A stretch of DNA of 64,000 bases, taken from positions 62,001 through 126,000 of the forward strand of contig NZ_FOQK01000003.1 of the NCBI RefSeq assembly GCF_900113715.1, given 5' to 3'. The notes below the pieces were generated by a model, which saw nothing but the letters and a program-made list of their open reading frames with translations, was not told the DNA's origin and searched no databases. The position numbers were made by a program, and so were the translations under genes. Origin of the DNA: Pseudoselenomonas ruminantium (lineage in GTDB: Bacteria > Bacillota > Negativicutes > Selenomonadales > Selenomonadaceae). Shown piece by piece: positions 1 to 64,000 of the stretch (position 1 is the stretch's first letter; each line of letters starts with the position of its first letter).

Positions 1-203
1 GTATGTGTCTCCGGATGGCATTCACGATACGAGCGCGTCGTATAACGCTGCAGATTTGCCACACATTTATCCCCATCGATTGGATAGCGGCCATCCGCCA
101 GCTGTGTAAAATCATGTTCGCGCAGATAATCCAACGCTTTCTGCACCATAGCTGGATATCTTACATGGCTGTCATCCAGCGAATCAATGCTGCCAATAAT
201 CAT
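1..203 (-). CDS. YhcH/YjgK/YiaL family protein, N-terminal part
   Basis: The reading frame starts at the ATG at 203 and runs off the window edge, leaving 67 codons. A GAGGGG ribosome site lies about 8 bases upstream. The protein begins MIIGSIDSLDD and continues with a segment like YPAMVQKALDYL and then YPIDGDK, the typical start of the YhcH/YjgK/YiaL (DUF386) family. These are small beta-barrel (cupin-like) proteins linked to sialic acid and other sugar catabolism; their exact reaction is unsettled. The rest of the gene and its operon partners lie outside the window, so its substrate cannot be inferred here. Confidence 0.8.
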   Translation of the reverse strand, partial: MIIGSIDSLDDSHVRYPAMVQKALDYLREHDFTQLADGRYPIDGDKCVANLQRYTTRSYRECHPETH

Positions 204-454
204 GCCATACCCCTCTTCCCATTCTCATAACTAACATCTTTGACAAGCATCCCGCTTGTCTTCAATATCATTTTACCTAAAACAGATGCGTATTGCAAGG
301 ATACAGGGCTATTTTATCAAAAAGCGCTTAATTTTTCTACAAAAGGACATGCGCCCCAAAATTCTCCATCATCTGTTTCCTCTCAAAAGACCATCTGTAA
401 ATTATATCTTGCCAACAGACAGCCCCTGTGATATGATTGTCATATATTGCAAAA

Positions 455-677
455 GGCAATGACTGAAAGAGTATCTGTCCATCTTCTCTCCAGAGAGGCG
501 GTGTTAGGTGTAAACCGCCGGGAGGACACAGAGAAAGCTGCTCACGAGCCTGCATGGCCCCATAAGCCCTGCCGTCAGCCGCGTTAAGGCATTGAGTGGA
601 TTCCTGCCGATTGCAGGATCCGATTAAGGTGGTACCACGGGAATAAGCCCTCGTCCTTTACAGGATGAGGGCTTTTA
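455..677 (+). promoter_or_regulatory. T-box riboswitch leader, possibly leucine-specific
   Basis: The leader has the main T-box parts in order. AGAGTA sits at 468-473. An AG-bulge and terminal-loop region (AGAGAGGCGG and onward) starts near 493. The T-box core AAGGTGGTACCACGG lies at 626-640, and a terminator hairpin (AGCCCTC/GAGGGCT) with a T run lies at 645-677. It precedes the Lrp-type regulator and the aminotransferase and should control both by tRNA charging. By register with known stem I structures the specifier looks like CTG at 538-540 (Leu). The UGGU in the T-box bulge fits a tRNA whose discriminator base is A, which agrees with Leu. The specifier call is tentative because I aligned it by eye. 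Confidence 0.85.
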
Positions 678-705
678 TAGTAGAAACATAAGGGAGGAAT
701 AACCC

Positions 706-1185
706 ATGCGTGAACTCTTAGAGCTGCTCGAACACGATGCACGCCGTCCAGTCGGCGAGCTTGCCTCCATGCTGAACCGCAGCGAGTACGAAGTCGAGCG
801 CGACATCAAGAATCTGGAAAAGGACAAGATCATCCTTTCCTATAATACGCTGATCAACTGGGAAAAATTCGGGGACGATACAGTCACGGCTGTCATCGAA
901 ATCAATCTGACGCCGCAGCGCGAAGTCGGCTTCGATGCCATCGCCGAGCGCATCTACCGCTTTGACGAAGTGCGCACCGTCTATCTGATGAGCGGCAGTT
1001 TCGACCTCATGGTCATCATCGAGGGCAAGTCGCTAAAGGACGTCGCCAACTTTGTCGCCAAACGTCTGGCCACCATCGAGGGCGTCACGGCTACGCGCAG
1101 CCATTTCATGCTCAAGCCATACAAGAAGGATGGCATCATCATCAACGACGAAGAGCGTGACCGCAGATTGGTGGTGTCCCCATGA
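706..1185 (+). CDS. Lrp/AsnC family transcriptional regulator
   Basis: A 159-residue protein with an N-terminal winged helix (about residues 5-55, beginning RELLELLEHDARRPVGELA) and a C-terminal RAM ligand-binding domain (about 65-145). This is the standard Lrp/AsnC arrangement for amino-acid-responsive regulators that assemble as dimers and octamers. The ATG follows AGGGAGGAA by a normal distance. Its stop overlaps the start of the aminotransferase in ATGA, so the two are translationally coupled and both lie downstream of the T-box. It probably senses the substrate or product of that enzyme; which amino acid is not shown by the sequence, although the leader hints at leucine. Confidence 0.92.
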   Translation: MRELLELLEHDARRPVGELASMLNRSEYEVERDIKNLEKDKIILSYNTLINWEKFGDDTVTAVIEINLTPQREVGFDAIAERIYRFDEVRTVYLMSGSFDLMVIIEGKSLKDVANFVAKRLATIEGVTATRSHFMLKPYKKDGIIINDEERDRRLVVSP

Positions 1186-2369
1186 TCGAAACGAAAAACA
1201 ACTGGGCAGACCGCCTCTCCCCCGGCGTCAATGCCATCGCTCCCTCGGGTATCCGCAAATTCTTCGATATCGCTGCCCAGATGGAGGATGTCATCTCCCT
1301 TGGTGTCGGCGAACCGGACTTTGTCACACCATGGTCTATCCGTGAAAGCTGTGTCTACGGATTAGAGCAGGGCTACACATCCTATACGGCCAACCGCGGC
1401 CTGCCCGAGCTGCGGCAGGAAATCTGCCAGCACTTCCACGACTGCTATCAGACCGACTACGATGCCGCCACCGATGTCCTGGTGACGGTCGGCGTCAGCG
1501 AAGCTCTCGATATCGCCATGCGCGCCATCCTCGCACCTGGCGATGAAGTGCTGATTCCCGAGCCTTGCTACGTCTCATATCAAGCCTGCACGATTTTGGC
1601 CGGTGGTGTTCCTGTGGCCGTTCCCGCGAAAATCGAGAACGAATTCCGCATCACGCCGGCTGAACTTGAGGAGCATGTCACGGAGCGCACCAAGGTGCTG
1701 CTGATTGGCTATCCGAACAACCCGACCGGTGCCATCATGACACGCAAGGATCTCCTGGCCATCGCGGACTTTGCCGAAAAACACGACCTTATCGTCATTT
1801 CCGATGAAATCTACGGCGACCTGACCTATGGCGGCGAAGAGCATGTCTGCTTCGCTTCGCTGCCGCGCATGCAGGAGCGCACCATCCTGCTCAATGGCTT
1901 TTCCAAAGCCTATGCCATGACGGGCTGGCGCATCGGCTATGCGCTCGGCAATCCGACCATCATCGCCGCCATGACGAAAATCCATCAGTACACGATGCTC
2001 TGTGCGCCAATCACGGCTCAGATTGCCGCCGTCGAGGCACTGCGCCACGGCGAGAAATACATGAAGAAGATGGTCTCGGAGTACGATCGCCGCCGCCGTC
2101 TGATTTATGATGGCTTCATCAAGATGGGCCTTGAATGCTTCGAACCAAAAGGTGCCTTCTATATCTTCCCCAACATCAGCTCAACCGGCTACACGTCGGA
2201 TGAATTCGCCGAAGAGCTATTGAAAGCTGAACATGTCGCCCTCGTCCCCGGCAGTGCCTTCGGTGCCTGCGGCGAAGGCCATGTCCGCTGCTCGTATGCG
2301 ACCTCCATCGACAAGATTTCCGAGGCACTCAATCGCATCGACAATTTCCTCAAGCATCATAAAAAATAA
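1182..2369 (+). CDS. PLP-dependent aminotransferase, class I/II
   Basis: A 395-residue fold-type I aminotransferase. Recognisable motifs are NNPTG at 179-183, SDEIY near 207-211 and the PLP-lysine segment SKAYAMTGWR with Lys242. Such enzymes move the amino group between an amino acid and a 2-oxo acid in the cytoplasm. Sequence style is close to the aspartate/aromatic/alanine transaminase-like group (PatA/AspC type), which does not fix the substrate. The start overlaps the Lrp gene by 4 bases, and a strong hairpin follows the stop. Shared T-box control suggests that it makes or recycles the amino acid read by the leader, possibly leucine. Confidence 0.9.
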   Translation: MIETKNNWADRLSPGVNAIAPSGIRKFFDIAAQMEDVISLGVGEPDFVTPWSIRESCVYGLEQGYTSYTANRGLPELRQEICQHFHDCYQTDYDAATDVLVTVGVSEALDIAMRAILAPGDEVLIPEPCYVSYQACTILAGGVPVAVPAKIENEFRITPAELEEHVTERTKVLLIGYPNNPTGAIMTRKDLLAIADFAEKHDLIVISDEIYGDLTYGGEEHVCFASLPRMQERTILLNGFSKAYAMTGWRIGYALGNPTIIAAMTKIHQYTMLCAPITAQIAAVEALRHGEKYMKKMVSEYDRRRRLIYDGFIKMGLECFEPKGAFYIFPNISSTGYTSDEFAEELLKAEHVALVPGSAFGACGEGHVRCSYATSIDKISEALNRIDNFLKHHKK

Positions 2370-2371
2370 AA

Positions 2372-2406
2372 ATGAGCCGGAAAGCAGCAACCGCTTTCCG
2401 GCTCAT
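2372..2406. terminator. Bidirectional terminator
   Basis: A 14-bp stem (ATGAGCCGGAAAGC / GCTTTCCGGCTCAT) lies between the convergent aminotransferase and comFB-like genes. The minus-strand side is followed by a T-rich tract, and the plus side by a weaker one. Confidence 0.85.
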
Positions 2407-2413
2407 CGTTTCT

Positions 2414-2689
2414 TCAGGATTTTGTAGTATGGTGAGGATTTTTGCTCACTATCTCAATCGCCTTAGCGATTGCCTGGATAACCGTAACCTCACCTTCCGT
2501 AGTCATCTCACTGACGCGGACAAAAACATCGCCCTTGCGTGTGGATACATAGCGGGGCGGCAGCTGATTGAGCGCCAGCGCCGCAATATCTGAACGGCAT
2601 TGCTCACAGCGGCAGCAATCTGGATACTGTTCCAGTACAATGTCCAATTTGTCCTGGACAACTTCTTCCATACAGTTTTTCAGTTCCAT
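2414..2689 (-). CDS. ComFB-like late competence protein
   Basis: A 91-residue protein matching the ComFB family: an N-terminal helix (ELKNCMEEVVQDKLD), a cysteine cluster (Cys25, Cys26, Cys28, Cys31) suited to zinc binding, then LNQLPPRYV and a short C-terminal helix. ComFB sits in the comF operon of Bacillus. Related proteins in other bacteria have been reported as cyclic dinucleotide receptors, but whether this one binds such a ligand cannot be told from sequence. It is monocistronic here, starts at an ATG behind GGGAGGA and shares the terminator with the aminotransferase. The window also encodes a PelD-type c-di-GMP receptor and ComEC; any link is speculative. Confidence 0.8.
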   Translation of the reverse strand: MELKNCMEEVVQDKLDIVLEQYPDCCRCEQCRSDIAALALNQLPPRYVSTRKGDVFVRVSEMTTEGEVTVIQAIAKAIEIVSKNPHHTTKS

Positions 2690-2763
2690 GATTATTCCTC
2701 CCTGTCGGGATTCATTATAACACGTTTTTAGTCAGAAGCAAATCCAGCATAATCTTCCTGAAT

Positions 2764-2792
2764 TTGACAAAAATGCCGACCCATGCTATACT
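2764..2792 (+). promoter_or_regulatory. Sigma-A promoter of tRNA-Arg
   Basis: TTGACA at 2764-2769, 17-base spacer, TATACT at 2787-2792, about 28 bases before the tRNA. Confidence 0.85.
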
Positions 2793-2820
2793 ATCAATTG
2801 TTGTCTAGGACAATAATCAT

Positions 2821-2895
2821 GCGCTCGTAGTCCAGTGGATAGGACGTTAGCCTCCGGAGCTGAAAGCGTGGGTTCGACTCCCGCCGAGCGCACCA
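2821..2895 (+). tRNA. tRNA-Arg (anticodon CCG)
   Basis: The 75 bases fold as a full cloverleaf. The acceptor stem is GCGCTCG/CGAGCGC. The anticodon stem is TTAGC/GCTGA around the loop CTCCGGA (anticodon CCG). The T arm is GTGGG-TTCGACT-CCCGC. The 3' CCA is encoded at 2893-2895 after discriminator A2892. A sigma-A promoter precedes it and a Rho-independent terminator follows. Confidence 0.97.
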
Positions 2896-2908
2896 CTTTG
2901 ATTCAGAT

Positions 2909-2953
2909 AGCTTTCCGCAGTCTTCTTTATGAAGTTGCGGAAAGCTTTTTTTG
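2909..2953 (+). terminator. Rho-independent terminator of tRNA-Arg
   Basis: Stem AGCTTTCCGCA (2909-2919) with TGCGGAAAGCT (2936-2946), followed by a run of seven T. Confidence 0.9.
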
Positions 2954-2962
2954 TATCCTTTC

Positions 2963-3019
2963 TTCTGGCAAATAATATTCCCCCGTGGATAATCCACGGG
3001 GGAATATTATTTGCCAGAA
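2963..3019. repeat. 57-bp perfect palindrome
   Basis: Two 28-base arms (2963-2990 and 2992-3019) are exact reverse complements around a single A at 2991. The outer part reads TTCTGGCAAATAATATT and the inner part CCCCCGTGGAT. It lies between the tRNA terminator and the convergent small secreted-protein gene (stop at 3031), so it may terminate that gene. It has no long T run and is far longer than a normal terminator. It could be a remnant of a small palindromic mobile element. Confidence 0.9.
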
Positions 3020-3030
3020 ACTTACTGTAT

Positions 3031-3378
3031 TCACCAGAAGCCATTCTCATCTTCCTGTTTCTCGACCCATTTGTGCGCTACGTCTTTATTCACCCACCAC
3101 TCATCGAAATAGATTTCGACATCTCTTTCGTTACTCTCATCGGAACATCTATGGGAGCCCAGCACGAAATTCCCCTCAAGGACATCACCTGGTTCGAGCC
3201 GGTTCGGTTTGGCGTAATATTTGCGTACCCAGCCACAGCTGTAGCCATGAAAAGCGGATACCACTACGCTTTTATTCACGGGATTGTAATAAACCACGGT
3301 CCCCTTTTCTGCAAATGCACTGCTCGATAGCATCAAGGTCAGCAAAAACAACAAGGGGAATACTTTTTTCAACGACAT
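3031..3378 (-). CDS. Small secreted protein of unknown function
   Basis: A 115-residue protein with a clear Sec signal peptide (SLKKVFPLLFLLTLMLSSSAFA, cut after AFA). The mature part is about 90 residues, rich in aromatic residues, with two cysteines (in GYSCGW and SHRCSD) that could form a disulfide. I do not recognise the family. The ATG at 3378 follows AAGGAG by 8 bases; a GTG nine bases further upstream would overlap the ribosome site and is less likely. It probably acts in the periplasm. It has no operon partner, and the 57-bp palindrome sits just behind its stop. Confidence 0.7.
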   Translation of the reverse strand: MSLKKVFPLLFLLTLMLSSSAFAEKGTVVYYNPVNKSVVVSAFHGYSCGWVRKYYAKPNRLEPGDVLEGNFVLGSHRCSDESNERDVEIYFDEWWVNKDVAHKWVEKQEDENGFW

Positions 3379-3500
3379 AGTCCTCACTCCTTACCAATGA
3401 TTCATCCTTATACCAACCGGCTTGTCCTTGCCGAAATGTATTCTGTTCTTTATATCCCTGAAAATGGCAAAGTGTTGTCGTCTTCCCCTCATTTTTTCAC

Positions 3501-5086
3501 TCACACGGCACCATGCTCCAAAAGATCTTCAAAGCGCTCGCGCACCTGCGGTACCGACAAACCAATGATGACCTGGATCGCACAGCCATTATGCACGAGA
3601 CCATGGGCACCATGGGCCTTGAATACCTCCGGCGCGGCCAGCAGACTGTCATCCTTGACCGTCACACGCAGCCGTGTCGCACAGTTCGTCACGTCGACGA
3701 TGTTTTCCCGGCCGCCGAGATCTGCGAGGAATGCCGCCGCTTCCTCCGCCAGGATATCCCCTTTCGCCTTGGCCTTGTAGTCGGCTTTGGTGTAGAGCTT
3801 GACCTCTTCATCGCCGCGGCCCGGCGTCTTGAGGTCAAGCTTCAGGATAAGCGTCCGGAACACTGCAAACCAGATTCCCGTGAAGATGAGTCCGACAACA
3901 ATCTGCGTCAAATAAGTCGGCCAGTGATTCTGGAACAGCGGGATCCAGTCCTGGAACAGGGCGCAGTCTAAAAGGCGCCGCCGAAGTTTCCCGTTACGCC
4001 CAGCGCATACAGTGTGGCCGAGAGCGTACCTGCCAGCAACGCGTGAACGGCAAACAATACAGGCGCTACAAACAGGAATGTGAACTCCAGCGGTTCCGTG
4101 ATGCCGCAGCAGACAGCGACCGCTGCCGCCGGGAATACCAGCGCACCGATTTTCTTGCGGTTCTCTGGCTTGGCCGTGAAGTAAAGTGCCAGCGCGATAC
4201 CCGGGCAGCCAAAAATCTTGCTCATGCCATGCAGGGCAAAGCCGCCTTGCGGAAAAAGCTCAATCAACGGCTTTGTCGAAGCCGCAAACTCCTGCAGGTG
4301 CTGGAGCCAATAGACCTGGATGCCATTATCGACCACAGCCGGCCCGAAGATAAACGGCAGGTAAATGAAGTGATGCAGTCCTGTCGGAATCAAAATGCGC
4401 TCAAGGAACGTATAGACCCATACGCCGCCTACGCCTGCGCTGACCAAAAAGCCCTGCAGCGAAGCAATCGCCAGCTGGAACTGCGGCCAGACCACGCAGA
4501 ACAGCAGCGCAATCGGGAACATCAGCCAGAAGCCAGCCACCACGACGAGGGACGAGCCGCGGAAAATGCCCAGGCTTTCCGGCATATTGACATCAAACAA
4601 TTTCCCATGCAGCCAAACTGAAATGGCTGCAATGAGAATCGCACCGACAATACCGGTATCGAGGGTCTTGATGGTCGCCACCATCGTAAGCCCCGAGCCA
4701 GCTACGGCCTCACGCGTGAAGTCAACGCCAAAACTCGGCCCGTAGATGGACAGAATGGCACTGACGAAATAATTGAAGATGATGTAAATCAGAAAAGATT
4801 CCATACAGGCCCGAGCATTATTCTTTTTCGCCAGGCCAATCGGAAGGCCGATCGCAAACAAGAGCGGCATCTGGCGAAAAACCGTCCAGGCGCCTTCCTG
4901 GATGATATACCAGAAATTGTACCAAAGCGTGCCCTTCTCGGCGATAGGGCCGAGAAGCATCGCATTGGTGCACAGAATGGAGATTGCTACAAATATACCA
5001 AATACACCGAACATCAAAACTGGCGTGAACATCGCACCACCGAAGCGCTGGACGTTCTGCATGACAATATCTTTTGAAATCTGCAT
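3501..5086 (-). pseudogene. PTS alpha-glucoside EIICB permease, split by a frameshift
   Basis: The first frame (5086-3968, 372 aa, ATG behind AGGAGAG) is the EIIC membrane part of a GlvC/MalX-type permease and stops right after GNFGGAF at a TAG. Reading on in the -1 frame gives L-D-C-A-L-F-Q-D-W-I-P and joins without a gap to the rest: the end of EIIC, a linker and an EIIB domain with the phosphorylated cysteine in TNCATRLR. The joined product would be about 528 residues, the normal family length. The slip is at a run of four T (minus strand CTTTTAG), so one lost T, in the genome or in the read, explains it. It is followed closely by the 6-phospho-alpha-glucosidase gene upstream in the same operon. 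If the frameshift is real, maltose-type PTS uptake is lost. Confidence 0.85.
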
Positions 5087-5117
5087 GACAAACTCTCCTA
5101 TTCCCCGTCACAGGCTT

Positions 5118-6503
<1,386 letters not shown>

Positions 6504-6579
6504 TCATGGCTTTATCATAATCAAAAGGAGTTACGGTTTCAATAGTTTCGGCGGGGTTCGGGAGACGTCACCCCAGCCT

Positions 6580-6591
6580 GTGACTTGTCAC
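6580..6591. promoter_or_regulatory. Candidate operator upstream of the PTS/GH4 operon
   Basis: The inverted repeat GTGAC-TT-GTCAC lies in the 170-base gap between the GH4 gene and the RpiR gene. Its place fits an RpiR binding site, but I saw only one copy. Confidence 0.35.
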
Positions 6592-6619
6592 GATCTGGCG
6601 TGATATATCACATTTTACC

Positions 6620-7396
6620 TTAGGTATCTTCGCTGTCACCATCCTGCTCTGCCAAAAACTGCGTATAGCTGACAAACCAGATTTCCACCATCAGGAAAAA
6701 GGCCAGCGTCGACTCATAAGGACGTTTCGATGCCACGGGAAGCGCCCTAGGCGTCACATAAAGATTTTCGGTACTGAGCCGTGCCAATGAATTGCTTTGC
6801 AGCCGCGTCATCGAGATCAGTGGCACGCCTTTAGCATGCAGCGTCTTGGCAAAATCCACCACACGGTCACTCTCGCCGCTCAGTGAAATGATGACAAAGA
6901 GATCCTCAGGCGTCGCATTCTCCATCGTGATGCGAAACTCATCCGGGCCGTAAATGGTATACAGATATTGATTCATCTGCAGGAACAGCCGCGTAAGTTC
7001 ATTGGCGATATTGCGCTGCACGAGCCCCGAAGCAAAGACAAACACGCGGCGGGCACGATGCATCAGCCGGTTGACACGCTCGAAATCCTGCTTGGCAATT
7101 TCCTCGCCGATGGCCTGGCACAAAGCAGTCGTCGCCTCGGCGATCGTCTGGGTAGGCTTGTCATGCGGCTTGGCATACTCCATCTTAAGCACAGCCTTCA
7201 AATCGCTGAAGCCATCAAAACCCAGCTTCTTTGCAAACCGCATCACCGTTGTGCGCGACACATGGCAGGCATCTGCCAAATCATAGATGGATATATAACA
7301 GCATTCTTCCAAATGCGCATAGATATAACGCCAAACAATCAAATCCGTATCGTTCAACCGACTCAGATTATGCTTCACCAGCTCTTCGATCTTCAT
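6620..7396 (-). CDS. MurR/RpiR family transcriptional regulator
   Basis: A 258-residue regulator with an N-terminal RpiR helix-turn-helix (about residues 1-75, including CHVSRTTVMRFAKKLGFDG) and a C-terminal SIS sugar-phosphate-binding domain (about 110-240, with FVFASG and ISLSGES). Such proteins sense phosphosugars and control nearby sugar genes. Its place just upstream of the 6-phospho-alpha-glucosidase and PTS genes suggests that it responds to an alpha-glucoside 6-phosphate. The ATG at 7396 (MKIEELV) follows GAAGGGATG; the open frame extends 17 codons further upstream without a ribosome site. Confidence 0.9.
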   Translation of the reverse strand: MKIEELVKHNLSRLNDTDLIVWRYIYAHLEECCYISIYDLADACHVSRTTVMRFAKKLGFDGFSDLKAVLKMEYAKPHDKPTQTIAEATTALCQAIGEEIAKQDFERVNRLMHRARRVFVFASGLVQRNIANELTRLFLQMNQYLYTIYGPDEFRITMENATPEDLFVIISLSGESDRVVDFAKTLHAKGVPLISMTRLQSNSLARLSTENLYVTPRALPVASKRPYESTLAFFLMVEIWFVSYTQFLAEQDGDSEDT

Positions 7397-7632
7397 GCCA
7401 TCATCCCTTCTGCCAGCAATACAACCACTGCTTACAGTATAGCACATCCAGGCCAGAAACTTGACCGGTCAATTGACCAGTCAATTTGACTTGTCAATTT
7501 CTGCCCCACGAAAAATTTGCAATCCATTTCCGTCATAAAAAATCTCTAAAAAATCCTTATCGCCCTATGGTTATACCCTAATTTTATCAGTTATATCTGA
7601 TAAAATTATACTTTTCCGAATAGGCTGTTTGC

Positions 7633-7929
7633 TTATTTCCGACGCTTTTCGCGCTCTTTTTGCTGCTGACATTTATTATAGAACGTAGAAACCGGCATGT
7701 TTATTTTCCTGGCTGCCTGGTTCAGTGAAAGCTCTCCGCGCCGCCAGGCTTGATACAAACGGGCAAATCCCTGTGGCAACGGCTTCTGCGGCCGCACAAA
7801 ATCCTTGCCCGATATTTTATCCATATAAATGTTTTGCGGCTCGATTCCCATCTTCCGCATAGCGGCCAGCGGCCGCCCCAGATTCTGCTCCCGCGTGCTC
7901 ACACGCACATATCCCAAGATTTGCTGCAT
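7633..7929 (-). pseudogene. Serine recombinase with its central part deleted
   Basis: The 98 codons begin like a small serine resolvase/invertase, with the catalytic serine at position 11 in YVRVSTREQ, and continue to about residue 48 (ISGKDFVRPQ). The frame then jumps straight to the C-terminal resolvase helix-turn-helix (LPQGFARLYQAWRRGELS and PVSTFYNKC). Normal members have about 185 residues, so the rest of the catalytic core and the long dimer helix are missing while the frame stays open. It cannot be an active recombinase. It may be a deletion remnant or a small DNA-binding protein kept for regulation. The ATG at 7929 follows GGGAGGA. Confidence 0.75.
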
Positions 7930-7954
7930 AATAATCCTCCCCAATAAAATAATA

Positions 7955-7985
7955 GGGCTATGCACGCATTCAGCATGCATAGCCC
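7955..7985. terminator. Bidirectional terminator
   Basis: A 10-bp stem GGGCTATGCA / TGCATAGCCC with an 11-base loop, flanked by A-rich sequence on the left and T-rich on the right. It ends the gene at 8017-8787 and lies upstream of the recombinase remnant. Confidence 0.75.
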
Positions 7986-8016
7986 CATTTATTTTACTGA
8001 GTATCTGTATTATCCC

Positions 8017-8787
8017 TCAATGGATTTCATCGGCATCGTTCCATTTGGCATTCTGCTTCTGCAGGGCCGCAAACGATTGACGGATTACCGGGCAGCCATA
8101 ACACTCCTGCCCATCAAAAGTATCTGCTTTGGCAAAGTGTTCCATCAGATGTTTGCGGCAGGCCTCATCGACGATAGCTGGCTGAAGTTCTGCCAGCGTC
8201 TTTTTACGTTCGCCCAAAAACTGCCGCATCCACGAATTCCACTGCGCATATTGGCGATAGAGCTGACGATGCAGAAAATCAAAACCATTGCCCGCAAAAT
8301 TTTCCTTGGCATTGCAGAGTACATTACAGTTGGCACATTCATAGGTCGTTACCGTCGTGGTCTTTACATGGGAGACGCACGACTTCGGCAGTGACCAGGC
8401 AAAGTAGCCTGTCACCTTCGCCATGCGCATAATATCGGCATGCTCCTTTGCCAGGCGCTCAATATTCTGCGGGATATAGTGGCGGACCGTAGCCTCCAGG
8501 TTCGCCTTGGTCGCCCGCACAGGAAACGGAATCAGCTTGCCGCACTCTTCTTCGGAATCTGCCATATTCGCCTTATGTACCATCCCTAAAATCAACAGCG
8601 TCCGCTGCTGTTTCATCAACGACAAAAATTCATTGCTATTGCTGATGCCCCGCGGATCGCCATCTTCTTCCATAGCTTTATGCAGCTCAATTGCCACCAG
8701 CAGCATGCGCTTGTGCAGTTCCAGCATTTCGCCAAACATGTCCTGCATTTCTTCGCGGAGTTTTTGCTTATCACTATCTGCCGCCAT
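8017..8787 (-). CDS. Hypothetical protein with CxxC-type cysteines
   Basis: A 256-residue soluble protein that I do not recognise. The first half is helical and charged (EEMQDMFGEMLELHKRM). The second half carries a possible metal-binding set: Cys in KSCVSH, ECANC with a nearby third cysteine (NVLC), and CYGC near the C-terminus. No signal peptide or membrane segment is visible. The ATG follows GAAGGAG. It lies 80 bases behind the ZnuB-like permease gene and could be co-transcribed with it, so a role in metal handling is possible but only inferred from position. Confidence 0.7.
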   Translation of the reverse strand: MAADSDKQKLREEMQDMFGEMLELHKRMLLVAIELHKAMEEDGDPRGISNSNEFLSLMKQQRTLLILGMVHKANMADSEEECGKLIPFPVRATKANLEATVRHYIPQNIERLAKEHADIMRMAKVTGYFAWSLPKSCVSHVKTTTVTTYECANCNVLCNAKENFAGNGFDFLHRQLYRQYAQWNSWMRQFLGERKKTLAELQPAIVDEACRKHLMEHFAKADTFDGQECYGCPVIRQSFAALQKQNAKWNDADEIH

Positions 8788-8867
8788 CCTGTGTCACTCC
8801 TTCAGCCCCTCACCTTACATCTAATCCCTTTTATTTTTTCGCGGTCTATTGGCAAACTCCTTTATTC

Positions 8868-9710
8868 TCAGCGGATAAAATACGGCTTGAGCACAATCGT
8901 CACAAAAAATACCAGCGCGGACAGCACGACGATTGTTGCCCCTGCCGCCATGTTGAAGTAATAGGCCAGAATCAAGCCACTGATGCCAGTAAGCAATGCA
9001 ATGCCGATAGATACCGCATGATATTGCTTGACATTATTGGTGACGTTACGAGCTGCCGCCGCCGGCAGCACGAGGAGTGCGTTGATGATCAGGATGCCGA
9101 CCCACTGGATGCTGATGGATACGACGACAGCCAGGATAGCGGCAAACATCCCCTCCACCCAAAAGGTATCCATGCCACGGCTGCGCGCAAACGAGGAATT
9201 GATCGAGAGAACCAGCAGCTTATTGTAGAGCAAAGCCCAGCCGCCAATCACCAGCAAAAAGACCAGCGCCAGCGCCTGCAGATCTTCCTCGGTGATGCTC
9301 AGCACATCACCGATAAGAAACGAGGAAAACTTATTGAAGCCGCCGCCAGCTGTCATGATCATAAGGCCCAAAGCAATCGCTGTCGATGAAAAAACACCGA
9401 TAATCGTATCGGTCGAGGCCGTGCTCTTATTCTTGATATAGGTAATGCAAAGCGCAAACAATATGGAAAACGCCACCAGTGAGACAAGCGGTGAAACCAC
9501 ACCGAGCAGTACCCCGATGGCAATTCCCGTGAACGCACCATGACCGAGGGAATCCGAGAAAAACGCCATGCGGTTCGACACGACCATCGTGCTCAAGAGG
9601 CCAAAGAGCGGCGTTACCAGCAAGATAGCCAGCAAGGCGTTCTTCATAAACATATGGCTGGCCCATTCAAAAGGCAGCAGGGTATCCATGACACCATAAA
9701 TCATTTCCAT
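8868..9710 (-). CDS. Metal ABC transporter permease, ZnuB/MntB type
   Basis: A 280-residue inner-membrane protein of the ABC-3 family with about eight hydrophobic segments. The stretch SNRMAFFSDSLGHGAFTGIAIG is typical of ZnuB/MntB permeases. It would form the pore of a zinc or manganese importer with the ATPase encoded just upstream; their genes overlap by one base. No substrate-binding protein gene (ZnuA type) is adjacent, so the metal cannot be assigned and the binding protein must be encoded elsewhere. Confidence 0.9.
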   Translation of the reverse strand: MEMIYGVMDTLLPFEWASHMFMKNALLAILLVTPLFGLLSTMVVSNRMAFFSDSLGHGAFTGIAIGVLLGVVSPLVSLVAFSILFALCITYIKNKSTASTDTIIGVFSSTAIALGLMIMTAGGGFNKFSSFLIGDVLSITEEDLQALALVFLLVIGGWALLYNKLLVLSINSSFARSRGMDTFWVEGMFAAILAVVVSISIQWVGILIINALLVLPAAAARNVTNNVKQYHAVSIGIALLTGISGLILAYYFNMAAGATIVVLSALVFFVTIVLKPYFIR

Positions 9711-10528
9711 CAGCCTCTCACCTCGCTTTCCGCTTTGCTATCGTTGGCACTTCCGGCCTCGCCGCCCGCAAGCATGCCGAAAATACGGCGCGTGCGCGCA
9801 TCGCCAAACACCTCTTTCGGCGTCCCATTCGTGACGACACGCTTATCCAGCAGCACGACCTGGTCGGCATGACGTGCCACCATGTTAAGATCATGCGAAA
9901 TCAGGATAATGGCCATATCTTCTTTCTCACGCAAATCCGCAAGGATTTCATAAAAGAGCTCCAAACCGTTCTGGTCAACGCCCGATACCGGCTCGTCAAG
10001 CAGCAATAAATCCGGCAGCGGATCAAGGGCCAGCGCGAGCAGTACGCGCTGCAGCTCGCCGCCTGAGAGCGCACCGAGACGGCGGTCAATCAAATGCGCG
10101 GCATGGACGCGGGCCAGGCTCTTTTCGACCTGCGGCCGCAATTTCTTATCTGAGCAAAGCCAGACGGGACGTTTTGACAGGCAGGCCATAAAGATGTCCA
10201 TAACGCTCGTCGGGGCGCTGACATCAAAGCGCAGATACTGCGGTACATAGCCGATGACAGGATGCCCTGTATGCTTGCCCTTGGCATCGACATAGTGGAG
10301 CTTGCCCTGATGCGGCACCTCGCCCAGGATAGCCTTTAAAAGCGTGCTCTTGCCTGCACCATTCGGGCCGATCAAAGCCGTGAGCTGCCCGCAATGGATA
10401 TGGATATTCACATCCTCGAAAATGACCTGACGGCCAATCCGGACCGCAAAATCCTCGATGCGCGTACAGCAGAGCTTGGCACAATCTTCACTCGACGATG
10501 CGTGATGATGTATGATATTCTTAAACAA
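9710..10528 (-). CDS. Metal ABC transporter ATP-binding protein, ZnuC type
   Basis: A 272-residue ATPase with Walker A GPNGAGKST, signature LSGGELQ and Walker B LLLDEP, similar to ZnuC/MntA ATPases. It would energise metal uptake with the permease downstream. The start is a TTG at 10528, supported by AAGGAG 8 bases upstream. Compared with typical ZnuC proteins it carries about 20 extra N-terminal residues holding HHH (7-9) and three cysteines (16, 20, 21), which could bind metal. It begins 18 bases behind the ABC-2 permease gene, so the exporter and importer genes may share a transcript. Confidence 0.9.
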   Translation of the reverse strand: MFKNIIHHHASSSEDCAKLCCTRIEDFAVRIGRQVIFEDVNIHIHCGQLTALIGPNGAGKSTLLKAILGEVPHQGKLHYVDAKGKHTGHPVIGYVPQYLRFDVSAPTSVMDIFMACLSKRPVWLCSDKKLRPQVEKSLARVHAAHLIDRRLGALSGGELQRVLLALALDPLPDLLLLDEPVSGVDQNGLELFYEILADLREKEDMAIILISHDLNMVARHADQVVLLDKRVVTNGTPKEVFGDARTRRIFGMLAGGEAGSANDSKAESEVRG

Positions 10529-10546
10529 TTTCGTTACTCCTTATAT

Positions 10547-11284
10547 TCAACGGTTCAGCTGGCGGAACGACCGGCTCCCGGCTACAAAGCCCAATAAGGC
10601 ATAAAGCAGCAATACCACGACTGAGCCCAGTGCAATCTCACTGCCACTGCCAATCCCGCGCAGCAAATAGCTCGTATGCGTAAGCGGCAGCAGTTCGATG
10701 AAATAACGCAGCAAGTCCGGCAGCGCCTGCGTCGAAAAAAAAGTGCCGCACAAAAAAGACATCGGCAGCAGGATATAGGTGTTGACCTGGCTCATTTCCT
10801 CATACGTCCGTATCTTCATCGCCGCGATGAAGCCGATTTCCGCAAAGATGATGCAGTTCAGCACCAGCACCAGCAAAAAAAGCGGCGTAAGCGTGAAATG
10901 TGCGCCAAAGGCCAAAGCCAGCACTACGATGATGGCCGAGGAAATCAGCCCGCGCAGTACAGCCGCGAGCACCTTGCCGATGACAAAGGCATCGGGCCAT
11001 ATCGGGGCGATGATATATTCTTCCAGACTTTTATGATAGATGCGCTCCGCATGCACCGGTGTGATGCTATTGAAGCTGATATTCATCGAATTGAGCGCCA
11101 GGATGCCTGGCACCAGAAAGTCAAGATACGTCCCTGACTCCACCTGGATGCTGCGCCCCAACCCCCAGCCAAAAGCGACGAGATAGAGCATCGGGGCCAC
11201 CATGCGCGACAAGATGAATTTCGTCAGCCGGCGCTTCAGTACAACCCAGTCGCGCCAAAATACCGTCCAGATATCGTAAAGCAT
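10547..11284 (-). CDS. ABC-2 type transporter permease, DrrB-like
   Basis: A 245-residue membrane protein with about six hydrophobic segments and ABC-2 family character (DFLVPGILALNSM, then MSFLCGTFFSTQALP). Together with the ATPase encoded upstream it forms a DrrAB/NodIJ-type exporter. The ATG at 11284 overlaps the ATPase stop by one base (TGATG). The longer open frame upstream of this ATG lies inside the ATPase gene and is not used. The exported substrate is unknown; families of this kind move drugs, polysaccharides or lipids. Confidence 0.88.
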   Translation of the reverse strand: MLYDIWTVFWRDWVVLKRRLTKFILSRMVAPMLYLVAFGWGLGRSIQVESGTYLDFLVPGILALNSMNISFNSITPVHAERIYHKSLEEYIIAPIWPDAFVIGKVLAAVLRGLISSAIIVVLALAFGAHFTLTPLFLLVLVLNCIIFAEIGFIAAMKIRTYEEMSQVNTYILLPMSFLCGTFFSTQALPDLLRYFIELLPLTHTSYLLRGIGSGSEIALGSVVVLLLYALLGFVAGSRSFRQLNR

Positions 11285-12156
11285 CAGATGCCCTCCTTTC
11301 GCCCGGTAAGCTCGATGAATACATCCTCGAGATTGGTCGGCCGTATGAGAATTGAGCCCTCGCCTGCCTGCCGGCCAGCAAAGACAGCTGCGGCCTGTTT
11401 TTCGGCAAAGAACTTGTACGCACGCCCTGCACTGCCATCCCACTCTACCGTATAACGCCCCAGCTGTTCACAGAAATTTTCCGGCGTATCGAGAGCCACG
11501 AGTCTGCCCTTATTGAGGATAGCCACACGGTCACAGAGATTTTCTGCTTCCTCGATATAATGCGTCGTCAAAAAGACCGTGACGCCGTCACGAGCCATCT
11601 GCCGGATTAGCTCCCAAATCCGGCGGCGAACCTGCGGGTCAAGTGCGACCGTCGGCTCATCCATGAACAGGATGCGCGGGCGATGCAACAGCGCGCGCGC
11701 AATCAGCAGGCGGCGCTTCATGCCCCCCGACAGGCGGCGGACGCCATCGTTCACCACATCCGTAAGCTCGACATACGCCAGCAGCTCACGGATGCGCTGC
11801 CGCCGCTCCGCGCCCCGCATATGGTGCAGCCGTGCATGCAGCGCAAGATTCTCGCCAACCGTCAAGTCCTGATCGAAATTCACATGCTGCGGCACCACGC
11901 CAATGACACTCTTGAGCGCCTGTGCATGCTCCGCCAAATCCATATCCTTATAGCGGATATGACCGCTTGTCGGCTGCGTCTGCATCGTCAGCATACGGAT
12001 GGTTGTCGTCTTGCCTGCGCCATTCGGGCCCAGCAAGCCAAAAATCTCCCCGGCCCCAATGGCCAGCGAGAGATTATCGACTGCTGTCTTTTCACTATTC
12101 TTCCCCGCCTTCGTCTTATGCGGAAACTTTTTTGTCAAATTTTCTATGGTTATCAT
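11284..12156 (-). CDS. ABC transporter ATP-binding protein, DrrA-like
   Basis: A 290-residue ATPase starting MITIENLTKKF with Walker A GPNGAGKTT, signature LSGGMKRR and Walker B ILFMDEP. The C-terminal 70 residues form the extension usual for DrrA/NodI-type exporters. The ATG at 12156 follows GGGAG. The gene pairs with the permease directly downstream. The pair probably forms a homodimeric-ATPase exporter in the inner membrane; the substrate cannot be told. Confidence 0.9.
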   Translation of the reverse strand: MITIENLTKKFPHKTKAGKNSEKTAVDNLSLAIGAGEIFGLLGPNGAGKTTTIRMLTMQTQPTSGHIRYKDMDLAEHAQALKSVIGVVPQHVNFDQDLTVGENLALHARLHHMRGAERRQRIRELLAYVELTDVVNDGVRRLSGGMKRRLLIARALLHRPRILFMDEPTVALDPQVRRRIWELIRQMARDGVTVFLTTHYIEEAENLCDRVAILNKGRLVALDTPENFCEQLGRYTVEWDGSAGRAYKFFAEKQAAAVFAGRQAGEGSILIRPTNLEDVFIELTGRKEGI

Positions 12157-12207
12157 GACGTATCTCCCATATCTTCTACTATAATATTGTAGCAAATTCG
12201 TCAAGAC

Positions 12208-12237
12208 TTGGACTTTCCTGTAAAATTCCGCTACAAT
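12208..12237 (+). promoter_or_regulatory. Candidate sigma-A promoter
   Basis: TTGGAC at 12208-12213, 18-base spacer, TACAAT at 12232-12237, about 33 bases before the gene at 12271. Confidence 0.6.
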
Positions 12238-12270
12238 AGATTCTAGCAGAATCAACAAGGAGATGTAAAC

Positions 12271-12726
12271 ATGACCGATAAACAAATCAATCTTTCCCCC
12301 GCAGAAGCCCAGCGCATGACGCGCAGCATCCAGGCCCTGCAGAAGCGCCTGCGCGATATGCACGCGCAGCGCGATGCCATAAACCTGGCACTGGCGCGCG
12401 TGACGCCAGACAATCTCGGCCTGGCCTTGACACAGAAGAAGAATCTAAAAGCACTCAGCACTGCTTACGACAAGCTCACACAGGAAACCAGCTGCCTTGA
12501 CCCGCTCGATGCCGCTCAGGTACTCGAAGAAGAATACAACTACATCCTGACCATCGGCAACGTTCTCGAAACGACACGCGAGCTCAAAAAAACTGCGCAT
12601 CTTCATGATAGCAACCGCGAGGCCATCCGCGAAGGTCTCGTAAAATTCTACGATGGCCTGCGGGCCGAACTTGCCGCAGCTGAAACTGCCGCGAAAGCGA
12701 AACAAGGAGGTGCCCCCTTACGTTGA
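12271..12726 (+). CDS. Helical protein of unknown function
   Basis: A 151-residue, highly charged and probably all-helical cytoplasmic protein without a signal peptide. It has no motif that I recognise. The ATG follows AAGGAG. Its stop overlaps the TTG start of the polysaccharide-deacetylase lipoprotein (TTGA), so the two are translationally coupled, which suggests a shared role in the envelope or simply a shared transcript. Confidence 0.7.
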   Translation: MTDKQINLSPAEAQRMTRSIQALQKRLRDMHAQRDAINLALARVTPDNLGLALTQKKNLKALSTAYDKLTQETSCLDPLDAAQVLEEEYNYILTIGNVLETTRELKKTAHLHDSNREAIREGLVKFYDGLRAELAAAETAAKAKQGGAPLR

Positions 12727-13604
12727 CCCGTCAGATTTTATCCACACTGCTGCTGTCGGCCACGCTGCTGCTCGCTGGCTGCGCCGGCCAGACGCCAAGC
12801 CCTGCTGCCGAACCCGAGTCCTCTGCGGATAGCTCCGCAGCTGCCGCAGAAACCACAGCACCAGCCTATATCACAGCCGATGATAGCTTTACCAACCTGC
12901 AGCTTGATACGCCGGCTATGCCTGTCTACGACAGCTATACCATCACCGAGCGCCGCGCCAAGAATCTCCCCACACAGCTGCCGCAGCTCACCCCCTATAA
13001 AGACGGCAAGGTGGCCTATCTGACGTTTGACGATGGCCCCGACAACAAGAACACGCCCGCCATCCTCGACATCCTGAAGGAAAACGATGTGCCCGCCACC
13101 TTCTACGTGACTGGTGCGCATGCCGAGCTGCACCCCGATGTCCTGAAGCGCATTTTCGCCGAGCATCATGCCATCGGCAACCACAGCTATGACCACGATT
13201 ACCGCAAGCTCTATCCAGCGATTGATGGCTTCCTTGGCGAAATGCAAAAAACCGATGATATCATCAAAAATATCATCGGTGTGCGCCCGCTTATCCTGCG
13301 GGCTCCAGGTGGTGTCATCGGCAACTTCACGTCAGCTTACCCGCCCGCACTTGCAGCCAGCGGCTATGTCGAACACGATTGGAATGTCAGCTCAGCTGAC
13401 GCCGCCCCCGGTCATCCGACCGCTCAGGATTTCATCGGCAATATCGACAGCCAGACGGATAACAAGGACTTTGCCATCATTCTGATGCACAGCTCCGAAG
13501 GCCATGAGGAAACAGTCAAAGCTTTGCCGGAAATCATCCGCATCCTCAAGGCCAAAGGCTTTTCCTTCGGCGTCATCACACCGATGACGCCTCAGCCTTG
13601 GTAA
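12723..13604 (+). CDS. Polysaccharide deacetylase lipoprotein
   Basis: A 293-residue NodB-domain protein. The signal peptide ends in LLAGC, so Cys20 should be lipid-modified. A low-complexity Ala/Ser linker follows. The CE4 domain has the metal and catalytic motif TFDDGPD (Asp103, Asp104) and NHSYDH (His154, His158). It likely removes acetyl groups from peptidoglycan or another N-acetylated glycan at the cell envelope. The TTG start at 12723 is preceded by AAGGAGG at a slightly long distance. The gene converges with the LacI gene, with only 3 bases between stops and no visible terminator. Confidence 0.88.
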   Translation: MTRQILSTLLLSATLLLAGCAGQTPSPAAEPESSADSSAAAAETTAPAYITADDSFTNLQLDTPAMPVYDSYTITERRAKNLPTQLPQLTPYKDGKVAYLTFDDGPDNKNTPAILDILKENDVPATFYVTGAHAELHPDVLKRIFAEHHAIGNHSYDHDYRKLYPAIDGFLGEMQKTDDIIKNIIGVRPLILRAPGGVIGNFTSAYPPALAASGYVEHDWNVSSADAAPGHPTAQDFIGNIDSQTDNKDFAIILMHSSEGHEETVKALPEIIRILKAKGFSFGVITPMTPQPW

Positions 13605-13607
13605 GTC

Positions 13608-14624
13608 TCAAAGGTTTTCCAGCAGGCGGATTTCATTCTTGAGAATGTATTCCTGCTTCCCAGGCATACGGCCATTGACGAGATAGGCAAACGCCAAATC
13701 TACCGCCAGATGCCCTTGCCGGTACGGATGCTGGAAAATCGTGGCCCGCACCACACCAAACTTCATCATTTCCACGGTCGTTGGCACGCTGTCAAAAGCG
13801 ATGACCATCGGCCGTTTTTCTTTGGGCAGCTGCATGACCGCACGGCCAATCCCATAAACGCCAGCAGCCAGGGAAACCAGTGCCGTCGTCTCAGGATGCG
13901 CCAAAAGAAACGCCTTCGTACGCTCATAGGCGAAGATCTCATCATCTTCATGTTCGATGACGTCGATGACATGGAAATTCTCGACCCGCTGCATGCGATG
14001 CATGAACCCATCGAGACGCTGCTTATGGCCAAGCACCTGCCGGCTGCCAAGGATCAAGCCAATCTCAGCGCTGCGGCCAATCATAGCCTCCAGCAAAGCG
14101 CAGGACGTGATGCCGCCATTATAATAATCACTGCCGACATAGCAATGGCGTTTTGACCCGTCCACATCGTTATTGACATTGACGACAAAGATGCCCGCCG
14201 CCACCAATTCGTCGATCTTAGCAATAACACGCGCATCATTGATAGGATTGAGAATCAGCGCCTTGACCTCTGGCTGCAATTCTTCCATGAGCCGCAGCTG
14301 TTCCTCTGGCTGATAGCCTTTCATCGTGCGGATGTCTACCTGCAAGCCATAAACTGCATACTCCCTTGCCGCATCCTTCATGCCCTCTATCACCTTGTCA
14401 AAAAAAGCATTGCCCTCCGACGATAAAATCACGCCGATGATGGGCCGATTCTTGCGGGCCGCTAATGCTTTGCCAGCCGGATTCGGCTCATAGCCCAGCT
14501 GCTTAGCCATCTTGCGGATATGCTCAGCTGTTTCAGCATTGACACGGCCACGGCCATTCAAGGCACGGTCAACCGTCCCGCGCGATACGCCGCAAAGCTC
14601 AGCAATTTTCTTCATGGTAACCAT
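13608..14624 (-). CDS. LacI family transcriptional regulator
   Basis: A 338-residue regulator. The N-terminal helix-turn-helix (KKIAELCGVSRGTVDRALNG) is followed by a periplasmic-binding-protein-like sugar domain of the ribose/galactose type (IIGVILSSEGNAFFDKVIEG and onward). It is the probable controller of the neighbouring xylose/xyloside genes. Candidate operators lie at 21506-21746, in front of the xylulokinase and isomerase genes. Start is the ATG at 14624 or the one three codons further in; neither has a strong ribosome site. Confidence 0.9.
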   Translation of the reverse strand: MVTMKKIAELCGVSRGTVDRALNGRGRVNAETAEHIRKMAKQLGYEPNPAGKALAARKNRPIIGVILSSEGNAFFDKVIEGMKDAAREYAVYGLQVDIRTMKGYQPEEQLRLMEELQPEVKALILNPINDARVIAKIDELVAAGIFVVNVNNDVDGSKRHCYVGSDYYNGGITSCALLEAMIGRSAEIGLILGSRQVLGHKQRLDGFMHRMQRVENFHVIDVIEHEDDEIFAYERTKAFLLAHPETTALVSLAAGVYGIGRAVMQLPKEKRPMVIAFDSVPTTVEMMKFGVVRATIFQHPYRQGHLAVDLAFAYLVNGRMPGKQEYILKNEIRLLENL

Positions 14625-14729
14625 ACTATCATCTCGCTATCCTGCATAATCCCTTATTCTCGTTCCTTATGATATCCGTATTTTAGCAAGTTTTTCCGCT
14701 TTCGTAAATAACAAATCCTTTTAATAAAC

Positions 14730-14767
14730 AAAAGCCTCCTCTGTCATCTCTGGCAGAAGAGGCTTTC
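14730..14767 (-). terminator. Terminator of the xyloside operon
   Basis: Stem AAAGCCTCTTCTG paired with its near complement (minus strand), followed by TTTTGTTTATT. It lies directly behind the DUF4867 gene and separates the operon from the LacI gene. Confidence 0.8.
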
Positions 14768-14775
14768 GTGCTCCA

Positions 14776-15405
14776 TCAGCAAAGTTCGATATTCTCTCCC
14801 TGCAAGCCAATCCAAGCGCCATCGCGGTCAAGACCGCTCTCCTTGTGGGCGATCAGCCATTTGTTGTCCGCAAACAGCAGCCGGTCCTCGGCCTGCTGGC
14901 CGGGCTTTTCCCGCAGTTCCTCATTCGTCCCTTTCGGCAAGACAACACCGCAGCGGAACTCCTGGCCCTCCTTGCCGCACGGCGCATAATGAAGCGTCGT
15001 CGCATAAAGCTCGACTGCCGTGCCTGCCGGCACGAAAAATACCTCCATCTTGCTCGTATCATAGGTATTCGTCTCATAGTCGATATCCTGCTGGCGGCCC
15101 AAGATCAGATAAAGGTCTGTCGCTGCTATATCGATTTCCGAAGAGCGATGATACTCAACGGCATTGAGCTTCTCATTCCAGCCACTGCAATGACCGAACT
15201 CAATGGCCTGCTCACCATAGGTCTTATCCTTGAGCTCCTGATAGAGCGGCAATTCCTCAAACGCACGGACTGACGGCTCATAGACCACTTCGCCTTTCTT
15301 CACAGCCGGACGGGCTTTGATTGTCTCCACAAAATCTGAGACATCCAATGGCAGAACACGGCCATACGTACGAAATTCTTTTTCTTTGACACTGCTGATT
15401 TTCAT
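14776..15405 (-). CDS. DUF4867 family protein
   Basis: A 209-residue soluble protein of the DUF4867 family, whose function is unknown; the fold is probably cupin-like (segments such as MEVFFVPAGTAVELYATTLHYAPC). I chose the ATG at 15405 because GAGGTG lies 6 bases upstream; a GTG at 15414 is inside that ribosome site. It is the last gene of the xylulokinase-transporter-GH43 operon. A role as an isomerase or mutarotase-like helper in sugar metabolism would fit the context but is only inferred. Confidence 0.8.
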   Translation of the reverse strand: MKISSVKEKEFRTYGRVLPLDVSDFVETIKARPAVKKGEVVYEPSVRAFEELPLYQELKDKTYGEQAIEFGHCSGWNEKLNAVEYHRSSEIDIAATDLYLILGRQQDIDYETNTYDTSKMEVFFVPAGTAVELYATTLHYAPCGKEGQEFRCGVVLPKGTNEELREKPGQQAEDRLLFADNKWLIAHKESGLDRDGAWIGLQGENIELC

Positions 15406-15435
15406 TTTCTGCACCTCGCGATTCTATTCATCCCA

Positions 15436-17055
15436 TTATTTTTCTAATTCTTTGTAGCTGAAATAGTCAAAGTCCGCAGGCAGCGCCGTGCCCGTGATAT
15501 CGATGCAATTCATGCCGACAAATGCCCCGGTAAAGAAGCCGCCGCCCCGCACATAATCGTCGGACAGCTTCCAGCTAGCCAGCGTAACCGGAAGGAACGT
15601 AAACGATTCGCCATCAAAGGAATACCCATAACGGTAGCTCCGGCCACGTACCTCCGCTTTGAAATGGACCGTCTTCACATCCTCCGGCACAGGGATTTCC
15701 TGCCCGGCAAGCGGCATCGAGAAGCTGCCATTATCGGCAATGACCAGATCGATACAGCGTCCCTTGCTCTCATTCCAGGTCACATGGATGCTCGACCAGT
15801 TCTCCGTATTATAGTAGCAGGTCATGCCCGCCATCTGCTGGAACGATTTTGGCTGGAATTCTACGCTCGTCTGCGCATCAAAGGCAAACGACTGCCAACG
15901 GCGGGCCACATGTGCCTGCGTGAATTTCGACTGCAGGGATTCGCGGCCGTAGAGCCGCAGGAATCCTGGACGGGCCGTAAGGCTGCCGAGCGTTTCCGTA
16001 AACGGAATCCGCAGCGTCTGGAAATTGATATTTAAGTCCGTAGAATCAAAATCATCTACTTCTTCATAGGTTGCTGCCCATTCCTGCACCGGAAGATCCG
16101 GAGCCTCGACCTCCAGGCTGCCCTGACGGCCACCCACTACCACCGGCCAGCCATCGTGCCACTCGATTTTCTCGATAGCGGTCTCACGGCCCAGCGGACA
16201 ATAGGCATGCTGCTCACGCTCGCGGCTCGGGAAACCTGATGGTGCCGGAAGCGGCCGTCCCGTCAAGTGCGCCAGATACCACTCGCCCCCCTGCGTTTGC
16301 ACCAGCGAAGCATGCCCGCATTTCTGCAGTGGATTATGAATATCCGTCCAGGCAGACAGCATGGGGTAATCGGGCTGGATTTCATAGGGCCCATGGATAT
16401 CCTTGCTCCGTGCGATGGTCTCCGAATGCTGATACGTCGTACCGCCCTCAGCTGTCATCAGATAATACATGCCATTGATGTGGTAAAGATGCGGGCCTTC
16501 GGTGTAGGCAATATCCGTGCCCTTGTAGATGATTTCCGGCTGGCCAATGAGCTTTTCTTCCGCCACCGAATATTCCTGCAAAGCGATACCATAGAAATTA
16601 TGATGGTAGACGCGCTGATCCCAATACATATTGACCAGATATTTGCGGCCGCTCGGGTCATGGAAAAGCGACGCATCAAATCCTGCCCCATTCAAAAGGA
16701 TTGGCTTTGACCACGGCCCTTTGATATCTTCGGCCGTCGTAAGATAATTATGGCAGTCCTTCCACATGCCATCGACGACCTTGACATCGGTGTAAATGAG
16801 CCAGAACTTGCCATCGGCATAGCTAAGATCCGGTGCCCAGATCCCGCCCGAATCCGGATTGCCCTTCATATCGAGCATTTCCACGGTATCAAGCGGATGG
16901 GCAATAAGATGCCAATGCACGAGATCCCTGGAATGATGGATCTGCACGCCCGGAAACCATTCAAATGTCGACGTGGCAATGTAGTAGTCATCCCCAGCCC
17001 GCACGATGCTCGGGTCGGGATTGAAACCTTTCAAGATTGGATTCTGTATCTTCAT
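15436..17055 (-). CDS. Glycoside hydrolase family 43, beta-xylosidase type
   Basis: A 539-residue GH43 enzyme with the N-terminal five-bladed propeller and a C-terminal beta-sandwich (about residues 330-535), the layout of XynB-type beta-xylosidases. The catalytic-base aspartate is Asp14 in FNPDPSIV. There is no signal peptide, so it acts in the cytoplasm on imported xylo-oligosaccharides or arabinosides. Preceded by AAAAGGAG. It lies 15 bases downstream of a GPH-family transporter gene, which probably imports its substrate. Xylosidase is favoured over arabinofuranosidase because of the neighbouring xylulokinase. Confidence 0.9.
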
Positions 17056-17070
17056 GATAAATGCTCCTTT

Positions 17071-18486
17071 TTACATAGTCCCTGTTGCCGGCGTTCCTTC
17101 ATGTTCCTGCGCCTGCTCCTGTGCATGGCGGCTCTCAAGCTCCGTCACGATCTCATGATAACGCGCATCATCGAGGCCATAGAAGCAGATATCGATAAAC
17201 GCCACAGCGAGGAACAGCAGCGGAATGAGCGTCGTCGTCAGCAAAATGCCCTGCAGGGCCTCAGGCGTCTGCACCTGATTGGCCACATAGCCAAACCGCG
17301 CCAGCATGAAGCCCGGAACGATACCGCCGAGCGCAAGCCCAAACTTGAAGAAGAAACCGATGATTGCATAAATCATACCGCTAAGCCGCTTACCTGTCTT
17401 GTACTCACCATACTCGATGGTCTCAGGAATCAGCGCCCACATAAAGCCGCCGGCGACGATGATACCGCACGAACCAATGAAGCGCGCGATGAGCACCAGC
17501 GTGATATTTTCAGCCGGCACCAGATAGGTGACGATACAGCCCACCATGCCAAGTACCAGCGAGATGCGCAGCAGATTGATCTTGCCGACGAGCTTGTTGA
17601 ACGTCGGTACCAGTGGCAGCAGGAAGAAGGCCGGCAGAGTACCGATGAGGCCAAACCACTGGATGAGATCCGGACGGTTGCAGTTATAGGTAATGAAGTA
17701 TGTGCCAATGGAATTCGTGACTGCCATCATACCAAAGAGGATGATAAAGAACAAACTAAGGACAACCAGCGGACGATTGACCTTGAACTGCTTGAATACA
17801 TCGACAAAACGCAGCTTCTCATCATTGGACGGATCGATCTTGATGCGCTCCTTCGTCTGCGAGAAGCAGTAGAGCAGCAGCAAAGCGCCAATGACGCTGT
17901 AAAGCCCCATGGTTACCTGCCAGCCAAACCGTGACTCCTCGCCCGTATAGCTGCCCGAAATCATCGTAACCAGTACCGGAATGCCAAACGAAACGATAAG
18001 GCCGCCCAGATTGGCACAGAGCATGCGGATAGAAGTCATGCTGACGACTTCCTTGTTATCACGGGTCATAGCTGCCGTAAGCGCTCCATACGGAATGTTG
18101 ATGGTTGTATAGACCAGCGACAGACCGATATAGGTCGCATACGCATAGATAATGCTCGCGCCCTGCGTAAGCTCCGGCGTGCTGAAGCAAAGGATGCCGA
18201 GCACCGCAAACGGGAAGGCACCATAGAGCAGATAGGGACGGAACTTGCCATATTTAAAGGTATGCTTATCCACAAACGTACCGACAATCGGATCGACAAT
18301 GGCATCCATCACGCGCACGATCAGGAACATTGTCGCGACAATTTCCGCTGGCAAGCCATAAACATTGGTATAGAAAAACAAGAGATACGTACAAACCGTG
18401 GTATAGATGAGGTTGCATGCCAGGTCGCCCATAGCGTAGCCTGTCTTTTCCCGCATGCTCAGCTTATAATTTTTCAAAGCTTCCAT
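17071..18486 (-). CDS. GPH family sugar:cation symporter (xyloside type)
   Basis: A 471-residue membrane protein with about twelve hydrophobic segments and the glycoside-pentoside-hexuronide (MelB/XynP) family pattern: YAMGDLACNLIY at the N-terminus and VDPIVGTFVDKH after the second segment. It likely carries xylo-oligosaccharides or xylosides with a cation into the cell for the GH43 enzyme encoded next. I chose the ATG at 18486 because GAGGGAG is just upstream; the frame is open nine codons further. Confidence 0.9.
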   Translation of the reverse strand: MEALKNYKLSMREKTGYAMGDLACNLIYTTVCTYLLFFYTNVYGLPAEIVATMFLIVRVMDAIVDPIVGTFVDKHTFKYGKFRPYLLYGAFPFAVLGILCFSTPELTQGASIIYAYATYIGLSLVYTTINIPYGALTAAMTRDNKEVVSMTSIRMLCANLGGLIVSFGIPVLVTMISGSYTGEESRFGWQVTMGLYSVIGALLLLYCFSQTKERIKIDPSNDEKLRFVDVFKQFKVNRPLVVLSLFFIILFGMMAVTNSIGTYFITYNCNRPDLIQWFGLIGTLPAFFLLPLVPTFNKLVGKINLLRISLVLGMVGCIVTYLVPAENITLVLIARFIGSCGIIVAGGFMWALIPETIEYGEYKTGKRLSGMIYAIIGFFFKFGLALGGIVPGFMLARFGYVANQVQTPEALQGILLTTTLIPLLFLAVAFIDICFYGLDDARYHEIVTELESRHAQEQAQEHEGTPATGTM

Positions 18487-18509
18487 TTTTTCTCCCTCTC
18501 CCAGCTTTA

Positions 18510-19931
18510 TCAACAGCCGATATGACGCAGTTTCTTACCATCCATCAAATTCTTTTCGATATTTTCCAATGTGACGTTTTTCGTCTCCGGCACATAAGCA
18601 AGCGTCAGGACGATAAAGAGTCCATTGAGCAGTGCATAAAGCCAGAATGTATGCGCCGATCCCAATGTATCGACAAGCGTCAGGAACGTTGCACCGACAA
18701 TCGCACAGGTAATCCAATTCGTCATCGTCGAGCAAGCCACGCCAAATTCACGAGACTTGAGCGGCTGGATTTCCGAGCAGAGCACCCAGACAATCGGCCC
18801 TGCACTCATGCCAAAACCAGCAATGCTGACCATCGTCATGATAGCAGCCAGATACGAAACCGACACATCCGCCGTACCAGCTTCAAGCATCGACATGCAG
18901 ACACCTACCACTGCCATGGACAGTGCCATAACCCCAAAGCCAATCTTAAGCGTCGGCTTACGGCCATTCTTATCCACCATAAAGATGGCAATAAACGTCG
19001 ACAATACAAAGACAATACCATTGATAACCGTGCCGATCATCTGGTCTTCGGTCGTAGAGAATCCGGCCAGGCTCAGGATTTTCGGTGAATAATACATGAT
19101 GACATTAAAGCCCGTAAACTGCTGCATGGCCTGCAGCAGCACGCCGAGGAACACCGCCCGGCGGACATTCTTGTTCGCCTTGAACAAGGCCCAGCCATCC
19201 TGCTTGATTTTAAGAGCTTCCTTGATCTCCATAAGCTCTTCTGCTGCTGCCTGCGCACTGCCATGCAGGGAATCGAGGACATGCGATGCTTCCTCCAAGC
19301 GGCCAACAGCCGCCAGCCAGCGCGGGCTGTCCGGCAAGCGGAGGACCGTCAGCAGCAGCAGTACGGCCGGCAACGCTATGATCATCAACATCATGCGCCA
19401 ATTGCCCGTGTAACTGAACGCCGTATCCGACAGGAACGCTGCCAGGATTCCCACCGTTACCATCAGCTGATAACCGGATATCACTCGTCCCCGTGCATTC
19501 TTATCCGACATTTCTGCTAAATACAGCGGGGCTGTATAAGACGCAATGCCAACGGACAATCCAAGGATCAGCCGGAAGCCAATAAGCATATCGGCGCTGA
19601 CAGCAAAGCCTGACCCCAGCGAACCGATGATAAAGAGTGCGGCACCGATCATCAAGCTCTTCTTACGGCCAATCTTCTTGGCCATGACCGACGCAATGAT
19701 AGCACCGGTTGCGGCGCCGACCATCATCGAACTGACTACCCATTCCTGCGCGGCACTGGTAAGATTCCATTCCTGACTGATGAACGGCAGTGCCCCGGAA
19801 ATAACCCCCTGATCGAGGCCAAAGAGCAAGCCAGCCATGCCGGCCGCAAAGTAGATAAACATGCGGACATGCGCTACCGCCCGCTTTGTCTCCTGCTCCT
19901 CAGCCATATCTTTTGCGATTGAAGCCCCCAT
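18510..19931 (-). CDS. MFS sugar porter, XylE/AraE type
   Basis: A 473-residue sugar porter with twelve hydrophobic segments and family signatures: RKKSLMIG between segments 2 and 3, LPDSPRWLA after segment 6 and PETK at the C-terminus. It is most like proton-coupled pentose transporters (XylE, AraE). Together with xylulokinase it suggests free xylose uptake. The ATG follows GGGAGGG. It lies 15 bases behind xylB. Confidence 0.92.
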   Translation of the reverse strand: MGASIAKDMAEEQETKRAVAHVRMFIYFAAGMAGLLFGLDQGVISGALPFISQEWNLTSAAQEWVVSSMMVGAATGAIIASVMAKKIGRKKSLMIGAALFIIGSLGSGFAVSADMLIGFRLILGLSVGIASYTAPLYLAEMSDKNARGRVISGYQLMVTVGILAAFLSDTAFSYTGNWRMMLMIIALPAVLLLLTVLRLPDSPRWLAAVGRLEEASHVLDSLHGSAQAAAEELMEIKEALKIKQDGWALFKANKNVRRAVFLGVLLQAMQQFTGFNVIMYYSPKILSLAGFSTTEDQMIGTVINGIVFVLSTFIAIFMVDKNGRKPTLKIGFGVMALSMAVVGVCMSMLEAGTADVSVSYLAAIMTMVSIAGFGMSAGPIVWVLCSEIQPLKSREFGVACSTMTNWITCAIVGATFLTLVDTLGSAHTFWLYALLNGLFIVLTLAYVPETKNVTLENIEKNLMDGKKLRHIGC

Positions 19932-19946
19932 GAGCGAATCCCTCCC

Positions 19947-21470
19947 TTATAATACAGCCAAATCACTATAGCATTCTTTGAGCTGGACATATAGCTTCTG
20001 ATAGAGTTTGTGGCCTTTTTCATAATACGCATGCGCTGCCGGGTCCGGCTGGCACCAGGTATCCTGCTCAATAAACTGGCGGCAAGCCGATGGCACATCA
20101 CGGAAGATACCTGCTCCAACACCAGCCAGGATAGCCACGCCAAGTGCCGGCCCTTCCTGTGCCTTGATGGTCTTGACCTCGCAATTGTACATATCAGCCA
20201 GCATCTGCCGCCAGATGCGGCTCTTGCCACCACCGCCACAAGCCATCATCTCATTGACATCGACGTGCATCTCTTTAAGAATACCGAAGCAATCCGCCAG
20301 TGAATAGCTGACGCCTTCCATGACCGCCCGCAGCATATCTGCTTTCGTATGGATAGCCGACAGGCCAAAGAACACGCCCCGGCACTCCGGATTCAGATGC
20401 GGGGTACGCTCCCCCATCAAATATGGCAGATAGAGCAGCCGATGGCTGCCGATTGGCACCTTGGCAACATCTTCATTGATAAGGTCATAGGCATCGACCT
20501 TTTTGAGCACTGCATCATTCTTATACTTTTCAGCCAGATTGTCGCGAAACCATTTGAGGGATAATCCCGCCGCCTGCGTAACTCCCATGACATGCCAGCA
20601 GCCCGGCACCGCACAGCAGAACGTATGGACACGTCCCTTGGGATCGATACGCGGCGTACTTGTATGCGCAAAAACGACCCCGCTCGTACCGATGGTCGTA
20701 AACGCACGACCGTCTTCGACAATACCTGTCCCCACAGCAGCCGCCGCATTGTCCCCAGCGCCACCGACCACCACCGTATCGACGGTAAGGCCTGTGCGCT
20801 CCGCGAACTCAGCCGTGATATGACCGGTCACCTCTGGCGATTCGTAGACCTTCGGCAGCAAGGCTTCATCAATCTCCAATTTCTCCAGGATCTCCTTGGA
20901 CCAGCAGCGGTTCGGCACGTCCAGGAGCTGCATGCCGCTCGCATCGGAGACCTCCGTCGCATAGTCACCAGTCATGCGGAAACGCACATAATCCTTCGGC
21001 AGCAAGATATGACGGCAAGCCCGGTAATTTTCGGCCTCATGATTGCGGACCCATAGGATCTTCGATGCCGTGAAGCCCGTAAGTGCCGGATTCGCCGTGA
21101 TCTCGATCAGGCGCTCTTTGCCGACCCGCCGGGTGATTTCCTCACACTCCTTGCCAGTGCGCTGATCGCACCAGATGATTGCCGGACGGATGACCTCGTT
21201 CTGCGCATTGAGCATGACCAGCCCATGCATCTGCCCCGAAAGACCAATCCCCTTGATGTCCGCAGCCGGTACACCTGACGTACGGACCACATCCTTCACC
21301 GTCTTCAAAACTGCCCCATACCAATCGAGCGGTTCCTGTTCCGCCCAGCCGTTTTGCGGCTGATAAAGCGGATATTCCTGTGAAGATGACCGCACGACCC
21401 GACAGTTCTCATCGAAAAGCACTGTCTTGGTGGCTGAGGTACCGATGTCGATACCGATAAGATATTTCAT
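19947..21470 (-). CDS. xylB: Xylulokinase
   Basis: A 507-residue FGGY-family kinase that phosphorylates D-xylulose with ATP to D-xylulose 5-phosphate. The N-terminal phosphate-binding segment is GIDIGTSATKT, and LSGQMHGLV is typical for xylulokinases. The C-terminal ATP site includes ACGGGGKS. First gene of a five-gene operon (xylB, sugar porter, GPH symporter, GH43, DUF4867) behind a sigma-A promoter at 21536-21564 and a candidate operator. Confidence 0.94.
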   Translation of the reverse strand: MKYLIGIDIGTSATKTVLFDENCRVVRSSSQEYPLYQPQNGWAEQEPLDWYGAVLKTVKDVVRTSGVPAADIKGIGLSGQMHGLVMLNAQNEVIRPAIIWCDQRTGKECEEITRRVGKERLIEITANPALTGFTASKILWVRNHEAENYRACRHILLPKDYVRFRMTGDYATEVSDASGMQLLDVPNRCWSKEILEKLEIDEALLPKVYESPEVTGHITAEFAERTGLTVDTVVVGGAGDNAAAAVGTGIVEDGRAFTTIGTSGVVFAHTSTPRIDPKGRVHTFCCAVPGCWHVMGVTQAAGLSLKWFRDNLAEKYKNDAVLKKVDAYDLINEDVAKVPIGSHRLLYLPYLMGERTPHLNPECRGVFFGLSAIHTKADMLRAVMEGVSYSLADCFGILKEMHVDVNEMMACGGGGKSRIWRQMLADMYNCEVKTIKAQEGPALGVAILAGVGAGIFRDVPSACRQFIEQDTWCQPDPAAHAYYEKGHKLYQKLYVQLKECYSDLAVL

Positions 21471-21505
21471 AAATCCTGCCCCCCTGTTTATCCAGCTTCC
21501 GTATT

Positions 21506-21521
21506 GCGTGCTTATGCACGC
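21506..21521. promoter_or_regulatory. Inverted repeat operator candidate, xylB side
   Basis: GCGTGC-TTAT-GCACGC, starting about 15 bases downstream of the xylB -10 box. The same half-sites occur at 21727-21746 behind the divergent promoter. Confidence 0.5.
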
Positions 21522-21535
21522 TCAAGCTTGACACC

Positions 21536-21564
21536 AATATAGCACAAGATAAAACAAGCGTCAA
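21536..21564 (-). promoter_or_regulatory. Sigma-A promoter of the xylB operon
   Basis: On the minus strand: TTGACG (21564-21559), 17-base spacer, TATATT (21541-21536). Confidence 0.8.
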
Positions 21565-21592
21565 TACGAATTTTTATTTTTCTAAAAATTTG

Positions 21593-21606
21593 TTAAAGCG
21601 CTTAAA
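21593..21606. promoter_or_regulatory. LacI/CcpA-like operator candidate
   Basis: TTAAAGCGCTTAAA, a near-palindrome with a central CG as in LacI-family and catabolite-control sites. It lies between the two divergent promoters. Confidence 0.5.
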
Positions 21607-21682
21607 TAATAATAAACTTGCGCATTATATGATTGCTTTTACAAAAAACGCCCTATTAACGCGCCAAATAAAAATAAAACAA

Positions 21683-21711
21683 TTGACAATATGTTTTCTC
21701 AGTGCTATGCT
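21683..21711 (+). promoter_or_regulatory. Sigma-A promoter of the isomerase gene
   Basis: TTGACA at 21683-21688, 17-base spacer, TATGCT at 21706-21711. The mRNA leader would contain the inverted repeat at 21727-21746. Confidence 0.75.
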
Positions 21712-21726
21712 ATTAACCGAAATAAG

Positions 21727-21746
21727 GCGTGCACATGAACGCACGC
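21727..21746. promoter_or_regulatory. Inverted repeat operator candidate, isomerase side
   Basis: GCGTGC-ACATGAAC-GCACGC, starting about 15 bases downstream of the -10 box, the same place as its counterpart on the xylB side but with an 8-base spacer instead of 4. Confidence 0.5.
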
Positions 21747-21793
21747 AAAACCAATATCTAGTTGTGATTGTATTAAAAAAGGAGCGTTTTATC

Positions 21794-23284
21794 ATGACCA
21801 TGAGCAACATCCCAACTGTCAAATGCGGTATCTTGTCTGTCAGCCGCGACTGCTTCATCATCTCCATGTCGGAGAACCGCCGCCATGCTATCGCAGAAAG
21901 CTACGCAAAAAAATACGGCTCTCTCTACGAAGTGAAGAAAACCGTTGAAAACGAAACCGATATGCTCGCTGCCGTCAAGGAAGCCAAAGACGCAGGCTGC
22001 AACGCACTGGTCGTCTTCCTCGGCAACTTTGGCCCGGAAACCCCCGAGACACTCATTGCCAAAGAATTTGACGGGCCGGTCATGTATGTATCGGCAGCCG
22101 AAGAAAGCGGCAAAGACCTCATCAACGGCCGCGGCGATGCCTACTGCGGCATGCTGAACTGCTCGTATAACCTCGGGCTGCGTCATCTGAAGGCCTTCAT
22201 CCCTGAGTACCCGGTAGGCACAGCCGACGATATCTCCACCATGATCGCCGAGTTCCAGCCAATCGCCCGCACGCTCATCGGTCTTTCCCATCTCAAGATC
22301 ATCACCTTCGGCCCGCGTCCGCAGGATTTCTTCGCCTGCAATGCACCGATCCAGCCGCTCTACGACCTCGGTGTGGAAATCGAGGAAAACTCGGAGCTCG
22401 ACCTGCTCGTTGCTTACCGCGCCCACAAGGATGATCCGCGCATCACAGCCATCGTCGAAGATATGGCCAAAGAGCTCGGCCACGAGGGCAACCCATATCC
22501 GGAAATGCTGCCACGCATGGCTCAGTTCGAGCTTACCCTCAAGGATTGGATGGCTGAACACAAGGGCTCGCGTGACTATGTCGCCTTTGCCGATAAATGC
22601 TGGCCAGCCTTCCCGAAGGAGTTCGGGTTCGAGCCCTGCTATGTCAACAGCCGCATGGTCTCCCAGGGCATCCCGGTCTCCTGCGAGGTCGATATCTACG
22701 GCGCACTCAGCGAATACATCGGCCTCTGCGTCAGCGGCGATGCAGTGACGCTGCTCGACATCAACAATAGCGTCCCGAAAGATCTCTACGAAGCCGATAT
22801 CAAACCTTCGACCAGCTACAAACTCGAAGATACCTTCATGGGCTTCCACTGTGGCAACACACCGCTCTGCAAGCTCCGCAAAGGCGGCGTGAAGTATCAG
22901 CTGATCCAGAACCGCCTGCTTGAAAACGGCGGCAAGCCAGACTTCACGCGTGGTACTCTCGAGGGCGACATCGCAGCAGGCGACATCACCTTCTTCCGCC
23001 TGCAAAGCACCTCCGATGGCCAGCTGCGCGCCTATGTTGCCGAGGGCGAAGTCCTGCCGGCATCGACGCATTCCTTCGGCGGTATCGGTATTTTCGCGAT
23101 TCCAGAGATGGGCCGCTTCTACCGCCATGTGCTGATCCAGAAACGCTATCCGCACCACGGTGCCGTAGCCTTCGGCCACTTCGGCAAGGCACTCTGGTCC
23201 GTCTTCCAGTACCTCGGGCTCACAGATATCGCTTTCAACCAGCCAAAGGGCATGCTCTATCCGACGGAAAATCCCTTTGCTTGA
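21794..23284 (+). CDS. L-fucose/L-arabinose isomerase-like protein
   Basis: A 496-residue protein of the COG2407 fucose-isomerase-like family (segments SRMVSQGIPVSCEVDIYGAL and FMGFHCGNTPLCKL). The family interconverts aldoses and ketoses with a metal ion. It is transcribed divergently from xylB with mirrored operators. No XylA-type xylose isomerase is in the window, so this enzyme is a candidate for producing D-xylulose; a role on another pentose or a deoxysugar is equally possible. The ATG at 21794 follows AAAGGAGC by a normal distance, and the open frame upstream is promoter region. Confidence 0.85.
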   Translation: MTMSNIPTVKCGILSVSRDCFIISMSENRRHAIAESYAKKYGSLYEVKKTVENETDMLAAVKEAKDAGCNALVVFLGNFGPETPETLIAKEFDGPVMYVSAAEESGKDLINGRGDAYCGMLNCSYNLGLRHLKAFIPEYPVGTADDISTMIAEFQPIARTLIGLSHLKIITFGPRPQDFFACNAPIQPLYDLGVEIEENSELDLLVAYRAHKDDPRITAIVEDMAKELGHEGNPYPEMLPRMAQFELTLKDWMAEHKGSRDYVAFADKCWPAFPKEFGFEPCYVNSRMVSQGIPVSCEVDIYGALSEYIGLCVSGDAVTLLDINNSVPKDLYEADIKPSTSYKLEDTFMGFHCGNTPLCKLRKGGVKYQLIQNRLLENGGKPDFTRGTLEGDIAAGDITFFRLQSTSDGQLRAYVAEGEVLPASTHSFGGIGIFAIPEMGRFYRHVLIQKRYPHHGAVAFGHFGKALWSVFQYLGLTDIAFNQPKGMLYPTENPFA

Positions 23285-23313
23285 TATTCCCTTTCCACAA
23301 ACAAATTCCCATA

Positions 23314-23349
23314 GAAAAAAGGCAGCTGTCGTCACAGCTGCCTTTTTTC
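23314..23349. terminator. Bidirectional terminator
   Basis: A perfect 16-bp stem GAAAAAAGGCAGCTGT / ACAGCTGCCTTTTTTC with a 4-base loop, behind the isomerase gene. The 218 bases from here to modC hold no gene that I can support. Confidence 0.93.
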
Positions 23350-23567
23350 AGGGAATTTGTCGTTTTACTTTTTGGGGAAAAACGGGGAAACGGAATATGC
23401 AAAGGGGAGAGCGCATTATTCCATTATGTTATAGTTGTAGAAAATCTACATGAACTATGTATTTATAGTAATATCTCCGACGTTTTCAGACAATACGCTC
23501 TGCTCTTTTTTGGATAAACGTTACAATAAAACGTAATATTTTTGGTTCGTTGTTACAAATTTCAAAT

Positions 23568-24617
23568 TCACTCTTGCAGAAGCATGATTGCTTCCGGCGG
23601 GATATGGAAATACAACTGCCCCTGCTGTTGCTGGGAACTTTTCCAATCCGCCTTGGAAAGTTCCCAGCGGATCGGCCTGCCCGTGCTCCCCAGCTTGCGC
23701 ACCATCACCAAGTAAGAGAACACGTCCTCGATGACCTGCACGACTTCCAGCGGGTAGGTATTCTCCCCTGGTGCAGTCCGCAGCTCCAAGAAATGCGCAC
23801 GCACCCCCACATAATGGGTGGCCTTGGGCACCTCAACTGCCGTAGCCAGCATGAGATCCCACTCCGTTGCCTGGACATGGCCATCATCCAGCTTCCGGGC
23901 CGCCGAGACATTCTTGCAGCCGGTCAGCAGCGTAGCTGCCAGGGTCTGCGGCTGCCGGAACAATTCTTTCGTCATCTGCGCCGGTTCCATGCAGCCCTGG
24001 CTGATGACAGCCGCCCTGTCAGACAAACGGTAGACCTCGCCGCGGTCATGGGAGACCAGCAGAGCCGCTCCATGATATGCCTGCAACACTTTCCCCAGCT
24101 CGAGCTCGAGCTGCCATTTGAGGTAGCCATCGAGCGCCGAAAAGGGTTCATCCAGCAGCAGCAGCTCTGAATCAGCCGCCAGGATGCGGGCAAAGGCCGC
24201 CCGCTGCTGCTGGCCGCCTGAGAGCTCCCGCGGATACGCATCGGCCAGCTCCGTCAGTCCGAAGCGGACGAGATTCGCCTGCACCTTTTCCTCTTTGTCT
24301 GCCGGTGTCCCGCCAGCCACAAAGCGGATGTTTTCCCGGATCGTCATATTCGGGAATAGGGCGTAATTCTGGAACAGGTACCCGACATGGCGCTGCTGCG
24401 GGCTCAGATTGATGTCCTGCCCGCTATCGTAGAGCACACGCCCATTGAGTACGATCCGTCCGCTGTCCGGCGTCTCGATGCCGGCAATGCATTTGAGCGT
24501 CATGCTCTTGCCACAGCCCGAGGCCCCCAGCAAGGCAAAGACCTCATCACGGGCCGTGAAGTCCGCCTTGAGCATGAAGCTGCGCAGCTGCTTGCGGATA
24601 CTCACTATCAATTCCAT
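23568..24617 (-). CDS. modC: Molybdate ABC transporter ATP-binding protein
   Basis: A 349-residue ATPase with Walker A LLGASGCGKS, signature ELSGGQQQR and Walker B LLLLDEPFSALD. About 130 C-terminal residues form a TOBE-like domain, as in ModC. It powers molybdate (or tungstate) import together with ModB and ModA encoded upstream. Its start overlaps the modB stop by 10 bases. Confidence 0.88.
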   Translation of the reverse strand: MELIVSIRKQLRSFMLKADFTARDEVFALLGASGCGKSMTLKCIAGIETPDSGRIVLNGRVLYDSGQDINLSPQQRHVGYLFQNYALFPNMTIRENIRFVAGGTPADKEEKVQANLVRFGLTELADAYPRELSGGQQQRAAFARILAADSELLLLDEPFSALDGYLKWQLELELGKVLQAYHGAALLVSHDRGEVYRLSDRAAVISQGCMEPAQMTKELFRQPQTLAATLLTGCKNVSAARKLDDGHVQATEWDLMLATAVEVPKATHYVGVRAHFLELRTAPGENTYPLEVVQVIEDVFSYLVMVRKLGSTGRPIRWELSKADWKSSQQQQGQLYFHIPPEAIMLLQE

Positions 24618-25279
24618 ATCGCTGCCCCCTTATTGCTGCGGGCTATCCACCAATTCATCAACAGGACAAAGACCAGCGAGAAAACAACGATCACCAGCGC
24701 CCAGTCAAAGGCCAGATCGTAATCATTGGCCTGTACTGCCGCATAGATGGCCGTGCTCATCGTCTGGGTCTTGCCCGGGATATTGCCCGCGAACATGATT
24801 GTCGCCCCGAATTCGCCCAGGGCGCGCGTAAACGACAGCACCAGCCCCGCCAATATCCCGGAGCGCGCATTCGGCACGAGGACGTGCCAGAAGATGCGCC
24901 ATTCGGACACGCCCAGCGTCCGCGCCGCATGGATGATATTCGGATCGAGCTGCTCAAAGGCTCCGCGCGCCGTCCGGTACATCAGCGGCAGCGATACGGC
25001 CACAGCCGCGATGACAGCTGCCTGCCAAGTGAATACCAGCGAGATATCCCATTGCAGCAGGAATCTCCCGACACTGCTGCGCTTGCCCAGAAACAACAAC
25101 AGAAAGAAGCCGACAACGGTCGGCGGCAACACCATCGGCAACGTAATAATGGCATCAGCCAGGCCCTTGAAGCGGTTCATGCGCACCACCAGCAAAGCCA
25201 GGCCAATGCCTGCAAAGAACGTTACCACCGTCGCCGCACCAGCTGTCTCCAGCGTGATGATCAGCGGTGATAATTCCAT
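24608..25279 (-). CDS. modB: Molybdate ABC transporter permease
   Basis: A 223-residue permease with five or six hydrophobic segments and the EAA-type loop RTLGVSEWRIFWHVLVPNAR, which contacts the ATPase. LPMVLPPTVVGFFLL is a typical ModB segment. It lies one base behind modA and overlaps modC, so the three are one operon. Confidence 0.93.
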   Translation of the reverse strand: MELSPLIITLETAGAATVVTFFAGIGLALLVVRMNRFKGLADAIITLPMVLPPTVVGFFLLLFLGKRSSVGRFLLQWDISLVFTWQAAVIAAVAVSLPLMYRTARGAFEQLDPNIIHAARTLGVSEWRIFWHVLVPNARSGILAGLVLSFTRALGEFGATIMFAGNIPGKTQTMSTAIYAAVQANDYDLAFDWALVIVVFSLVFVLLMNWWIARSNKGAAIWN

Positions 25280-25280
25280 A

Positions 25281-26075
25281 TCATTTTACCTCGAAGCCAT
25301 ATTTCTCGAATACCTTCTTGTTCGCGTCACTCGCAGCAAAGGCCAAAAACTCCTTTGCTGCCTCCATATGCTTGGCGTCCTTGAGGACGGCGGCCGGATA
25401 GATTATCGGCTTATGCGTATCTGCTGGTGCCTTGGCTGCGACCCGCACCTTATCCGATACCGCTGCATCGGTAGCATAGACCACACCGCACTCAGCCTCG
25501 CCCTTTTCAACCCAGGAAAGCACCTGGCGGACATCGGAACCATAGACAGCTTTCGCCTTCACAGCGTCAAGAATCCCGAGCTTCGTGAAGACTTCCTCCG
25601 AATACTGGCCTACCGGCACGCCCTTTGGTTCTCCCAAAGCGATGTGCTTGATGTCTGCCCCGGTGACCTGCGGGAAGGCTGTGATGTCCCTGCCACCCTC
25701 TTTGGGTACGACGAGCACCACCTCGTTCTGCAGCAGGTCGCGGCGCGTCCCTGCTGCCAGCAGGCCATCCTTTTCCAGCGCATCCATCTGCTTCTGCGCA
25801 GCCGAGAAGAACAAATCCGTCTCCCCGCCATTCTGGATTGCCTGCTGCAAAGCACCCGAACTGCCGAAATTGCAGACAATCCTGACATCCGGATGCTCTT
25901 TTTCATAACCTGCCACCAGCTCTTTCATGACATCGGTAAGGCTCGCTGCGGCTGCCACATGCAGCTCGACTTTCTCAGCCCCCGGAGATGACGCTTCTTT
26001 CGCTGCGGGCTGGCCGCCACAACCGGCCAGGACAGCCACCACCATCGCCATGATCACTACCAGAATCTTTTTCAT
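25281..26075 (-). CDS. modA: Molybdate-binding lipoprotein
   Basis: A 264-residue substrate-binding protein. The signal peptide ends in VLAGC, so the mature protein is a lipoprotein held in the periplasm. Family segments are VAAAASLTDVMKELV and NFGSSGALQQAI, whose serines bind the oxyanion in ModA. Molybdate is the likely ligand; tungstate cannot be excluded. Confidence 0.93.
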   Translation of the reverse strand: MKKILVVIMAMVVAVLAGCGGQPAAKEASSPGAEKVELHVAAAASLTDVMKELVAGYEKEHPDVRIVCNFGSSGALQQAIQNGGETDLFFSAAQKQMDALEKDGLLAAGTRRDLLQNEVVLVVPKEGGRDITAFPQVTGADIKHIALGEPKGVPVGQYSEEVFTKLGILDAVKAKAVYGSDVRQVLSWVEKGEAECGVVYATDAAVSDKVRVAAKAPADTHKPIIYPAAVLKDAKHMEAAKEFLAFAASDANKKVFEKYGFEVK

Positions 26076-26102
26076 CCGTTATTTTCCTCCTTTTCAAAAC
26101 GG

Positions 26103-26204
26103 AAGGGAGCGCGGTTTCCTGTGCTCCCCTGTGGGTATTACCCAGGCGCAGCATCATAGCGCATGACCTTAGATGCTTTTGCTCGGAGTTACGTTATCAT
26201 TATA
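26103..26204 (-). promoter_or_regulatory. Promoter and structured leader of modABC
   Basis: On the minus strand TATAAT lies at 26204-26199. The roughly 90-base leader contains three hairpins: GCGC...GCGC, TGGGTAATACCCA and GGGGAGC...GCGCTCCC with a GGAAACC loop. Such a compact folded leader in front of modABC could be a molybdenum-cofactor riboswitch. I could not match it base by base to the known consensus, so only the leader structure is claimed. Confidence 0.4.
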
Positions 26205-26247
26205 CGGCAAAACAAGCCAAAAAACTATATGAAACATCACACAAAAA

Positions 26248-26273
26248 AAATCCTGCCCCCCTGGGCAGGATTT
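26248..26273 (-). terminator. Terminator of sigH
   Basis: Stem AAATCCTGCCC / GGGCAGGATTT with a short C-rich loop; the minus-strand product ends in eight or more U. Confidence 0.9.
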
Positions 26274-26284
26274 CTATGCTGTTA

Positions 26285-27034
26285 TCAATGAATCAGTCCG
26301 TCATCATCTGTGACACCGCGCAAACGGCGATTGATGGAGCTAAGGCCACGGTAGACCGTACTGATATCGATTTCATCGCCACGGTTCTCCATGTACTTCT
26401 CAAGCTTGCGCTTCACGCGCTGCAAAGCATTATCGATGGATTTGACATGCCGGTCAAGATCTTCCGCAATCTCCTGATAGGACTTGCCATCGAGATAACT
26501 CATGAGCACCTTCCACTCAAGATCCGACAGGATCTCTTCCATCTTCTTCTCGATATCAATGAACTCTTCCCGGCTGATGACGAGATCTTCCGGATCGGCA
26601 GCCTTGGCACCAGACAACACATCCAGCAAGGTACGATCTGAATCCTCGTCATAAATCGGCTTGTTCAGCGAAATATACGAATTCAGTGGAATGTGTTTCT
26701 GACGGGTAGCCGTCTTGATAGCCGTGATGATCTGACGCGTCACACAAAGCTCCGCAAATGCACGGAACGAAGACAGCTTATCATTGCGGAAGTCACGGAT
26801 TGCCTTATAGAAGCCAATCATGCCCTCCTGGATGATATCCTCGCGATCTGCTCCAATCAGGAAGTATGATCTTGCCTTTGCCCGTACGAAATTCCGGTAC
26901 TTGTTGATGAGATAATCAAGTGCGACCTTGTCATCCTTATCTCTTATGGCTAATAAAATCTCTTCGTCCGTAAGATCAGCGAATTCCCCATATAATTCTT
27001 CGCTAAAAAGTTCTGTAGTCGGTTCTGCTTCCAT
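26285..27034 (-). CDS. sigH: RNA polymerase sigma factor, SigH family
   Basis: A 249-residue sigma-70 family protein with region 2 (LINKYRNFVRAKARSYFLIGADREDIIQEG) and region 4 (LDGKSYQEIAEDL...SIDNALQRVKRKL). The gene order behind it (NYN protein, rlmB, thyX, mrnC, cysS) is that of the Firmicute sigH locus. SigH controls early sporulation and competence in Bacillus; its targets in a Negativicute are not shown here. The ATG at 27034 follows AAAGGGGAAAG; another ATG at 27070 is possible. The C-terminus is about 30 residues longer than usual. Confidence 0.9.
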   Translation of the reverse strand: MEAEPTTELFSEELYGEFADLTDEEILLAIRDKDDKVALDYLINKYRNFVRAKARSYFLIGADREDIIQEGMIGFYKAIRDFRNDKLSSFRAFAELCVTRQIITAIKTATRQKHIPLNSYISLNKPIYDEDSDRTLLDVLSGAKAADPEDLVISREEFIDIEKKMEEILSDLEWKVLMSYLDGKSYQEIAEDLDRHVKSIDNALQRVKRKLEKYMENRGDEIDISTVYRGLSSINRRLRGVTDDDGLIH

Positions 27035-27190
27035 CGCACTTTCCCCTTTGCTGAAAACCCCCGTTTTCATTCTCTTGCTTCCCTTGATAAGAAAATTATA
27101 CTCCCTCTTTGTTGTAAGCGTCAAGGATTCCTCTAGGACTTTTTTCCCCCATCTTATCGTTTTTCGCTTCGAAAACAAAAATTTAATTCC

Positions 27191-27721
27191 TTATTGATGG
27201 GATTTGCGCAATATATCCAATTTCTTGACGGTTTCGCGATCCAAACGATCCTCAACCTCCAAGCGGTTGACAGGCAGCGTCACATGACCCAAATACTCTT
27301 TCTGCAGATTTTTCTTGGTTCGTCTTACGTTCTTCCTGAATTCCGACGAAGGAATACGGAATGCACCAGCACCAAGAATCACGCTCTGCTCTGCACTGTC
27401 AGAAGTCACGACATGGACCTCCTTGCCAGCACGGACCATCTCATAAGCCAGGCGCTCGATGCGGCTGTCAGCCGTCTCTCCTTCGCCGGTATAGATCAGC
27501 TCCATATGGTCATTGACTTTTTCCCGATGTTCATCATCATCTGTGAACATCGCATCAAACACGATGGTGATATCGATTTTTTCATAGGCTCCGTATTCGG
27601 CCAGCTGGTGAACCAGCTGGTCCCTGGCCTCGGATAGCTCGACACGCAGGCGGATAAGTTCTGGCCAGGAATTGATGACATTGTAGCCATCAACGATATA
27701 ATACTCCCTTTTCCTGCTCAT
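27191..27721 (-). CDS. NYN domain RNase, YacP family
   Basis: A 176-residue protein beginning YYIVDGYNVINSWPEL, the PIN-like NYN domain start found in YacP (Rae1), a ribosome-associated endonuclease in Bacillus. Acidic residues in VDGYN and IVFDAMF would hold the metal. It lies 3 bases behind rlmB and before sigH, the conserved Firmicute order. Confidence 0.9.
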   Translation of the reverse strand: MSRKREYYIVDGYNVINSWPELIRLRVELSEARDQLVHQLAEYGAYEKIDITIVFDAMFTDDDEHREKVNDHMELIYTGEGETADSRIERLAYEMVRAGKEVHVVTSDSAEQSVILGAGAFRIPSSEFRKNVRRTKKNLQKEYLGHVTLPVNRLEVEDRLDRETVKKLDILRKSHQ

Positions 27722-27724
27722 AAG

Positions 27725-28609
27725 TCAGCCTTTCTTCACTAAGCGCTGCCGCATGGACTCATACATGAGAATGGAACCAGCCACCGATGCATTGAGTGAA
27801 TTGATCCGCCCCACCATCGGCATCTGCACGATGAAATCGCACTGTTCCTTCGTCAAGCGGCTCATACCGCGGCCCTCACTGCCAACCACCAAGACCAGCG
27901 GCCCGGTCAGGTCAGCCTCATAATAGCTCTGGCTGCCATCCATATCCGCTCCAGCTACCCAGAAGCCCTGCTCCTTGAGTTTCTTGAGCGTCTGGGCAAT
28001 GTTGCCGATCCGTGCGACTGGTACATACTCGATGGCTCCCGCCGATGTCTTGGCCACCGTGGCGGTAAGGGGCACACTGCGGCGTTTCGGGATCAGCACA
28101 CCATGAACCCCCGTCGCATCGGCCGTACGCAGGAGCGCACCAAGATTGTGCGGATCTTCCAGCTCATCGAGCAGCAGCAGGAACGGGGCCTCGCCCTTCT
28201 CAGCTGCCGCCTTGAGGATGTCCTCCAGCTCCACATAAGCGACAGGTGCCACATAAGCCAGGACGCCCTGATGGCGCAAGCCGCCCGCCACCGCTTCGAT
28301 CTTGCTCCGCTCAACGGACTGGATGACTATGCCACGCTCCTTGGCCAGTGCAAGGATCTCGCTGACCGAGCCTTCCTTGTCGCCCTCGGCCAGCAGGATC
28401 TTATTGATGCCACGGCCAGCACGCAAGGCCTCAGTCACCGCATTGCGGCCGATCAGCACATCTTCGGGCAGTTCCCGCTCTCCAGTCAGATCCGCTCTGC
28501 GCTCACGCGGTTCGCGGCGCTTGCCGCCCTCCCGCTTCTCCGCATGTTCCTGGCGGTTCTTGCCGTTGCGGAACGGCTTTTTCTTCTTATCGCTAAATTC
28601 TTTCATCAT
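27725..28609 (-). CDS. rlmB: 23S rRNA (guanosine-2'-O)-methyltransferase RlmB
   Basis: A 294-residue SpoU-family enzyme that methylates the 2'-oxygen of a guanosine in 23S rRNA. It has an extra basic N-terminal tail of about 50 residues, then the substrate-binding domain (VLIGRNAVTEALRAG) and the knotted SPOUT domain with VVGSEGRGMSR and NASVAGSILMYE. Its ATG overlaps the thyX stop by one base (TGATG). The charged tail probably contacts RNA. Confidence 0.93.
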   Translation of the reverse strand: MMKEFSDKKKKPFRNGKNRQEHAEKREGGKRREPRERRADLTGERELPEDVLIGRNAVTEALRAGRGINKILLAEGDKEGSVSEILALAKERGIVIQSVERSKIEAVAGGLRHQGVLAYVAPVAYVELEDILKAAAEKGEAPFLLLLDELEDPHNLGALLRTADATGVHGVLIPKRRSVPLTATVAKTSAGAIEYVPVARIGNIAQTLKKLKEQGFWVAGADMDGSQSYYEADLTGPLVLVVGSEGRGMSRLTKEQCDFIVQMPMVGRINSLNASVAGSILMYESMRQRLVKKG

Positions 28610-29301
28610 CAATCCTTCTCCCGCAGCTTCAGCATCTCCTGGAACTTGCCACAGGTCATGGCCCCTTCCGGGCAGCGTCCTGTATTCACGCAGCTCGCAC
28701 CAGCATTGTGGAACAGCGTCGGTGCCACTTTCTTGACCTCAGCCAGCATCTTGTAAGCCATCTCACGGATTTCCCACTGCGCGCGGTTGCAGCAGCGCAG
28801 GTTGAAGAAGTGCAGCAGCGACCGCGCATTCATCGTCACGAGGATTTTCGTCTCCGTGGCATTGGCCAGCACATACCGGGCATCCTCTTTGGGCACCCCC
28901 ATCTCCGTAAGCTCATCGTAGGTCTTGCGGATCTCGGCCAGCAGTGCCTCATACTTCGCCTTGGCCTCCGGCTTTTCCGCAATCGTCGGCGGCGTGATGT
29001 ACTCGAAGCCATGCGCCGCCACATAGCGCTGGGACTGCTGGTCATAGGACGCGATGCGGTGGCGGACAAGCTGGTGCGTGAGCACCCGGCTGACGCCCTC
29101 GATGCCGAAGGTGAAGGTGACATGCTCAATCGTCGAGCCATGCCCCAGCGTCACCATCTTGCGCACCATTTCCTTCGCCTTCTCATCGCTGATCTTCTCG
29201 GCCAGCTCCTCAGCCCCAGCCGACGAATAGCAAAGACGTGCCGCCATCGCCACCACATGCTCCGGATTCGGCGTGTATTCCAACAACTTGACTTTTATCA
29301 T
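28609..29301 (-). CDS. thyX: FAD-dependent thymidylate synthase
   Basis: A 230-residue ThyX that makes dTMP from dUMP using methylenetetrahydrofolate, NADPH and FAD. The hallmark RHRxxSx4SxR motif is present at 80-92 ([13 protein letters not shown]). It replaces the ThyA type, and its position between mrnC and rlmB is usual in anaerobic Firmicutes. Confidence 0.96.
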
Positions 29302-29304
29302 AAA

Positions 29305-29793
29305 TTATCTCTTGCTCCTTATTTCCTTCATCATAGCCTTTGAAATCACCTGGAACGAGGCCTCCGCCAATTCGTAGAGCCGTTCATTCTGCTCCGACAG
29401 GTAGAGGCTGCCCAGCAGCGCCTCAAAGCCGGTGCTAGCGTGATACTCAGCTACGCTGGCACTGCGTGGGGCATGACTTTTGGCATTGCGCCCACGGCGA
29501 TAGATCCCCTTTTCTTCCTCCGTGAGCATCGCTTCGATGCCCCGATAGGCCTTGGCCTGCCAGACAGCCGATACGATCTGGGCACTGAAGGAATGGAGTG
29601 CCTGCACCTTGCACTGTTCATAGGAGAGCAGGCGGGTGCGGACATAGAGATGGAAATATGCATCGCCGACATAGGCCAATACCAGCGGATTGAGCTGCTT
29701 GACATCCACATCGCTGTAACGCTGCAGGATACCGCCATCCCCATCGGGCTCAAACATCATATCGACAAGTTTCTGAAAATGTTCAAACTTCAT
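29305..29793 (-). CDS. mrnC: Mini-ribonuclease III
   Basis: A 162-residue RNase III-like nuclease without the double-stranded RNA-binding domain. The catalytic segment is LAYVGDAYFHLYVR. It matures the ends of 23S rRNA precursor. The ATG at 29793 overlaps the cysS stop in ATGA; the GTG four codons upstream would lie inside cysS. Position next to cysS is conserved in Firmicutes. Confidence 0.94.
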   Translation of the reverse strand: MKFEHFQKLVDMMFEPDGDGGILQRYSDVDVKQLNPLVLAYVGDAYFHLYVRTRLLSYEQCKVQALHSFSAQIVSAVWQAKAYRGIEAMLTEEEKGIYRRGRNAKSHAPRSASVAEYHASTGFEALLGSLYLSEQNERLYELAEASFQVISKAMMKEIRSKR

Positions 29794-31220
29794 GCTTTTT
29801 TCCACCGTGCCCCATTCGGCGTATCTTCAATGACGATACCCACTTCCTTGAGCTCATCGCGGATCTTGTCGGCAATAGCCCAATTCTTCTCCTTGCGGGC
29901 ATCCTGACGGATGCTGATGATGAGTTCCATAAGCTTATCGGTAAGGCCATCGTCAGCAGCTGCCTCTTCCTGCTCAAAGATGCCAATGATCGCAGCCATC
30001 TCGAGATAGATCTCGCTGACACGTGCAAAGCCTGCGGCATCGTAGTCTGCCCCCTTGTTCATGACATCCTGGTAGTAGATGTTGATGTCCTTCGACAGGC
30101 CAAACAACTGGCTGATGGCCAGTGCCGTATTGAAATCATCGTCCATGGCCTCATAGAACGCCTTACGGTATTCCTCGGCTTTTGCCACCAGATCCTTGGC
30201 CGTATCCGCAGCGCCTTCCTTCTTCAGAAGTTCATCCATAAAGGCTTTGGACTGCTGCAGGCGCGCCAGGCTCGTCTGCGCTTCCTTGAGGCGCTCATCG
30301 CTGAAATCCAGCGGGCTGCGGTAATGCGTCTGCAAGATGAAGAATCGCACGACCTCACCGGGATATTCCTGCAGGATGTCCTTGACCGTAAAGAAATTAT
30401 TCTTCGACTTGGACATCTTTTCATTATGAATCGTGATGAAGCCATTGTGCAGCCAGTACTTGGCAAAACTGTGCTCATCGCCGATGCAGGCCTGCGACTG
30501 GGCAATCTCGTTTTCATGATGCGGGAAAATCAAATCACTGCCGCCACCATGGAAGTCGAACTGTTCACCGAGGTACTTCAGCGACATCGTCGAGCACTCG
30601 ATATGCCAGCCTGGGCGTCCCTTGCCCCACGGGCTGTCCCAGCTTGGCTCCCCCGGTTTAGCCGATTTCCAGAGAGCAAAATCCATCGGATGATGCTTGC
30701 GCGTATCGACCTCGATGCGCGCGCCAGCCTGCATATCCTCGAGTTTGCGGCCACTGAGTTTGCCATAGCCAGCAAATTTCTCTACGCTATAGAACACATC
30801 TCCGTTATCCACTGCATAGGCATAGCCATTGTCGATGAGTTTCTGTACCATCGCAATGATATCGGGAATCGTCTTGCTGACCCGCGGATAGACATCCGCG
30901 CGCTTGACGTTAAGCGCATCCATCGCCTCAAAATATGCCTTGATATAGCGGCCGGAAATGTCACTCCACTGCACGCCTTCCTTATTGGCCGTATTGATGA
31001 TCTTATCATCAACATCCGTAAAATTCTGGATGTAATGCACCTTATAGCCCTTTTTCGCAAAATAACGGCGGATAACATCCCAGGTCACGAACGGGCGTGC
31101 ATTGCCGATATGCGGATGATTATAGGGCGTAACACCGCAGCAGTAAATGCTCACTTCGCCTTCTTTGAGCGGTTTGAATTCTTCCTTGCTGCGGGACATC
31201 GTATTATAAACTTTCAGCAT
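29790..31220 (-). CDS. cysS: Cysteinyl-tRNA synthetase
   Basis: A 476-residue class I synthetase that charges tRNA-Cys. Motifs: HIGNARPF (HIGH), KMSKSKNN (KMSKS) and zinc ligands in YCCGVTPY, ECSTMS and HHENE. The ATG at 31220 (MLKVYN) follows GGAGG by 8 bases; five further codons upstream are open but unneeded. Confidence 0.97.
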   Translation of the reverse strand: MLKVYNTMSRSKEEFKPLKEGEVSIYCCGVTPYNHPHIGNARPFVTWDVIRRYFAKKGYKVHYIQNFTDVDDKIINTANKEGVQWSDISGRYIKAYFEAMDALNVKRADVYPRVSKTIPDIIAMVQKLIDNGYAYAVDNGDVFYSVEKFAGYGKLSGRKLEDMQAGARIEVDTRKHHPMDFALWKSAKPGEPSWDSPWGKGRPGWHIECSTMSLKYLGEQFDFHGGGSDLIFPHHENEIAQSQACIGDEHSFAKYWLHNGFITIHNEKMSKSKNNFFTVKDILQEYPGEVVRFFILQTHYRSPLDFSDERLKEAQTSLARLQQSKAFMDELLKKEGAADTAKDLVAKAEEYRKAFYEAMDDDFNTALAISQLFGLSKDINIYYQDVMNKGADYDAAGFARVSEIYLEMAAIIGIFEQEEAAADDGLTDKLMELIISIRQDARKEKNWAIADKIRDELKEVGIVIEDTPNGARWKKA

Positions 31221-31254
31221 TCGTTTTTCCTCCAATATCTATCTGCTGGCCAGC

Positions 31255-31731
31255 TCAGGCTTTCTCGATGCCGGCGACGGCATACGCCGAAATCCCCTGC
31301 TCTGTACCCGTGAAGCCCAGTTTCTCCTCCGTCGTCGCCTTGACATTGACCTGGTCAAGCGTCACGCCGAGGACCCGGGCGATATTCTCATTCATCTGCG
31401 GGATGAAATCCTTCATCTTCGGTTTCTGCGCTACGATGGTCGCATCGACATTGCCGACCTCATAGCCCTTTTCACGCAGCAGCTCCATGACATGGCCTAA
31501 GAGCTTCAAGCTGTCCGCCCCCTCGAAACGCGGATCTGTATCGGGGAAGTGGCGGCCGATGTCGCCGAGCGCGGCTGCACCGAGCAGCGCATCCGAAATC
31601 GCATGCAGCAGTACATCCGCATCCGAATGCCCCAACAGCCCCAAGGTGTGCGGGATCTCCACACCACCGATGATCAGCTTGCGTCCTTCCACAAGACGAT
31701 GTACATCATAGCCCATACCAAATCTAGTCAC
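31255..31731 (-). CDS. ispF: 2-C-methyl-D-erythritol 2,4-cyclodiphosphate synthase
   Basis: A 158-residue trimeric zinc enzyme of the non-mevalonate isoprenoid pathway. Motifs: GYDVHRL and [21 protein letters not shown]. It acts two steps after IspD, encoded 27 bases upstream. The start is a GTG. Confidence 0.96.
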
Positions 31732-31758
31732 GATAACGCCTTCTTTCCTATATAAATA

Positions 31759-32511
31759 TCAATGCAAATGTTTCTTCATCTTTTCCTTCGTCTTCTGGAG
31801 CGTCTGCTTCACCATGCCCCGCAGGCCATCGCCTTCCTCTTTCAGGAACATCTCAGCAATCAAGAGATCTTCCGGCGTCGTGACCTTGATGTTCTTGTAA
31901 TCGCTGGCCACCACCTTGACAGGTGCCGCCAAGCGCTCCACCAGACTGGAATCGTCGGTTCCCAGGAAACCGTCCTCTTTGGCCTTCTGATAAGCCGCCA
32001 GCAGGATATCCTTGCGGAAGCCCTGGGGGGTCTGCACCTCCCAGACCTTGTCGCGCGGCGGCGTCTTCACGACCACGCCATCATCGTCGACGAGCTTGAT
32101 CGTGCTCTTGGCTGGCACGGCGGCAACGGCGCCGCCTGCTTCACGGGCAGCCTGCACGACGCCATCGATGGTCGCGACACTCGTAAGCGGGCGCGCTGCA
32201 TCATGGACCAGGACGATATCCGCTTCCGCAGGCACGACAGCCAGGCCGTTGGCAATCGAATACTGGCGTTCCGTACTCCCGGCTACCACCTGAAATGGCT
32301 TGAGTCCCGGAACATGGCTCAGCAGCCTGCGGATGGACGATACATCCTCCTCCGCAACGACGACAACCAGATTGTCAATCTCTGCCGATGCCGAAAAACG
32401 CAGCAGCGTATGTACCAGGATAGGCTTGCCGGCCAGTTCCAGAAAAACCTTATTCATGCCGACATTCATGCGCCGTCCCTGTCCGGCAGCAGGAAAAACT
32501 GCTGTTACCAT
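31759..32511 (-). CDS. ispD: 2-C-methyl-D-erythritol 4-phosphate cytidylyltransferase
   Basis: A 250-residue nucleotidyltransferase that couples CTP to methylerythritol phosphate. The N-terminal loop VFPAAGQGRRM and the segment VLVHDAARPL are diagnostic. The C-terminal 25 residues are a basic, Lys-rich tail beyond the usual length. The conserved order yacL-ispD is broken here by the SorC gene and the oxidoreductase remnant. Confidence 0.95.
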   Translation of the reverse strand: MVTAVFPAAGQGRRMNVGMNKVFLELAGKPILVHTLLRFSASAEIDNLVVVVAEEDVSSIRRLLSHVPGLKPFQVVAGSTERQYSIANGLAVVPAEADIVLVHDAARPLTSVATIDGVVQAAREAGGAVAAVPAKSTIKLVDDDGVVVKTPPRDKVWEVQTPQGFRKDILLAAYQKAKEDGFLGTDDSSLVERLAAPVKVVASDYKNIKVTTPEDLLIAEMFLKEEGDGLRGMVKQTLQKTKEKMKKHLH

Positions 32512-32572
32512 ATCTATACAATCCTCCCAGTATATTTATCTTTTATATCATACTACAAAAGCAGAAAAAAAG

Positions 32573-32602
32573 AAAATCCAGCCCTTGACTGAGCTGGATT
32601 TT
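32573..32602 (-). terminator. Terminator behind the oxidoreductase remnant
   Basis: Stem AAAATCCAGC / GCTGGATTTT; the minus-strand product ends in a long U-rich run. Confidence 0.88.
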
Positions 32603-32631
32603 CCCGGAGGATTATGAGATTTATCTTTTCT

Positions 32632-33026
32632 TTATTTCAGGGCATATCCATTGTTGTACATCTGATCCTGCAGCTTGCGCGTCTGATAGAGCTGTGTCGT
32701 CGTATCCAGTTCCACCATATCCAGCGTGAGCAGCTGACCCTTCTTTGCATCCTTAAGCATCCGTGTCTTCTTATTGATAAGGCCATAAACCACATAGCCT
32801 TTGGCATAGGTCTCTTCTGCTGTTGCAATCGAGCCATATGTCGTATAGCCGCCAATGCCATCGATATATTCGCCAGCCTTGAGATCGCGCTTCGCTACTG
32901 TAATGCACTCACTGACAGGGCCAGTCAGGGGAATGATGGTCGGCTCATGATCGATGATAGCCTTTGCCACTGTAAGCGGCGTCTCAAGATTGCAGAGATG
33001 ATACGTCCAAAACTAAAATCCATCAT
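32632..33026 (-). pseudogene. SAF-domain oxidoreductase, C-terminal remnant
   Basis: A strong ribosome site (AAAGGAGG) and an ATG at 33026 or 33023 open a frame that starts MDFSFG. Then the sequence enters, out of frame, the C-terminal part of a SAF-domain (homoserine-dehydrogenase-like) oxidoreductase: YHLCNLETPLTVAKA, then VAKRDLKAGE and DGIGGYTTYG, down to a stop at 32632. The expected 300 or so N-terminal residues with the NAD-binding fold are missing. The in-frame upstream codons contain a TAG at about 33015. The intact promoter, terminator and neighbouring SorC regulator suggest a recent deletion inside a sugar-alcohol type gene. Confidence 0.8.
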
Positions 33027-33093
33027 TGCCTCCTTTTTTCGTTCATAATTATTTATGTTTCATTGTGTTTGTTATTGTCTTTTGACAATTCAA

Positions 33094-33122
33094 ATTATAG
33101 CATCAAGCAAATACTTTTACAA
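33094..33122 (-). promoter_or_regulatory. Promoter of the oxidoreductase remnant
   Basis: Minus strand TTGTAA (33122-33117), 17-base spacer, TATAAT (33099-33094). Confidence 0.75.
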
Positions 33123-33151
33123 CCGTATTTGTATTGAACATTTGTAAAAGT
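33113..33151. promoter_or_regulatory. Candidate SorC operator
   Basis: A perfect 10-base inverted repeat ACTTTTACAA (33113-33122) and TTGTAAAAGT (33142-33151) with a 19-base spacer; the left arm covers the -35 box. It fits a site for the adjacent SorC regulator. Confidence 0.5.
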
Positions 33152-33205
33152 AATGAATTCTGCGACGATTTCATTTTTACATTTATTCTTACAACGAACA
33201 AATGC

Positions 33206-33236
33206 CATCAATGAACATTTATCCATTGATGGCATC
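33206..33236 (-). terminator. Hairpin behind the SorC gene
   Basis: Stem GCCATCAATG with its complement CATTGATGGC (near-perfect), 25 bases behind the SorC stop. The U run is weak. Confidence 0.6.
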
Positions 33237-33260
33237 CTCTGTTGCTTATCTTGTTTTCCG

Positions 33261-34232
33261 TTACCTGTCGCTGGCCAGCAGGCCAGCTGCACACTCTGCA
33301 TCAGTGATCAGGATGTTGATATAGCGGCCGCGGATTGCGCCGAGCACCGGTGCGATCTTCGGCTTGCCGCAGGCTACACCGATGCGCCGCGGCACCTGGG
33401 CAAGACGCCGCAGGGAGATACCGGCCACACGTTCATTGAAGTCGCTGAACGCATCCGCACCGCCATCGGCGTCGAAGTAGCGCAGAGCTATATCGCCCAC
33501 AGCCCCCTTGCCCAGGAATTCCTGCATCAGGGACTGGTCGATATAGCCTTCCTGCAGCAGGGTGGAATGGGCAGGGTCCAATACGCCGATTCCCATGACG
33601 ACCACATCGAGGGAGGTATACATGTTCGTGACCTTCCGGTTCGAACGTTCCTCCATGAAGCCCTCCAGGACGTCCTTGCGCGAAAACAGTGCCGGGGCAA
33701 AGAACTGGACGCTCTTGCCGCCAAAGCGCTCGGCGAACTCACGCGCCAGATAGTTGGAATGGATATCCATCCGGCTGTCGCTGACACCGCCAATCAGCGG
33801 CACGAAGGTGCAGTTGCAGGATTTCTCCAGACGGTATTCCGAGCGGACGATATTCTGTATCGTAAGCCCCATGCTGACACCCACGAAATAATCATCCTTC
33901 AAGATCCGCGACAGGTATTCCAGCGTCGCGCTGCCAATCTCCGAGTTGATGTTACGCGTCCCCTGCTCTAACGGCATAGAGTCGACGATGATGACCTCCT
34001 GCAGCGAGAATTTTTTTTCGAGTTCGCGCTCCATCTGGCCATAATTCGTGTTGTCAGGATTCAGCACCTCGATCTTCACGATGCCTGTATCCTTGCCCAG
34101 CTGCAGCAGCCGGGAGACTGTCGGGCGCGATATCCCTAGTGCATCCGCCACTTCCTTCTGCCCCAGGCCATCGAGATAATACAAGCTGCAGCATTTGAAA
34201 ATCAACCGTTTGTCATCCACCAATTTCTTCAT
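33261..34232 (-). CDS. SorC/DeoR-type sugar-binding transcriptional regulator
   Basis: A 323-residue regulator with an N-terminal helix-turn-helix (GLGQKEVADALGISRPTVSRLL) and the large SorC effector domain, related to sugar-phosphate isomerases (GVSMGLTIQNIV and FVPLIGGVSD). SorC proteins sense a phosphorylated sugar and control the adjacent catabolic genes. Here the only neighbouring target is a broken oxidoreductase gene, so the regulator looks orphaned. The ATG at 34232 (MKKLVDD) is my choice; an ATG at 34253 and a GTG at 34274 are alternatives. Confidence 0.88.
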   Translation of the reverse strand: MKKLVDDKRLIFKCCSLYYLDGLGQKEVADALGISRPTVSRLLQLGKDTGIVKIEVLNPDNTNYGQMERELEKKFSLQEVIIVDSMPLEQGTRNINSEIGSATLEYLSRILKDDYFVGVSMGLTIQNIVRSEYRLEKSCNCTFVPLIGGVSDSRMDIHSNYLAREFAERFGGKSVQFFAPALFSRKDVLEGFMEERSNRKVTNMYTSLDVVVMGIGVLDPAHSTLLQEGYIDQSLMQEFLGKGAVGDIALRYFDADGGADAFSDFNERVAGISLRRLAQVPRRIGVACGKPKIAPVLGAIRGRYINILITDAECAAGLLASDR

Positions 34233-34299
34233 TCGATCGTCCAGCCTCTCCATAAGCAAAGAGAGGAACCACACAGTTCCTCCCGCTTACCATATTCTG

Positions 34300-35457
34300 T
34301 CAATTCTTCGGTTTCGCAAAAATCATGCGGCCAGCTGCAGTCTGCAGCGCCGACGTGACTTCAACGGCAATCGTCTCATTCATGAACCGCTGGCCACCCT
34401 CGATGACGATCATCGTGCCATCATCGAGATAGGCAACCCCCTGTCCCTGCTCCTTGCCCGACTTGACTACGGTCACTTCCATAGCCTCGCCCGGAATCAC
34501 AACCGGTTTCACGGCATTGGCCAGCTCGTTGATATTGAGCACCTCGACACCACGCAGCTGAGCAACCTTATTGAGGTTGAAATCGTTGGTGATGATCTTG
34601 CCGCCGACCTGCTGCCCCAGGCGTACAAGCTTGGAGTCCACCTCGGTGATATCGTCAAAATCAACATTCGTCACCTCGACCTTGCAGCGCGTCCCCTGAC
34701 GGATGCGCTGCAGGATATCCAGGCCACGGCGGCCACGCGTGCGTTTGAGTGCATCCGACGAATCGGCGATATGCTGCAGCTCCTCCAGCACGAAGACCGG
34801 AATCAGAAGCGTCCCCTCGATGAAGCCCGTATCACAGATATCAGCGATGCGGCCATCAATGATGACGCTGGTATCCAGCAGCTTGTACTGCTGCTGCGGC
34901 TTTGCCTCGGCAGGCGCAGCAGGCTGTTTGCCCTTGGCCGCAGCTGCCTGCTCAGGATTCTTGGACACTGCCTTGGTGAGCTTCTGGATGAAGTCGAACA
35001 TGCCCGTCAGATCCTTGCGTTTGCGGATCGTCAGCGTGATGCCCAGATAGCCAAAGACAATGCTGAAAATGACTGGTATGTACTCACCGACAACCGGAAT
35101 CTTGGAAAAGGCATAGCCCAATAGATTAGCAATTATGAGTCCGAGAAACAATCCCACTACACCGGCGATGACATCATGGATTGGCATCTTGTTCAGCTGC
35201 ACTTCTACCCAGGCCGAGAAACGCTTGAGCTGACGGATGAAATACGACGACAGGATGAAACCTACGATGCCGCCAATCACAGCGCCGAGCAGGATGCACA
35301 CCAGTCCAGCGAAGGTCAGCTTGAACCAGCCCATATCCGCCTTGAGGATTTCCGTGCTGATGAAGCTCGTCAACAACGGTGCCGCCAGATTCAGCAGGGC
35401 ACCACCGGCAATAGCCATGAACAAGGTGATAAAAAAGCGCAATACACGATCCAGCAT
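34300..35457 (-). CDS. PIN/TRAM domain membrane protein, YacL type
   Basis: A 385-residue protein with four N-terminal membrane segments (about 10-165), a PIN nuclease-like domain (KLLDTSVIIDGRIADI and onward) and a C-terminal TRAM RNA-binding domain. This is the YacL layout. The Ala/Pro/Lys-rich linker near residues 190-215 connects the membrane part with PIN. The ATG at 35457 follows GGAGG by 8 bases. It follows carD, the order usual in the Firmicute yac region. Confidence 0.93.
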   Translation of the reverse strand: MLDRVLRFFITLFMAIAGGALLNLAAPLLTSFISTEILKADMGWFKLTFAGLVCILLGAVIGGIVGFILSSYFIRQLKRFSAWVEVQLNKMPIHDVIAGVVGLFLGLIIANLLGYAFSKIPVVGEYIPVIFSIVFGYLGITLTIRKRKDLTGMFDFIQKLTKAVSKNPEQAAAAKGKQPAAPAEAKPQQQYKLLDTSVIIDGRIADICDTGFIEGTLLIPVFVLEELQHIADSSDALKRTRGRRGLDILQRIRQGTRCKVEVTNVDFDDITEVDSKLVRLGQQVGGKIITNDFNLNKVAQLRGVEVLNINELANAVKPVVIPGEAMEVTVVKSGKEQGQGVAYLDDGTMIVIEGGQRFMNETIAVEVTSALQTAAGRMIFAKPKN

Positions 35458-35595
35458 CTTCTCCACCTCCTTTCTCCTATAAGATATAGCTATAAGGTCA
35501 GTATAGACAATCCCACGGGGTACTGTCAACCAACACAGTGAATTCTCAAAAGATTTTAATTCTTTATCGAGGCGCCATCCCCATAAGACAAAAAA

Positions 35596-35639
35596 GAGGA
35601 ATTGTACACAAGCAAGATCCCACTCATGCGCAATTCCTC
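35596..35639 (-). terminator. Terminator of carD
   Basis: Stem GAGGAATTG / CAATTCCTC; the minus-strand product continues CTCTTTTTTGT. Confidence 0.85.
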
Positions 35640-35660
35640 ATGCCAGACATCTTCGTCCCG

Positions 35661-36149
35661 TCAGTGCAGGTTATGTGACAGGATCTCTTCCATCCAGCCC
35701 TCCACTTCCTCCGGTGTTTTGCCACAGGCATAGACGAGCTCGCTGACCAGGATCTGTTTGGCCAGATCCAGCAGCCGCCTTTCTCCGGAAGAAATCTTTC
35801 GCTGCCGGTCCTGCAGGATCAAGTTGCGGGCAACCGCTGCTACATCGCAGATGTCGCCGCTCTTCATCCGGTCAAGATTGGCATGAAAGCGTTTGTTCCA
35901 GCTTCCTGATGCCCGTTCCGGCTTGTCCTCAAGTACATCACGTACCTCATCTACCTTCGCCATGGAGATAACATCCCGCAGACCGATATTGTCCACATTA
36001 TCCGTCGGAATCATCACCTTCATGTTGCCCAACGGCATTTGAAGGACATAGTACGACTTCCCTTCTCCGAGCACTTCACAGTTTTCGATCCCAGCGATCA
36101 CACCGGCTCCATGCATCGGATAGACTACCTTATCTCCTACCTGCAGCAA
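35661..36149 (-). CDS. CarD family transcriptional regulator
   Basis: A 162-residue protein with the N-terminal RNA-polymerase-interacting domain (VGDKVVYPMHGAGVIAGIE) and a helical C-terminal DNA-binding domain. CarD/CdnL proteins stabilise open promoter complexes and often act at rRNA promoters. The start is probably the TTG at 36149, spaced correctly from GAGGGGG; a GTG at 36155 overlaps that ribosome site. Confidence 0.9.
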   Translation of the reverse strand: MLQVGDKVVYPMHGAGVIAGIENCEVLGEGKSYYVLQMPLGNMKVMIPTDNVDNIGLRDVISMAKVDEVRDVLEDKPERASGSWNKRFHANLDRMKSGDICDVAAVARNLILQDRQRKISSGERRLLDLAKQILVSELVYACGKTPEEVEGWMEEILSHNLH

Positions 36150-36311
36150 ACACACACCCCCTCAGGACACAATGGTCAAGTTGGCACATCTCAATTTACC
36201 TGCGTTTTTATTATAGCATGGTTGCTGCATTATTTCAAAAGTTAAATTTTAAATTTTAACATATAAGAACTATATCGTCAAGGGAACCGTGTCACAAAAT
36301 ATCGTTTGGAC

Positions 36312-37274
36312 TCATGCCAGCTCTGATTTCGTGCTGCGCATGAACAGTTGGGTGAGCTGATCCTTCGGATCTTGGTGGTTGTGCACGATTTCATAGACCG
36401 TCTCACAGATCGGCAGCTCCACCCGATATTCACGCGCCAGATCCATCAGCGCCTCCACCGTATAGACACCCTCAGCCAGCTTGGCAAACGGCTTGCCCGT
36501 GATCAGGTCCTCACCGAACCGGCGGTTGTTGCTATGCGGCGAAAACAACGTCGCCTCATAGTCCCCCAGATGGGACAAGCCATACACCGTCATCTTATCG
36601 CCACCCATCTTCTCGATGAGACGCGACAGCTCCCGTGTCCCCCGGGCCATCAGCGCTCCCTTCAAGCTGCCATAGCCAAAGCCATCGAGCATTCCTGCCG
36701 CCAGACCGACGACATTCTTTGCCGCCGCGCCGATCTCGGTACCGAGCAGATCCTCCCCATAGTAGAAACGGATCAGCGGACTGGAAAAGGCCTCGACGAG
36801 TTCCTTCGTCAGCTGCATATCAGCTGCAGCGATGACCATACAATTGGGGATGCCCCGCGTGAAGTCCTGCACATGTCCCGGGCCAACCCATACGGCCACA
36901 GGAATGTTTTCGCCAGCCGCCTCGCGGAATACCGTCGTCAGCCGCTTGCCTGTGCCGATCTCCAGCCCCTTCATGCAGAGCACAAAGCGCTTGCCCGCCA
37001 GCCCCAGTGCAGCCAGCTCACCGACGAAGCTACGCAGCTGCTGGCTGCTGATGGAAATCACGATCGTATCCGCGAACGCCAGTGCCGCCTCGATGTCATC
37101 GGTCAAAGCTACACGCTCCGGCAGTTCCAGATATTCATTCTTATGGGTCTCCTTCAGTTCCTGCAGATGCTTCGAGCCTTTGCGGCCCCAGAGAAGCACG
37201 TCATGGCCGATATGATCTGCATACCAGGCATGGAACGTACCCCAACGGCCACAGCCGAGAACTGTTACCTTCAT
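36312..37274 (-). CDS. gpsA: NAD(P)H-dependent glycerol-3-phosphate dehydrogenase
   Basis: A 320-residue enzyme that reduces dihydroxyacetone phosphate to sn-glycerol 3-phosphate for phospholipid synthesis. The N-terminal Rossmann loop is VLGCGRWGTFHA, and GTEIGAAAKNVVGLAAG contains the catalytic lysine. It is slightly divergent (GCGRWGT instead of GAGSWGT). The start overlaps the tcdA stop in ATGA. Confidence 0.92.
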   Translation of the reverse strand: MKVTVLGCGRWGTFHAWYADHIGHDVLLWGRKGSKHLQELKETHKNEYLELPERVALTDDIEAALAFADTIVISISSQQLRSFVGELAALGLAGKRFVLCMKGLEIGTGKRLTTVFREAAGENIPVAVWVGPGHVQDFTRGIPNCMVIAAADMQLTKELVEAFSSPLIRFYYGEDLLGTEIGAAAKNVVGLAAGMLDGFGYGSLKGALMARGTRELSRLIEKMGGDKMTVYGLSHLGDYEATLFSPHSNNRRFGEDLITGKPFAKLAEGVYTVEALMDLAREYRVELPICETVYEIVHNHQDPKDQLTQLFMRSTKSELA

Positions 37275-38041
37275 GCTGATACCTCCACTTTCGCTCCAGT
37301 GAGGTCACGGACGACTTCGCCGGCGATGATAAGACCTACTACCGATGGTACAAATGAGATGCTGCCCGGTACAGCGCGTTTCGCCGCGCAGTTATTGGCA
37401 CTGCCTGGCGGGCACACACAGGCTTTGCCGCAGCCCCCCGGTCTTACCGCCAGCGGCTTCTCCTTCGAGTAGACCACCTTGAGTTTCTTGACATGATGCT
37501 CCTTCATCTTCTTGCGCATCACGCGTGCGAGCGGATCGACACTCGTCTTGTAGATGTCTGCCACCTCAAACTTCGTCGGGTCGAGCTTGTTGCCAGCTCC
37601 CATGCTGCAGATGATGGGGATGTGCAGCTCACGGCACTGCAGCACAAGATTTATCTTGCCTGTCACCGTGTCGATGGCATCGACCACATAATCATAATGC
37701 TGCTGGAAAAACTTCTCCGCATTCTCCGGCAGGTAGAAATCTTCGATCGTATCCACGACTGCCTGCGGATTGATGTCGAGGATGCGCTCCTTCATGACCT
37801 GCGTCTTCGGCTTGCCTACCGTTTTCGAGGTCGCATGGATCTGGCGGTTGATATTCGTCAAGCAGATGAGATCGTTATCGATCAGCACCAGATGCCCGAC
37901 ACCAGCCCGGGCCAGTCCCTCCGCCACGAAGGAGCCGACACCGCCCACGCCAAATACCGCTACGGTTGCCTCAGCCAGTTTCTTCATTCCCGCTTCTCCC
38001 AATAACAGCTCCGTACGGGAGAATCTGCCTAAATTACCCAA
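37271..38041 (-). CDS. tcdA: tRNA threonylcarbamoyladenosine dehydratase
   Basis: A 256-residue ThiF/E1-like ATP-dependent enzyme that cyclises t6A37 in tRNAs. Motifs: RFSRTELLLG, the nucleotide loop VFGVGGVGSFVAEGLAR and DNDLICLTNINRQ. I chose the TTG at 38041, preceded by AAAGGAACG. The ATG at 38086 falls inside a TATAAT-like -10 box and is not a start. The Cys-rich stretch GGCGKACVCPPGSANNC near the C-terminus is longer than in E. coli. Confidence 0.93.
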   Translation of the reverse strand: MGNLGRFSRTELLLGEAGMKKLAEATVAVFGVGGVGSFVAEGLARAGVGHLVLIDNDLICLTNINRQIHATSKTVGKPKTQVMKERILDINPQAVVDTIEDFYLPENAEKFFQQHYDYVVDAIDTVTGKINLVLQCRELHIPIICSMGAGNKLDPTKFEVADIYKTSVDPLARVMRKKMKEHHVKKLKVVYSKEKPLAVRPGGCGKACVCPPGSANNCAAKRAVPGSISFVPSVVGLIIAGEVVRDLTGAKVEVSA

Positions 38042-38106
38042 TGTATCCGTTCCTTTCTGTTTCCTTGCCTGGAATCCTGTATCCATTATACCTGCTCACG
38101 ACGGAA

Positions 38107-38138
38107 AAAGGAACTGCAGACATGCCTGCAGTTCCTTT
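38107..38138 (-). terminator. Terminator of ftsZ
   Basis: Stem AAAGGAACTGCAG / CTGCAGTTCCTTT, loop of 6; the minus-strand product continues CCTTTTTCC. Confidence 0.9.
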
Positions 38139-38151
38139 GAGACTATCCTAG

Positions 38152-39294
38152 TCATTTCTTGTCCTGGGGATCATCCGTCAGCTTGAAGGCCGGGATTGCA
38201 AAGGCCCCCGGCTGCTTGAAGGCTGTTTTCTCCTTGGTCTTGTTCATGAAGGACGGCGTATCGAGAGAGAAAGCCGTCTTCTGCACCTTGCTCTCCGGCA
38301 CCTTGACCGTCGGTGATTTCATGACCACGCTGTCGGCAAAATCCGTAGCGATGATCGTCGCCTGGACATTGCCATTCATCGAATCATCCACCACTGTCCC
38401 GAGGATGATATTGACCTCCGGGTCAGCATGCTCGACGATATAACGCGTCGCCTCATCCACATCGTACAGGCTCAATGTATGGTCACCGGTCAGATTCAGG
38501 ATGACACCGCGTGCCCCCTTGAGCCCCTTGTCGATGAGCGGGCTCTCAGCCGCCGCCTTGACGGCGTCCACAGCACTGCGCTTGCTGCTGCCAATGCCCA
38601 GCAGGGCGTCGCTGCTGTCGCTCTGACGGAAAATCGTCGTGACATCGGCAAAGTCGACGTTGATGACACCCGTCGTGAGGATCAGCTCAGCCACGCAGTT
38701 GATGGCCTGCTTGAGCACCTCATCGGCATACTCGAACGCCGTGACGATCGTCATGCGGCGGTTCTCCGGCAGCTTCATCAGGTTGTCATTCTCTACGGCA
38801 ATCAACGCATCCATCTGCGACTGCATCTTGACGATGCCCTCCATGGCCGTACGCTTCTTGCGGCTGCCCTCAAAAGAGAACGGCACCGTCACAACGCCGA
38901 CAGACAATATACCGAGCTCCTTGGCCAGACGCGCCACCACAGGAGCAGCACCGGTTCCTGTACCGCCGCCCATACCAGCCGTTATGAATATCAGATCTGC
39001 CCCGTTGAGGGCATCCTTTATCTTGTTCTCCTCTGCCTTGGCGGCCTGCTCGGCCACAGCGATATTGCCGCCGGTTCCCCGGCCACGCGTCAGCGACTCA
39101 CCAATCTGGATGCAGCGAACACCTGACTGTTCCACCAGCTGCAGCTGTTTGGCATCCGTATTGATCGCGATAAGTTCGATCTCCAGCTCATTATGCTGTC
39201 CCATGCGCATAAGTACACTATTTCCGCCGCCACCGACGCCGAACACCTTGATCTTGACTTTCGGTTTTATGATTGATGTTTCATCTGGTGTCAT
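38152..39294 (-). CDS. ftsZ: FtsZ-family cell division GTPase, divergent
   Basis: A 380-residue tubulin-like GTPase with the signature GGGTGTGAAPVVA and the synergy-loop region NVDFADV. It polymerises into the division ring. The C-terminal tail keeps IPAFKL, the usual contact for FtsA/SepF, followed by eight more residues. Unusual: the nucleotide loop reads GVGGGGNSVLMRM and the GLGAGANP box is replaced by GRGTGGNI. It stands alone between tcdA and a transporter, away from any ftsA or mur genes, so it may be a second FtsZ. The ATG at 39294 follows GAGGGG. Confidence 0.88.
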   Translation of the reverse strand: MTPDETSIIKPKVKIKVFGVGGGGNSVLMRMGQHNELEIELIAINTDAKQLQLVEQSGVRCIQIGESLTRGRGTGGNIAVAEQAAKAEENKIKDALNGADLIFITAGMGGGTGTGAAPVVARLAKELGILSVGVVTVPFSFEGSRKKRTAMEGIVKMQSQMDALIAVENDNLMKLPENRRMTIVTAFEYADEVLKQAINCVAELILTTGVINVDFADVTTIFRQSDSSDALLGIGSSKRSAVDAVKAAAESPLIDKGLKGARGVILNLTGDHTLSLYDVDEATRYIVEHADPEVNIILGTVVDDSMNGNVQATIIATDFADSVVMKSPTVKVPESKVQKTAFSLDTPSFMNKTKEKTAFKQPGAFAIPAFKLTDDPQDKK

Positions 39295-39407
39295 GGAACA
39301 TTCCCCTCTCATTTCAACATATCTTTATATGTATTCGCCATCCACAGTGGTCATTCCTGCCTGCCAAGCAAGAAATATCGCAGCAACATCATCACCCACA
39401 AAAAAAA

Positions 39408-39433
39408 GCAGGACTGCCCACAAGCAGCCCTGC
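39408..39433 (-). terminator. Terminator-like hairpin upstream of ftsZ
   Basis: GCAGGACTGC pairs with GCAGCCCTGC, and the minus-strand product continues with eight U. It ends a short transcript from the 300-base gap between the EamA gene and ftsZ, which holds the micro-ORF at 39463-39522 and nothing else I can support. Confidence 0.7.
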
Positions 39434-39462
39434 CTCCCCTCTCCGCCAGTCTATCCACGGAC

Positions 39463-39522
39463 TCAGCTGAAGAGGAATACCGCTAAACAAGCCAGAACGA
39501 TCTTCAAGCTGTCAAGCTTCAC
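39463..39522 (-). CDS. Possible 19-residue membrane micro-protein
   Basis: GTG start, AAGGAAG upstream, and the product reads MKLDSLKIVLACLAVFLFS if the GTG is read as Met: a short charged start and one hydrophobic segment. A terminator hairpin follows at 39408-39433. The size makes chance likely; no homolog is recalled. Confidence 0.3.
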   Translation of the reverse strand: MKLDSLKIVLACLAVFLFS

Positions 39523-39629
39523 GCCAAACACTTCCTTACTTCGCATCCAGCATAATATTCGCATCTAGCAATGAAAGTTAACCGTTTAAACTGATTATAC
39601 ACTTGTCTATCAAAAATAGCAATCCCTAT

Positions 39630-40508
39630 TCAGCGCCGTTTGAACAGCAAACGCGACTGGGTGACCAGCACCCCCGCAAACATGAGGCCGCAGCCAGCGA
39701 TCTGCGCCGTGCTCATGACCTCGCCGAGCAGCAGCCAGCTCGACACAGCACCAAAGACCGCCTCGAAACTCATGATGATGGCTGCCGGCCCCGGCTCGGC
39801 ATACTTCTGCCCATAGATTTGCAAGGTGAAGGCCACGCCCCCCGACATCACACCGCCGTAGAAGATGGCAAACCAAGCCGCCACCAGCGGGCTCCAGCTG
39901 ATATCCTCGCAGCACAGCGCCGCCAGCGTGCTGCCAAACCAGCAGACTGAGATCTGCGCCACCGAAAGCTCGATGGCATCGACGCGCTCGGCATAGCGGT
40001 CGATGAACAGGATCTGGGCAGCCCAGAAGAACGCGCTCAGGAAAACCAGGCCATCGCCGAAATTCAGCGTGATGGCACCATGGATGGACAGCAGATACAA
40101 TCCCGCCAGAGCCGCCAGGGCCCCTGCCCAGTTTTCGCCATAGATCTTCTTGCCGAGCACCGCTGCCCCCAACGGCACCAGAATGATGTAGAGCGCCGTG
40201 ATGAAGGCCGTCTTGCCGGCTGTCGTATACAGCATCGCCACCTGCTGCAGCGAAGTGCCCACGAACATGATGGCGCCGGCACCGAACCCAGCCCGCCAGC
40301 CCGGGTGATACGTCCCCCGCTGCTTTGCCTGCTCCCGCTGCCCGCGCAGCGCATGCCAGAGCCCGAGCAGGAACAGGAGCCCCAGCGAATACCTGGCCAT
40401 CGCATAGGTAAACGGTCCCAGTCCGTCCATGCCCACCATCTGCGCGACAAATGTCGTGCCCCAGATGAAGGCCGCACCAAAAAGCAGCAAAGAACCTTTG
40501 AGCCGCAT
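39630..40508 (-). CDS. EamA/DMT family transporter
   Basis: A 292-residue inner-membrane protein with ten hydrophobic segments in two EamA repeats; the first begins LLFGAAFIWGTTFVAQ. These drug/metabolite transporters often export amino acids or other small molecules; the substrate is unknown. The ATG at 40508 follows GGGAGAG; the open frame upstream is non-coding leader. Confidence 0.92.
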   Translation of the reverse strand: MRLKGSLLLFGAAFIWGTTFVAQMVGMDGLGPFTYAMARYSLGLLFLLGLWHALRGQREQAKQRGTYHPGWRAGFGAGAIMFVGTSLQQVAMLYTTAGKTAFITALYIILVPLGAAVLGKKIYGENWAGALAALAGLYLLSIHGAITLNFGDGLVFLSAFFWAAQILFIDRYAERVDAIELSVAQISVCWFGSTLAALCCEDISWSPLVAAWFAIFYGGVMSGGVAFTLQIYGQKYAEPGPAAIIMSFEAVFGAVSSWLLLGEVMSTAQIAGCGLMFAGVLVTQSRLLFKRR

Positions 40509-40585
40509 GCAATCTCTCCCTTCGTGATGGTTTCCATTATAAGGACTTTGCGGCTTTTTTTCAACACAGCCAGCCATGACAAAAC

Positions 40586-40612
40586 AGGCTGAGGACACGC
40601 AATCCCCAGCCT
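40586..40612 (-). terminator. Terminator of the GntP-like gene
   Basis: Stem AGGCTGGGG / CCTCAGCCT on the minus strand followed by GTTTTGTC. Confidence 0.7.
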
Positions 40613-40630
40613 GCTGGTCTTTGGCAGATA

Positions 40631-42049
40631 TCAGCAGATACCTGTCAGCATATAGAACAAGATGCACAAGAAAGGCACAAAGAATTTCAACGCCATGACC
40701 ACGGCGATATCATAATAGGAATCGTGGTGCGTAAGCCCGCAGATGGCCAGCAAGGTGACCAAGGCGCCACAATGCGGCACCGGGTCGATACCTACCGAAG
40801 CGATCGCCACGATGCGATGCAAGACCTCCAGCGGGATTCCTGCCGCCGTCGCCATTGCTGCCCACTGTTCACCGAGGGCTGACAAAGCAATCGTCAGGCC
40901 GCCCGATGCCGAGCCCGTGATGCCGCACATGATATTCGTCGTGATGACAGCCGAAAGCAGCGGGCCAAAGGAATCCGCAATGCCGACCAGCCACTGCGTC
41001 ACGGGCAGGAACCCCGGCATTGCCGTGATGACGCAGCCGAATGCATAGCCCGAAGCTACATTGAGCACGGCCGTACCCGAGGAAAGTGCCGCATAGTTGA
41101 TCGGCGGCAGGAAACCGTCAAGCACCATGAACCGCTTGCGGCCGATATAGGCTGCCACAATGCTGCTGATGATCAGTGCCACACTGATGGACCAGATGGC
41201 CGAAACCTTGCCGACCTGCGTCGCCAGCAGCGACAGATGCAGATCCTTCAGCGTCTCCAAGCTGTCAGCGCTCCAATGGAAGCCCCAAGCCCAGCCAAAC
41301 GGATTCGACAGGATGACGTTGATGACGATGACCAGCACCAGCGGCAGCAGTGCCCAGTACCAAGGGATATGGATCTTCGGATTGCGCTTGCGCCGTCCAT
41401 CCACCACATGATTGCCGTAGCCTTCACCGGAAGCCTTGAGCACCTTTGCCCGATGCCCTACCCAGCCCCAGCCGATCAACAGGAACAAAAGGGACGCAAA
41501 CAAGCCAATCCCCGGTGCTGCCCAAGTGCTCGTCTGGAAATACGACGAAGGGATGATGTTCTGGATCTGCGGCGTGCCCGGCAGCGAGACCATCGCAAAC
41601 GAGAAGATACCCACCCAGAGCGCCGCTGGCAGCAGCCGCTTCGGAATATCCGCTTTCTTGAAGACCACCGCACCGAACGGATACATGACAAATGCAACGA
41701 CGAAAACACTGAGGCCACCATAGGTCAACGCACCGCAGCCCATCAGCACCGCCAATATCGCCCGCTTCTCCCCAAGCACGTCGACAATCTTGCCGGCCAC
41801 CGCCGAAGCCAAGCCACCTTTCTCCATCAGACGCGCAAACACCGCGCCAAACAGGAATACCGGATAGTATGTCTTGACGTATTCTGCCAGGCGTGTCATA
41901 TAGAGCTCGCTATAAACCGGCAGGATATCAAAGACGCTGGCCAGTGCCGCCAGCCCGGCAAAAAACGGTGCAATCAGGATGATCGACCAACCCCGATACG
42001 CAAAATACATCAACCCCAGCAATGCCAATGCTATACAAAGTGCCTCCAT
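40631..42049 (-). CDS. GntP-like family permease
   Basis: A 472-residue membrane protein with about twelve hydrophobic segments, similar to GntP/CitMHS-type carboxylate permeases (FGAVFARLMEKGGLA and GCGALTYGGLSVFVVAFVMYP, then ASVGIDPVPHCGALVTLL). The substrate is probably a sugar acid or other organic acid. The ATG at 42049 is my choice; a TTG three codons upstream sits closer to GGGGAG. The transcript starts near 42200, behind a good promoter, and first passes a terminator-like hairpin. Confidence 0.85.
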   Translation of the reverse strand: MEALCIALALLGLMYFAYRGWSIILIAPFFAGLAALASVFDILPVYSELYMTRLAEYVKTYYPVFLFGAVFARLMEKGGLASAVAGKIVDVLGEKRAILAVLMGCGALTYGGLSVFVVAFVMYPFGAVVFKKADIPKRLLPAALWVGIFSFAMVSLPGTPQIQNIIPSSYFQTSTWAAPGIGLFASLLFLLIGWGWVGHRAKVLKASGEGYGNHVVDGRRKRNPKIHIPWYWALLPLVLVIVINVILSNPFGWAWGFHWSADSLETLKDLHLSLLATQVGKVSAIWSISVALIISSIVAAYIGRKRFMVLDGFLPPINYAALSSGTAVLNVASGYAFGCVITAMPGFLPVTQWLVGIADSFGPLLSAVITTNIMCGITGSASGGLTIALSALGEQWAAMATAAGIPLEVLHRIVAIASVGIDPVPHCGALVTLLAICGLTHHDSYYDIAVVMALKFFVPFLCILFYMLTGIC

Positions 42050-42148
42050 GTCGTCCAAAGACTCCCCTCTGTAAATAGGATTCAATAATAATAAACTATA
42101 AACACCGCGAAACGATAACAATTAGGAATGATAGATTTTTTTTCCATA

Positions 42149-42180
42149 GGAAAAGCAGCCGACACCTGCCGGCTGCTTTT
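42149..42180. terminator. Terminator-like hairpin in the leader of the GntP-like gene
   Basis: AAAAGCAGCCG pairs with CGGCTGCTTTT. It lies between the promoter at 42209-42237 and the gene start and so would cut most transcripts short unless relieved. Confidence 0.75.
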
Positions 42181-42208
42181 CTCCCTGCTTGTTTCGTTTA
42201 CAGATTTT

Positions 42209-42237
42209 ATATTACCATTAATATTTTTTATTGTCAA
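42209..42237 (-). promoter_or_regulatory. Sigma-A promoter of the GntP-like gene
   Basis: Minus strand TTGACA (42237-42232), 17-base spacer, TAATAT (42214-42209). Confidence 0.75.
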
Positions 42238-42281
42238 TTAAAATTTATATTTGTCCTTTTATTCAGAATATTTGCCAACAA

Positions 42282-42321
42282 CAAAGGGGCAGCCGGACGC
42301 ATACGTCCAACTGCCCCTTTG
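42282..42321 (-). terminator. Terminator of the flavodoxin gene
   Basis: Stem AAAGGGGCAG / CTGCCCCTTT directly behind the stop codon. Confidence 0.8.
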
Positions 42322-42324
42322 CCA

Positions 42325-42903
42325 TCACTCCTGTTTTCTTTGCTGCTGCAATGCCGCCAGCTTCGCTGCCTGCTTGGCCGCGAACCGCGCCTTCAGGACC
42401 AGCTTATGCTCCATGCGCTCGACAAGATCCTGCGCCGCCGCGATGTCCTGTGCATCGGGATGCGTTGCTGCCAAACGCCACCGCTCCTTGCTCTGGGGCC
42501 CGCCATGCGGGTCATCAGGGCCAGCCTTCTTGCGCTTTTCCAGCATAGCCGGATTGATCTTGCCACGGCAGCCAAAGGTGCCGAGTATCTCACAACCCGC
42601 GCCCAGATGATAGCCCGCCCGGGCAAAGGAAGTGATGGCATGCTCACTGGTCGGCGCCGTCCCATGCGTCTGGAAGAATACCACCTTCGCATTCTCCACA
42701 CCTGCCAGATATTTCAGCGTCAACGGGTCTGGCTGGCCCAGCCGCAGCCAATAGCCGATGGCCACCACATCATATGCCGATAGATCCTGCGGCGCATCCT
42801 GTACGCGGAAAATATCCGCGTCATCAGCCTTCTGGGCAATCGCCTCCGCAATCTGCCGCGTATTCCCGGTCACGGAAGAGTAGATCACAGCCCATTTCGT
42901 CAT
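42325..42903 (-). CDS. Flavodoxin family protein
   Basis: A 192-residue protein. The first 150 residues are a flavodoxin fold with the FMN phosphate loop SSVTGNTRQIA, and the loop VVFFQTHG lies where the isoalloxazine ring binds. The last 40 residues form a charged helix. It carries electrons in the cytoplasm; the partner enzyme is unknown. The ATG at 42903 follows GGGGG. Confidence 0.88.
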   Translation of the reverse strand: MTKWAVIYSSVTGNTRQIAEAIAQKADDADIFRVQDAPQDLSAYDVVAIGYWLRLGQPDPLTLKYLAGVENAKVVFFQTHGTAPTSEHAITSFARAGYHLGAGCEILGTFGCRGKINPAMLEKRKKAGPDDPHGGPQSKERWRLAATHPDAQDIAAAQDLVERMEHKLVLKARFAAKQAAKLAALQQQRKQE

Positions 42904-43076
42904 ATCATATCCCCCTGTCTCATTTAGATACTGCCATTGTAACACAAAAGACCGGCGATGACCGTAAGGTTTGTTACAGCCAGCTGGCATGATAGGCTTT
43001 GCGTTCAGCAGCCAGCTTTGCTACAATGGAATCTGTTATCTTTGAACAATCATCGCTATATTCCCGAGGTGCAACT

Positions 43077-44234
43077 ATGAACCATATTCCTTTCCGCGTG
43101 AATGTCGCTCTGCTGAGCGCCGGACACTTCCTCAACGATTTCTATTGCAATTTCCTGCCCATCCTGCTGCCAGTCATCATCCCGCAGCTTGGTCTTTCGC
43201 TGACACTCAGCGGCTTATTGATCATGGTCATGTCCATCACCAGCAATCTCTTGCAGCCGGTCTTCGGCTACATCATGGACAAGCACGACTGGCGCCGGCT
43301 CTTGGTCCCCGTCCTGCCCTTCGGCGCCATCTGCATCTGCACGATAGGCTTCGTCACCAGCAAATCCATGCTGTTTTTCGTCATCGCCTTGACGGGCCTT
43401 TCCGTTTCTCTCTTCCATCCGCTCGGCTCGACCCTGGTCGCCAAGTCCAGCAGTCCGCAAAACCTCTCCAGTGACATGTCTTACTACATCGCTGGTGGCA
43501 ACATCGGCTTTGCGCTGGCCCCGCTGGCCCTCGTAGCCTTCACCGCTGTCTATCCGCTGACATCACTGCCCTGGCTGATCCTCCCCAGCATACTGCTGGC
43601 TGCCATCCTGTCCCAGAGCAAACTGCAGCAGTTCTCCACCATCCCTGCCCATAGCAGCAGCCAGCGGGCCCTGCGCCTTGGCGAAGTGCTTGCCAACCGG
43701 TCGGTAATCAAGCTCAATCTCGCCATGGGCCTTCGCTGCTGGACCCATACCTCGGTGTCCACCTTCCTGCCCTTGCTGCTGATCCACGCAGGGTACAGCT
43801 CCCTGCTGTCGGGCAGCCTGCTGACTTTGTTCCTGGTCGGCTGTACTGCCGGCGGCCTCGCTGGCGGCTGGCTCGGTAAGCGCTGTTCCCATAAGTCCAT
43901 CATCGTAGGCTCACTGCTGCTCGGCCTGCTGCCCACCTGGTATTTCTTCACGCACGCCGGCACAGAGCTGCTGTCCCTCGCAGCCTTGTTCTTCTCAGGC
44001 TTCTTCCTGCTCTCTCCCCAGCCCAGCTCCTTGGTCTGGGCCAACCACCTCATGCCGGCCAATGCGGGCATGGCAGCCGGCATGATGCTCGGACTTTCCT
44101 TCGGCCTTGGCAGCATCGGCACAGCCATCACCGCGGCACTGGCCGACTACATCGGCCTTTCCACCGCGCTGCTGCTGACCTCGCTGCCCCTGCTGCTCGC
44201 CGCATCCTTCGCCGCAGCAACACCAACAAAATAA
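43077..44234 (+). CDS. MFS transporter, fosmidomycin-resistance (Fsr) like
   Basis: A 385-residue membrane protein with about twelve hydrophobic segments. The start (LLSAGHFLNDFYCNFLPILL) and QPVFGYIMDKH match the Fsr group of the major facilitator superfamily, which exports fosmidomycin and other compounds. The ATG at 43077 follows GAGGTG. It converges with the pel operon; its stop codon lies within the shared hairpin at 44227-44272. Confidence 0.88.
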   Translation: MNHIPFRVNVALLSAGHFLNDFYCNFLPILLPVIIPQLGLSLTLSGLLIMVMSITSNLLQPVFGYIMDKHDWRRLLVPVLPFGAICICTIGFVTSKSMLFFVIALTGLSVSLFHPLGSTLVAKSSSPQNLSSDMSYYIAGGNIGFALAPLALVAFTAVYPLTSLPWLILPSILLAAILSQSKLQQFSTIPAHSSSQRALRLGEVLANRSVIKLNLAMGLRCWTHTSVSTFLPLLLIHAGYSSLLSGSLLTLFLVGCTAGGLAGGWLGKRCSHKSIIVGSLLLGLLPTWYFFTHAGTELLSLAALFFSGFFLLSPQPSSLVWANHLMPANAGMAAGMMLGLSFGLGSIGTAITAALADYIGLSTALLLTSLPLLLAASFAAATPTK

Positions 44235-44272
44235 AATGCCAGCAGGCTGAAGCCTGCTGGCATTTTATTTTG
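44227..44272. terminator. Bidirectional terminator of the pel operon and MFS gene
   Basis: A perfect 22-bp stem with a 2-base loop (arms 44227-44248 and 44251-44272). The core is GCCAGCAGGCT/AGCCTGCTGGC, and the outer ATTTTATTTTG gives a T-rich end in both directions. The stop codons of both convergent genes lie inside the arms. Confidence 0.95.
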
Positions 44273-45260
44273 CACTTCCCTCACGGAAATACTGATACAC
44301 ATCGATGACATCCAGGAAAGCTCCGTCAAAACCTGCCTGCATGATGGTATCCAAATAGGCCGTGGGGCTTCCGTAAAGGATTGCCTGCCACTCTTTCTGC
44401 CAGTATCTGACGCGATGGCTGCCCCAATCCTCATTCACCCCAGCCAACCATGTAGGAGGCTCTGCCTGCCATTTCGGCCGCCAATAGGCACGATATGGCT
44501 CGGCCTCGCCGACACTCATATAGGCATAGACGAGACGGCGGCCGCCCTGCGGCTTGCGCTGCAGCCGCAAGACCTCTGCCGCTGTCAGCGGGCGGTCCTC
44601 GCAATACAGATCAATGATCAGCAAGTCGTAGGGTGACTGTTCCAGCCGTGCAAAGTATTCTTCCCGCGCGTAGTTCCCAGGATTCAGCAGCACCAGGAAA
44701 TTGCGGACATCCCCCAGCCTCCGGATATCGCGGTCATTGATACCGGCTGGCTGTTCCTGCGGAATGGCATCAAGATTCCGCCGTGTGGATGCCCAGCTGA
44801 TATAGCCGCAGCGGTCGTTTTTCTGCCTTGAAGCTGCCTTCTGTGCCTCCGTCTGCACATAATCGATGTTGAAGACTGGCAGCCCCGCCTGCAGCGGGAC
44901 CTGCAGGGCCAGCTTGTAATAATCGCTGGTTTCCTTGCTTGTCTCCTCGCCATCCTTGAGGTCACTGCCGTAGAACACCGATTCCACCAGCTGCCCGTCA
45001 AGGCTCTGCAGCATCTTGCTGGCATTCTGCGGCGTATTGCCATCATACGGAAGGTATAATGGCGCTCCGCCATTAGCCAGCAGCCCGAATCCAGGCTTCC
45101 GGACCTGCACATAATCATGCAGGCTTCCCAGCAGGTCCACCATCGCCGTGTCATAAGCCACAGGCTCTGCCGCTTCGCTGCTTCCCAGCGCCGAGGATGC
45201 CGTGAGCAGCCCAAGCCCCAGAGCGATCTTGCGCAGTAACGCGCCCATTCTTCCAGCCAT
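44265..45260 (-). CDS. GH114-type glycosidase of the pel operon
   Basis: A 331-residue secreted protein of the TM1410/GH114 (endo-alpha-1,4-polygalactosaminidase) fold. It has a signal peptide (about 1-30, ending in SSEAA), then a TIM barrel with YDLLIIDLYCED, RLVYAYMSVGEAE and AGFDGAFLDVIDVY, whose acidic residues form the active site. It would cleave a galactosamine-rich polymer such as Pel in the periplasm or outside the cell, the role of the PelA hydrolase domain in Pseudomonas. The last gene of the operon, 15 bases behind the porin gene; the ATG follows AGGAG. Confidence 0.88.
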   Translation of the reverse strand: MAGRMGALLRKIALGLGLLTASSALGSSEAAEPVAYDTAMVDLLGSLHDYVQVRKPGFGLLANGGAPLYLPYDGNTPQNASKMLQSLDGQLVESVFYGSDLKDGEETSKETSDYYKLALQVPLQAGLPVFNIDYVQTEAQKAASRQKNDRCGYISWASTRRNLDAIPQEQPAGINDRDIRRLGDVRNFLVLLNPGNYAREEYFARLEQSPYDLLIIDLYCEDRPLTAAEVLRLQRKPQGGRRLVYAYMSVGEAEPYRAYWRPKWQAEPPTWLAGVNEDWGSHRVRYWQKEWQAILYGSPTAYLDTIMQAGFDGAFLDVIDVYQYFREGSAK

Positions 45261-45275
45261 TGTTTTTCTCCTGTA

Positions 45276-47519
45276 TCAGAACGTGTGATTATACATCAGG
45301 CTCATATTCCAGCCATGATAGGAATCCGTGTCATCGCCATCGATCGTGTAGGTTTCCAGCTTGGCTGCCAGTGCAGCCCGCTCATTGCAGCGATAATCAT
45401 AGCCCAGCAGCACCGACTTGCTGCGGCGGCCGTTTTCCTCCGTGCCTGTCCGCCAGTTATAGCTCTGGCCATTCGTCTCGCCATACCCCAGCAGGATATA
45501 AACCGCCTGCTGCCGGTCAAACTGGTGTCGCCAGCCCAGGCCGCCATAGTAGCGCCGCATGCTGCTCGCCGTCGTCCCTTCCTGGTAACTGCCGATCAGA
45601 TAATACTGCCAGGAGTCCCGTTCATCGATATCCTGATTGCCGTAGAGACGCAAAATCCAATCCTCGCCATCGTCATTGCGCCCGTCGAGAGCAATAGCCC
45701 TGTCATCCAGGACGTACTCCCTTCCCCTCTCCAAATATGAGTAGAGCTGCCTGCGATAGTACGAATGGCTGGCATTGATATGCGTCAGCTGGGCGGAGAA
45801 CTGGTCGTGTTCCCCGCTGTGCCGGTACGTCAGATCCTGTCGGAACTGATTGCTGGGATCGATGCGGTCTTCTGTTTCCACATCCTGCACCCGTGACAGG
45901 TCAATCCCCCGCGCTGCGGCATAGGCACGGACAGCATCGTAACTCAGATCCGCCGCCGACAGGCTTTTTGCCACACTGCTGTGATAGCTGTAATCGCCGC
46001 GGATGATATAGCTCAGCCGCCCGGTCAGGCTGTCGCGCCCGGTGATATGCCGGGTCACCTCGATGCCCGGCGTCACCTGCCAGCCTTCGCTGAACGAATT
46101 GTACCTGGCCAGCCCATCGGCCATCATCGCATTCTGATGCACATTGGAAACGCCTGTCGGCACATTGACCGTCAGCAGATAATGCACGTCGTATTGCCTA
46201 TGGTTGTTTCTCAGCACCATGCCCAGCGTGGTATCCGTCCAGCCGCGTACATGGCCTTTGCGAAGGCCTGTATCCGAATCGAGCCAGCCCGTGGACAGCG
46301 AGAAATCCCACTGCTTCTCCGCCGCATAGAAGCCGATTGGCTGATAGAGCTGGTAGCCACGCTGCCCAGCCCCGCGCCAGGTATAGTATTCGAAGCCCAG
46401 GCCAGCGCCCCATCCCTCACCGAAATGCGCCAGCGAATCATCCGCCTGCTGCTTCCACAGCTGCGTGTCCTGAAGAGCCTGGGACGCTTCTGCCACATAA
46501 GCCGCCGCTTCCTGGCTCCATTTGATGCCATCGGCCACATCCTGCTGCCGCTGCTGGATATCCGTCTGCGCGTCGTCCTGCTGCCCGGTAAGATCTGCCA
46601 CCCACTGCCGCGCATCGCGCTCCGCATCCTCAGCCGCCTCGCGCGCAGCCACGAGGGCATCGAGCTGCGCATCCAGCGCATCCAGTGCGGCTTCGCTTTC
46701 ATCGATGGCCGCATCCAGCTCCTGCAGCCGGGCTGCCAATGGTGCCAGCTCACCGCTGCGGTCGGCCACCATGCCCGATGCCTGCCTGGCCGCATTGACC
46801 TTGGCGATGACGTCATAGAGCCGGTTCTGTTCGTAGTTGACGCTCTGCCAGGCCTGCTCGATGATAGCTTCCAGATTTTCCTGCTGCTGCTCATACGTGC
46901 GCATCTGCTCCACTACTGCCGCATAATTCCCCTGTACCGTCTGGCGGTCTGCCAGCAGCTCGCTGACAATCGTCTGCTGCGCTGAAATGTGGGGCAGGAA
47001 ATCCGCAGCTGCCCGCTGGGCAGCCAAGGCCTCCTGCGTGCGGGCAGCGCTCTCGGCTTTTGCCCGTGACAATTCCTCGGTCACCCGCTGCAAGCGGCGT
47101 TCAGCTTCATCGAGCTCCTGCCGCGACGTCGCCAGTGCCGCCGCAGCATCCCGCTCAGACTGCCTTGCCTGCTGCAGAGCAGCTTCAGCCTGCACCAAGG
47201 CATCAGCGGCTTCACGCACATTGCGTTTGGCAGCTGCGAAATCACGGATGCGGTCACGTGAATCGCGCAGGGATTGCAGGGCCTCCGGCACCTCGGTGAA
47301 CGTATGGACGGAGGCCGCCTCAGCAGCCACTGCTGGCAGCAGGCCAAGCGAACCAAGCGAAACCGCCGCCGCTCCCTGCCGCAGGAATTCCTGCTGCTGC
47401 ATGTGCCGGCGGCGGCTGCGCGTCATGCGCATGGCCGACTGCTCACGCAAGCGCCTGGCGGCAGCCGCCGCTTCTTTCTGAGGCTGCAAGCGTTTACGCC
47501 CCTTGCGGCTAAGCCTCAT
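45276..47519 (-). CDS. Coiled-coil plus beta-barrel outer-membrane protein of the pel operon
   Basis: A 747-residue protein. Residues 1-45 are strongly basic, followed by a hydrophobic signal segment (GAAAVSLGSLGLLPAVA, about 49-65) and cleavage near AAEAA. Residues about 75-365 are Ala/Gln/Glu-rich with long heptad-like helices, so a periplasmic coiled coil. Residues about 375-747 alternate polar and aromatic residues in beta-strands and end in MYNHTF, the terminal Phe typical of barrels inserted by BamA. I infer that it is the outer-membrane exit for the Pel polymer, replacing PelB, whose periplasmic part is TPR repeats. The start overlaps the pelG stop in ATGA. The very long basic N-terminus is unusual for a signal peptide. 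Confidence 0.82.
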   Translation of the reverse strand: MRLSRKGRKRLQPQKEAAAAARRLREQSAMRMTRSRRRHMQQQEFLRQGAAAVSLGSLGLLPAVAAEAASVHTFTEVPEALQSLRDSRDRIRDFAAAKRNVREAADALVQAEAALQQARQSERDAAAALATSRQELDEAERRLQRVTEELSRAKAESAARTQEALAAQRAAADFLPHISAQQTIVSELLADRQTVQGNYAAVVEQMRTYEQQQENLEAIIEQAWQSVNYEQNRLYDVIAKVNAARQASGMVADRSGELAPLAARLQELDAAIDESEAALDALDAQLDALVAAREAAEDAERDARQWVADLTGQQDDAQTDIQQRQQDVADGIKWSQEAAAYVAEASQALQDTQLWKQQADDSLAHFGEGWGAGLGFEYYTWRGAGQRGYQLYQPIGFYAAEKQWDFSLSTGWLDSDTGLRKGHVRGWTDTTLGMVLRNNHRQYDVHYLLTVNVPTGVSNVHQNAMMADGLARYNSFSEGWQVTPGIEVTRHITGRDSLTGRLSYIIRGDYSYHSSVAKSLSAADLSYDAVRAYAAARGIDLSRVQDVETEDRIDPSNQFRQDLTYRHSGEHDQFSAQLTHINASHSYYRRQLYSYLERGREYVLDDRAIALDGRNDDGEDWILRLYGNQDIDERDSWQYYLIGSYQEGTTASSMRRYYGGLGWRHQFDRQQAVYILLGYGETNGQSYNWRTGTEENGRRSKSVLLGYDYRCNERAALAAKLETYTIDGDDTDSYHGWNMSLMYNHTF

Positions 47520-48997
47520 GGCTCCTCCCTCCTCTCTCGCTCCAAATCAACATACCGCTCCCCATACAAACGCATGGCCAGCCGGGTAAGCAGACCATGT
47601 GGCGGCTGATAGAAGACAGGCTGTGAGCAGAATACCAGATAGTTGATGCGGCTGGCAAAATGATCGAGCCGCCAGGCAGCGACCACAAAGCTTGCTGCCG
47701 CCGCCAGGAAAAAGGTGAACCCGTAGCTCTGCTCCCCCCACCAGCAAAGGCCCAAGACGCCCAGCACCAGATTGCTGGCCAAGAAGAACAATGACACCAT
47801 GAGCACATCCTTCTGATAGTCAAAATAGATCAGCAGAATGTAGATGAGCTGCAGCAGTCCCGTAAAGAAGGCACCGAACAGCAGGACATTGAACATGTTG
47901 ACCTGCTCATAGGTAATCCCCGCCCGCGACAGGATATAGCTGCCCAGCGCCAGGAACACCAGCGTGAACACCAGCTGCAGCTCTGCGGCATGCCGCAGCT
48001 CAAACCACAGGACATGCAACAGGTCCTTGCGCGCATCCTCGATCTGCCGGAAATTCCCCTTGCGCGTGATATGCGAGAAATAGACTGCATAACGCTGGTA
48101 AAAATTCGTCTCCACTGACACGACAAACACCATCATGAGCGGCAGGACTGACAGCAGCGCATAGAAGGTGACCACATCATAGACCGGCGAATAGCGGAAG
48201 GTTCCCGCCACTTCGACACCCCAAGGGCCAAACCAGATCAGGATATTGGGCAGGAACAGTCCGGCCGCATAGCTGGCAGCGATCACGAACAGCCGCCAAT
48301 GGCGCTCGAAATACGGCAAGAACGCAAAGTTCATGCCATCTTCCGGCAAGCCAAAGCAGGCAGCGATGTGCCACAGGAACAACAGGACACAAAGGGCCAT
48401 GCCCATATCGACGGCCAGCAGCGCAGACTGCTCGGCCGGCAGCCAGCCTGCCCCTAGCAGCTGCGCTGCCAGCATTATACTCACCACGACGCCAGCCAGA
48501 TAGCTCAGCAGCAACCGCTTGTATTTCTTGATGGCTGTCAGGTATACGCTTTCCACCCAGGAAATCAGCAGCAGGGCAAAGAACAGATATGCGAGCCACT
48601 TCGTCAACGATGCCAGCGGTCTGCCCCATAAGAAAGCCAGCGCCAGAAGCCCCCCGAGGGCAGATAGCAGCGCCGCACTGCCAAACAGTGAAGCCGTGAT
48701 ATCCTTGTAACGTGCCAGCGACAGGGAATCAGCCAGATAGCGCGTAAGCACCATCGTGAAGCCGCTCGACAAGATCTGCGAGAAAATGAACGCATACACC
48801 ACAGCCGCCACAAAGACCTGCACGGACTCCGCCGGCACGGCAAAGTGCCGGAACAGCAGCTGGACGGCCAGTACCATGCCCGTCAGCAAGGCAAAGGGCC
48901 CCGCCGTGATGATGGCCGAGTACGAATAAGCCCGGATATGACCAGCCGCCGTCCGGGCCGTAAAGAGTTTCTTCAGTTCGAAGCCGACGCCTGCCAT
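47516..48997 (-). CDS. pelG: PelG-like polysaccharide transporter
   Basis: A 493-residue inner-membrane protein with about twelve hydrophobic segments. It starts MAGVGFELKKLF, the characteristic PelG opening, and PelG belongs to the polysaccharide transporter (PST/MOP) group. In the Pel system it moves the growing polymer across the inner membrane with PelF, PelE and PelD. Its start overlaps the pelF stop by one base and its end overlaps the porin gene by four, so the genes are translationally coupled. Confidence 0.93.
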   Translation of the reverse strand: MAGVGFELKKLFTARTAAGHIRAYSYSAIITAGPFALLTGMVLAVQLLFRHFAVPAESVQVFVAAVVYAFIFSQILSSGFTMVLTRYLADSLSLARYKDITASLFGSAALLSALGGLLALAFLWGRPLASLTKWLAYLFFALLLISWVESVYLTAIKKYKRLLLSYLAGVVVSIMLAAQLLGAGWLPAEQSALLAVDMGMALCVLLFLWHIAACFGLPEDGMNFAFLPYFERHWRLFVIAASYAAGLFLPNILIWFGPWGVEVAGTFRYSPVYDVVTFYALLSVLPLMMVFVVSVETNFYQRYAVYFSHITRKGNFRQIEDARKDLLHVLWFELRHAAELQLVFTLVFLALGSYILSRAGITYEQVNMFNVLLFGAFFTGLLQLIYILLIYFDYQKDVLMVSLFFLASNLVLGVLGLCWWGEQSYGFTFFLAAAASFVVAAWRLDHFASRINYLVFCSQPVFYQPPHGLLTRLAMRLYGERYVDLERERREEP

Positions 48998-50424
48998 CAG
49001 CCCTTGACCTCCTTTGCCTGCGCGTATATCCTGCGATACGCTGCCAGGAAATGTTCATACGTGTAGCCGCGCTTGACGCGCTCGTAGCCGATGCTGCCCA
49101 TCTGCCGCCTGAGCGCAAAGTCACGGCCCAGCCGGACAATCTCCTTGGCCATGGCTTCAAAATCCATCGGGGCAACGATAGCCCCCGCCGCCCCGAGCGT
49201 ATCCGTACTGTCGCCATAGATGAGCTCACGGCAGCAGCCGACATCCGTCGTCACAAACGGCCGATGCGCCGCCTGCCCTTCCAGCACCGCCAGCGGCTGC
49301 CCCTCACTGATGCTCGAAAGGATCATAAGATCTATCTGCGGCAGATACTTGACGATATCCACCGACCCAGTAAATGTCACATCCTCAATCCGCAGCATGG
49401 CTACGGTCTGCTGGCATAAGGCATAATATTCGGGATCTTCATCGAAGCCGCCCATGATGACCAGCCGGGCTGCGGGAATCTCCTGCTTGACGAGGAAGAA
49501 GGCCCGCAGCAGCGTGACAATATCCTTGATGGGCACAACGCGGACAACAGCTCCGAGCGTAAGCGGCCCCTCATGGGGCTGCAGTTCAGGAATCTGCGCA
49601 AAACGCTCCATATGCACGCCATTCGGCACGATGCCGATCTTTGCCGGATCGCAGCCCAGGTCGCGCTCAATCTCGGCATTGTGCTCAAACAGCGTATAGA
49701 CATGATCGGCCACCCGGTAAGACAATCTGGCCAGATTGTAGAAATACTGGATCCAGACCGACTTGAAGTCGCCCTTGGCCCAATCGCTCTTGATGATCTC
49801 CACCTCGCGCTCACGCGAGTAGATGCCATGCTCCGTGATGATGAATGGCTTATGGTAGACCTCCGCTGCCATCGCACCGATCACCCCGCAGTAGCCCGTG
49901 GCGACACTGTGATAGACATCCGCTGCTGGCAAATCCTGCTGCAGCAGGAAGAACAGGGGCAGCAGCATCGAGCGCAGGGTCCAGAAGAAATCCGTGAAGG
50001 GCAGATACGGATAGTTCTCCTCGTATACCCGCTGGATCACATCGAAGAAATCGCTGCTCATGAAGATGTCCAGCGGGCTCTGGAACCGGCCGCGGTCACG
50101 GAAGATCACCGACAGCTCCTGGACGTTGATAGGCTTGCTGCCTGTCACCAGCTCGTAAAGCAGTTTCCGCTCAGCCGCGTTCAGGATATTCTCCCGCATT
50201 CCCTTTGACTTGAGGCTCAGGATATCATCGAGGAACTCCTCCTGCACGCCAACCACATTGGCCGGGAGCTTGTATTTGAAATCGCCGCGGTTCTTGGCCT
50301 CGGCCCCGATGGAGTAGATGAAGAACTCATGCTCCGGCAAGCCTTGTATAAGCATCTGGCACCAGGAAGATACACCGCCTACCACATAGGGATAGGACCC
50401 TTCCGTCAACAGGCAGATACGCAT
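48997..50424 (-). CDS. pelF: PelF-like glycosyltransferase, GT4 family
   Basis: A 475-residue cytoplasmic glycosyltransferase of GT-B fold. The N-terminal MRICLLTEGSYPYVVGGVSSW is the PelF start. The C-terminal nucleotide-sugar site has the E-x7-E motif in SEGQPLAVLE, near residue 372. PelF polymerises GalNAc/GlcNAc from UDP-sugars. Its start overlaps the stop of the DUF2194 gene by one base. Confidence 0.94.
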   Translation of the reverse strand: MRICLLTEGSYPYVVGGVSSWCQMLIQGLPEHEFFIYSIGAEAKNRGDFKYKLPANVVGVQEEFLDDILSLKSKGMRENILNAAERKLLYELVTGSKPINVQELSVIFRDRGRFQSPLDIFMSSDFFDVIQRVYEENYPYLPFTDFFWTLRSMLLPLFFLLQQDLPAADVYHSVATGYCGVIGAMAAEVYHKPFIITEHGIYSREREVEIIKSDWAKGDFKSVWIQYFYNLARLSYRVADHVYTLFEHNAEIERDLGCDPAKIGIVPNGVHMERFAQIPELQPHEGPLTLGAVVRVVPIKDIVTLLRAFFLVKQEIPAARLVIMGGFDEDPEYYALCQQTVAMLRIEDVTFTGSVDIVKYLPQIDLMILSSISEGQPLAVLEGQAAHRPFVTTDVGCCRELIYGDSTDTLGAAGAIVAPMDFEAMAKEIVRLGRDFALRRQMGSIGYERVKRGYTYEHFLAAYRRIYAQAKEVKG

Positions 50425-52247
50425 CAGTTCTCCTCCTTCCAGAATAATACCGCTTTGGCAGACTGCGTCTCAATCATATAGCAGTCCGTGCCAATGCGCG
50501 TGAACTCCGCCCCCTCCGCATGACCGATGGTCTTATCCGTATGCAGGATGAACCGCAGCGGATGACCAAAATCCCAGCAATGCAGCACCAGCCGGTCCGT
50601 GAGCCGCTGCACGCGGTAGTCCATGTCGAGATAATCATCCAGATAGGCTGCACACTCCGAATCCGTCACGGGGCGCAGCCAATCATAGCGCGCCTGCATC
50701 TCTGCCAAGAACGCCCGGAACCCCTTTTCCATCATTGCCCAGCTTTTATCCTGGCTCTCCACATAGAACATCTCATCGGGATGGACGAAATGGGAAAAAC
50801 AACCGATATAGTTGATGACACTGATCTGCTCATAGATGCTCTGCCGGCTCGGCATATAGCCGGCAGAAGTGCGCGGGATATCATAGGTGCCATCCCCCTG
50901 GCGGTCAAAATCCGTGATATACGCCTTATCGGGAGCTACACCATCAAACAGGGAGGAAAAGATCCGCACCTCGGGGAACACCTGCCGTATCGCCGCCTTG
51001 CCCTCAGGGCTCAGGATATCCGATGGCGGCACATAGGCCCGGATCTCATAACCGGGATAGGCATCCTCTACATAGCGCCGAAGCTCCTGCAGCGACTCAG
51101 CCATGGCCTGCTGGCTGGGCCAGGGCTGGTAATCAAGATTCCCCTGGTTATAGCCCGCTGGTGCCAGCGACTGATGGTTATAGCCGTGGATGCCCAGCTC
51201 GCCGCCCATGTCCAGCAGCTCCCGTCCGTAGATGATGAAATCATTGCGGATACGGCTGCCAGCCGGCGGCACAAAGGGCCCCTCGACCTGATTGCCATAC
51301 GACTCGATGATGAGCCCCGTATACTTCAGATTGAAATCCTTGGCTGCCTGCCGCATATACGGCCACCAACGCTGGCGATAGAAATCCTCCGTCGTCAGCT
51401 GCATTTCCGCATAGATCTTGGGATTGGTGCCCTCGGGGATCGGTGCAGGGAAATCATCGATGAAGACCAGCTTCGTCCCCAGGACGGGATAGATATCCTC
51501 CGCCCCGCAGTGGGCGATGACAGCCGTCAGCAGTCCCGCATTCGTCTTGTCGTCGCGCACACTGCCATTGTAGACCAGGTACTTCCCCTTGCCGGCCGCA
51601 TGCTCCCAGAGCAGCGGCTGGCCGTCTGCCGCACTGATATGCAGCGTGGCATCGCCGCTCAACTGCGCCTCGGTGCAGACCGTATCATAGACCGTCCCCT
51701 CGCCAAAGGAAGCCCCCTGGCCGCCAAACAGGAAATCCGTCCAGAGATGGATGCCACGGACTGTCTTGCCGCCGCCCAACCGCGCAACGCCCAGCTCCGC
51801 GAGCAAGTCCTGCGGCAGACTGCCGTCTGCCGCTTCCAGCCGCATCAGAACAGCTACGGTTCCACCTGCCGCCGCATACTGGCGCACCGCTGGCAGGCAG
51901 GCCACGCGCTCGAGGCTGCCTGACGCCAACAGGACACCACGGTAGCCGCCGTCAACGGCCGTATCATCCGCATAGATGGAGGCGATGTCGCAGTCCTTCT
52001 TCTGCTGCGCCAAGATCTTTGCCAACCGATGGCGGGCAAACACGCTGCCCACATCCCGCGGGTCATAGAGGATGAGATATCTGTCCCGCGCCTGTGCCAC
52101 CGCATCCCCCTGCTCCTCCATCGCTGGCAGCAGCGCCAGATTCCGCAGCGGTGACAGGTGCAGGAAGCCATCCATGCGGCTGAACTGGAAAAACACGCCC
52201 AGCACCATGACCAGGGCGAACACCAGCGCAATGCCCCGTTTATCCAT
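50424..52247 (-). CDS. DUF2194 protein, PelA deacetylase-like
   Basis: A 607-residue protein with one N-terminal membrane anchor (about 6-22) and a large extracytoplasmic part. Residues 55-245 are Rossmann-like. Residues 255-480 look like a CE4-type deacetylase, with Asp264/Asp265 in FIDDFP and His354/His358 in HGYNH. DUF2194 proteins occupy the place of the PelA deacetylase domain in Gram-positive pel operons. It likely deacetylates the polymer as it leaves the inner membrane. The start overlaps pelE by 8 bases, with AAGGAGG inside the pelE end. Confidence 0.87.
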   Translation of the reverse strand: MDKRGIALVFALVMVLGVFFQFSRMDGFLHLSPLRNLALLPAMEEQGDAVAQARDRYLILYDPRDVGSVFARHRLAKILAQQKKDCDIASIYADDTAVDGGYRGVLLASGSLERVACLPAVRQYAAAGGTVAVLMRLEAADGSLPQDLLAELGVARLGGGKTVRGIHLWTDFLFGGQGASFGEGTVYDTVCTEAQLSGDATLHISAADGQPLLWEHAAGKGKYLVYNGSVRDDKTNAGLLTAVIAHCGAEDIYPVLGTKLVFIDDFPAPIPEGTNPKIYAEMQLTTEDFYRQRWWPYMRQAAKDFNLKYTGLIIESYGNQVEGPFVPPAGSRIRNDFIIYGRELLDMGGELGIHGYNHQSLAPAGYNQGNLDYQPWPSQQAMAESLQELRRYVEDAYPGYEIRAYVPPSDILSPEGKAAIRQVFPEVRIFSSLFDGVAPDKAYITDFDRQGDGTYDIPRTSAGYMPSRQSIYEQISVINYIGCFSHFVHPDEMFYVESQDKSWAMMEKGFRAFLAEMQARYDWLRPVTDSECAAYLDDYLDMDYRVQRLTDRLVLHCWDFGHPLRFILHTDKTIGHAEGAEFTRIGTDCYMIETQSAKAVLFWKEEN

Positions 52248-53139
52248 TGCTGCGTACCTCCTTATCCCAAAAACGGATCACCTGCAGCGCCTTCTGCGAC
52301 AACTCCAGCGGCGAAGCCTTCAGCGCCTGGATTGCCCGCTGCAGGTCCTCCGGCCTGTGCTCCGCCTGGTAAAGCTCGATATACATGAGATACGATTCTT
52401 CCCGCGCAGGGAAACGCAGCATCATCTGCTCGCAGACCTGCTCCGCCGTGCGGAAATTGCGTATATCGAGGAGCTGCCCGATCTCCTCGCAGTAATAGCC
52501 GATATTGTCCGGCCGCAGCGCCAGCAGGCGATCCAGCAAGCCGATATAGTCCCCCTGCTTCTTGCGCCAGGTCACATGATCGATGAACTCCCGCTGCGAC
52601 AGGTATTCGCGCAGCATCTCCACGTATTCCTCGAGCAGCACCACATCTTCTTCCCGCTGGCCGGAAAGCACGGCACTCTCCTGCTCGAAAAGCTTCGTCT
52701 CAAGCTTTTCCATACGCGTCGTCAGCATCGATACCGCATAATAGGCAATCTCCCGGTCACGGTCATGCATGGCCATCTGCAGGATATTCTGGTTATCGAC
52801 GACCGACTGCTTGATGGCCTCCGTGAAGAAATGGCGCTTCTGCTGCACATCGCTGACCAGGAAGGCGTCATTGAGCGGGATGATATCACGATCCAATTCC
52901 GTGCCGCGGAAGAACGCCTCGCCCGCATCTTCCTGCTCCGGTACCCGCTCCCGATACAGATGCAGCAGCCGGCAGCCAAGCTTGAACAGCAGCAGGATGA
53001 CCAGCCCGCAGAATGGCAGGCAGAGCACCAGCACAGACTCCGCCAAGGCCCGCGGCAGGGAATGGGCCCGCCAGTCGAGCCAGAAGAACGCCGCTGTGAG
53101 CAGCAGATGGCACAGGACTGCCAACGAAAACATACTCAT
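52240..53139 (-). CDS. pelE: PelE-like TPR membrane protein
   Basis: A 299-residue protein with two N-terminal membrane segments (about 3-18 and 32-55) and a helical cytoplasmic domain with TPR-like repeats (ALRPDNIGYYCEEIGQLLDI and similar). This is the PelE layout; PelE bridges PelD, PelF and PelG in the inner-membrane complex. Its start overlaps the PelD stop in ATGA. Confidence 0.87.
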   Translation of the reverse strand: MSMFSLAVLCHLLLTAAFFWLDWRAHSLPRALAESVLVLCLPFCGLVILLLFKLGCRLLHLYRERVPEQEDAGEAFFRGTELDRDIIPLNDAFLVSDVQQKRHFFTEAIKQSVVDNQNILQMAMHDRDREIAYYAVSMLTTRMEKLETKLFEQESAVLSGQREEDVVLLEEYVEMLREYLSQREFIDHVTWRKKQGDYIGLLDRLLALRPDNIGYYCEEIGQLLDIRNFRTAEQVCEQMMLRFPAREESYLMYIELYQAEHRPEDLQRAIQALKASPLELSQKALQVIRFWDKEVRSNG

Positions 53140-55226
53140 ACTATCCCCTCATCGACCTGGGTCTGCAGCCCGCGCTTCTGTAAGCGGCGCTGGACCATCG
53201 CCGTCACCTCTTCATCTGCATCCGGCAGCAGCACATAGACGCGATCCGCCCGCAAGCCCACGAAGTCCTCATTGCGGATGGCGCCGGACAGCCGGCTGTC
53301 CAGCTCCTGGTAGTCCAGGCCTGTCATGTCCACCCGCAGCATGGCCAGCGGCAGATCTCCCTGCAGCTGGCGGCGCGCCTTGAGCTCCGCGATAATCTTG
53401 TCAAACTCCTTGGCCTGCAGGATACGGGTATTCCCCCAGTAGCGCCGCGCCTGGATTTCGCTCTCATACTGATAGGCTCGTCCCATCGACGACGATATCA
53501 GGCGCACCGTGATCGACAGCAGATTCTGCTGATGCAGGCTCCACTGCTCGAACCGCATGCCAAAGACTTCTACGACAGCAATGACCCTTCCCTGATGGAT
53601 GATGGGCGCCGCCATATCTGGCGCATCCGCCGCCAGTTCCCGATTGATATAGACCGCCTTCTCGTGTAGCACGGATTGCAGATAGCGGCAATCCGCCACG
53701 CGCAAAGAGCGCGGCAGCTGGTTTGCCAGCCGCCCCAGCCGTACCTTCTGCCGCAGATACCGCTGGTCATTGCCCACCACGTAGACGGCGATGTCCCGGA
53801 CATCCAGCACCTGCGCCGTGACAGCAGCCGCCTGAGTGAAGATATTCTCGGGCTCCACACTGTCAAGATTGCGGATGATCCGGTAGAGGCGTCCGATGCT
53901 GTCATCGGAATTCACGATCTGGTGGTACAGATGATTCTTGACCTCCATATTCTCATCGTATAGGCGCTTCAAGACAGCCAGCCTTTCCTCATGCTGGGCT
54001 GCCTGCCAATGGGCTGCCTCCCGTTCATACCTGCGGCTGTCAGCCACATAGCCGGTGAGTACCGCAACCAACAGATACGTGATCAGATGCAGGAGCATCG
54101 CCGGAACATAGAACAGCCCCACGAGCGTGCTGCCCTGATGCAGCATGGCGCCAAGCAGCAGCACCGACGACAGCGCCATCGCAAGCAGCGCCTGCTGCTT
54201 GCCATAGAGAAGCCCCATGGCACCGATATAGACAAAATTCATATCAAAGGGGACAATCGGATTCACCGGCTGCCCCTGCTGAAAGGCCATGACTGCCCCC
54301 ATCAAGGCAAAGCCAGCCAGGTTCTCTGCCAACGGGATGGCCCGCCGCAGCCTTTGCTGCCACTGCAGCCGCCTGCCAGTGTTTGCCAGCTCCCGCTGCT
54401 GGTCAGCGGCTGCTGCCTGCACATACTGCCAGGTGAGCTGCAAGCCTTCGGCCAGCGGATATTTCGGCCGCCAGCCCAGCTCGGATGCCGCTTTCTGCTC
54501 TGCCATGCCGCCCATCGCATAATCCTCCGCAGAATCTGCATCGATTGCCAGCGGACAAGCCTTCCCCGTTGCCTGGCGCACCAGCTGCGGCAGCTCTTCC
54601 CAGCGGACTGCCTCGCCCGCTGCCAGGCTGATGGTTCCGCCCGTGTAGCGGCGGGCAACGGCCCGGTAAAGCCCATATACCGCATCCTCGCGGTATAGGA
54701 ACGCCCGCTTCCCCGGCCGCCGGCTCGTCACCACCCCGCCCTGCGCCAGCGAATACAGCGCGCGGCTCAGGAAGCCATCCTGCTTGCGGCAGCCTGGGCC
54801 ATAGACCTCGGGCAGCCGCACGATAGCAAAGCCGCAGCCTGTGACGTCCGCCCAGCCACGCCCCATGCGTTCCGCCATGGCAGCCACCTCGCTCAAGGGG
54901 CGCTGCCCTTCAGCCAGTGGCTCGGCCAGCGTCGACGACACCAAATACACCTGCGTGACACCAGCCTGCCAGCCAGCCTGCAGGACATGCAGGAAATCCT
55001 GCAGCGCCTTGATGCCTGGCTCGCCAGTCAGAGCCACATCAAGCGCATAGACGAGCACAGGGATATTGTGAATCTTGATGACCTCTTCGGATGCTGGCTT
55101 ATCCGCCTCCCACACAAAGGTCTGCCAGCCCTCTTTCGTAAACACCTGCCGCAACTCCGTCTGCCAGAACAGTCCCTGACCGGCAAAAACGATCTTCTTG
55201 CGGATATCCTTGCGATCTGCCGCCAT
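53136..55226 (-). CDS. pelD: PelD-like c-di-GMP receptor with an SDR-like N-terminal domain
   Basis: A 696-residue fusion. Residues 10-275 resemble an extended SDR/epimerase but lack a clear GxxGxxG and the YxxxK pair, so it is probably not catalytic. About four membrane segments span 302-395, a linker helix follows, a GAF domain covers about 455-585 and a degenerate GGDEF domain about 600-690. RNED at 651-654 matches the RxxD inhibitory site of diguanylate cyclases, while the GGDEF position reads ADRVY (660-664), as expected for a PelD-type receptor without cyclase activity. It should switch on Pel synthesis when c-di-GMP is bound. First pel gene, 43 bases behind holA; ATG behind GAGGGGG. 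Confidence 0.9.
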   Translation of the reverse strand: MAADRKDIRKKIVFAGQGLFWQTELRQVFTKEGWQTFVWEADKPASEEVIKIHNIPVLVYALDVALTGEPGIKALQDFLHVLQAGWQAGVTQVYLVSSTLAEPLAEGQRPLSEVAAMAERMGRGWADVTGCGFAIVRLPEVYGPGCRKQDGFLSRALYSLAQGGVVTSRRPGKRAFLYREDAVYGLYRAVARRYTGGTISLAAGEAVRWEELPQLVRQATGKACPLAIDADSAEDYAMGGMAEQKAASELGWRPKYPLAEGLQLTWQYVQAAAADQQRELANTGRRLQWQQRLRRAIPLAENLAGFALMGAVMAFQQGQPVNPIVPFDMNFVYIGAMGLLYGKQQALLAMALSSVLLLGAMLHQGSTLVGLFYVPAMLLHLITYLLVAVLTGYVADSRRYEREAAHWQAAQHEERLAVLKRLYDENMEVKNHLYHQIVNSDDSIGRLYRIIRNLDSVEPENIFTQAAAVTAQVLDVRDIAVYVVGNDQRYLRQKVRLGRLANQLPRSLRVADCRYLQSVLHEKAVYINRELAADAPDMAAPIIHQGRVIAVVEVFGMRFEQWSLHQQNLLSITVRLISSSMGRAYQYESEIQARRYWGNTRILQAKEFDKIIAELKARRQLQGDLPLAMLRVDMTGLDYQELDSRLSGAIRNEDFVGLRADRVYVLLPDADEEVTAMVQRRLQKRGLQTQVDEGIV

Positions 55227-55269
55227 GCCGCGCCCCCTCTCTGCCTATCTCTATCTCTGCCGCTATGCC

Positions 55270-56316
55270 CTAAGCCTTTTCGCATAGACGGATCACTGTA
55301 TGCTCGAGTATTTCCTCACCAGCCTGCCCCGTCTTGAGCCAATAATCGGCGTCGATGAGCTCCAGCATCGCCGCCTTGAGCACCGCCTCAGGGAACTGTG
55401 CCGCCGCCCGGCCAAGCTTTTCCGCGATGAATGGATTGAGTTCCATGGGCTTGGCCAGCGCTTTGCCGCGTATCCCCTTGGCCTGCAAGGTCTTCGCCTG
55501 CCAAAGCTGGCGCACATGACGCGTCAGCAGCGACAGGATCACCGTGAAATAAGTGCCATCAGCCAGCTGCCGCTTCAAAAGCATCAATGCTTTGCGGCTG
55601 TTGCGCTCGCTTATCGCATCCATCAGCGAGAAGACCGATACCTCCGGCAGGCCGGCAAAGACCTTGACGAGCTCTGCCTTGGTGATGCGGCGCTCCTCGG
55701 CGAACAAGGCCAGCTTATCAAACTCCCGGTCCAAGAACTCCAGGGAGATCTGCTGCATCATGCTGACCGCTCCCTGGAAATACGCGTAGGCATCGCGATC
55801 GAGCTCGCGGTTCATCGACTGCAGTTTGCCCTGCAGCCAGTCGTTGATGTTCCAGGCACGCACGGCCTCAGCCTCCAGCACCAGGCCGTATTTCTCTATC
55901 GTCTTGTATAGCTTACGCCGCTTGTCCGCCTTGTCTCCCGTCACGAAGATGACATAGCTGAACGGCGGCATATCCACCAGCGTCGCCAACAGGCGCTCCA
56001 TCTTCTTGTCCTTGGCCGCCGCCTTCTTCTCCCCGTCTTGCTTGGCCTTGTCCTTGAACAGCGCCGTATTGCGGAGCAGCAGCACATTTTTGTCAGCAAA
56101 AAAAGGAGCCGTCTCGATCATGCCGATAAGATCATCTGTATCGATATCAGCCGTGATTTTCTGAACAGACTCCGCAGCATCCTGTGGATGCGAAAACAGC
56201 CCCGCCATAATCCGTTTCAGGGCCTTGTCGATATAATAATGTTCTTCGCCAGCCAGCAGGAAAAGATGACAATCCTGCTGCTGCTGGAGTTTCACCATAA
56301 ACTCGCCAAATTTCAC
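55270..56316 (-). CDS. holA: DNA polymerase III delta subunit
   Basis: A 348-residue clamp-loader subunit. The N-terminal segment HLFLLAGEEHYYIDKALKRI and the helical middle and C-terminal domains match HolA. It opens the sliding clamp during replication. The start is a GTG at 56316 with a weak ribosome site; an ATG six codons in is an alternative. It lies behind the promoter at 56371-56399 and before the pel operon, with no terminator between. Confidence 0.92.
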   Translation of the reverse strand: MKFGEFMVKLQQQQDCHLFLLAGEEHYYIDKALKRIMAGLFSHPQDAAESVQKITADIDTDDLIGMIETAPFFADKNVLLLRNTALFKDKAKQDGEKKAAAKDKKMERLLATLVDMPPFSYVIFVTGDKADKRRKLYKTIEKYGLVLEAEAVRAWNINDWLQGKLQSMNRELDRDAYAYFQGAVSMMQQISLEFLDREFDKLALFAEERRITKAELVKVFAGLPEVSVFSLMDAISERNSRKALMLLKRQLADGTYFTVILSLLTRHVRQLWQAKTLQAKGIRGKALAKPMELNPFIAEKLGRAAAQFPEAVLKAAMLELIDADYWLKTGQAGEEILEHTVIRLCEKA

Positions 56317-56370
56317 GTCATATCCGCATCTTTCTTTTCATCATAGCTTACATTCTCTCCGTATTCTAAT

Positions 56371-56399
56371 ATTATAGTAAAAGGGCATCGCTCAGACAA
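56371..56399 (-). promoter_or_regulatory. Promoter of holA and probably the pel operon
   Basis: Minus strand TTGTCT (56399-56394), 17-base spacer, TATAAT (56376-56371). The spacer overlaps the gdhA terminator hairpin. Confidence 0.7.
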
Positions 56400-56408
56400 G
56401 CGATGCCC
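56383..56408 (-). terminator. Terminator of gdhA
   Basis: Stem GGGCATCGCT / AGCGATGCCC, loop of 6, minus-strand product continuing CTTTTACT. It doubles as the spacer of the holA promoter. Confidence 0.85.
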
Positions 56409-56430
56409 CAGTATTTTTTTGCGTCAAAGC

Positions 56431-57780
56431 TCAGACCAGCCCATGGGCCAGCATGATATCTGCTACCTTGACAAACGCCGTGATATTGGCGCCCGCCACC
56501 AGATCATCCGGGTCAGCATATTTCTCGGCATTTGCTTTCGCGCAGCGGTAGATATTGGCCATGATATCCTTGAGCTTGTTGTCCACCTCGGCAAACGTCC
56601 ACTGCAGGCGCTCGGAGTTCTGCGACATCTCCAGTGCCGATACGGCAACGCCACCGGCATTGGCCGCCTTGGCCGGCGCAAACAGCACCTTGTTCTGCTG
56701 GAAGTACTCGATAGCCTCCAGCGACGACGGCATATTGGCACCCTCACCGACCGCGATGACGCCGTTGGCTACCAGAGCCTTGGCACTCTCGATATCGATC
56801 TCTCCCTGGGTCGCACAGGGCAGTGCCACATCGCATTTGACCGTCCAGACCCCCGTGCAGCCCTCATGGTACTCGGCCTGCGGATGCGCAGCGACATATT
56901 CCTTGATGCGGCCACGGCGCACCTGCTTGATCTCCTTGACCGCATCGAGGTCGATGCCATTGGGATCATAGATATAGCCGTCCGAATCGGAGCAGGTAAC
57001 GACCTTGGCACCGTATTCCTGTGCCTTCTCGATGGCATAAGTCGCCACGTTGCCAGCACCAGAGACGACGAGGGTCTTGTCCTTGAGGCTGATGTTCTTG
57101 TCATCGAGCATGTTCTTGACGAAATACATCAGGCCATAGCCCGTAGCTTCCGGACGGGCGAGGCTGCCCCAATAGTCCACACGCTTGCCCGTGAGCACCG
57201 CCGCATCATAGGCATTGCAGATGCGTTTGTACTGGCCGAACAGATAGCCGATCTCACGGCCGCCTACGCCGATATCGCCAGCCGGCACATCGACATGAGG
57301 GCCGATGTGGCGATAGAGCTCCGTCATGAAGCTCTGGCAGAAATGCATGACCTCGTTGTCTGACTTGCCATGCGGATCGAAATCCGAGCCGCCCTTCGCT
57401 CCACCGATAGGAAGGCCCGTAAGTGCATTCTTGTAAACCTGCTCAAAGGCCAGGAATTTGAGGATATCGAGGTTGACACTGGGATGGAAGCGCAAGCCGC
57501 CTTTATAGGGGCCGACTGCGCTGTTCATCTGGACGCGGAAGCCGCGGTTGATATGCGTCACGCCCTTGTCATCCTGCCACGGCACCCGGAAGGAGACGAC
57601 GCGCTCTGGCTCGACCATGCGCTCGAGAATCTTCTGTTCCTTGTATTCCGGATGCTTCTCCAGAACAGGTACGACAGTCTCCAAGACTTTTGAAACCGTG
57701 GTTTTGAACTGTTTCTGTTCCGGGTCACGTTTGCCAATGAGGTCCAGGGTATCCTGGACATACTGTTTCATGTCTGCCAA
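56431..57780 (-). CDS. gdhA: Glutamate dehydrogenase
   Basis: A 449-residue hexameric enzyme that makes glutamate from 2-oxoglutarate and ammonia. Key segments: KGGLRFHPSVN, LPIGGAKGGSDFDP with the catalytic lysine, and the Rossmann loop VSGAGNVA. The length and the N-terminus fit the bacterial NADP-type biosynthetic group. The start is a TTG at 57780, spaced 7 bases from GGAG; the ATG three codons in is possible. Confidence 0.95.
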   Translation of the reverse strand: MADMKQYVQDTLDLIGKRDPEQKQFKTTVSKVLETVVPVLEKHPEYKEQKILERMVEPERVVSFRVPWQDDKGVTHINRGFRVQMNSAVGPYKGGLRFHPSVNLDILKFLAFEQVYKNALTGLPIGGAKGGSDFDPHGKSDNEVMHFCQSFMTELYRHIGPHVDVPAGDIGVGGREIGYLFGQYKRICNAYDAAVLTGKRVDYWGSLARPEATGYGLMYFVKNMLDDKNISLKDKTLVVSGAGNVATYAIEKAQEYGAKVVTCSDSDGYIYDPNGIDLDAVKEIKQVRRGRIKEYVAAHPQAEYHEGCTGVWTVKCDVALPCATQGEIDIESAKALVANGVIAVGEGANMPSSLEAIEYFQQNKVLFAPAKAANAGGVAVSALEMSQNSERLQWTFAEVDNKLKDIMANIYRCAKANAEKYADPDDLVAGANITAFVKVADIMLAHGLV

Positions 57781-57967
57781 AGTAATCGCTCCTTTTGCCT
57801 AGATATTCTATTCTGCCAGCAAGGGTCCCGAAGTTCCCCTCCAACGCTTCTCAGTATACTATATTTCGTTTAAAATGTACATAGATTTGCATAAGAAACA
57901 CTTTTGTGACAATTTGCCATCACCAGCAGCTGGCAGGCAGCTGCAAACGTAACATCTGCCGCACAGC

Positions 57968-60562
57968 TTACATGTTCTGCACATATTGGCGCGGGATCGT
58001 CGCCAGGAACGGGCTCTGATGCACGTAATGTCCATACCGCTGCTGGCACCAGGACACGAATAGCTGCTTGCGGGCACGCGTTATCGCCACGTAGAAAAGC
58101 CGCTCCTCCTCTGCGAGCTTGCCCGATTTCTCCGCCTGGAATCCCGGGAACGTCCCCGCCTGCATCCCCGCTAGGAACACATAATCAAACTCAGAGCCCT
58201 TGGCCTGATGCACCGTGATGATGGGGATCTGGGGCTTCTTCGTCAGCGCGTCAAGCTCGGTGTTCGAAAGCGTCGTGAAGCGCAGGAAGCGCTCGATGGC
58301 ATCCAGCGGGCGGATCGATTCATCATCGAGGTCGCGCGCCTGCCGGAAAAGATCCCGCAGGTTCTCCACGCGCTGATACTCCTTGTGCTGTGTATAATAC
58401 TCGCTGATGCCAGCCTCAACGACGATCTTGCCGAGAAGCTGCCAGGGACGCATATCCCCGGCCCGCTGCCGGAAGGAATCGATAAGTCCTGCCAGACCGG
58501 CGAACTTTTCCTGCCAGACGGCAAAATACTCGCGGCGCTGCGCGCTCTGCGGCCCGATATCCCTCTGCAGCGCAAACATGAGGATCTCCGCCGTTGCCTT
58601 GATATCATCGAGCGCATCATGGGAAGATTTATGGCTGACCTTGCAGTAATCTCCCAGAAACTCCAGCTTGTGGTTCGGCAGGTTCGGATAGAACCGGCGG
58701 AAGATATCCAACGTATCGTAATAGCAGATGTACGAAAGCTGCGGCAGTCCCAGCCGTGCCAAGTGGCTGCCCAGGATGCGCAGGTCATACGTCACGTTAT
58801 GTCCGACGATAACAGAACCTGCGGCAAACTCGCAGAACTCCTGGAGCACCTGCGCGGGATCCTGCCCATGCTGTGCCAGCCATTCGTCGCTCATCTTATG
58901 CACGCGCACCGAGTCGCCCACGCGGCGCGTCGGCCGCAATACGCGCTGGAATTCCTGCTTGATGCTGCCATCTTTTCCCAGCCGTATGCCAGCAATCTGG
59001 ATGATCTCATCGCGCGTCGTGTCCACGCCCGTCGCCTCGACATCAAAGACAACGATGTTTTCCTGCGCCAGCGCATCCTGCAGCAGCTGGAAAGGATCGC
59101 CATCGCGCCGGGCAAACGGATCGATGAAATCCGTGAGCCGGATGCCCGCCCGGCGGTACTCCGCAGACGACAGCTTGCGGATGGTCGCCGGGCCGATTCC
59201 CTCCCCGAAGCGGTTGAGGATGCGCACCAGGCTCGACACATCGTGCTTGTTGGCAATCAGGCGCAGGAAGGCCAGCACATCCTTGACCTCCTGCCGCCGG
59301 AAGAATTTCATCTCATCGATGAGCATGAAGGGCAGGCGCTGATTCTCAGGCTGCAGCCGGCCCAGTGAGCGGAAATACGCCGACAGGTCTTTGTTGTAGC
59401 GGTTGCTGCGCGTCAGGATGCAGACGCGCGCATAGTCCTGCACAGGCAGCTGCTGGATAGCATAGTAGATCCACTGCGCCTCCTCTGCCATATCCATGAC
59501 ACCCTTGAAAACTATCTTTTCCCCATGCTCTTGGCTCACAGCCTGCAAGCCATCGGGGTAAAGCGCCGACACACGCTCGGGGAACAATGCCTGCAAACTC
59601 GCAAACGAAGCATTCAGGAGCACCTGCGTCGATCGGTAGTTCTCGTGCAGCACAATACGGCGCGGGTGATATTCCTGCTGGTAGCTGCGCAATACCTGCT
59701 CCGGATGTGACCCGCGCCATTCGTAGATGGTCTGGAAGTAGTCGCCGCATAGCAGCAGACGGCTGCTGCCAAAGATGCTCGCGATGATTCCATATTCCAG
59801 TTCACTGGTGTCCTGCACCTCATCGATATTGATATACGAAAAGCGGCGCGCCCATTTGACAGCCACCGCCTCCTGGGCCAGCAGCTGCCCCGCATTGACG
59901 ATGAGATCCGTGAAGTCCAGACCATGCAGGCCATGCAGCCGCTGGTCGTACTCAGCCGTAAGCGACGGCCCCCAGTCCTGCCAGCCGCTGAACAGCCGCG
60001 CATAATAATGGTACGAATCATCGACAGCCAGCGCCTTGACCGCCCCAGCCTCCCTCTGGATGAGCTGCGCGAGCGTCCGCCGGTAGTCCTCCGCCGCATC
60101 CTCCGAATAATACCCATAGGCCGCCCGCTTCTCCTTCAGCTGGGCGACCAGGTTCTGCACGGCCATAAGCGGCCACTCCGCCGCGAGGATATCCTTGAGC
60201 AGCCCCCGGCAGTCCGTCTCATCAAAGATCGTGAAATCAGCAAACAGGTCTGAGTGCCGCTTGGCCTCGGTCTTGATGACATCGTAGCAGAACCCATGGA
60301 AGGTGCGCACGACCACGCGGCTGCCAGCCTCGCCAGCCCGCGCCTCCACACGCTCCCGCATCTCGCGGCAGGCCTTGTTCGTGAAGGTCAGGCAGAGGAT
60401 TTCCTCCGGCAGTGCCTTCTCCTTGGCCAAGATGTTGGCGATCCGGCAGGCCAGGGTATTCGTCTTGCCCGTCCCCGCCGGAGCGAGCAGCAAAATATTG
60501 GCAGACAGTTCTTCCACTGCCTGCCGCTGCTGCTCATTCAATTCCGAAAAGTCTTCCTCCAT
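57968..60562 (-). CDS. UvrD-family helicase with an inserted DEDDh exonuclease domain
   Basis: An 864-residue protein. The SF1A helicase parts are Walker A APAGTGKT (27-34), motif II IDEVQD, and near the C-terminus VHQAKGSEFD (motif V) and YVAITRARKQ (motif VI). Between motifs IV and V lies a complete DnaQ-like 3'-5' exonuclease domain (about 501-665) with FDVEATG (Asp507, Glu509), Asp593 in NVTYDLR, and His648/Asp653 in HDALDD. It may unwind DNA and trim 3' ends in one polypeptide. The ATG at 60562 follows GGGGG; a TTG at 60583 overlaps the preceding small gene. It is probably a repair protein; its pathway is unknown. Confidence 0.9.
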   Translation of the reverse strand: MEEDFSELNEQQRQAVEELSANILLLAPAGTGKTNTLACRIANILAKEKALPEEILCLTFTNKACREMRERVEARAGEAGSRVVVRTFHGFCYDVIKTEAKRHSDLFADFTIFDETDCRGLLKDILAAEWPLMAVQNLVAQLKEKRAAYGYYSEDAAEDYRRTLAQLIQREAGAVKALAVDDSYHYYARLFSGWQDWGPSLTAEYDQRLHGLHGLDFTDLIVNAGQLLAQEAVAVKWARRFSYINIDEVQDTSELEYGIIASIFGSSRLLLCGDYFQTIYEWRGSHPEQVLRSYQQEYHPRRIVLHENYRSTQVLLNASFASLQALFPERVSALYPDGLQAVSQEHGEKIVFKGVMDMAEEAQWIYYAIQQLPVQDYARVCILTRSNRYNKDLSAYFRSLGRLQPENQRLPFMLIDEMKFFRRQEVKDVLAFLRLIANKHDVSSLVRILNRFGEGIGPATIRKLSSAEYRRAGIRLTDFIDPFARRDGDPFQLLQDALAQENIVVFDVEATGVDTTRDEIIQIAGIRLGKDGSIKQEFQRVLRPTRRVGDSVRVHKMSDEWLAQHGQDPAQVLQEFCEFAAGSVIVGHNVTYDLRILGSHLARLGLPQLSYICYYDTLDIFRRFYPNLPNHKLEFLGDYCKVSHKSSHDALDDIKATAEILMFALQRDIGPQSAQRREYFAVWQEKFAGLAGLIDSFRQRAGDMRPWQLLGKIVVEAGISEYYTQHKEYQRVENLRDLFRQARDLDDESIRPLDAIERFLRFTTLSNTELDALTKKPQIPIITVHQAKGSEFDYVFLAGMQAGTFPGFQAEKSGKLAEEERLFYVAITRARKQLFVSWCQQRYGHYVHQSPFLATIPRQYVQNM

Positions 60563-60579
60563 TTCGCAGCCCCCATCAC

Positions 60580-60771
60580 TCAAGCGTTCAGGGATGACTC
60601 AAACACCTCCACACAGGACTTCTTGCGTATCGCGGCTAGCATTTCCTCATACGAAGCCGGCTGCATGCCCATGCGGACAAATTTATCGTGCATCGCAATC
60701 TCCATATCCACGGCCGCCTCGGACACTCCGGCAGCCATTGCCTGCGCTTTGAATTCTTCTGCTTGCATCAT
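60580..60771 (-). CDS. Small protein coupled to the helicase gene
   Basis: A 63-residue, mostly helical, soluble protein starting MMQAEEFKAQAMAAG behind GGAGG. I do not recognise the family. Its stop lies about 18 bases before the ATG of the helicase, so the two are probably on one transcript. Confidence 0.7.
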   Translation of the reverse strand: MMQAEEFKAQAMAAGVSEAAVDMEIAMHDKFVRMGMQPASYEEMLAAIRKKSCVEVFESSLNA

Positions 60772-60868
60772 ATTGTCATCCTCCAGCTAGTCATACTCTA
60801 CAATAATATATTCGTCCCCTATGCGTATTTTCCCTCCCGTCAGGAAGTCTAGGACTTTCTGCCTATCC

Positions 60869-61168
60869 TTATTCCTCGACGTTCAGGAACTGGAGGAATC
60901 CCGTCATATCCAGCACTTCCCGCACATTGGGATTCACATGAACCAGCGTCATCTTGCCCTGCTTGCGCATGAGCTTCTCTGCCACCAGCAGCACGCGCAG
61001 CCCTGCCGAAGCGATGTATTCCAGTGCCGAAAAATCCAGTGTGAGTGCCGTGATGCCGGCAATCTCCTGCTTGACACAGGCATCAAGTTCCGGTGCTGTC
61101 GCCGCATCCAGCCGTCCTGCCAGCGCCAGCGTCAATTCCGTCCCGTTTTTTTCTTTCTTGATTTCCAT
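60869..61168 (-). CDS. Anti-sigma factor antagonist, STAS domain
   Basis: A 99-residue STAS protein of the RsbV/SpoIIAA type. The phosphorylated serine is Ser54 in YIASAGLRVL. Unphosphorylated, it would bind the anti-sigma kinase encoded upstream and free its target. The ATG at 61168 follows GGGAGC; the longer open frame upstream runs into the kinase gene and is not used. Confidence 0.92.
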   Translation of the reverse strand: MEIKKEKNGTELTLALAGRLDAATAPELDACVKQEIAGITALTLDFSALEYIASAGLRVLLVAEKLMRKQGKMTLVHVNPNVREVLDMTGFLQFLNVEE

Positions 61169-61193
61169 GATCGATTGCTCCCTTCTCAGCCTG

Positions 61194-61622
61194 CTATGAT
61201 TCCTGCGGCAAAAGCGTCTTGCGCAAAGCAAGGATATTCTTTCCATCTTCCCGCCGATAGCTGACCTCGTCCATGATCTTCTTGACTAAAAATATCCCCC
61301 AGCCACCGATTTCCCGGTCCTTCAGATCCACATCCGTCGCTGGATCATCACGGGCCAACGGATCGAAGGGCCGGCCTGCATCCATGAAAATAAGCTCGAT
61401 TGCCGCCGGATCCTCTGTGACTTTGCCCGCGACCACGACCTGTCCGGTCTGCGGTGCATAGGCATAACTGGCGATATTGACGAAGATCTCTTCCACCGCC
61501 ACCTCCAGCTGGCTCCGCTCCCTTGACGAGATTGCAGCCAAAGCCATGAACGCATCCAGCCAATCATTGAGCCTGGCAAGATTCTGTATATCCGCATCGA
61601 GGACAATCTCCTCCTGCTTCAT
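61194..61622 (-). CDS. Anti-sigma kinase, RsbW-like ATP-binding protein
   Basis: A 142-residue GHKL ATPase: N box EEIFVNIASYAY, G1 region DAGRPFDP and G2 box GGWGIFLVKKIMD. It would phosphorylate the STAS protein encoded 25 bases downstream. The regulated partner (a sigma factor or an enzyme) is not encoded next door. Its ATG overlaps the stop of an upstream remnant reading frame in ATGA. Confidence 0.9.
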   Translation of the reverse strand: MKQEEIVLDADIQNLARLNDWLDAFMALAAISSRERSQLEVAVEEIFVNIASYAYAPQTGQVVVAGKVTEDPAAIELIFMDAGRPFDPLARDDPATDVDLKDREIGGWGIFLVKKIMDEVSYRREDGKNILALRKTLLPQES

Positions 61623-61807
61623 GCCGGCTCACCCCCCTTTCCCTTATACACTATGGCCAGCATCGTGATATCAGCCATTGCCGCTGCCCTCAAGCGGACA
61701 GCCTGCACGGCCGGAAAATTTCTCGCTGCCTCCGGAGCCTCCCGTCTGCAAGCACTTTCCTGAATAGATTTCTGTGAGAAGGTGCCATTTTCCTGCTTGA
61801 CGCTTCC
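61619..61807 (-). pseudogene. C-terminal remnant of a PP2C (SpoIIE/RsbU) phosphatase
   Basis: Directly behind the comEC stop the same frame reads on for about 62 codons to a TGA that overlaps the kinase start. It ends ADITMLAIVYKG, very like the C-terminus of SpoIIE/RsbU phosphatases (DDITMLALRY). No start codon or catalytic part precedes it, apart from an ATG 19 codons from the end. I infer that the phosphatase was cut away when comEC came to lie upstream. Confidence 0.65.
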
Positions 61808-64000
61808 CTATTCCGCAAACTCCCCTGCTCCGTAGGCCTCTACCCGCATTTTTTCGCCGTCGGTATGGAATACCACCGCCCCATCTTTGTCTGTGCGGTA
61901 GATCGTGACCCCTGCCGTTTCCAGCCGCTTGACGACTTCAGGGCGGGGATGGCCGAAGCTGTTATCCGCGCCCACGCAGAATACCCCCCACTTAGGTGCA
62001 ACGGCCTGGAGGAAAGCCTCCGACGTGGACGTGTCTGAGCCATGATGCCCGACCTTGAGCACCGTGCTTCTGACTTTCTTCCCCTGGGCCAGCAGCTTTG
62101 TTTCATTCTCGGTCACCAAGTCGCCAGTGAACAGGAAGCTGGCCTTGCCATAGCTGACCCGATAGACGTTGGAAGCCTCGTTGCCAGCCCGGCCTTTTGC
62201 ATCGAGCTGCTTGGGTGCGAAGATGACCTCGAGCTTCACACCATCGATGCAGAAGCTGGCCCCTTCCTCAGCTTCTGCCAGCGTGACTGGCGGCACCGCC
62301 GGAAGCTGCAAGCTCCTGCGATAGGCTGCAGCCCCTTCGCTGGCCGTGACGACTTTGCCCACCGGCAGTTTCCTGACGATTGCTCCCGCACCAGCGGCAT
62401 GGTCTTCATGCGCATGCGTCAGGAAGATGTAATCGAGCTTGCGGACACCGTAGTGCCACAGGTAAGGGATATCCACTCGTGCACCCACGTCAAATGCCCC
62501 ATCGCGCGTGCCGCCCGTATCGATCATGAAGGCGTGATGTCCCGGCGTTATCACGAGACACGCATCGCCCTGCCCCACGTCGATGAAATGCACGGTCATC
62601 TCCGCTGGCTGCATATACCGCCAGCCGGCCAACAGGCAGACAGCTGCCAGCAGGACAACCAGCAGCTGTTTCTGGCGGAGTAGCGCCGCCTGCCATCGCT
62701 GCCGCAGCTCCAGAGGCAGCAAGCAGAAGACCAGCCCGCTGTAATAAAGGCCGCTCCAGAAAGCCCCCAGCGATGGCACCCATACCTGACTGGCAGGCAG
62801 ATGGGCAATGCCGCGCGTCAGCTCTGCAACAGCCCCCAGCAGCAGGCTGTCGCCCGCAAAGACCAGCTTGCCGGCCAGCGGCAGGAAAAAAGCCACGAGC
62901 CCCGCCAGCAGCGCCGCCACGATCATCCACTCCAAGATGGGCACCACGAGGAGATTGGCCAAAAGCGCCGCCAGCGACAACTGATTGAAATACCACGCCA
63001 GGATAGGCAAGGCCGCCGCCTGGGCCGCTATCGTGATGGCAAAGCTCCCGGCCAGGAACTCCGGCCATCCCCTCTGCAGCAGCCAGCCACGGATGGCCGG
63101 TGCCAGGTACAAGAGCCCGGCCGTCGCCAGGAACGAGAGCTGGAAGCTGATATGGAACAGCAGCAGCGGCGATACCACCAGCATCACCAGCCCTGTGAGC
63201 ACGAGAATGCGGCCGGCTGCCTTTTCCCGCTCCAGTGACAAGGCCAGAAACGCCAGTCCGCCCATGATAGCCGAACGTATCACCGGCGGCACACAGCCCG
63301 CCAGGATGCTGTAAATGATGATCACGCCGATGACCAGCACAGCCGTCGCCTGCCGCGGCAGCCGGAAAAGCGTCCCCAGCCAAGCCATGACCGCAGCCAG
63401 CAGGCTGATATGCGATCCCGACACCGACAGGATGTGGACGATGCCTGCCGTCGTGAAATCCTCCAGCAGCTCCGGACGGATGCCCTCATAGCCCCCAAAC
63501 AGCAAGGCAAAGATTGCCGCTGCATCCTCACGGGGCATGACCGCAGACATCGCCGCCCGATAATGCTCCCGGACACCAGTGATCCACCGGGCAAAGGCAT
63601 AGCCAGCCTGGGGCTCGATCGTCACGCCCCGCTTGCCCGCAGCCAGCGAGGCTGTGATTCCCTGCGCCCGCAGCAGTCCCCGCGTATCCAGCTGTCCTGG
63701 ATTGCGATAGCCATGCGGCGCCTTTATCTTCCCCACAGCCGTAAGCCTGTCGCCCACCTGTGCCGCTGGCACTTCCCCTTCAGCCACACGCGCATAGACA
63801 TACAAGCCTCCTGAGCGGATCTGTTCATCACCAGCAAGCCTGGCTTTTGACACGTCAAGGGCATACCTGACTTTCCGCTGGCCGGTCAGATCTTCCGTGA
63901 CCCGCGGCTCCTCCCGCAACGTCCCTGTGACTTTGACCTCCTGCCCCGCCAGATGAACGATATCGTTCTCTGGCAGTGTCCTGGCCGCATCAAACCGCAC
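61808..64000 (-). CDS. comEC: ComEC/Rec2 DNA-uptake channel, 5' end cut off
   Basis: The 730 visible residues are the larger part of ComEC. They include an OB-like N-terminal region, the Competence domain with about ten membrane segments (SVSGSHISLLAAVMAW, where SGSH is typical) and a C-terminal metallo-beta-lactamase-like domain with THAHEDHAAG and KVGHHGSDTS. The protein carries single-stranded DNA across the inner membrane. The gene runs off the window edge, so its start is not seen. It ends 186 bases before the anti-sigma kinase gene. Confidence 0.96.
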   Translation of the reverse strand: MRFDAARTLPENDIVHLAGQEVKVTGTLREEPRVTEDLTGQRKVRYALDVSKARLAGDEQIRSGGLYVYARVAEGEVPAAQVGDRLTAVGKIKAPHGYRNPGQLDTRGLLRAQGITASLAAGKRGVTIEPQAGYAFARWITGVREHYRAAMSAVMPREDAAAIFALLFGGYEGIRPELLEDFTTAGIVHILSVSGSHISLLAAVMAWLGTLFRLPRQATAVLVIGVIIIYSILAGCVPPVIRSAIMGGLAFLALSLEREKAAGRILVLTGLVMLVVSPLLLFHISFQLSFLATAGLLYLAPAIRGWLLQRGWPEFLAGSFAITIAAQAAALPILAWYFNQLSLAALLANLLVVPILEWMIVAALLAGLVAFFLPLAGKLVFAGDSLLLGAVAELTRGIAHLPASQVWVPSLGAFWSGLYYSGLVFCLLPLELRQRWQAALLRQKQLLVVLLAAVCLLAGWRYMQPAEMTVHFIDVGQGDACLVITPGHHAFMIDTGGTRDGAFDVGARVDIPYLWHYGVRKLDYIFLTHAHEDHAAGAGAIVRKLPVGKVVTASEGAAAYRRSLQLPAVPPVTLAEAEEGASFCIDGVKLEVIFAPKQLDAKGRAGNEASNVYRVSYGKASFLFTGDLVTENETKLLAQGKKVRSTVLKVGHHGSDTSTSEAFLQAVAPKWGVFCVGADNSFGHPRPEVVKRLETAGVTIYRTDKDGAVVFHTDGEKMRVEAYGAGEFAE

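What the first reader, a model, noticed from the sequence alone, without database searches (positions are those of the whole stretch)
44265..55226. Complete Pel-type exopolysaccharide operon in a diderm Firmicute
Seven genes, all overlapping or within 15 bases, encode PelD, PelE, a DUF2194 PelA-deacetylase-like protein, PelF, PelG, an outer-membrane protein and a GH114 glycosidase. In Pseudomonas the system is pelABCDEFG; in Bacillus the operon has the form pelDEA(DA)FG without outer-membrane parts. This one has the Gram-positive order for the inner part plus its own outer-membrane exit, and lacks PelB and PelC. It would be a third architecture, fitted to an outer membrane in a Firmicute lineage.
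Basis: partly seen in the sequence, partly recalled or inferred. Interest (0 to 1): 0.85.

Follow-up and report, generated by a model that had tools for sequence, protein, structure and literature searches.

The report
Pel biofilm operon with own exporter
A Selenomonas-like bacterium, a Firmicute with an outer membrane, carries the Gram-positive version of the Pel biofilm-sugar operon with an added outer-membrane barrel on a long coiled-coil stalk, which looks like a separate solution to getting biofilm sugar out of a two-membrane cell.

Summary
Seven minus-strand genes (55226 to 44265) overlap or lie within 15 bases and end at a terminator-like hairpin. They encode PelD, PelE, the deacetylase PelADA (DUF2194), PelF, PelG, an outer-membrane protein (OMP) and a glycosidase. 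The PelG belongs to one Negativicutes clade among Gram-positive-type PelGs. After pelG, 44 of 56 non-Negativicutes loci have a CotH-like gene (next or fused); 19 of 21 Negativicutes loci with pelG have the OMP. Of 300 genomes of the class, all 47 with PelG also have the OMP, directly downstream in 43. AlphaFold predicts about 290 residues of long helices, then an outer-membrane barrel. PelC was not found in the genome; the PelB test failed its control. Of 12 OMP copies examined away from pel, seven lie in clusters with three other exopolysaccharide synthase types (PgaC/BcsB-like, CelA/MBOAT-like, another GT2); five have no recognised synthase beside them. This points to a Negativicutes exporter family in which a coiled coil replaces the TPR part of PelB, BcsC and PgaA. 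The glycosidase is a circularly permuted GH191-like protein keeping both catalytic residues. Export itself is inferred. Verdict: a real third Pel architecture, found across several families of the class.

The parts
53136..55226 (-). pelD: degenerate SDR domain, membrane part, GAF, degenerate GGDEF with RxxD inhibitory-site motif (R651, D654; DNA about 53265-53276)
   Evidence: (R651 and D654 invariant in 18 of 18 rows)
52240..53139 (-). pelE: membrane protein with weak TPR-like C-terminus
   Evidence: (TPR_19 at 0.088 only)
50424..52247 (-). pelA-DA (DUF2194): membrane-anchored polysaccharide deacetylase
   Evidence: catalytic motifs D264 D265, H354 and H358, R459, H486 and H489 in 99-100% of 72 rows
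48997..50424 (-). pelF: GT4 Pel polymerase
47516..48997 (-). pelG: membrane exporter subunit
45276..47519 (-). OMP: Arg-rich leader (residues 1 to about 49), signal peptide, helices 73-226 and 255-364 (DNA about 47303-46428), barrel 369-746 (DNA about 46415-45282)
   Evidence: start codon overlaps the pelG stop
44265..45260 (-). circularly permuted GH191-like endo-galactosaminidase with an N-terminal signal-like stretch, catalytic pair E93 and D317
44227..44272 (-). intrinsic-terminator-like hairpin, 20 pairs, at the last stop codon
55270..56316 (-). upstream ORF 43 bases before pelD (looks like holA; name recalled, no call), possibly co-transcribed; promoter-like site 56399-56371
   Evidence: ORFs of 347-352 aa precede pelD in eight relatives

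Best explanation
This is a c-di-GMP-controlled Pel-type exopolysaccharide synthase of the Gram-positive kind (pelDEA-DA-FG), fitted to a two-membrane cell. Likely mechanism: PelD binds c-di-GMP at its conserved RxxD site and switches on the PelDEFG complex. PelF polymerises GalNAc and PelG moves the chain across the inner membrane. The membrane-anchored PelADA partly deacetylates it in the periplasm. The chain leaves through the barrel of the OMP, whose coiled-coil stalk (up to about 23 nm if helix 73-226 is one straight rod; my arithmetic) reaches down to the inner-membrane complex in place of PelB's TPR superhelix and PelC. The permuted GH191-like enzyme trims or clears Pel in the periplasm or outside. 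Shown here: gene content, order, domain homology, catalytic and ligand motifs, co-occurrence, no PelC found, predicted fold. Inferred: activity, product chemistry, c-di-GMP binding, pore function, stalk contacts.
For: Family matches for PelF, PelG, PelADA and the glycosidase. PelD model: top eight Foldseek matches are PelD; RxxD in 18 of 18 rows; 20 GGDEF matches in the genome. The OMP is directly after PelG in 43 of 47 PelG genomes and present in 47 of 47. 13 of those 47 gave rows to the OMP model, so for them the match is by construction; the other 34 of 34 match too. Non-Negativicutes loci hold CotH in that slot in 44 of 56. In a phylum sample of 299, no match outside Negativicutes covers the barrel. 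Of 12 OMP copies fetched away from pel, seven (L122-L128) lie in same-strand clusters with other exopolysaccharide synthases. AlphaFold barrel, mean pLDDT 81; VIA matches include PelB of PelBC (9h80, Z 17.2, rmsd 3.8, 254 aligned) and AlgE (5iyu, Z 17.9, rmsd 4.0, 294 aligned). PelC not found, with a working control. pelG stop and OMP start overlap. In print: S. sputigena, which forms biofilm, has PelF and PelG homologues, and the non-biofilm strain ATCC 33150 lacks them, though it lacks other polysaccharide genes too and aggregates strongly (PMC13339959, passages).
Against: No experiment on this organism. The barrel fold is generic: porins, FhaC and CdiB score as high or higher, and hhalign finds no link to PelB (probability 0.3%). 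Five of the 12 OMP copies away from pel have no recognised synthase beside them: L129 (G259), L130 (G037), L131 (G225, a 4.8 kb contig), and L132 (G024) and L133 (G271) in genomes that do have PelG, on other contigs (only L129 and L131 had a neighbour scanned with Pfam). In G034 OMP and PelG are 5.5 kb apart. The PelB model failed its held-out control, so a distant PelB elsewhere is not excluded. VIA does not separate the PelD GAF from other GAF domains.
Confidence: 0.78

Rival explanations
1. The OMP is a general porin or an OmpM-like outer-membrane tether that happens to be co-transcribed with pel, and Pel leaves by another route.
For: The fold is a generic barrel; Veillonella OmpM1 (8bys) scores Z 17.2 (rmsd 3.9, 250 aligned), tied with PelB. 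Five of 12 OMP copies away from pel have no recognised synthase beside them (L129-L133).
Against: No SLH domain found. One copy in the own genome. Present in 47 of 47 PelG genomes and 11 of 253 others. Seven of 12 copies away from pel lie with other polysaccharide synthases. OmpM is a tether and nutrient channel (PMC10628300, title and abstract start in the search listing).
Confidence: 0.15
2. The operon makes a different polymer (another amino-sugar polysaccharide), so it is Pel-like in machinery only.
For: Product not determinable from sequence. The authors of the operon survey warn that divergent pel operons may make other polymers (PMC7112194, passages).
Against: PelADA catalytic motifs intact. 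The glycosidase keeps the Asp/Glu pair of a group acting on galactosamine polymers, although TmGH191 itself, its closest solved relative, showed no activity in that paper's tests.
Confidence: 0.2
3. PelB-like export exists elsewhere in the genome and the OMP is an auxiliary surface protein.
For: The PelB model could not be validated.
Against: PelC not found. The three-row PelB model gave at best 0.102 (G045) in four Negativicutes genomes (weak, because the control failed).
Confidence: 0.05

Closest known systems
Gram-positive pelDEADAFG operon (Bacillus cereus ATCC 10987; PMC7112168, passages)
   Same: Genes, order, separate PelADA; N-terminal SDR on PelD as the paper reports for Brevibacillus, streptococci, clostridia and actinobacteria
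   Different: OMP plus GH191-like gene directly after pelG, where the paper reports CotH, poly-phosphate polymerase and DUF4956 genes in streptococci and clostridia and where 44 of 56 non-Negativicutes loci here have CotH; SDR cofactor motif degenerate
Pseudomonas pelABCDEFG with PelBC export (9h80)
   Same: PelD, E, F, G; deacetylase and hydrolase functions; an outer-membrane barrel joined to a long alpha-helical periplasmic part
   Different: No PelC found; no TPR; hydrolase and deacetylase are separate proteins; gene order; no detectable sequence link OMP-PelB
TPR-barrel exopolysaccharide exporters BcsC, PgaA, PelB
   Same: Helical periplasmic part plus C-terminal barrel, encoded beside a synthase
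   Different: Coiled coil in place of TPR; one family beside several synthase types in one class
OmpM of Negativicutes (8bys)
   Same: Barrel of similar fold; coiled-coil stalk (of OmpM: recalled)
   Different: No SLH domain; operon-linked to synthases
GH191 / GH114 / PelAh endo-galactosaminidases (TmGH191, 9ep5, 5tcb)
   Same: Fold halves and catalytic Asp and Glu
   Different: The two halves are in swapped order in the chain
Fusobacteriota pel loci (Propionigenium L121, Cetobacterium L145)
   Same: DUF2194-type pel, permuted glycosidase, a further secreted-looking protein after PelG
   Different: That protein (305-328 aa, not modelled) is unrelated to the OMP by profile; glycosidase comes first; PelD short; PelG extended

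Membership tests
Gram-positive-type pel (pelDEADAFG) | PelF GT4 and PelG present, adjacent | tested here: met
Gram-positive-type pel (pelDEADAFG) | PelADA without fused hydrolase | tested here: met
Gram-positive-type pel (pelDEADAFG) | Gene order D-E-ADA-F-G | tested here: met
Gram-positive-type pel (pelDEADAFG) | PelD GAF plus degenerate GGDEF with RxxD | tested here: met
   (motif and fold; binding not tested)
Gram-positive-type pel (pelDEADAFG) | Makes a GalNAc-rich polymer | not testable with these tools
   needs chemistry
Pseudomonas-type pelABCDEFG | PelC lipoprotein | tested here: not met
   none at E <= 1 in the own genome; held-out control 2.9e-37 (G051 gives a partial 0.035)
Pseudomonas-type pelABCDEFG | PelB TPR-barrel protein | tested here: inconclusive
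   not in the operon; the genome search with a three-row model missed its control
Pseudomonas-type pelABCDEFG | Bifunctional hydrolase-deacetylase PelA | tested here: not met
   separate genes
TPR-barrel exopolysaccharide exporter | Outer-membrane beta-barrel | tested here: met
   (prediction)
TPR-barrel exopolysaccharide exporter | TPR repeats | tested here: not met
   no TPR in Pfam scan at E <= 1; long helices in model
TPR-barrel exopolysaccharide exporter | Conducts polysaccharide | not testable with these tools
   needs experiment
OmpM | SLH domain | tested here: not met
GH191/GH114 | Catalytic Asp and Glu | tested here: met
   D317 and E93 invariant in 16 of 16 rows
GH191/GH114 | Chain order of the barrel as in TM1410 | tested here: not met
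   swapped order against TM1410 and 9ep5, and weakly against PelA 5tcb

The most novel reading that the evidence does not exclude
Negativicutes own a separate family of exopolysaccharide secretion channels, coiled coil plus barrel, shared by at least four synthase types (Pel, PgaC/BcsB-like, CelA/MBOAT-like and another GT2), which replaces both the TPR scaffold and the PelC-like helper. It would be an independent answer to moving a charged polymer across two membranes in a lineage whose relatives have one membrane.
Probability: 0.6. Interest if true: 0.78.

Novelty: new variant of a known kind. Interest (0 to 1): 0.67.

Why it matters
Pel is a widely studied biofilm matrix polymer, and the described outer-membrane exit for it is the PelBC route (recalled, and PMC7112168 passages). 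A Firmicute operon with the Gram-positive core and an unrelated exit channel would show that the core is portable and that the exit can be rebuilt. It gives a testable case of how a single-membrane type of system was fitted to, or kept in, a two-membrane cell. The same channel family beside three other synthase types makes a shared export rule in Negativicutes testable with one mutant set. The permuted GH191-like enzyme adds a new chain order to a group of enzymes that degrade galactosamine polymers.

Tried and rejected
PF16963 (PelD_GGDEF) gave nothing in the genome, but all 14 controls were silent too, so it says nothing. phmmer and profile searches of PelD against PDB sequences were swamped by SDR folds, and the C-terminal profile found nothing; the structure route then worked, though VIA ties PelD with other GAF domains. 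OMP profile against PDB sequences: only coiled-coil matches, best 0.0022. PelE against PDB: one TPR-region match at 0.0004 and weaker ones, not used. PelB genome search: model failed its control. GH114 naming by Pfam was dropped in favour of GH191-like. Rfam finds no known RNA family before the operon.

Literature searches: (7 papers). None of the listings shows this architecture or an OMP exporter in Negativicutes. Only open-licence PMC papers are held, so this is not proof of novelty. Papers were seen as passages or as listings; no whole text and no supplements.

Rows dropped before counts: the tree used 37 OMP rows chosen by hand. The tree used 59 PelG rows, after leaving out partial or redundant Negativicutes rows (L047, L049, L058, L062, short ones) and 21 others for thinning; rows were cut to at most 500 residues. 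One search used one place per genome for the 47 PelG genomes (second partial pieces of G035 and G300 left out); G266, a partial hit overlapping by 7 bases, was left among the four non-adjacent ones. In one search, 3 of 24 Negativicutes loci had no PelG call and were set aside. The OMP search scored at most three candidates per genome, so copies may be missed. The Fisher value (1e-44) ignores relatedness.
Full report
1. What is there. The seven genes are real and form one compact minus-strand operon. The pelG stop overlaps the OMP start (ATGA) after a purine-rich stretch that looks like a ribosome-binding site. A 20-pair terminator-like hairpin lies right at the last stop codon (44272-44227). 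Of four promoter-like matches with 10 of 12 bases on this strand, one lies outside the genes, upstream of the preceding ORF (56399-56371), so that ORF, 43 bases before pelD, may be in the same transcript (inference; consensus matches are weak evidence). The window belongs to a 3.11 Mb genome in 52 contigs; its nearest named PelG is that of Selenomonas ruminantium GACV-9 (81%).

2. The inner-membrane part. PelG, PelF and DUF2194 are unambiguous. The DUF2194 protein matches the solved B. cereus PelADA (9zau, 2.7e-68; identity of the entry). Its motifs DD (264, 265), HxxxH (354 to 358), R459 and the H486/H489 site are kept in 99-100% of 72 rows. I matched these to the residues named in PMC13254593 (passages) by motif, not by an alignment to the B. 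cereus chain. PelD has an SDR domain with a degenerate cofactor motif (the Paenibacillus, Brevibacillus and Clostridiaceae rows keep GGYGFIGS), a membrane part, GAF, and a degenerate GGDEF that keeps RxxD in 18 of 18 rows. A model of the last 302 residues (pLDDT 78.9) finds P. aeruginosa PelD chains as its top eight Foldseek matches; VIA ranks 4dmz third (Z 13.9, rmsd 2.3, 132 aligned), tied with other GAF domains. The genome has 20 GGDEF matches over the cut-off, so c-di-GMP signalling is likely.

3. The outer-membrane protein. It reaches no curated cut-off in Pfam or NCBIfam (the coiled coil gives weak matches to other coiled-coil models). AlphaFold with 19 rows (pLDDT 81.2, pTM 0.61) gives helices 73-226 and 255-364 and then 22 strand segments between 369 and 746, some of them pieces of one strand. 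Foldseek and VIA match many outer-membrane barrels. The highest are CdiB and FhaC (Z 19 to 21); PelB of PelBC (9h80, Z 17.2, rmsd 3.8, 254 aligned, 13% identity), AlgE and OmpM1 are among them. The fold alone therefore says 'barrel', not 'Pel channel'. Profile comparison with three PelB rows finds nothing.

4. Conservation and co-occurrence. Among 300 genomes of the class, 47 have PelG and 58 match the OMP model; all 47 PelG genomes, from seven families, are among the 58. 13 of the 47 supplied rows for the model; the other 34 also match. In 43 of 47 the OMP follows PelG on the same strand. The exceptions are G266 (partial hits, edge overlap), G034 (5.5 kb away), and G024 and G271 (other contigs). 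The 11 OMP-positive, PelG-negative genomes are G037, G058, G081, G083, G085, G094, G122, G174, G225, G228 and G259; G058 and G122 match only in the coiled-coil part. Nine of the 11 were searched for DUF2194 and none has it. In a phylum sample of 299 genomes the model matches 12: four Negativicutes in full, and eight others at 38 bits or less, none reaching beyond model position 363 of 706, so none covers the barrel. In the own genome the OMP is single-copy.

5. The slot. Of 80 named loci (the best 80 of 558, PelG-seeded), 24 are Negativicutes and 21 of these have a PelG call: the OMP is next in 19, the glycosidase in two (L044, L051). Of 56 other loci, 26 have a CotH-like gene next and 18 have CotH fused to PelG; 12 have something else (seeded with the L116 protein; CotH confirmed by Pfam for L116 only). 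CotH accessory genes after pelG are known from streptococci, clostridia and bifidobacteria (PMC7112168, passages). PelG of Negativicutes forms one clade, 100/100 (59 rows). So a core of Gram-positive type carries a different last module in the two-membrane lineage.

6. The exporter is shared with other polymers. I fetched 12 OMP copies that do not lie beside pelG. Seven (L122 to L128, six genomes) lie in same-strand synthase clusters: GT2 like PgaC with BcsB and DUF2334 (L122, L124); CelA-like GT2 with PilZ, and MBOAT (L126, L128); another GT2 with a weak polysaccharide-deacetylase match (L123, L125, L127). Pfam was run on L122, L123, L125 and L126 members; L124, L127 and L128, and the GT2 of L125, are assigned by BLAST likeness. 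The other five (L129, L130, L131, and L132 and L133 from pel-positive genomes) have no recognised synthase beside them in the stretch fetched; of their neighbours only one each of L129 (a chemoreceptor) and L131 (no family) was scanned. On the OMP tree (37 rows) pel-linked and other copies are interleaved: starred branches force at least four label changes, but the 'other' label includes the five stand-alone copies, so not all are changes of partner. The clearest case: the pel OMPs of three other families (L022, L023, L026) group with the PgaC/BcsB and CelA/MBOAT copies (97/98). Some branches are long, so the exact joins are unsure. This reuse is the best evidence that the protein is an export channel and not a pel-only accessory; the stand-alone copies speak somewhat against it.

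7. PelB and PelC. A three-row PelC model found the held-out Pseudoalteromonas PelC at 2.9e-37 and nothing at E <= 1 in the own genome. The PelB model missed its held-out control, so its silence in the own genome is inconclusive. Canonical loci used: Azonexus, Caballeronia and Paraburkholderia plasmids for the models, Pseudoalteromonas as control; a Cereibacter locus was fetched and not used.

8. The glycosidase. Against TM1410 and 9ep5 the profile matches in two blocks in swapped order: profile positions 205/248-331 pair with the N-terminal half, and 32/35-169 with the C-terminal half; the same, weakly, against P. aeruginosa PelA hydrolase 5tcb. TmGH191's Asp156 and Glu225 (PMC12054363, passages) fall on D317 and E93 (my count along the alignment), both invariant in 16 of 16 rows. 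The paper reports no activity for TmGH191 itself, but activity for Env-GH191, and its main text has no word beginning 'permut'. Fusobacterial pel loci share the permuted order.

9. In print. PelF and PelG homologues are reported in biofilm-forming S. sputigena and are absent from a non-biofilm strain that differs in other polysaccharide genes too (PMC13339959, passages). A Fusobacterium operon with pelG is mentioned in PMC12826042 (passages). My searches (listed under Tried and rejected) found no description of this architecture or channel family.

10. Verdict. A new variant of a known kind: a Pel system with the Gram-positive core and a Negativicutes-type exit channel. The step 'polymer leaves through this barrel' is inferred from anatomy, linkage and reuse beside other synthases.

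Noticed in passing
window 47519-47373; also L043, L046, L048, L057, L129, L133: Before the signal peptide the OMP carries an Arg-rich leader with R-M/L/F-S/T-R motifs (one to four copies) in 17 of 37 copies scanned; not seen in L022, L023, L026 or the synthase-linked L122-L128. Function unknown.
   Followed up: partly
L026:9171-12578: PelG and the OMP read as a single ORF of 1135 aa in one genome (G046), with a signal-like stretch and an AGGAGG at the junction. Other PelGs are fused to CotH (18 of 56 loci) or to Y/D/G-rich repeats (L121).
   Followed up: partly
L121:3540-13709, L145:5193-14427: Fusobacteriota carry GH191-like, PelD, DUF2194, PelE, PelF, PelG, then a 305-328 aa protein that looks barrel-like to the eye (not modelled), unrelated to the OMP by profile.
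   Followed up: partly
L032:6073-9657: One OMP has a large extra stretch (several hundred residues) inside the barrel part, perhaps an extracellular loop domain.
   Followed up: no
L038 / L044: A rearranged pel locus with two DUF2194 genes and the OMP at the far end.
   Followed up: no
window 26071-26200 (-) and 450-661 (+): Moco (molybdenum/tungsten) riboswitch and a T-box leader above Rfam gathering scores.
   Followed up: no
L122-L128: GT2/BcsB/DUF2334, GT2/deacetylase-like and CelA-PilZ/MBOAT synthase clusters in other Negativicutes, each with a relative of the OMP.
   Followed up: partly
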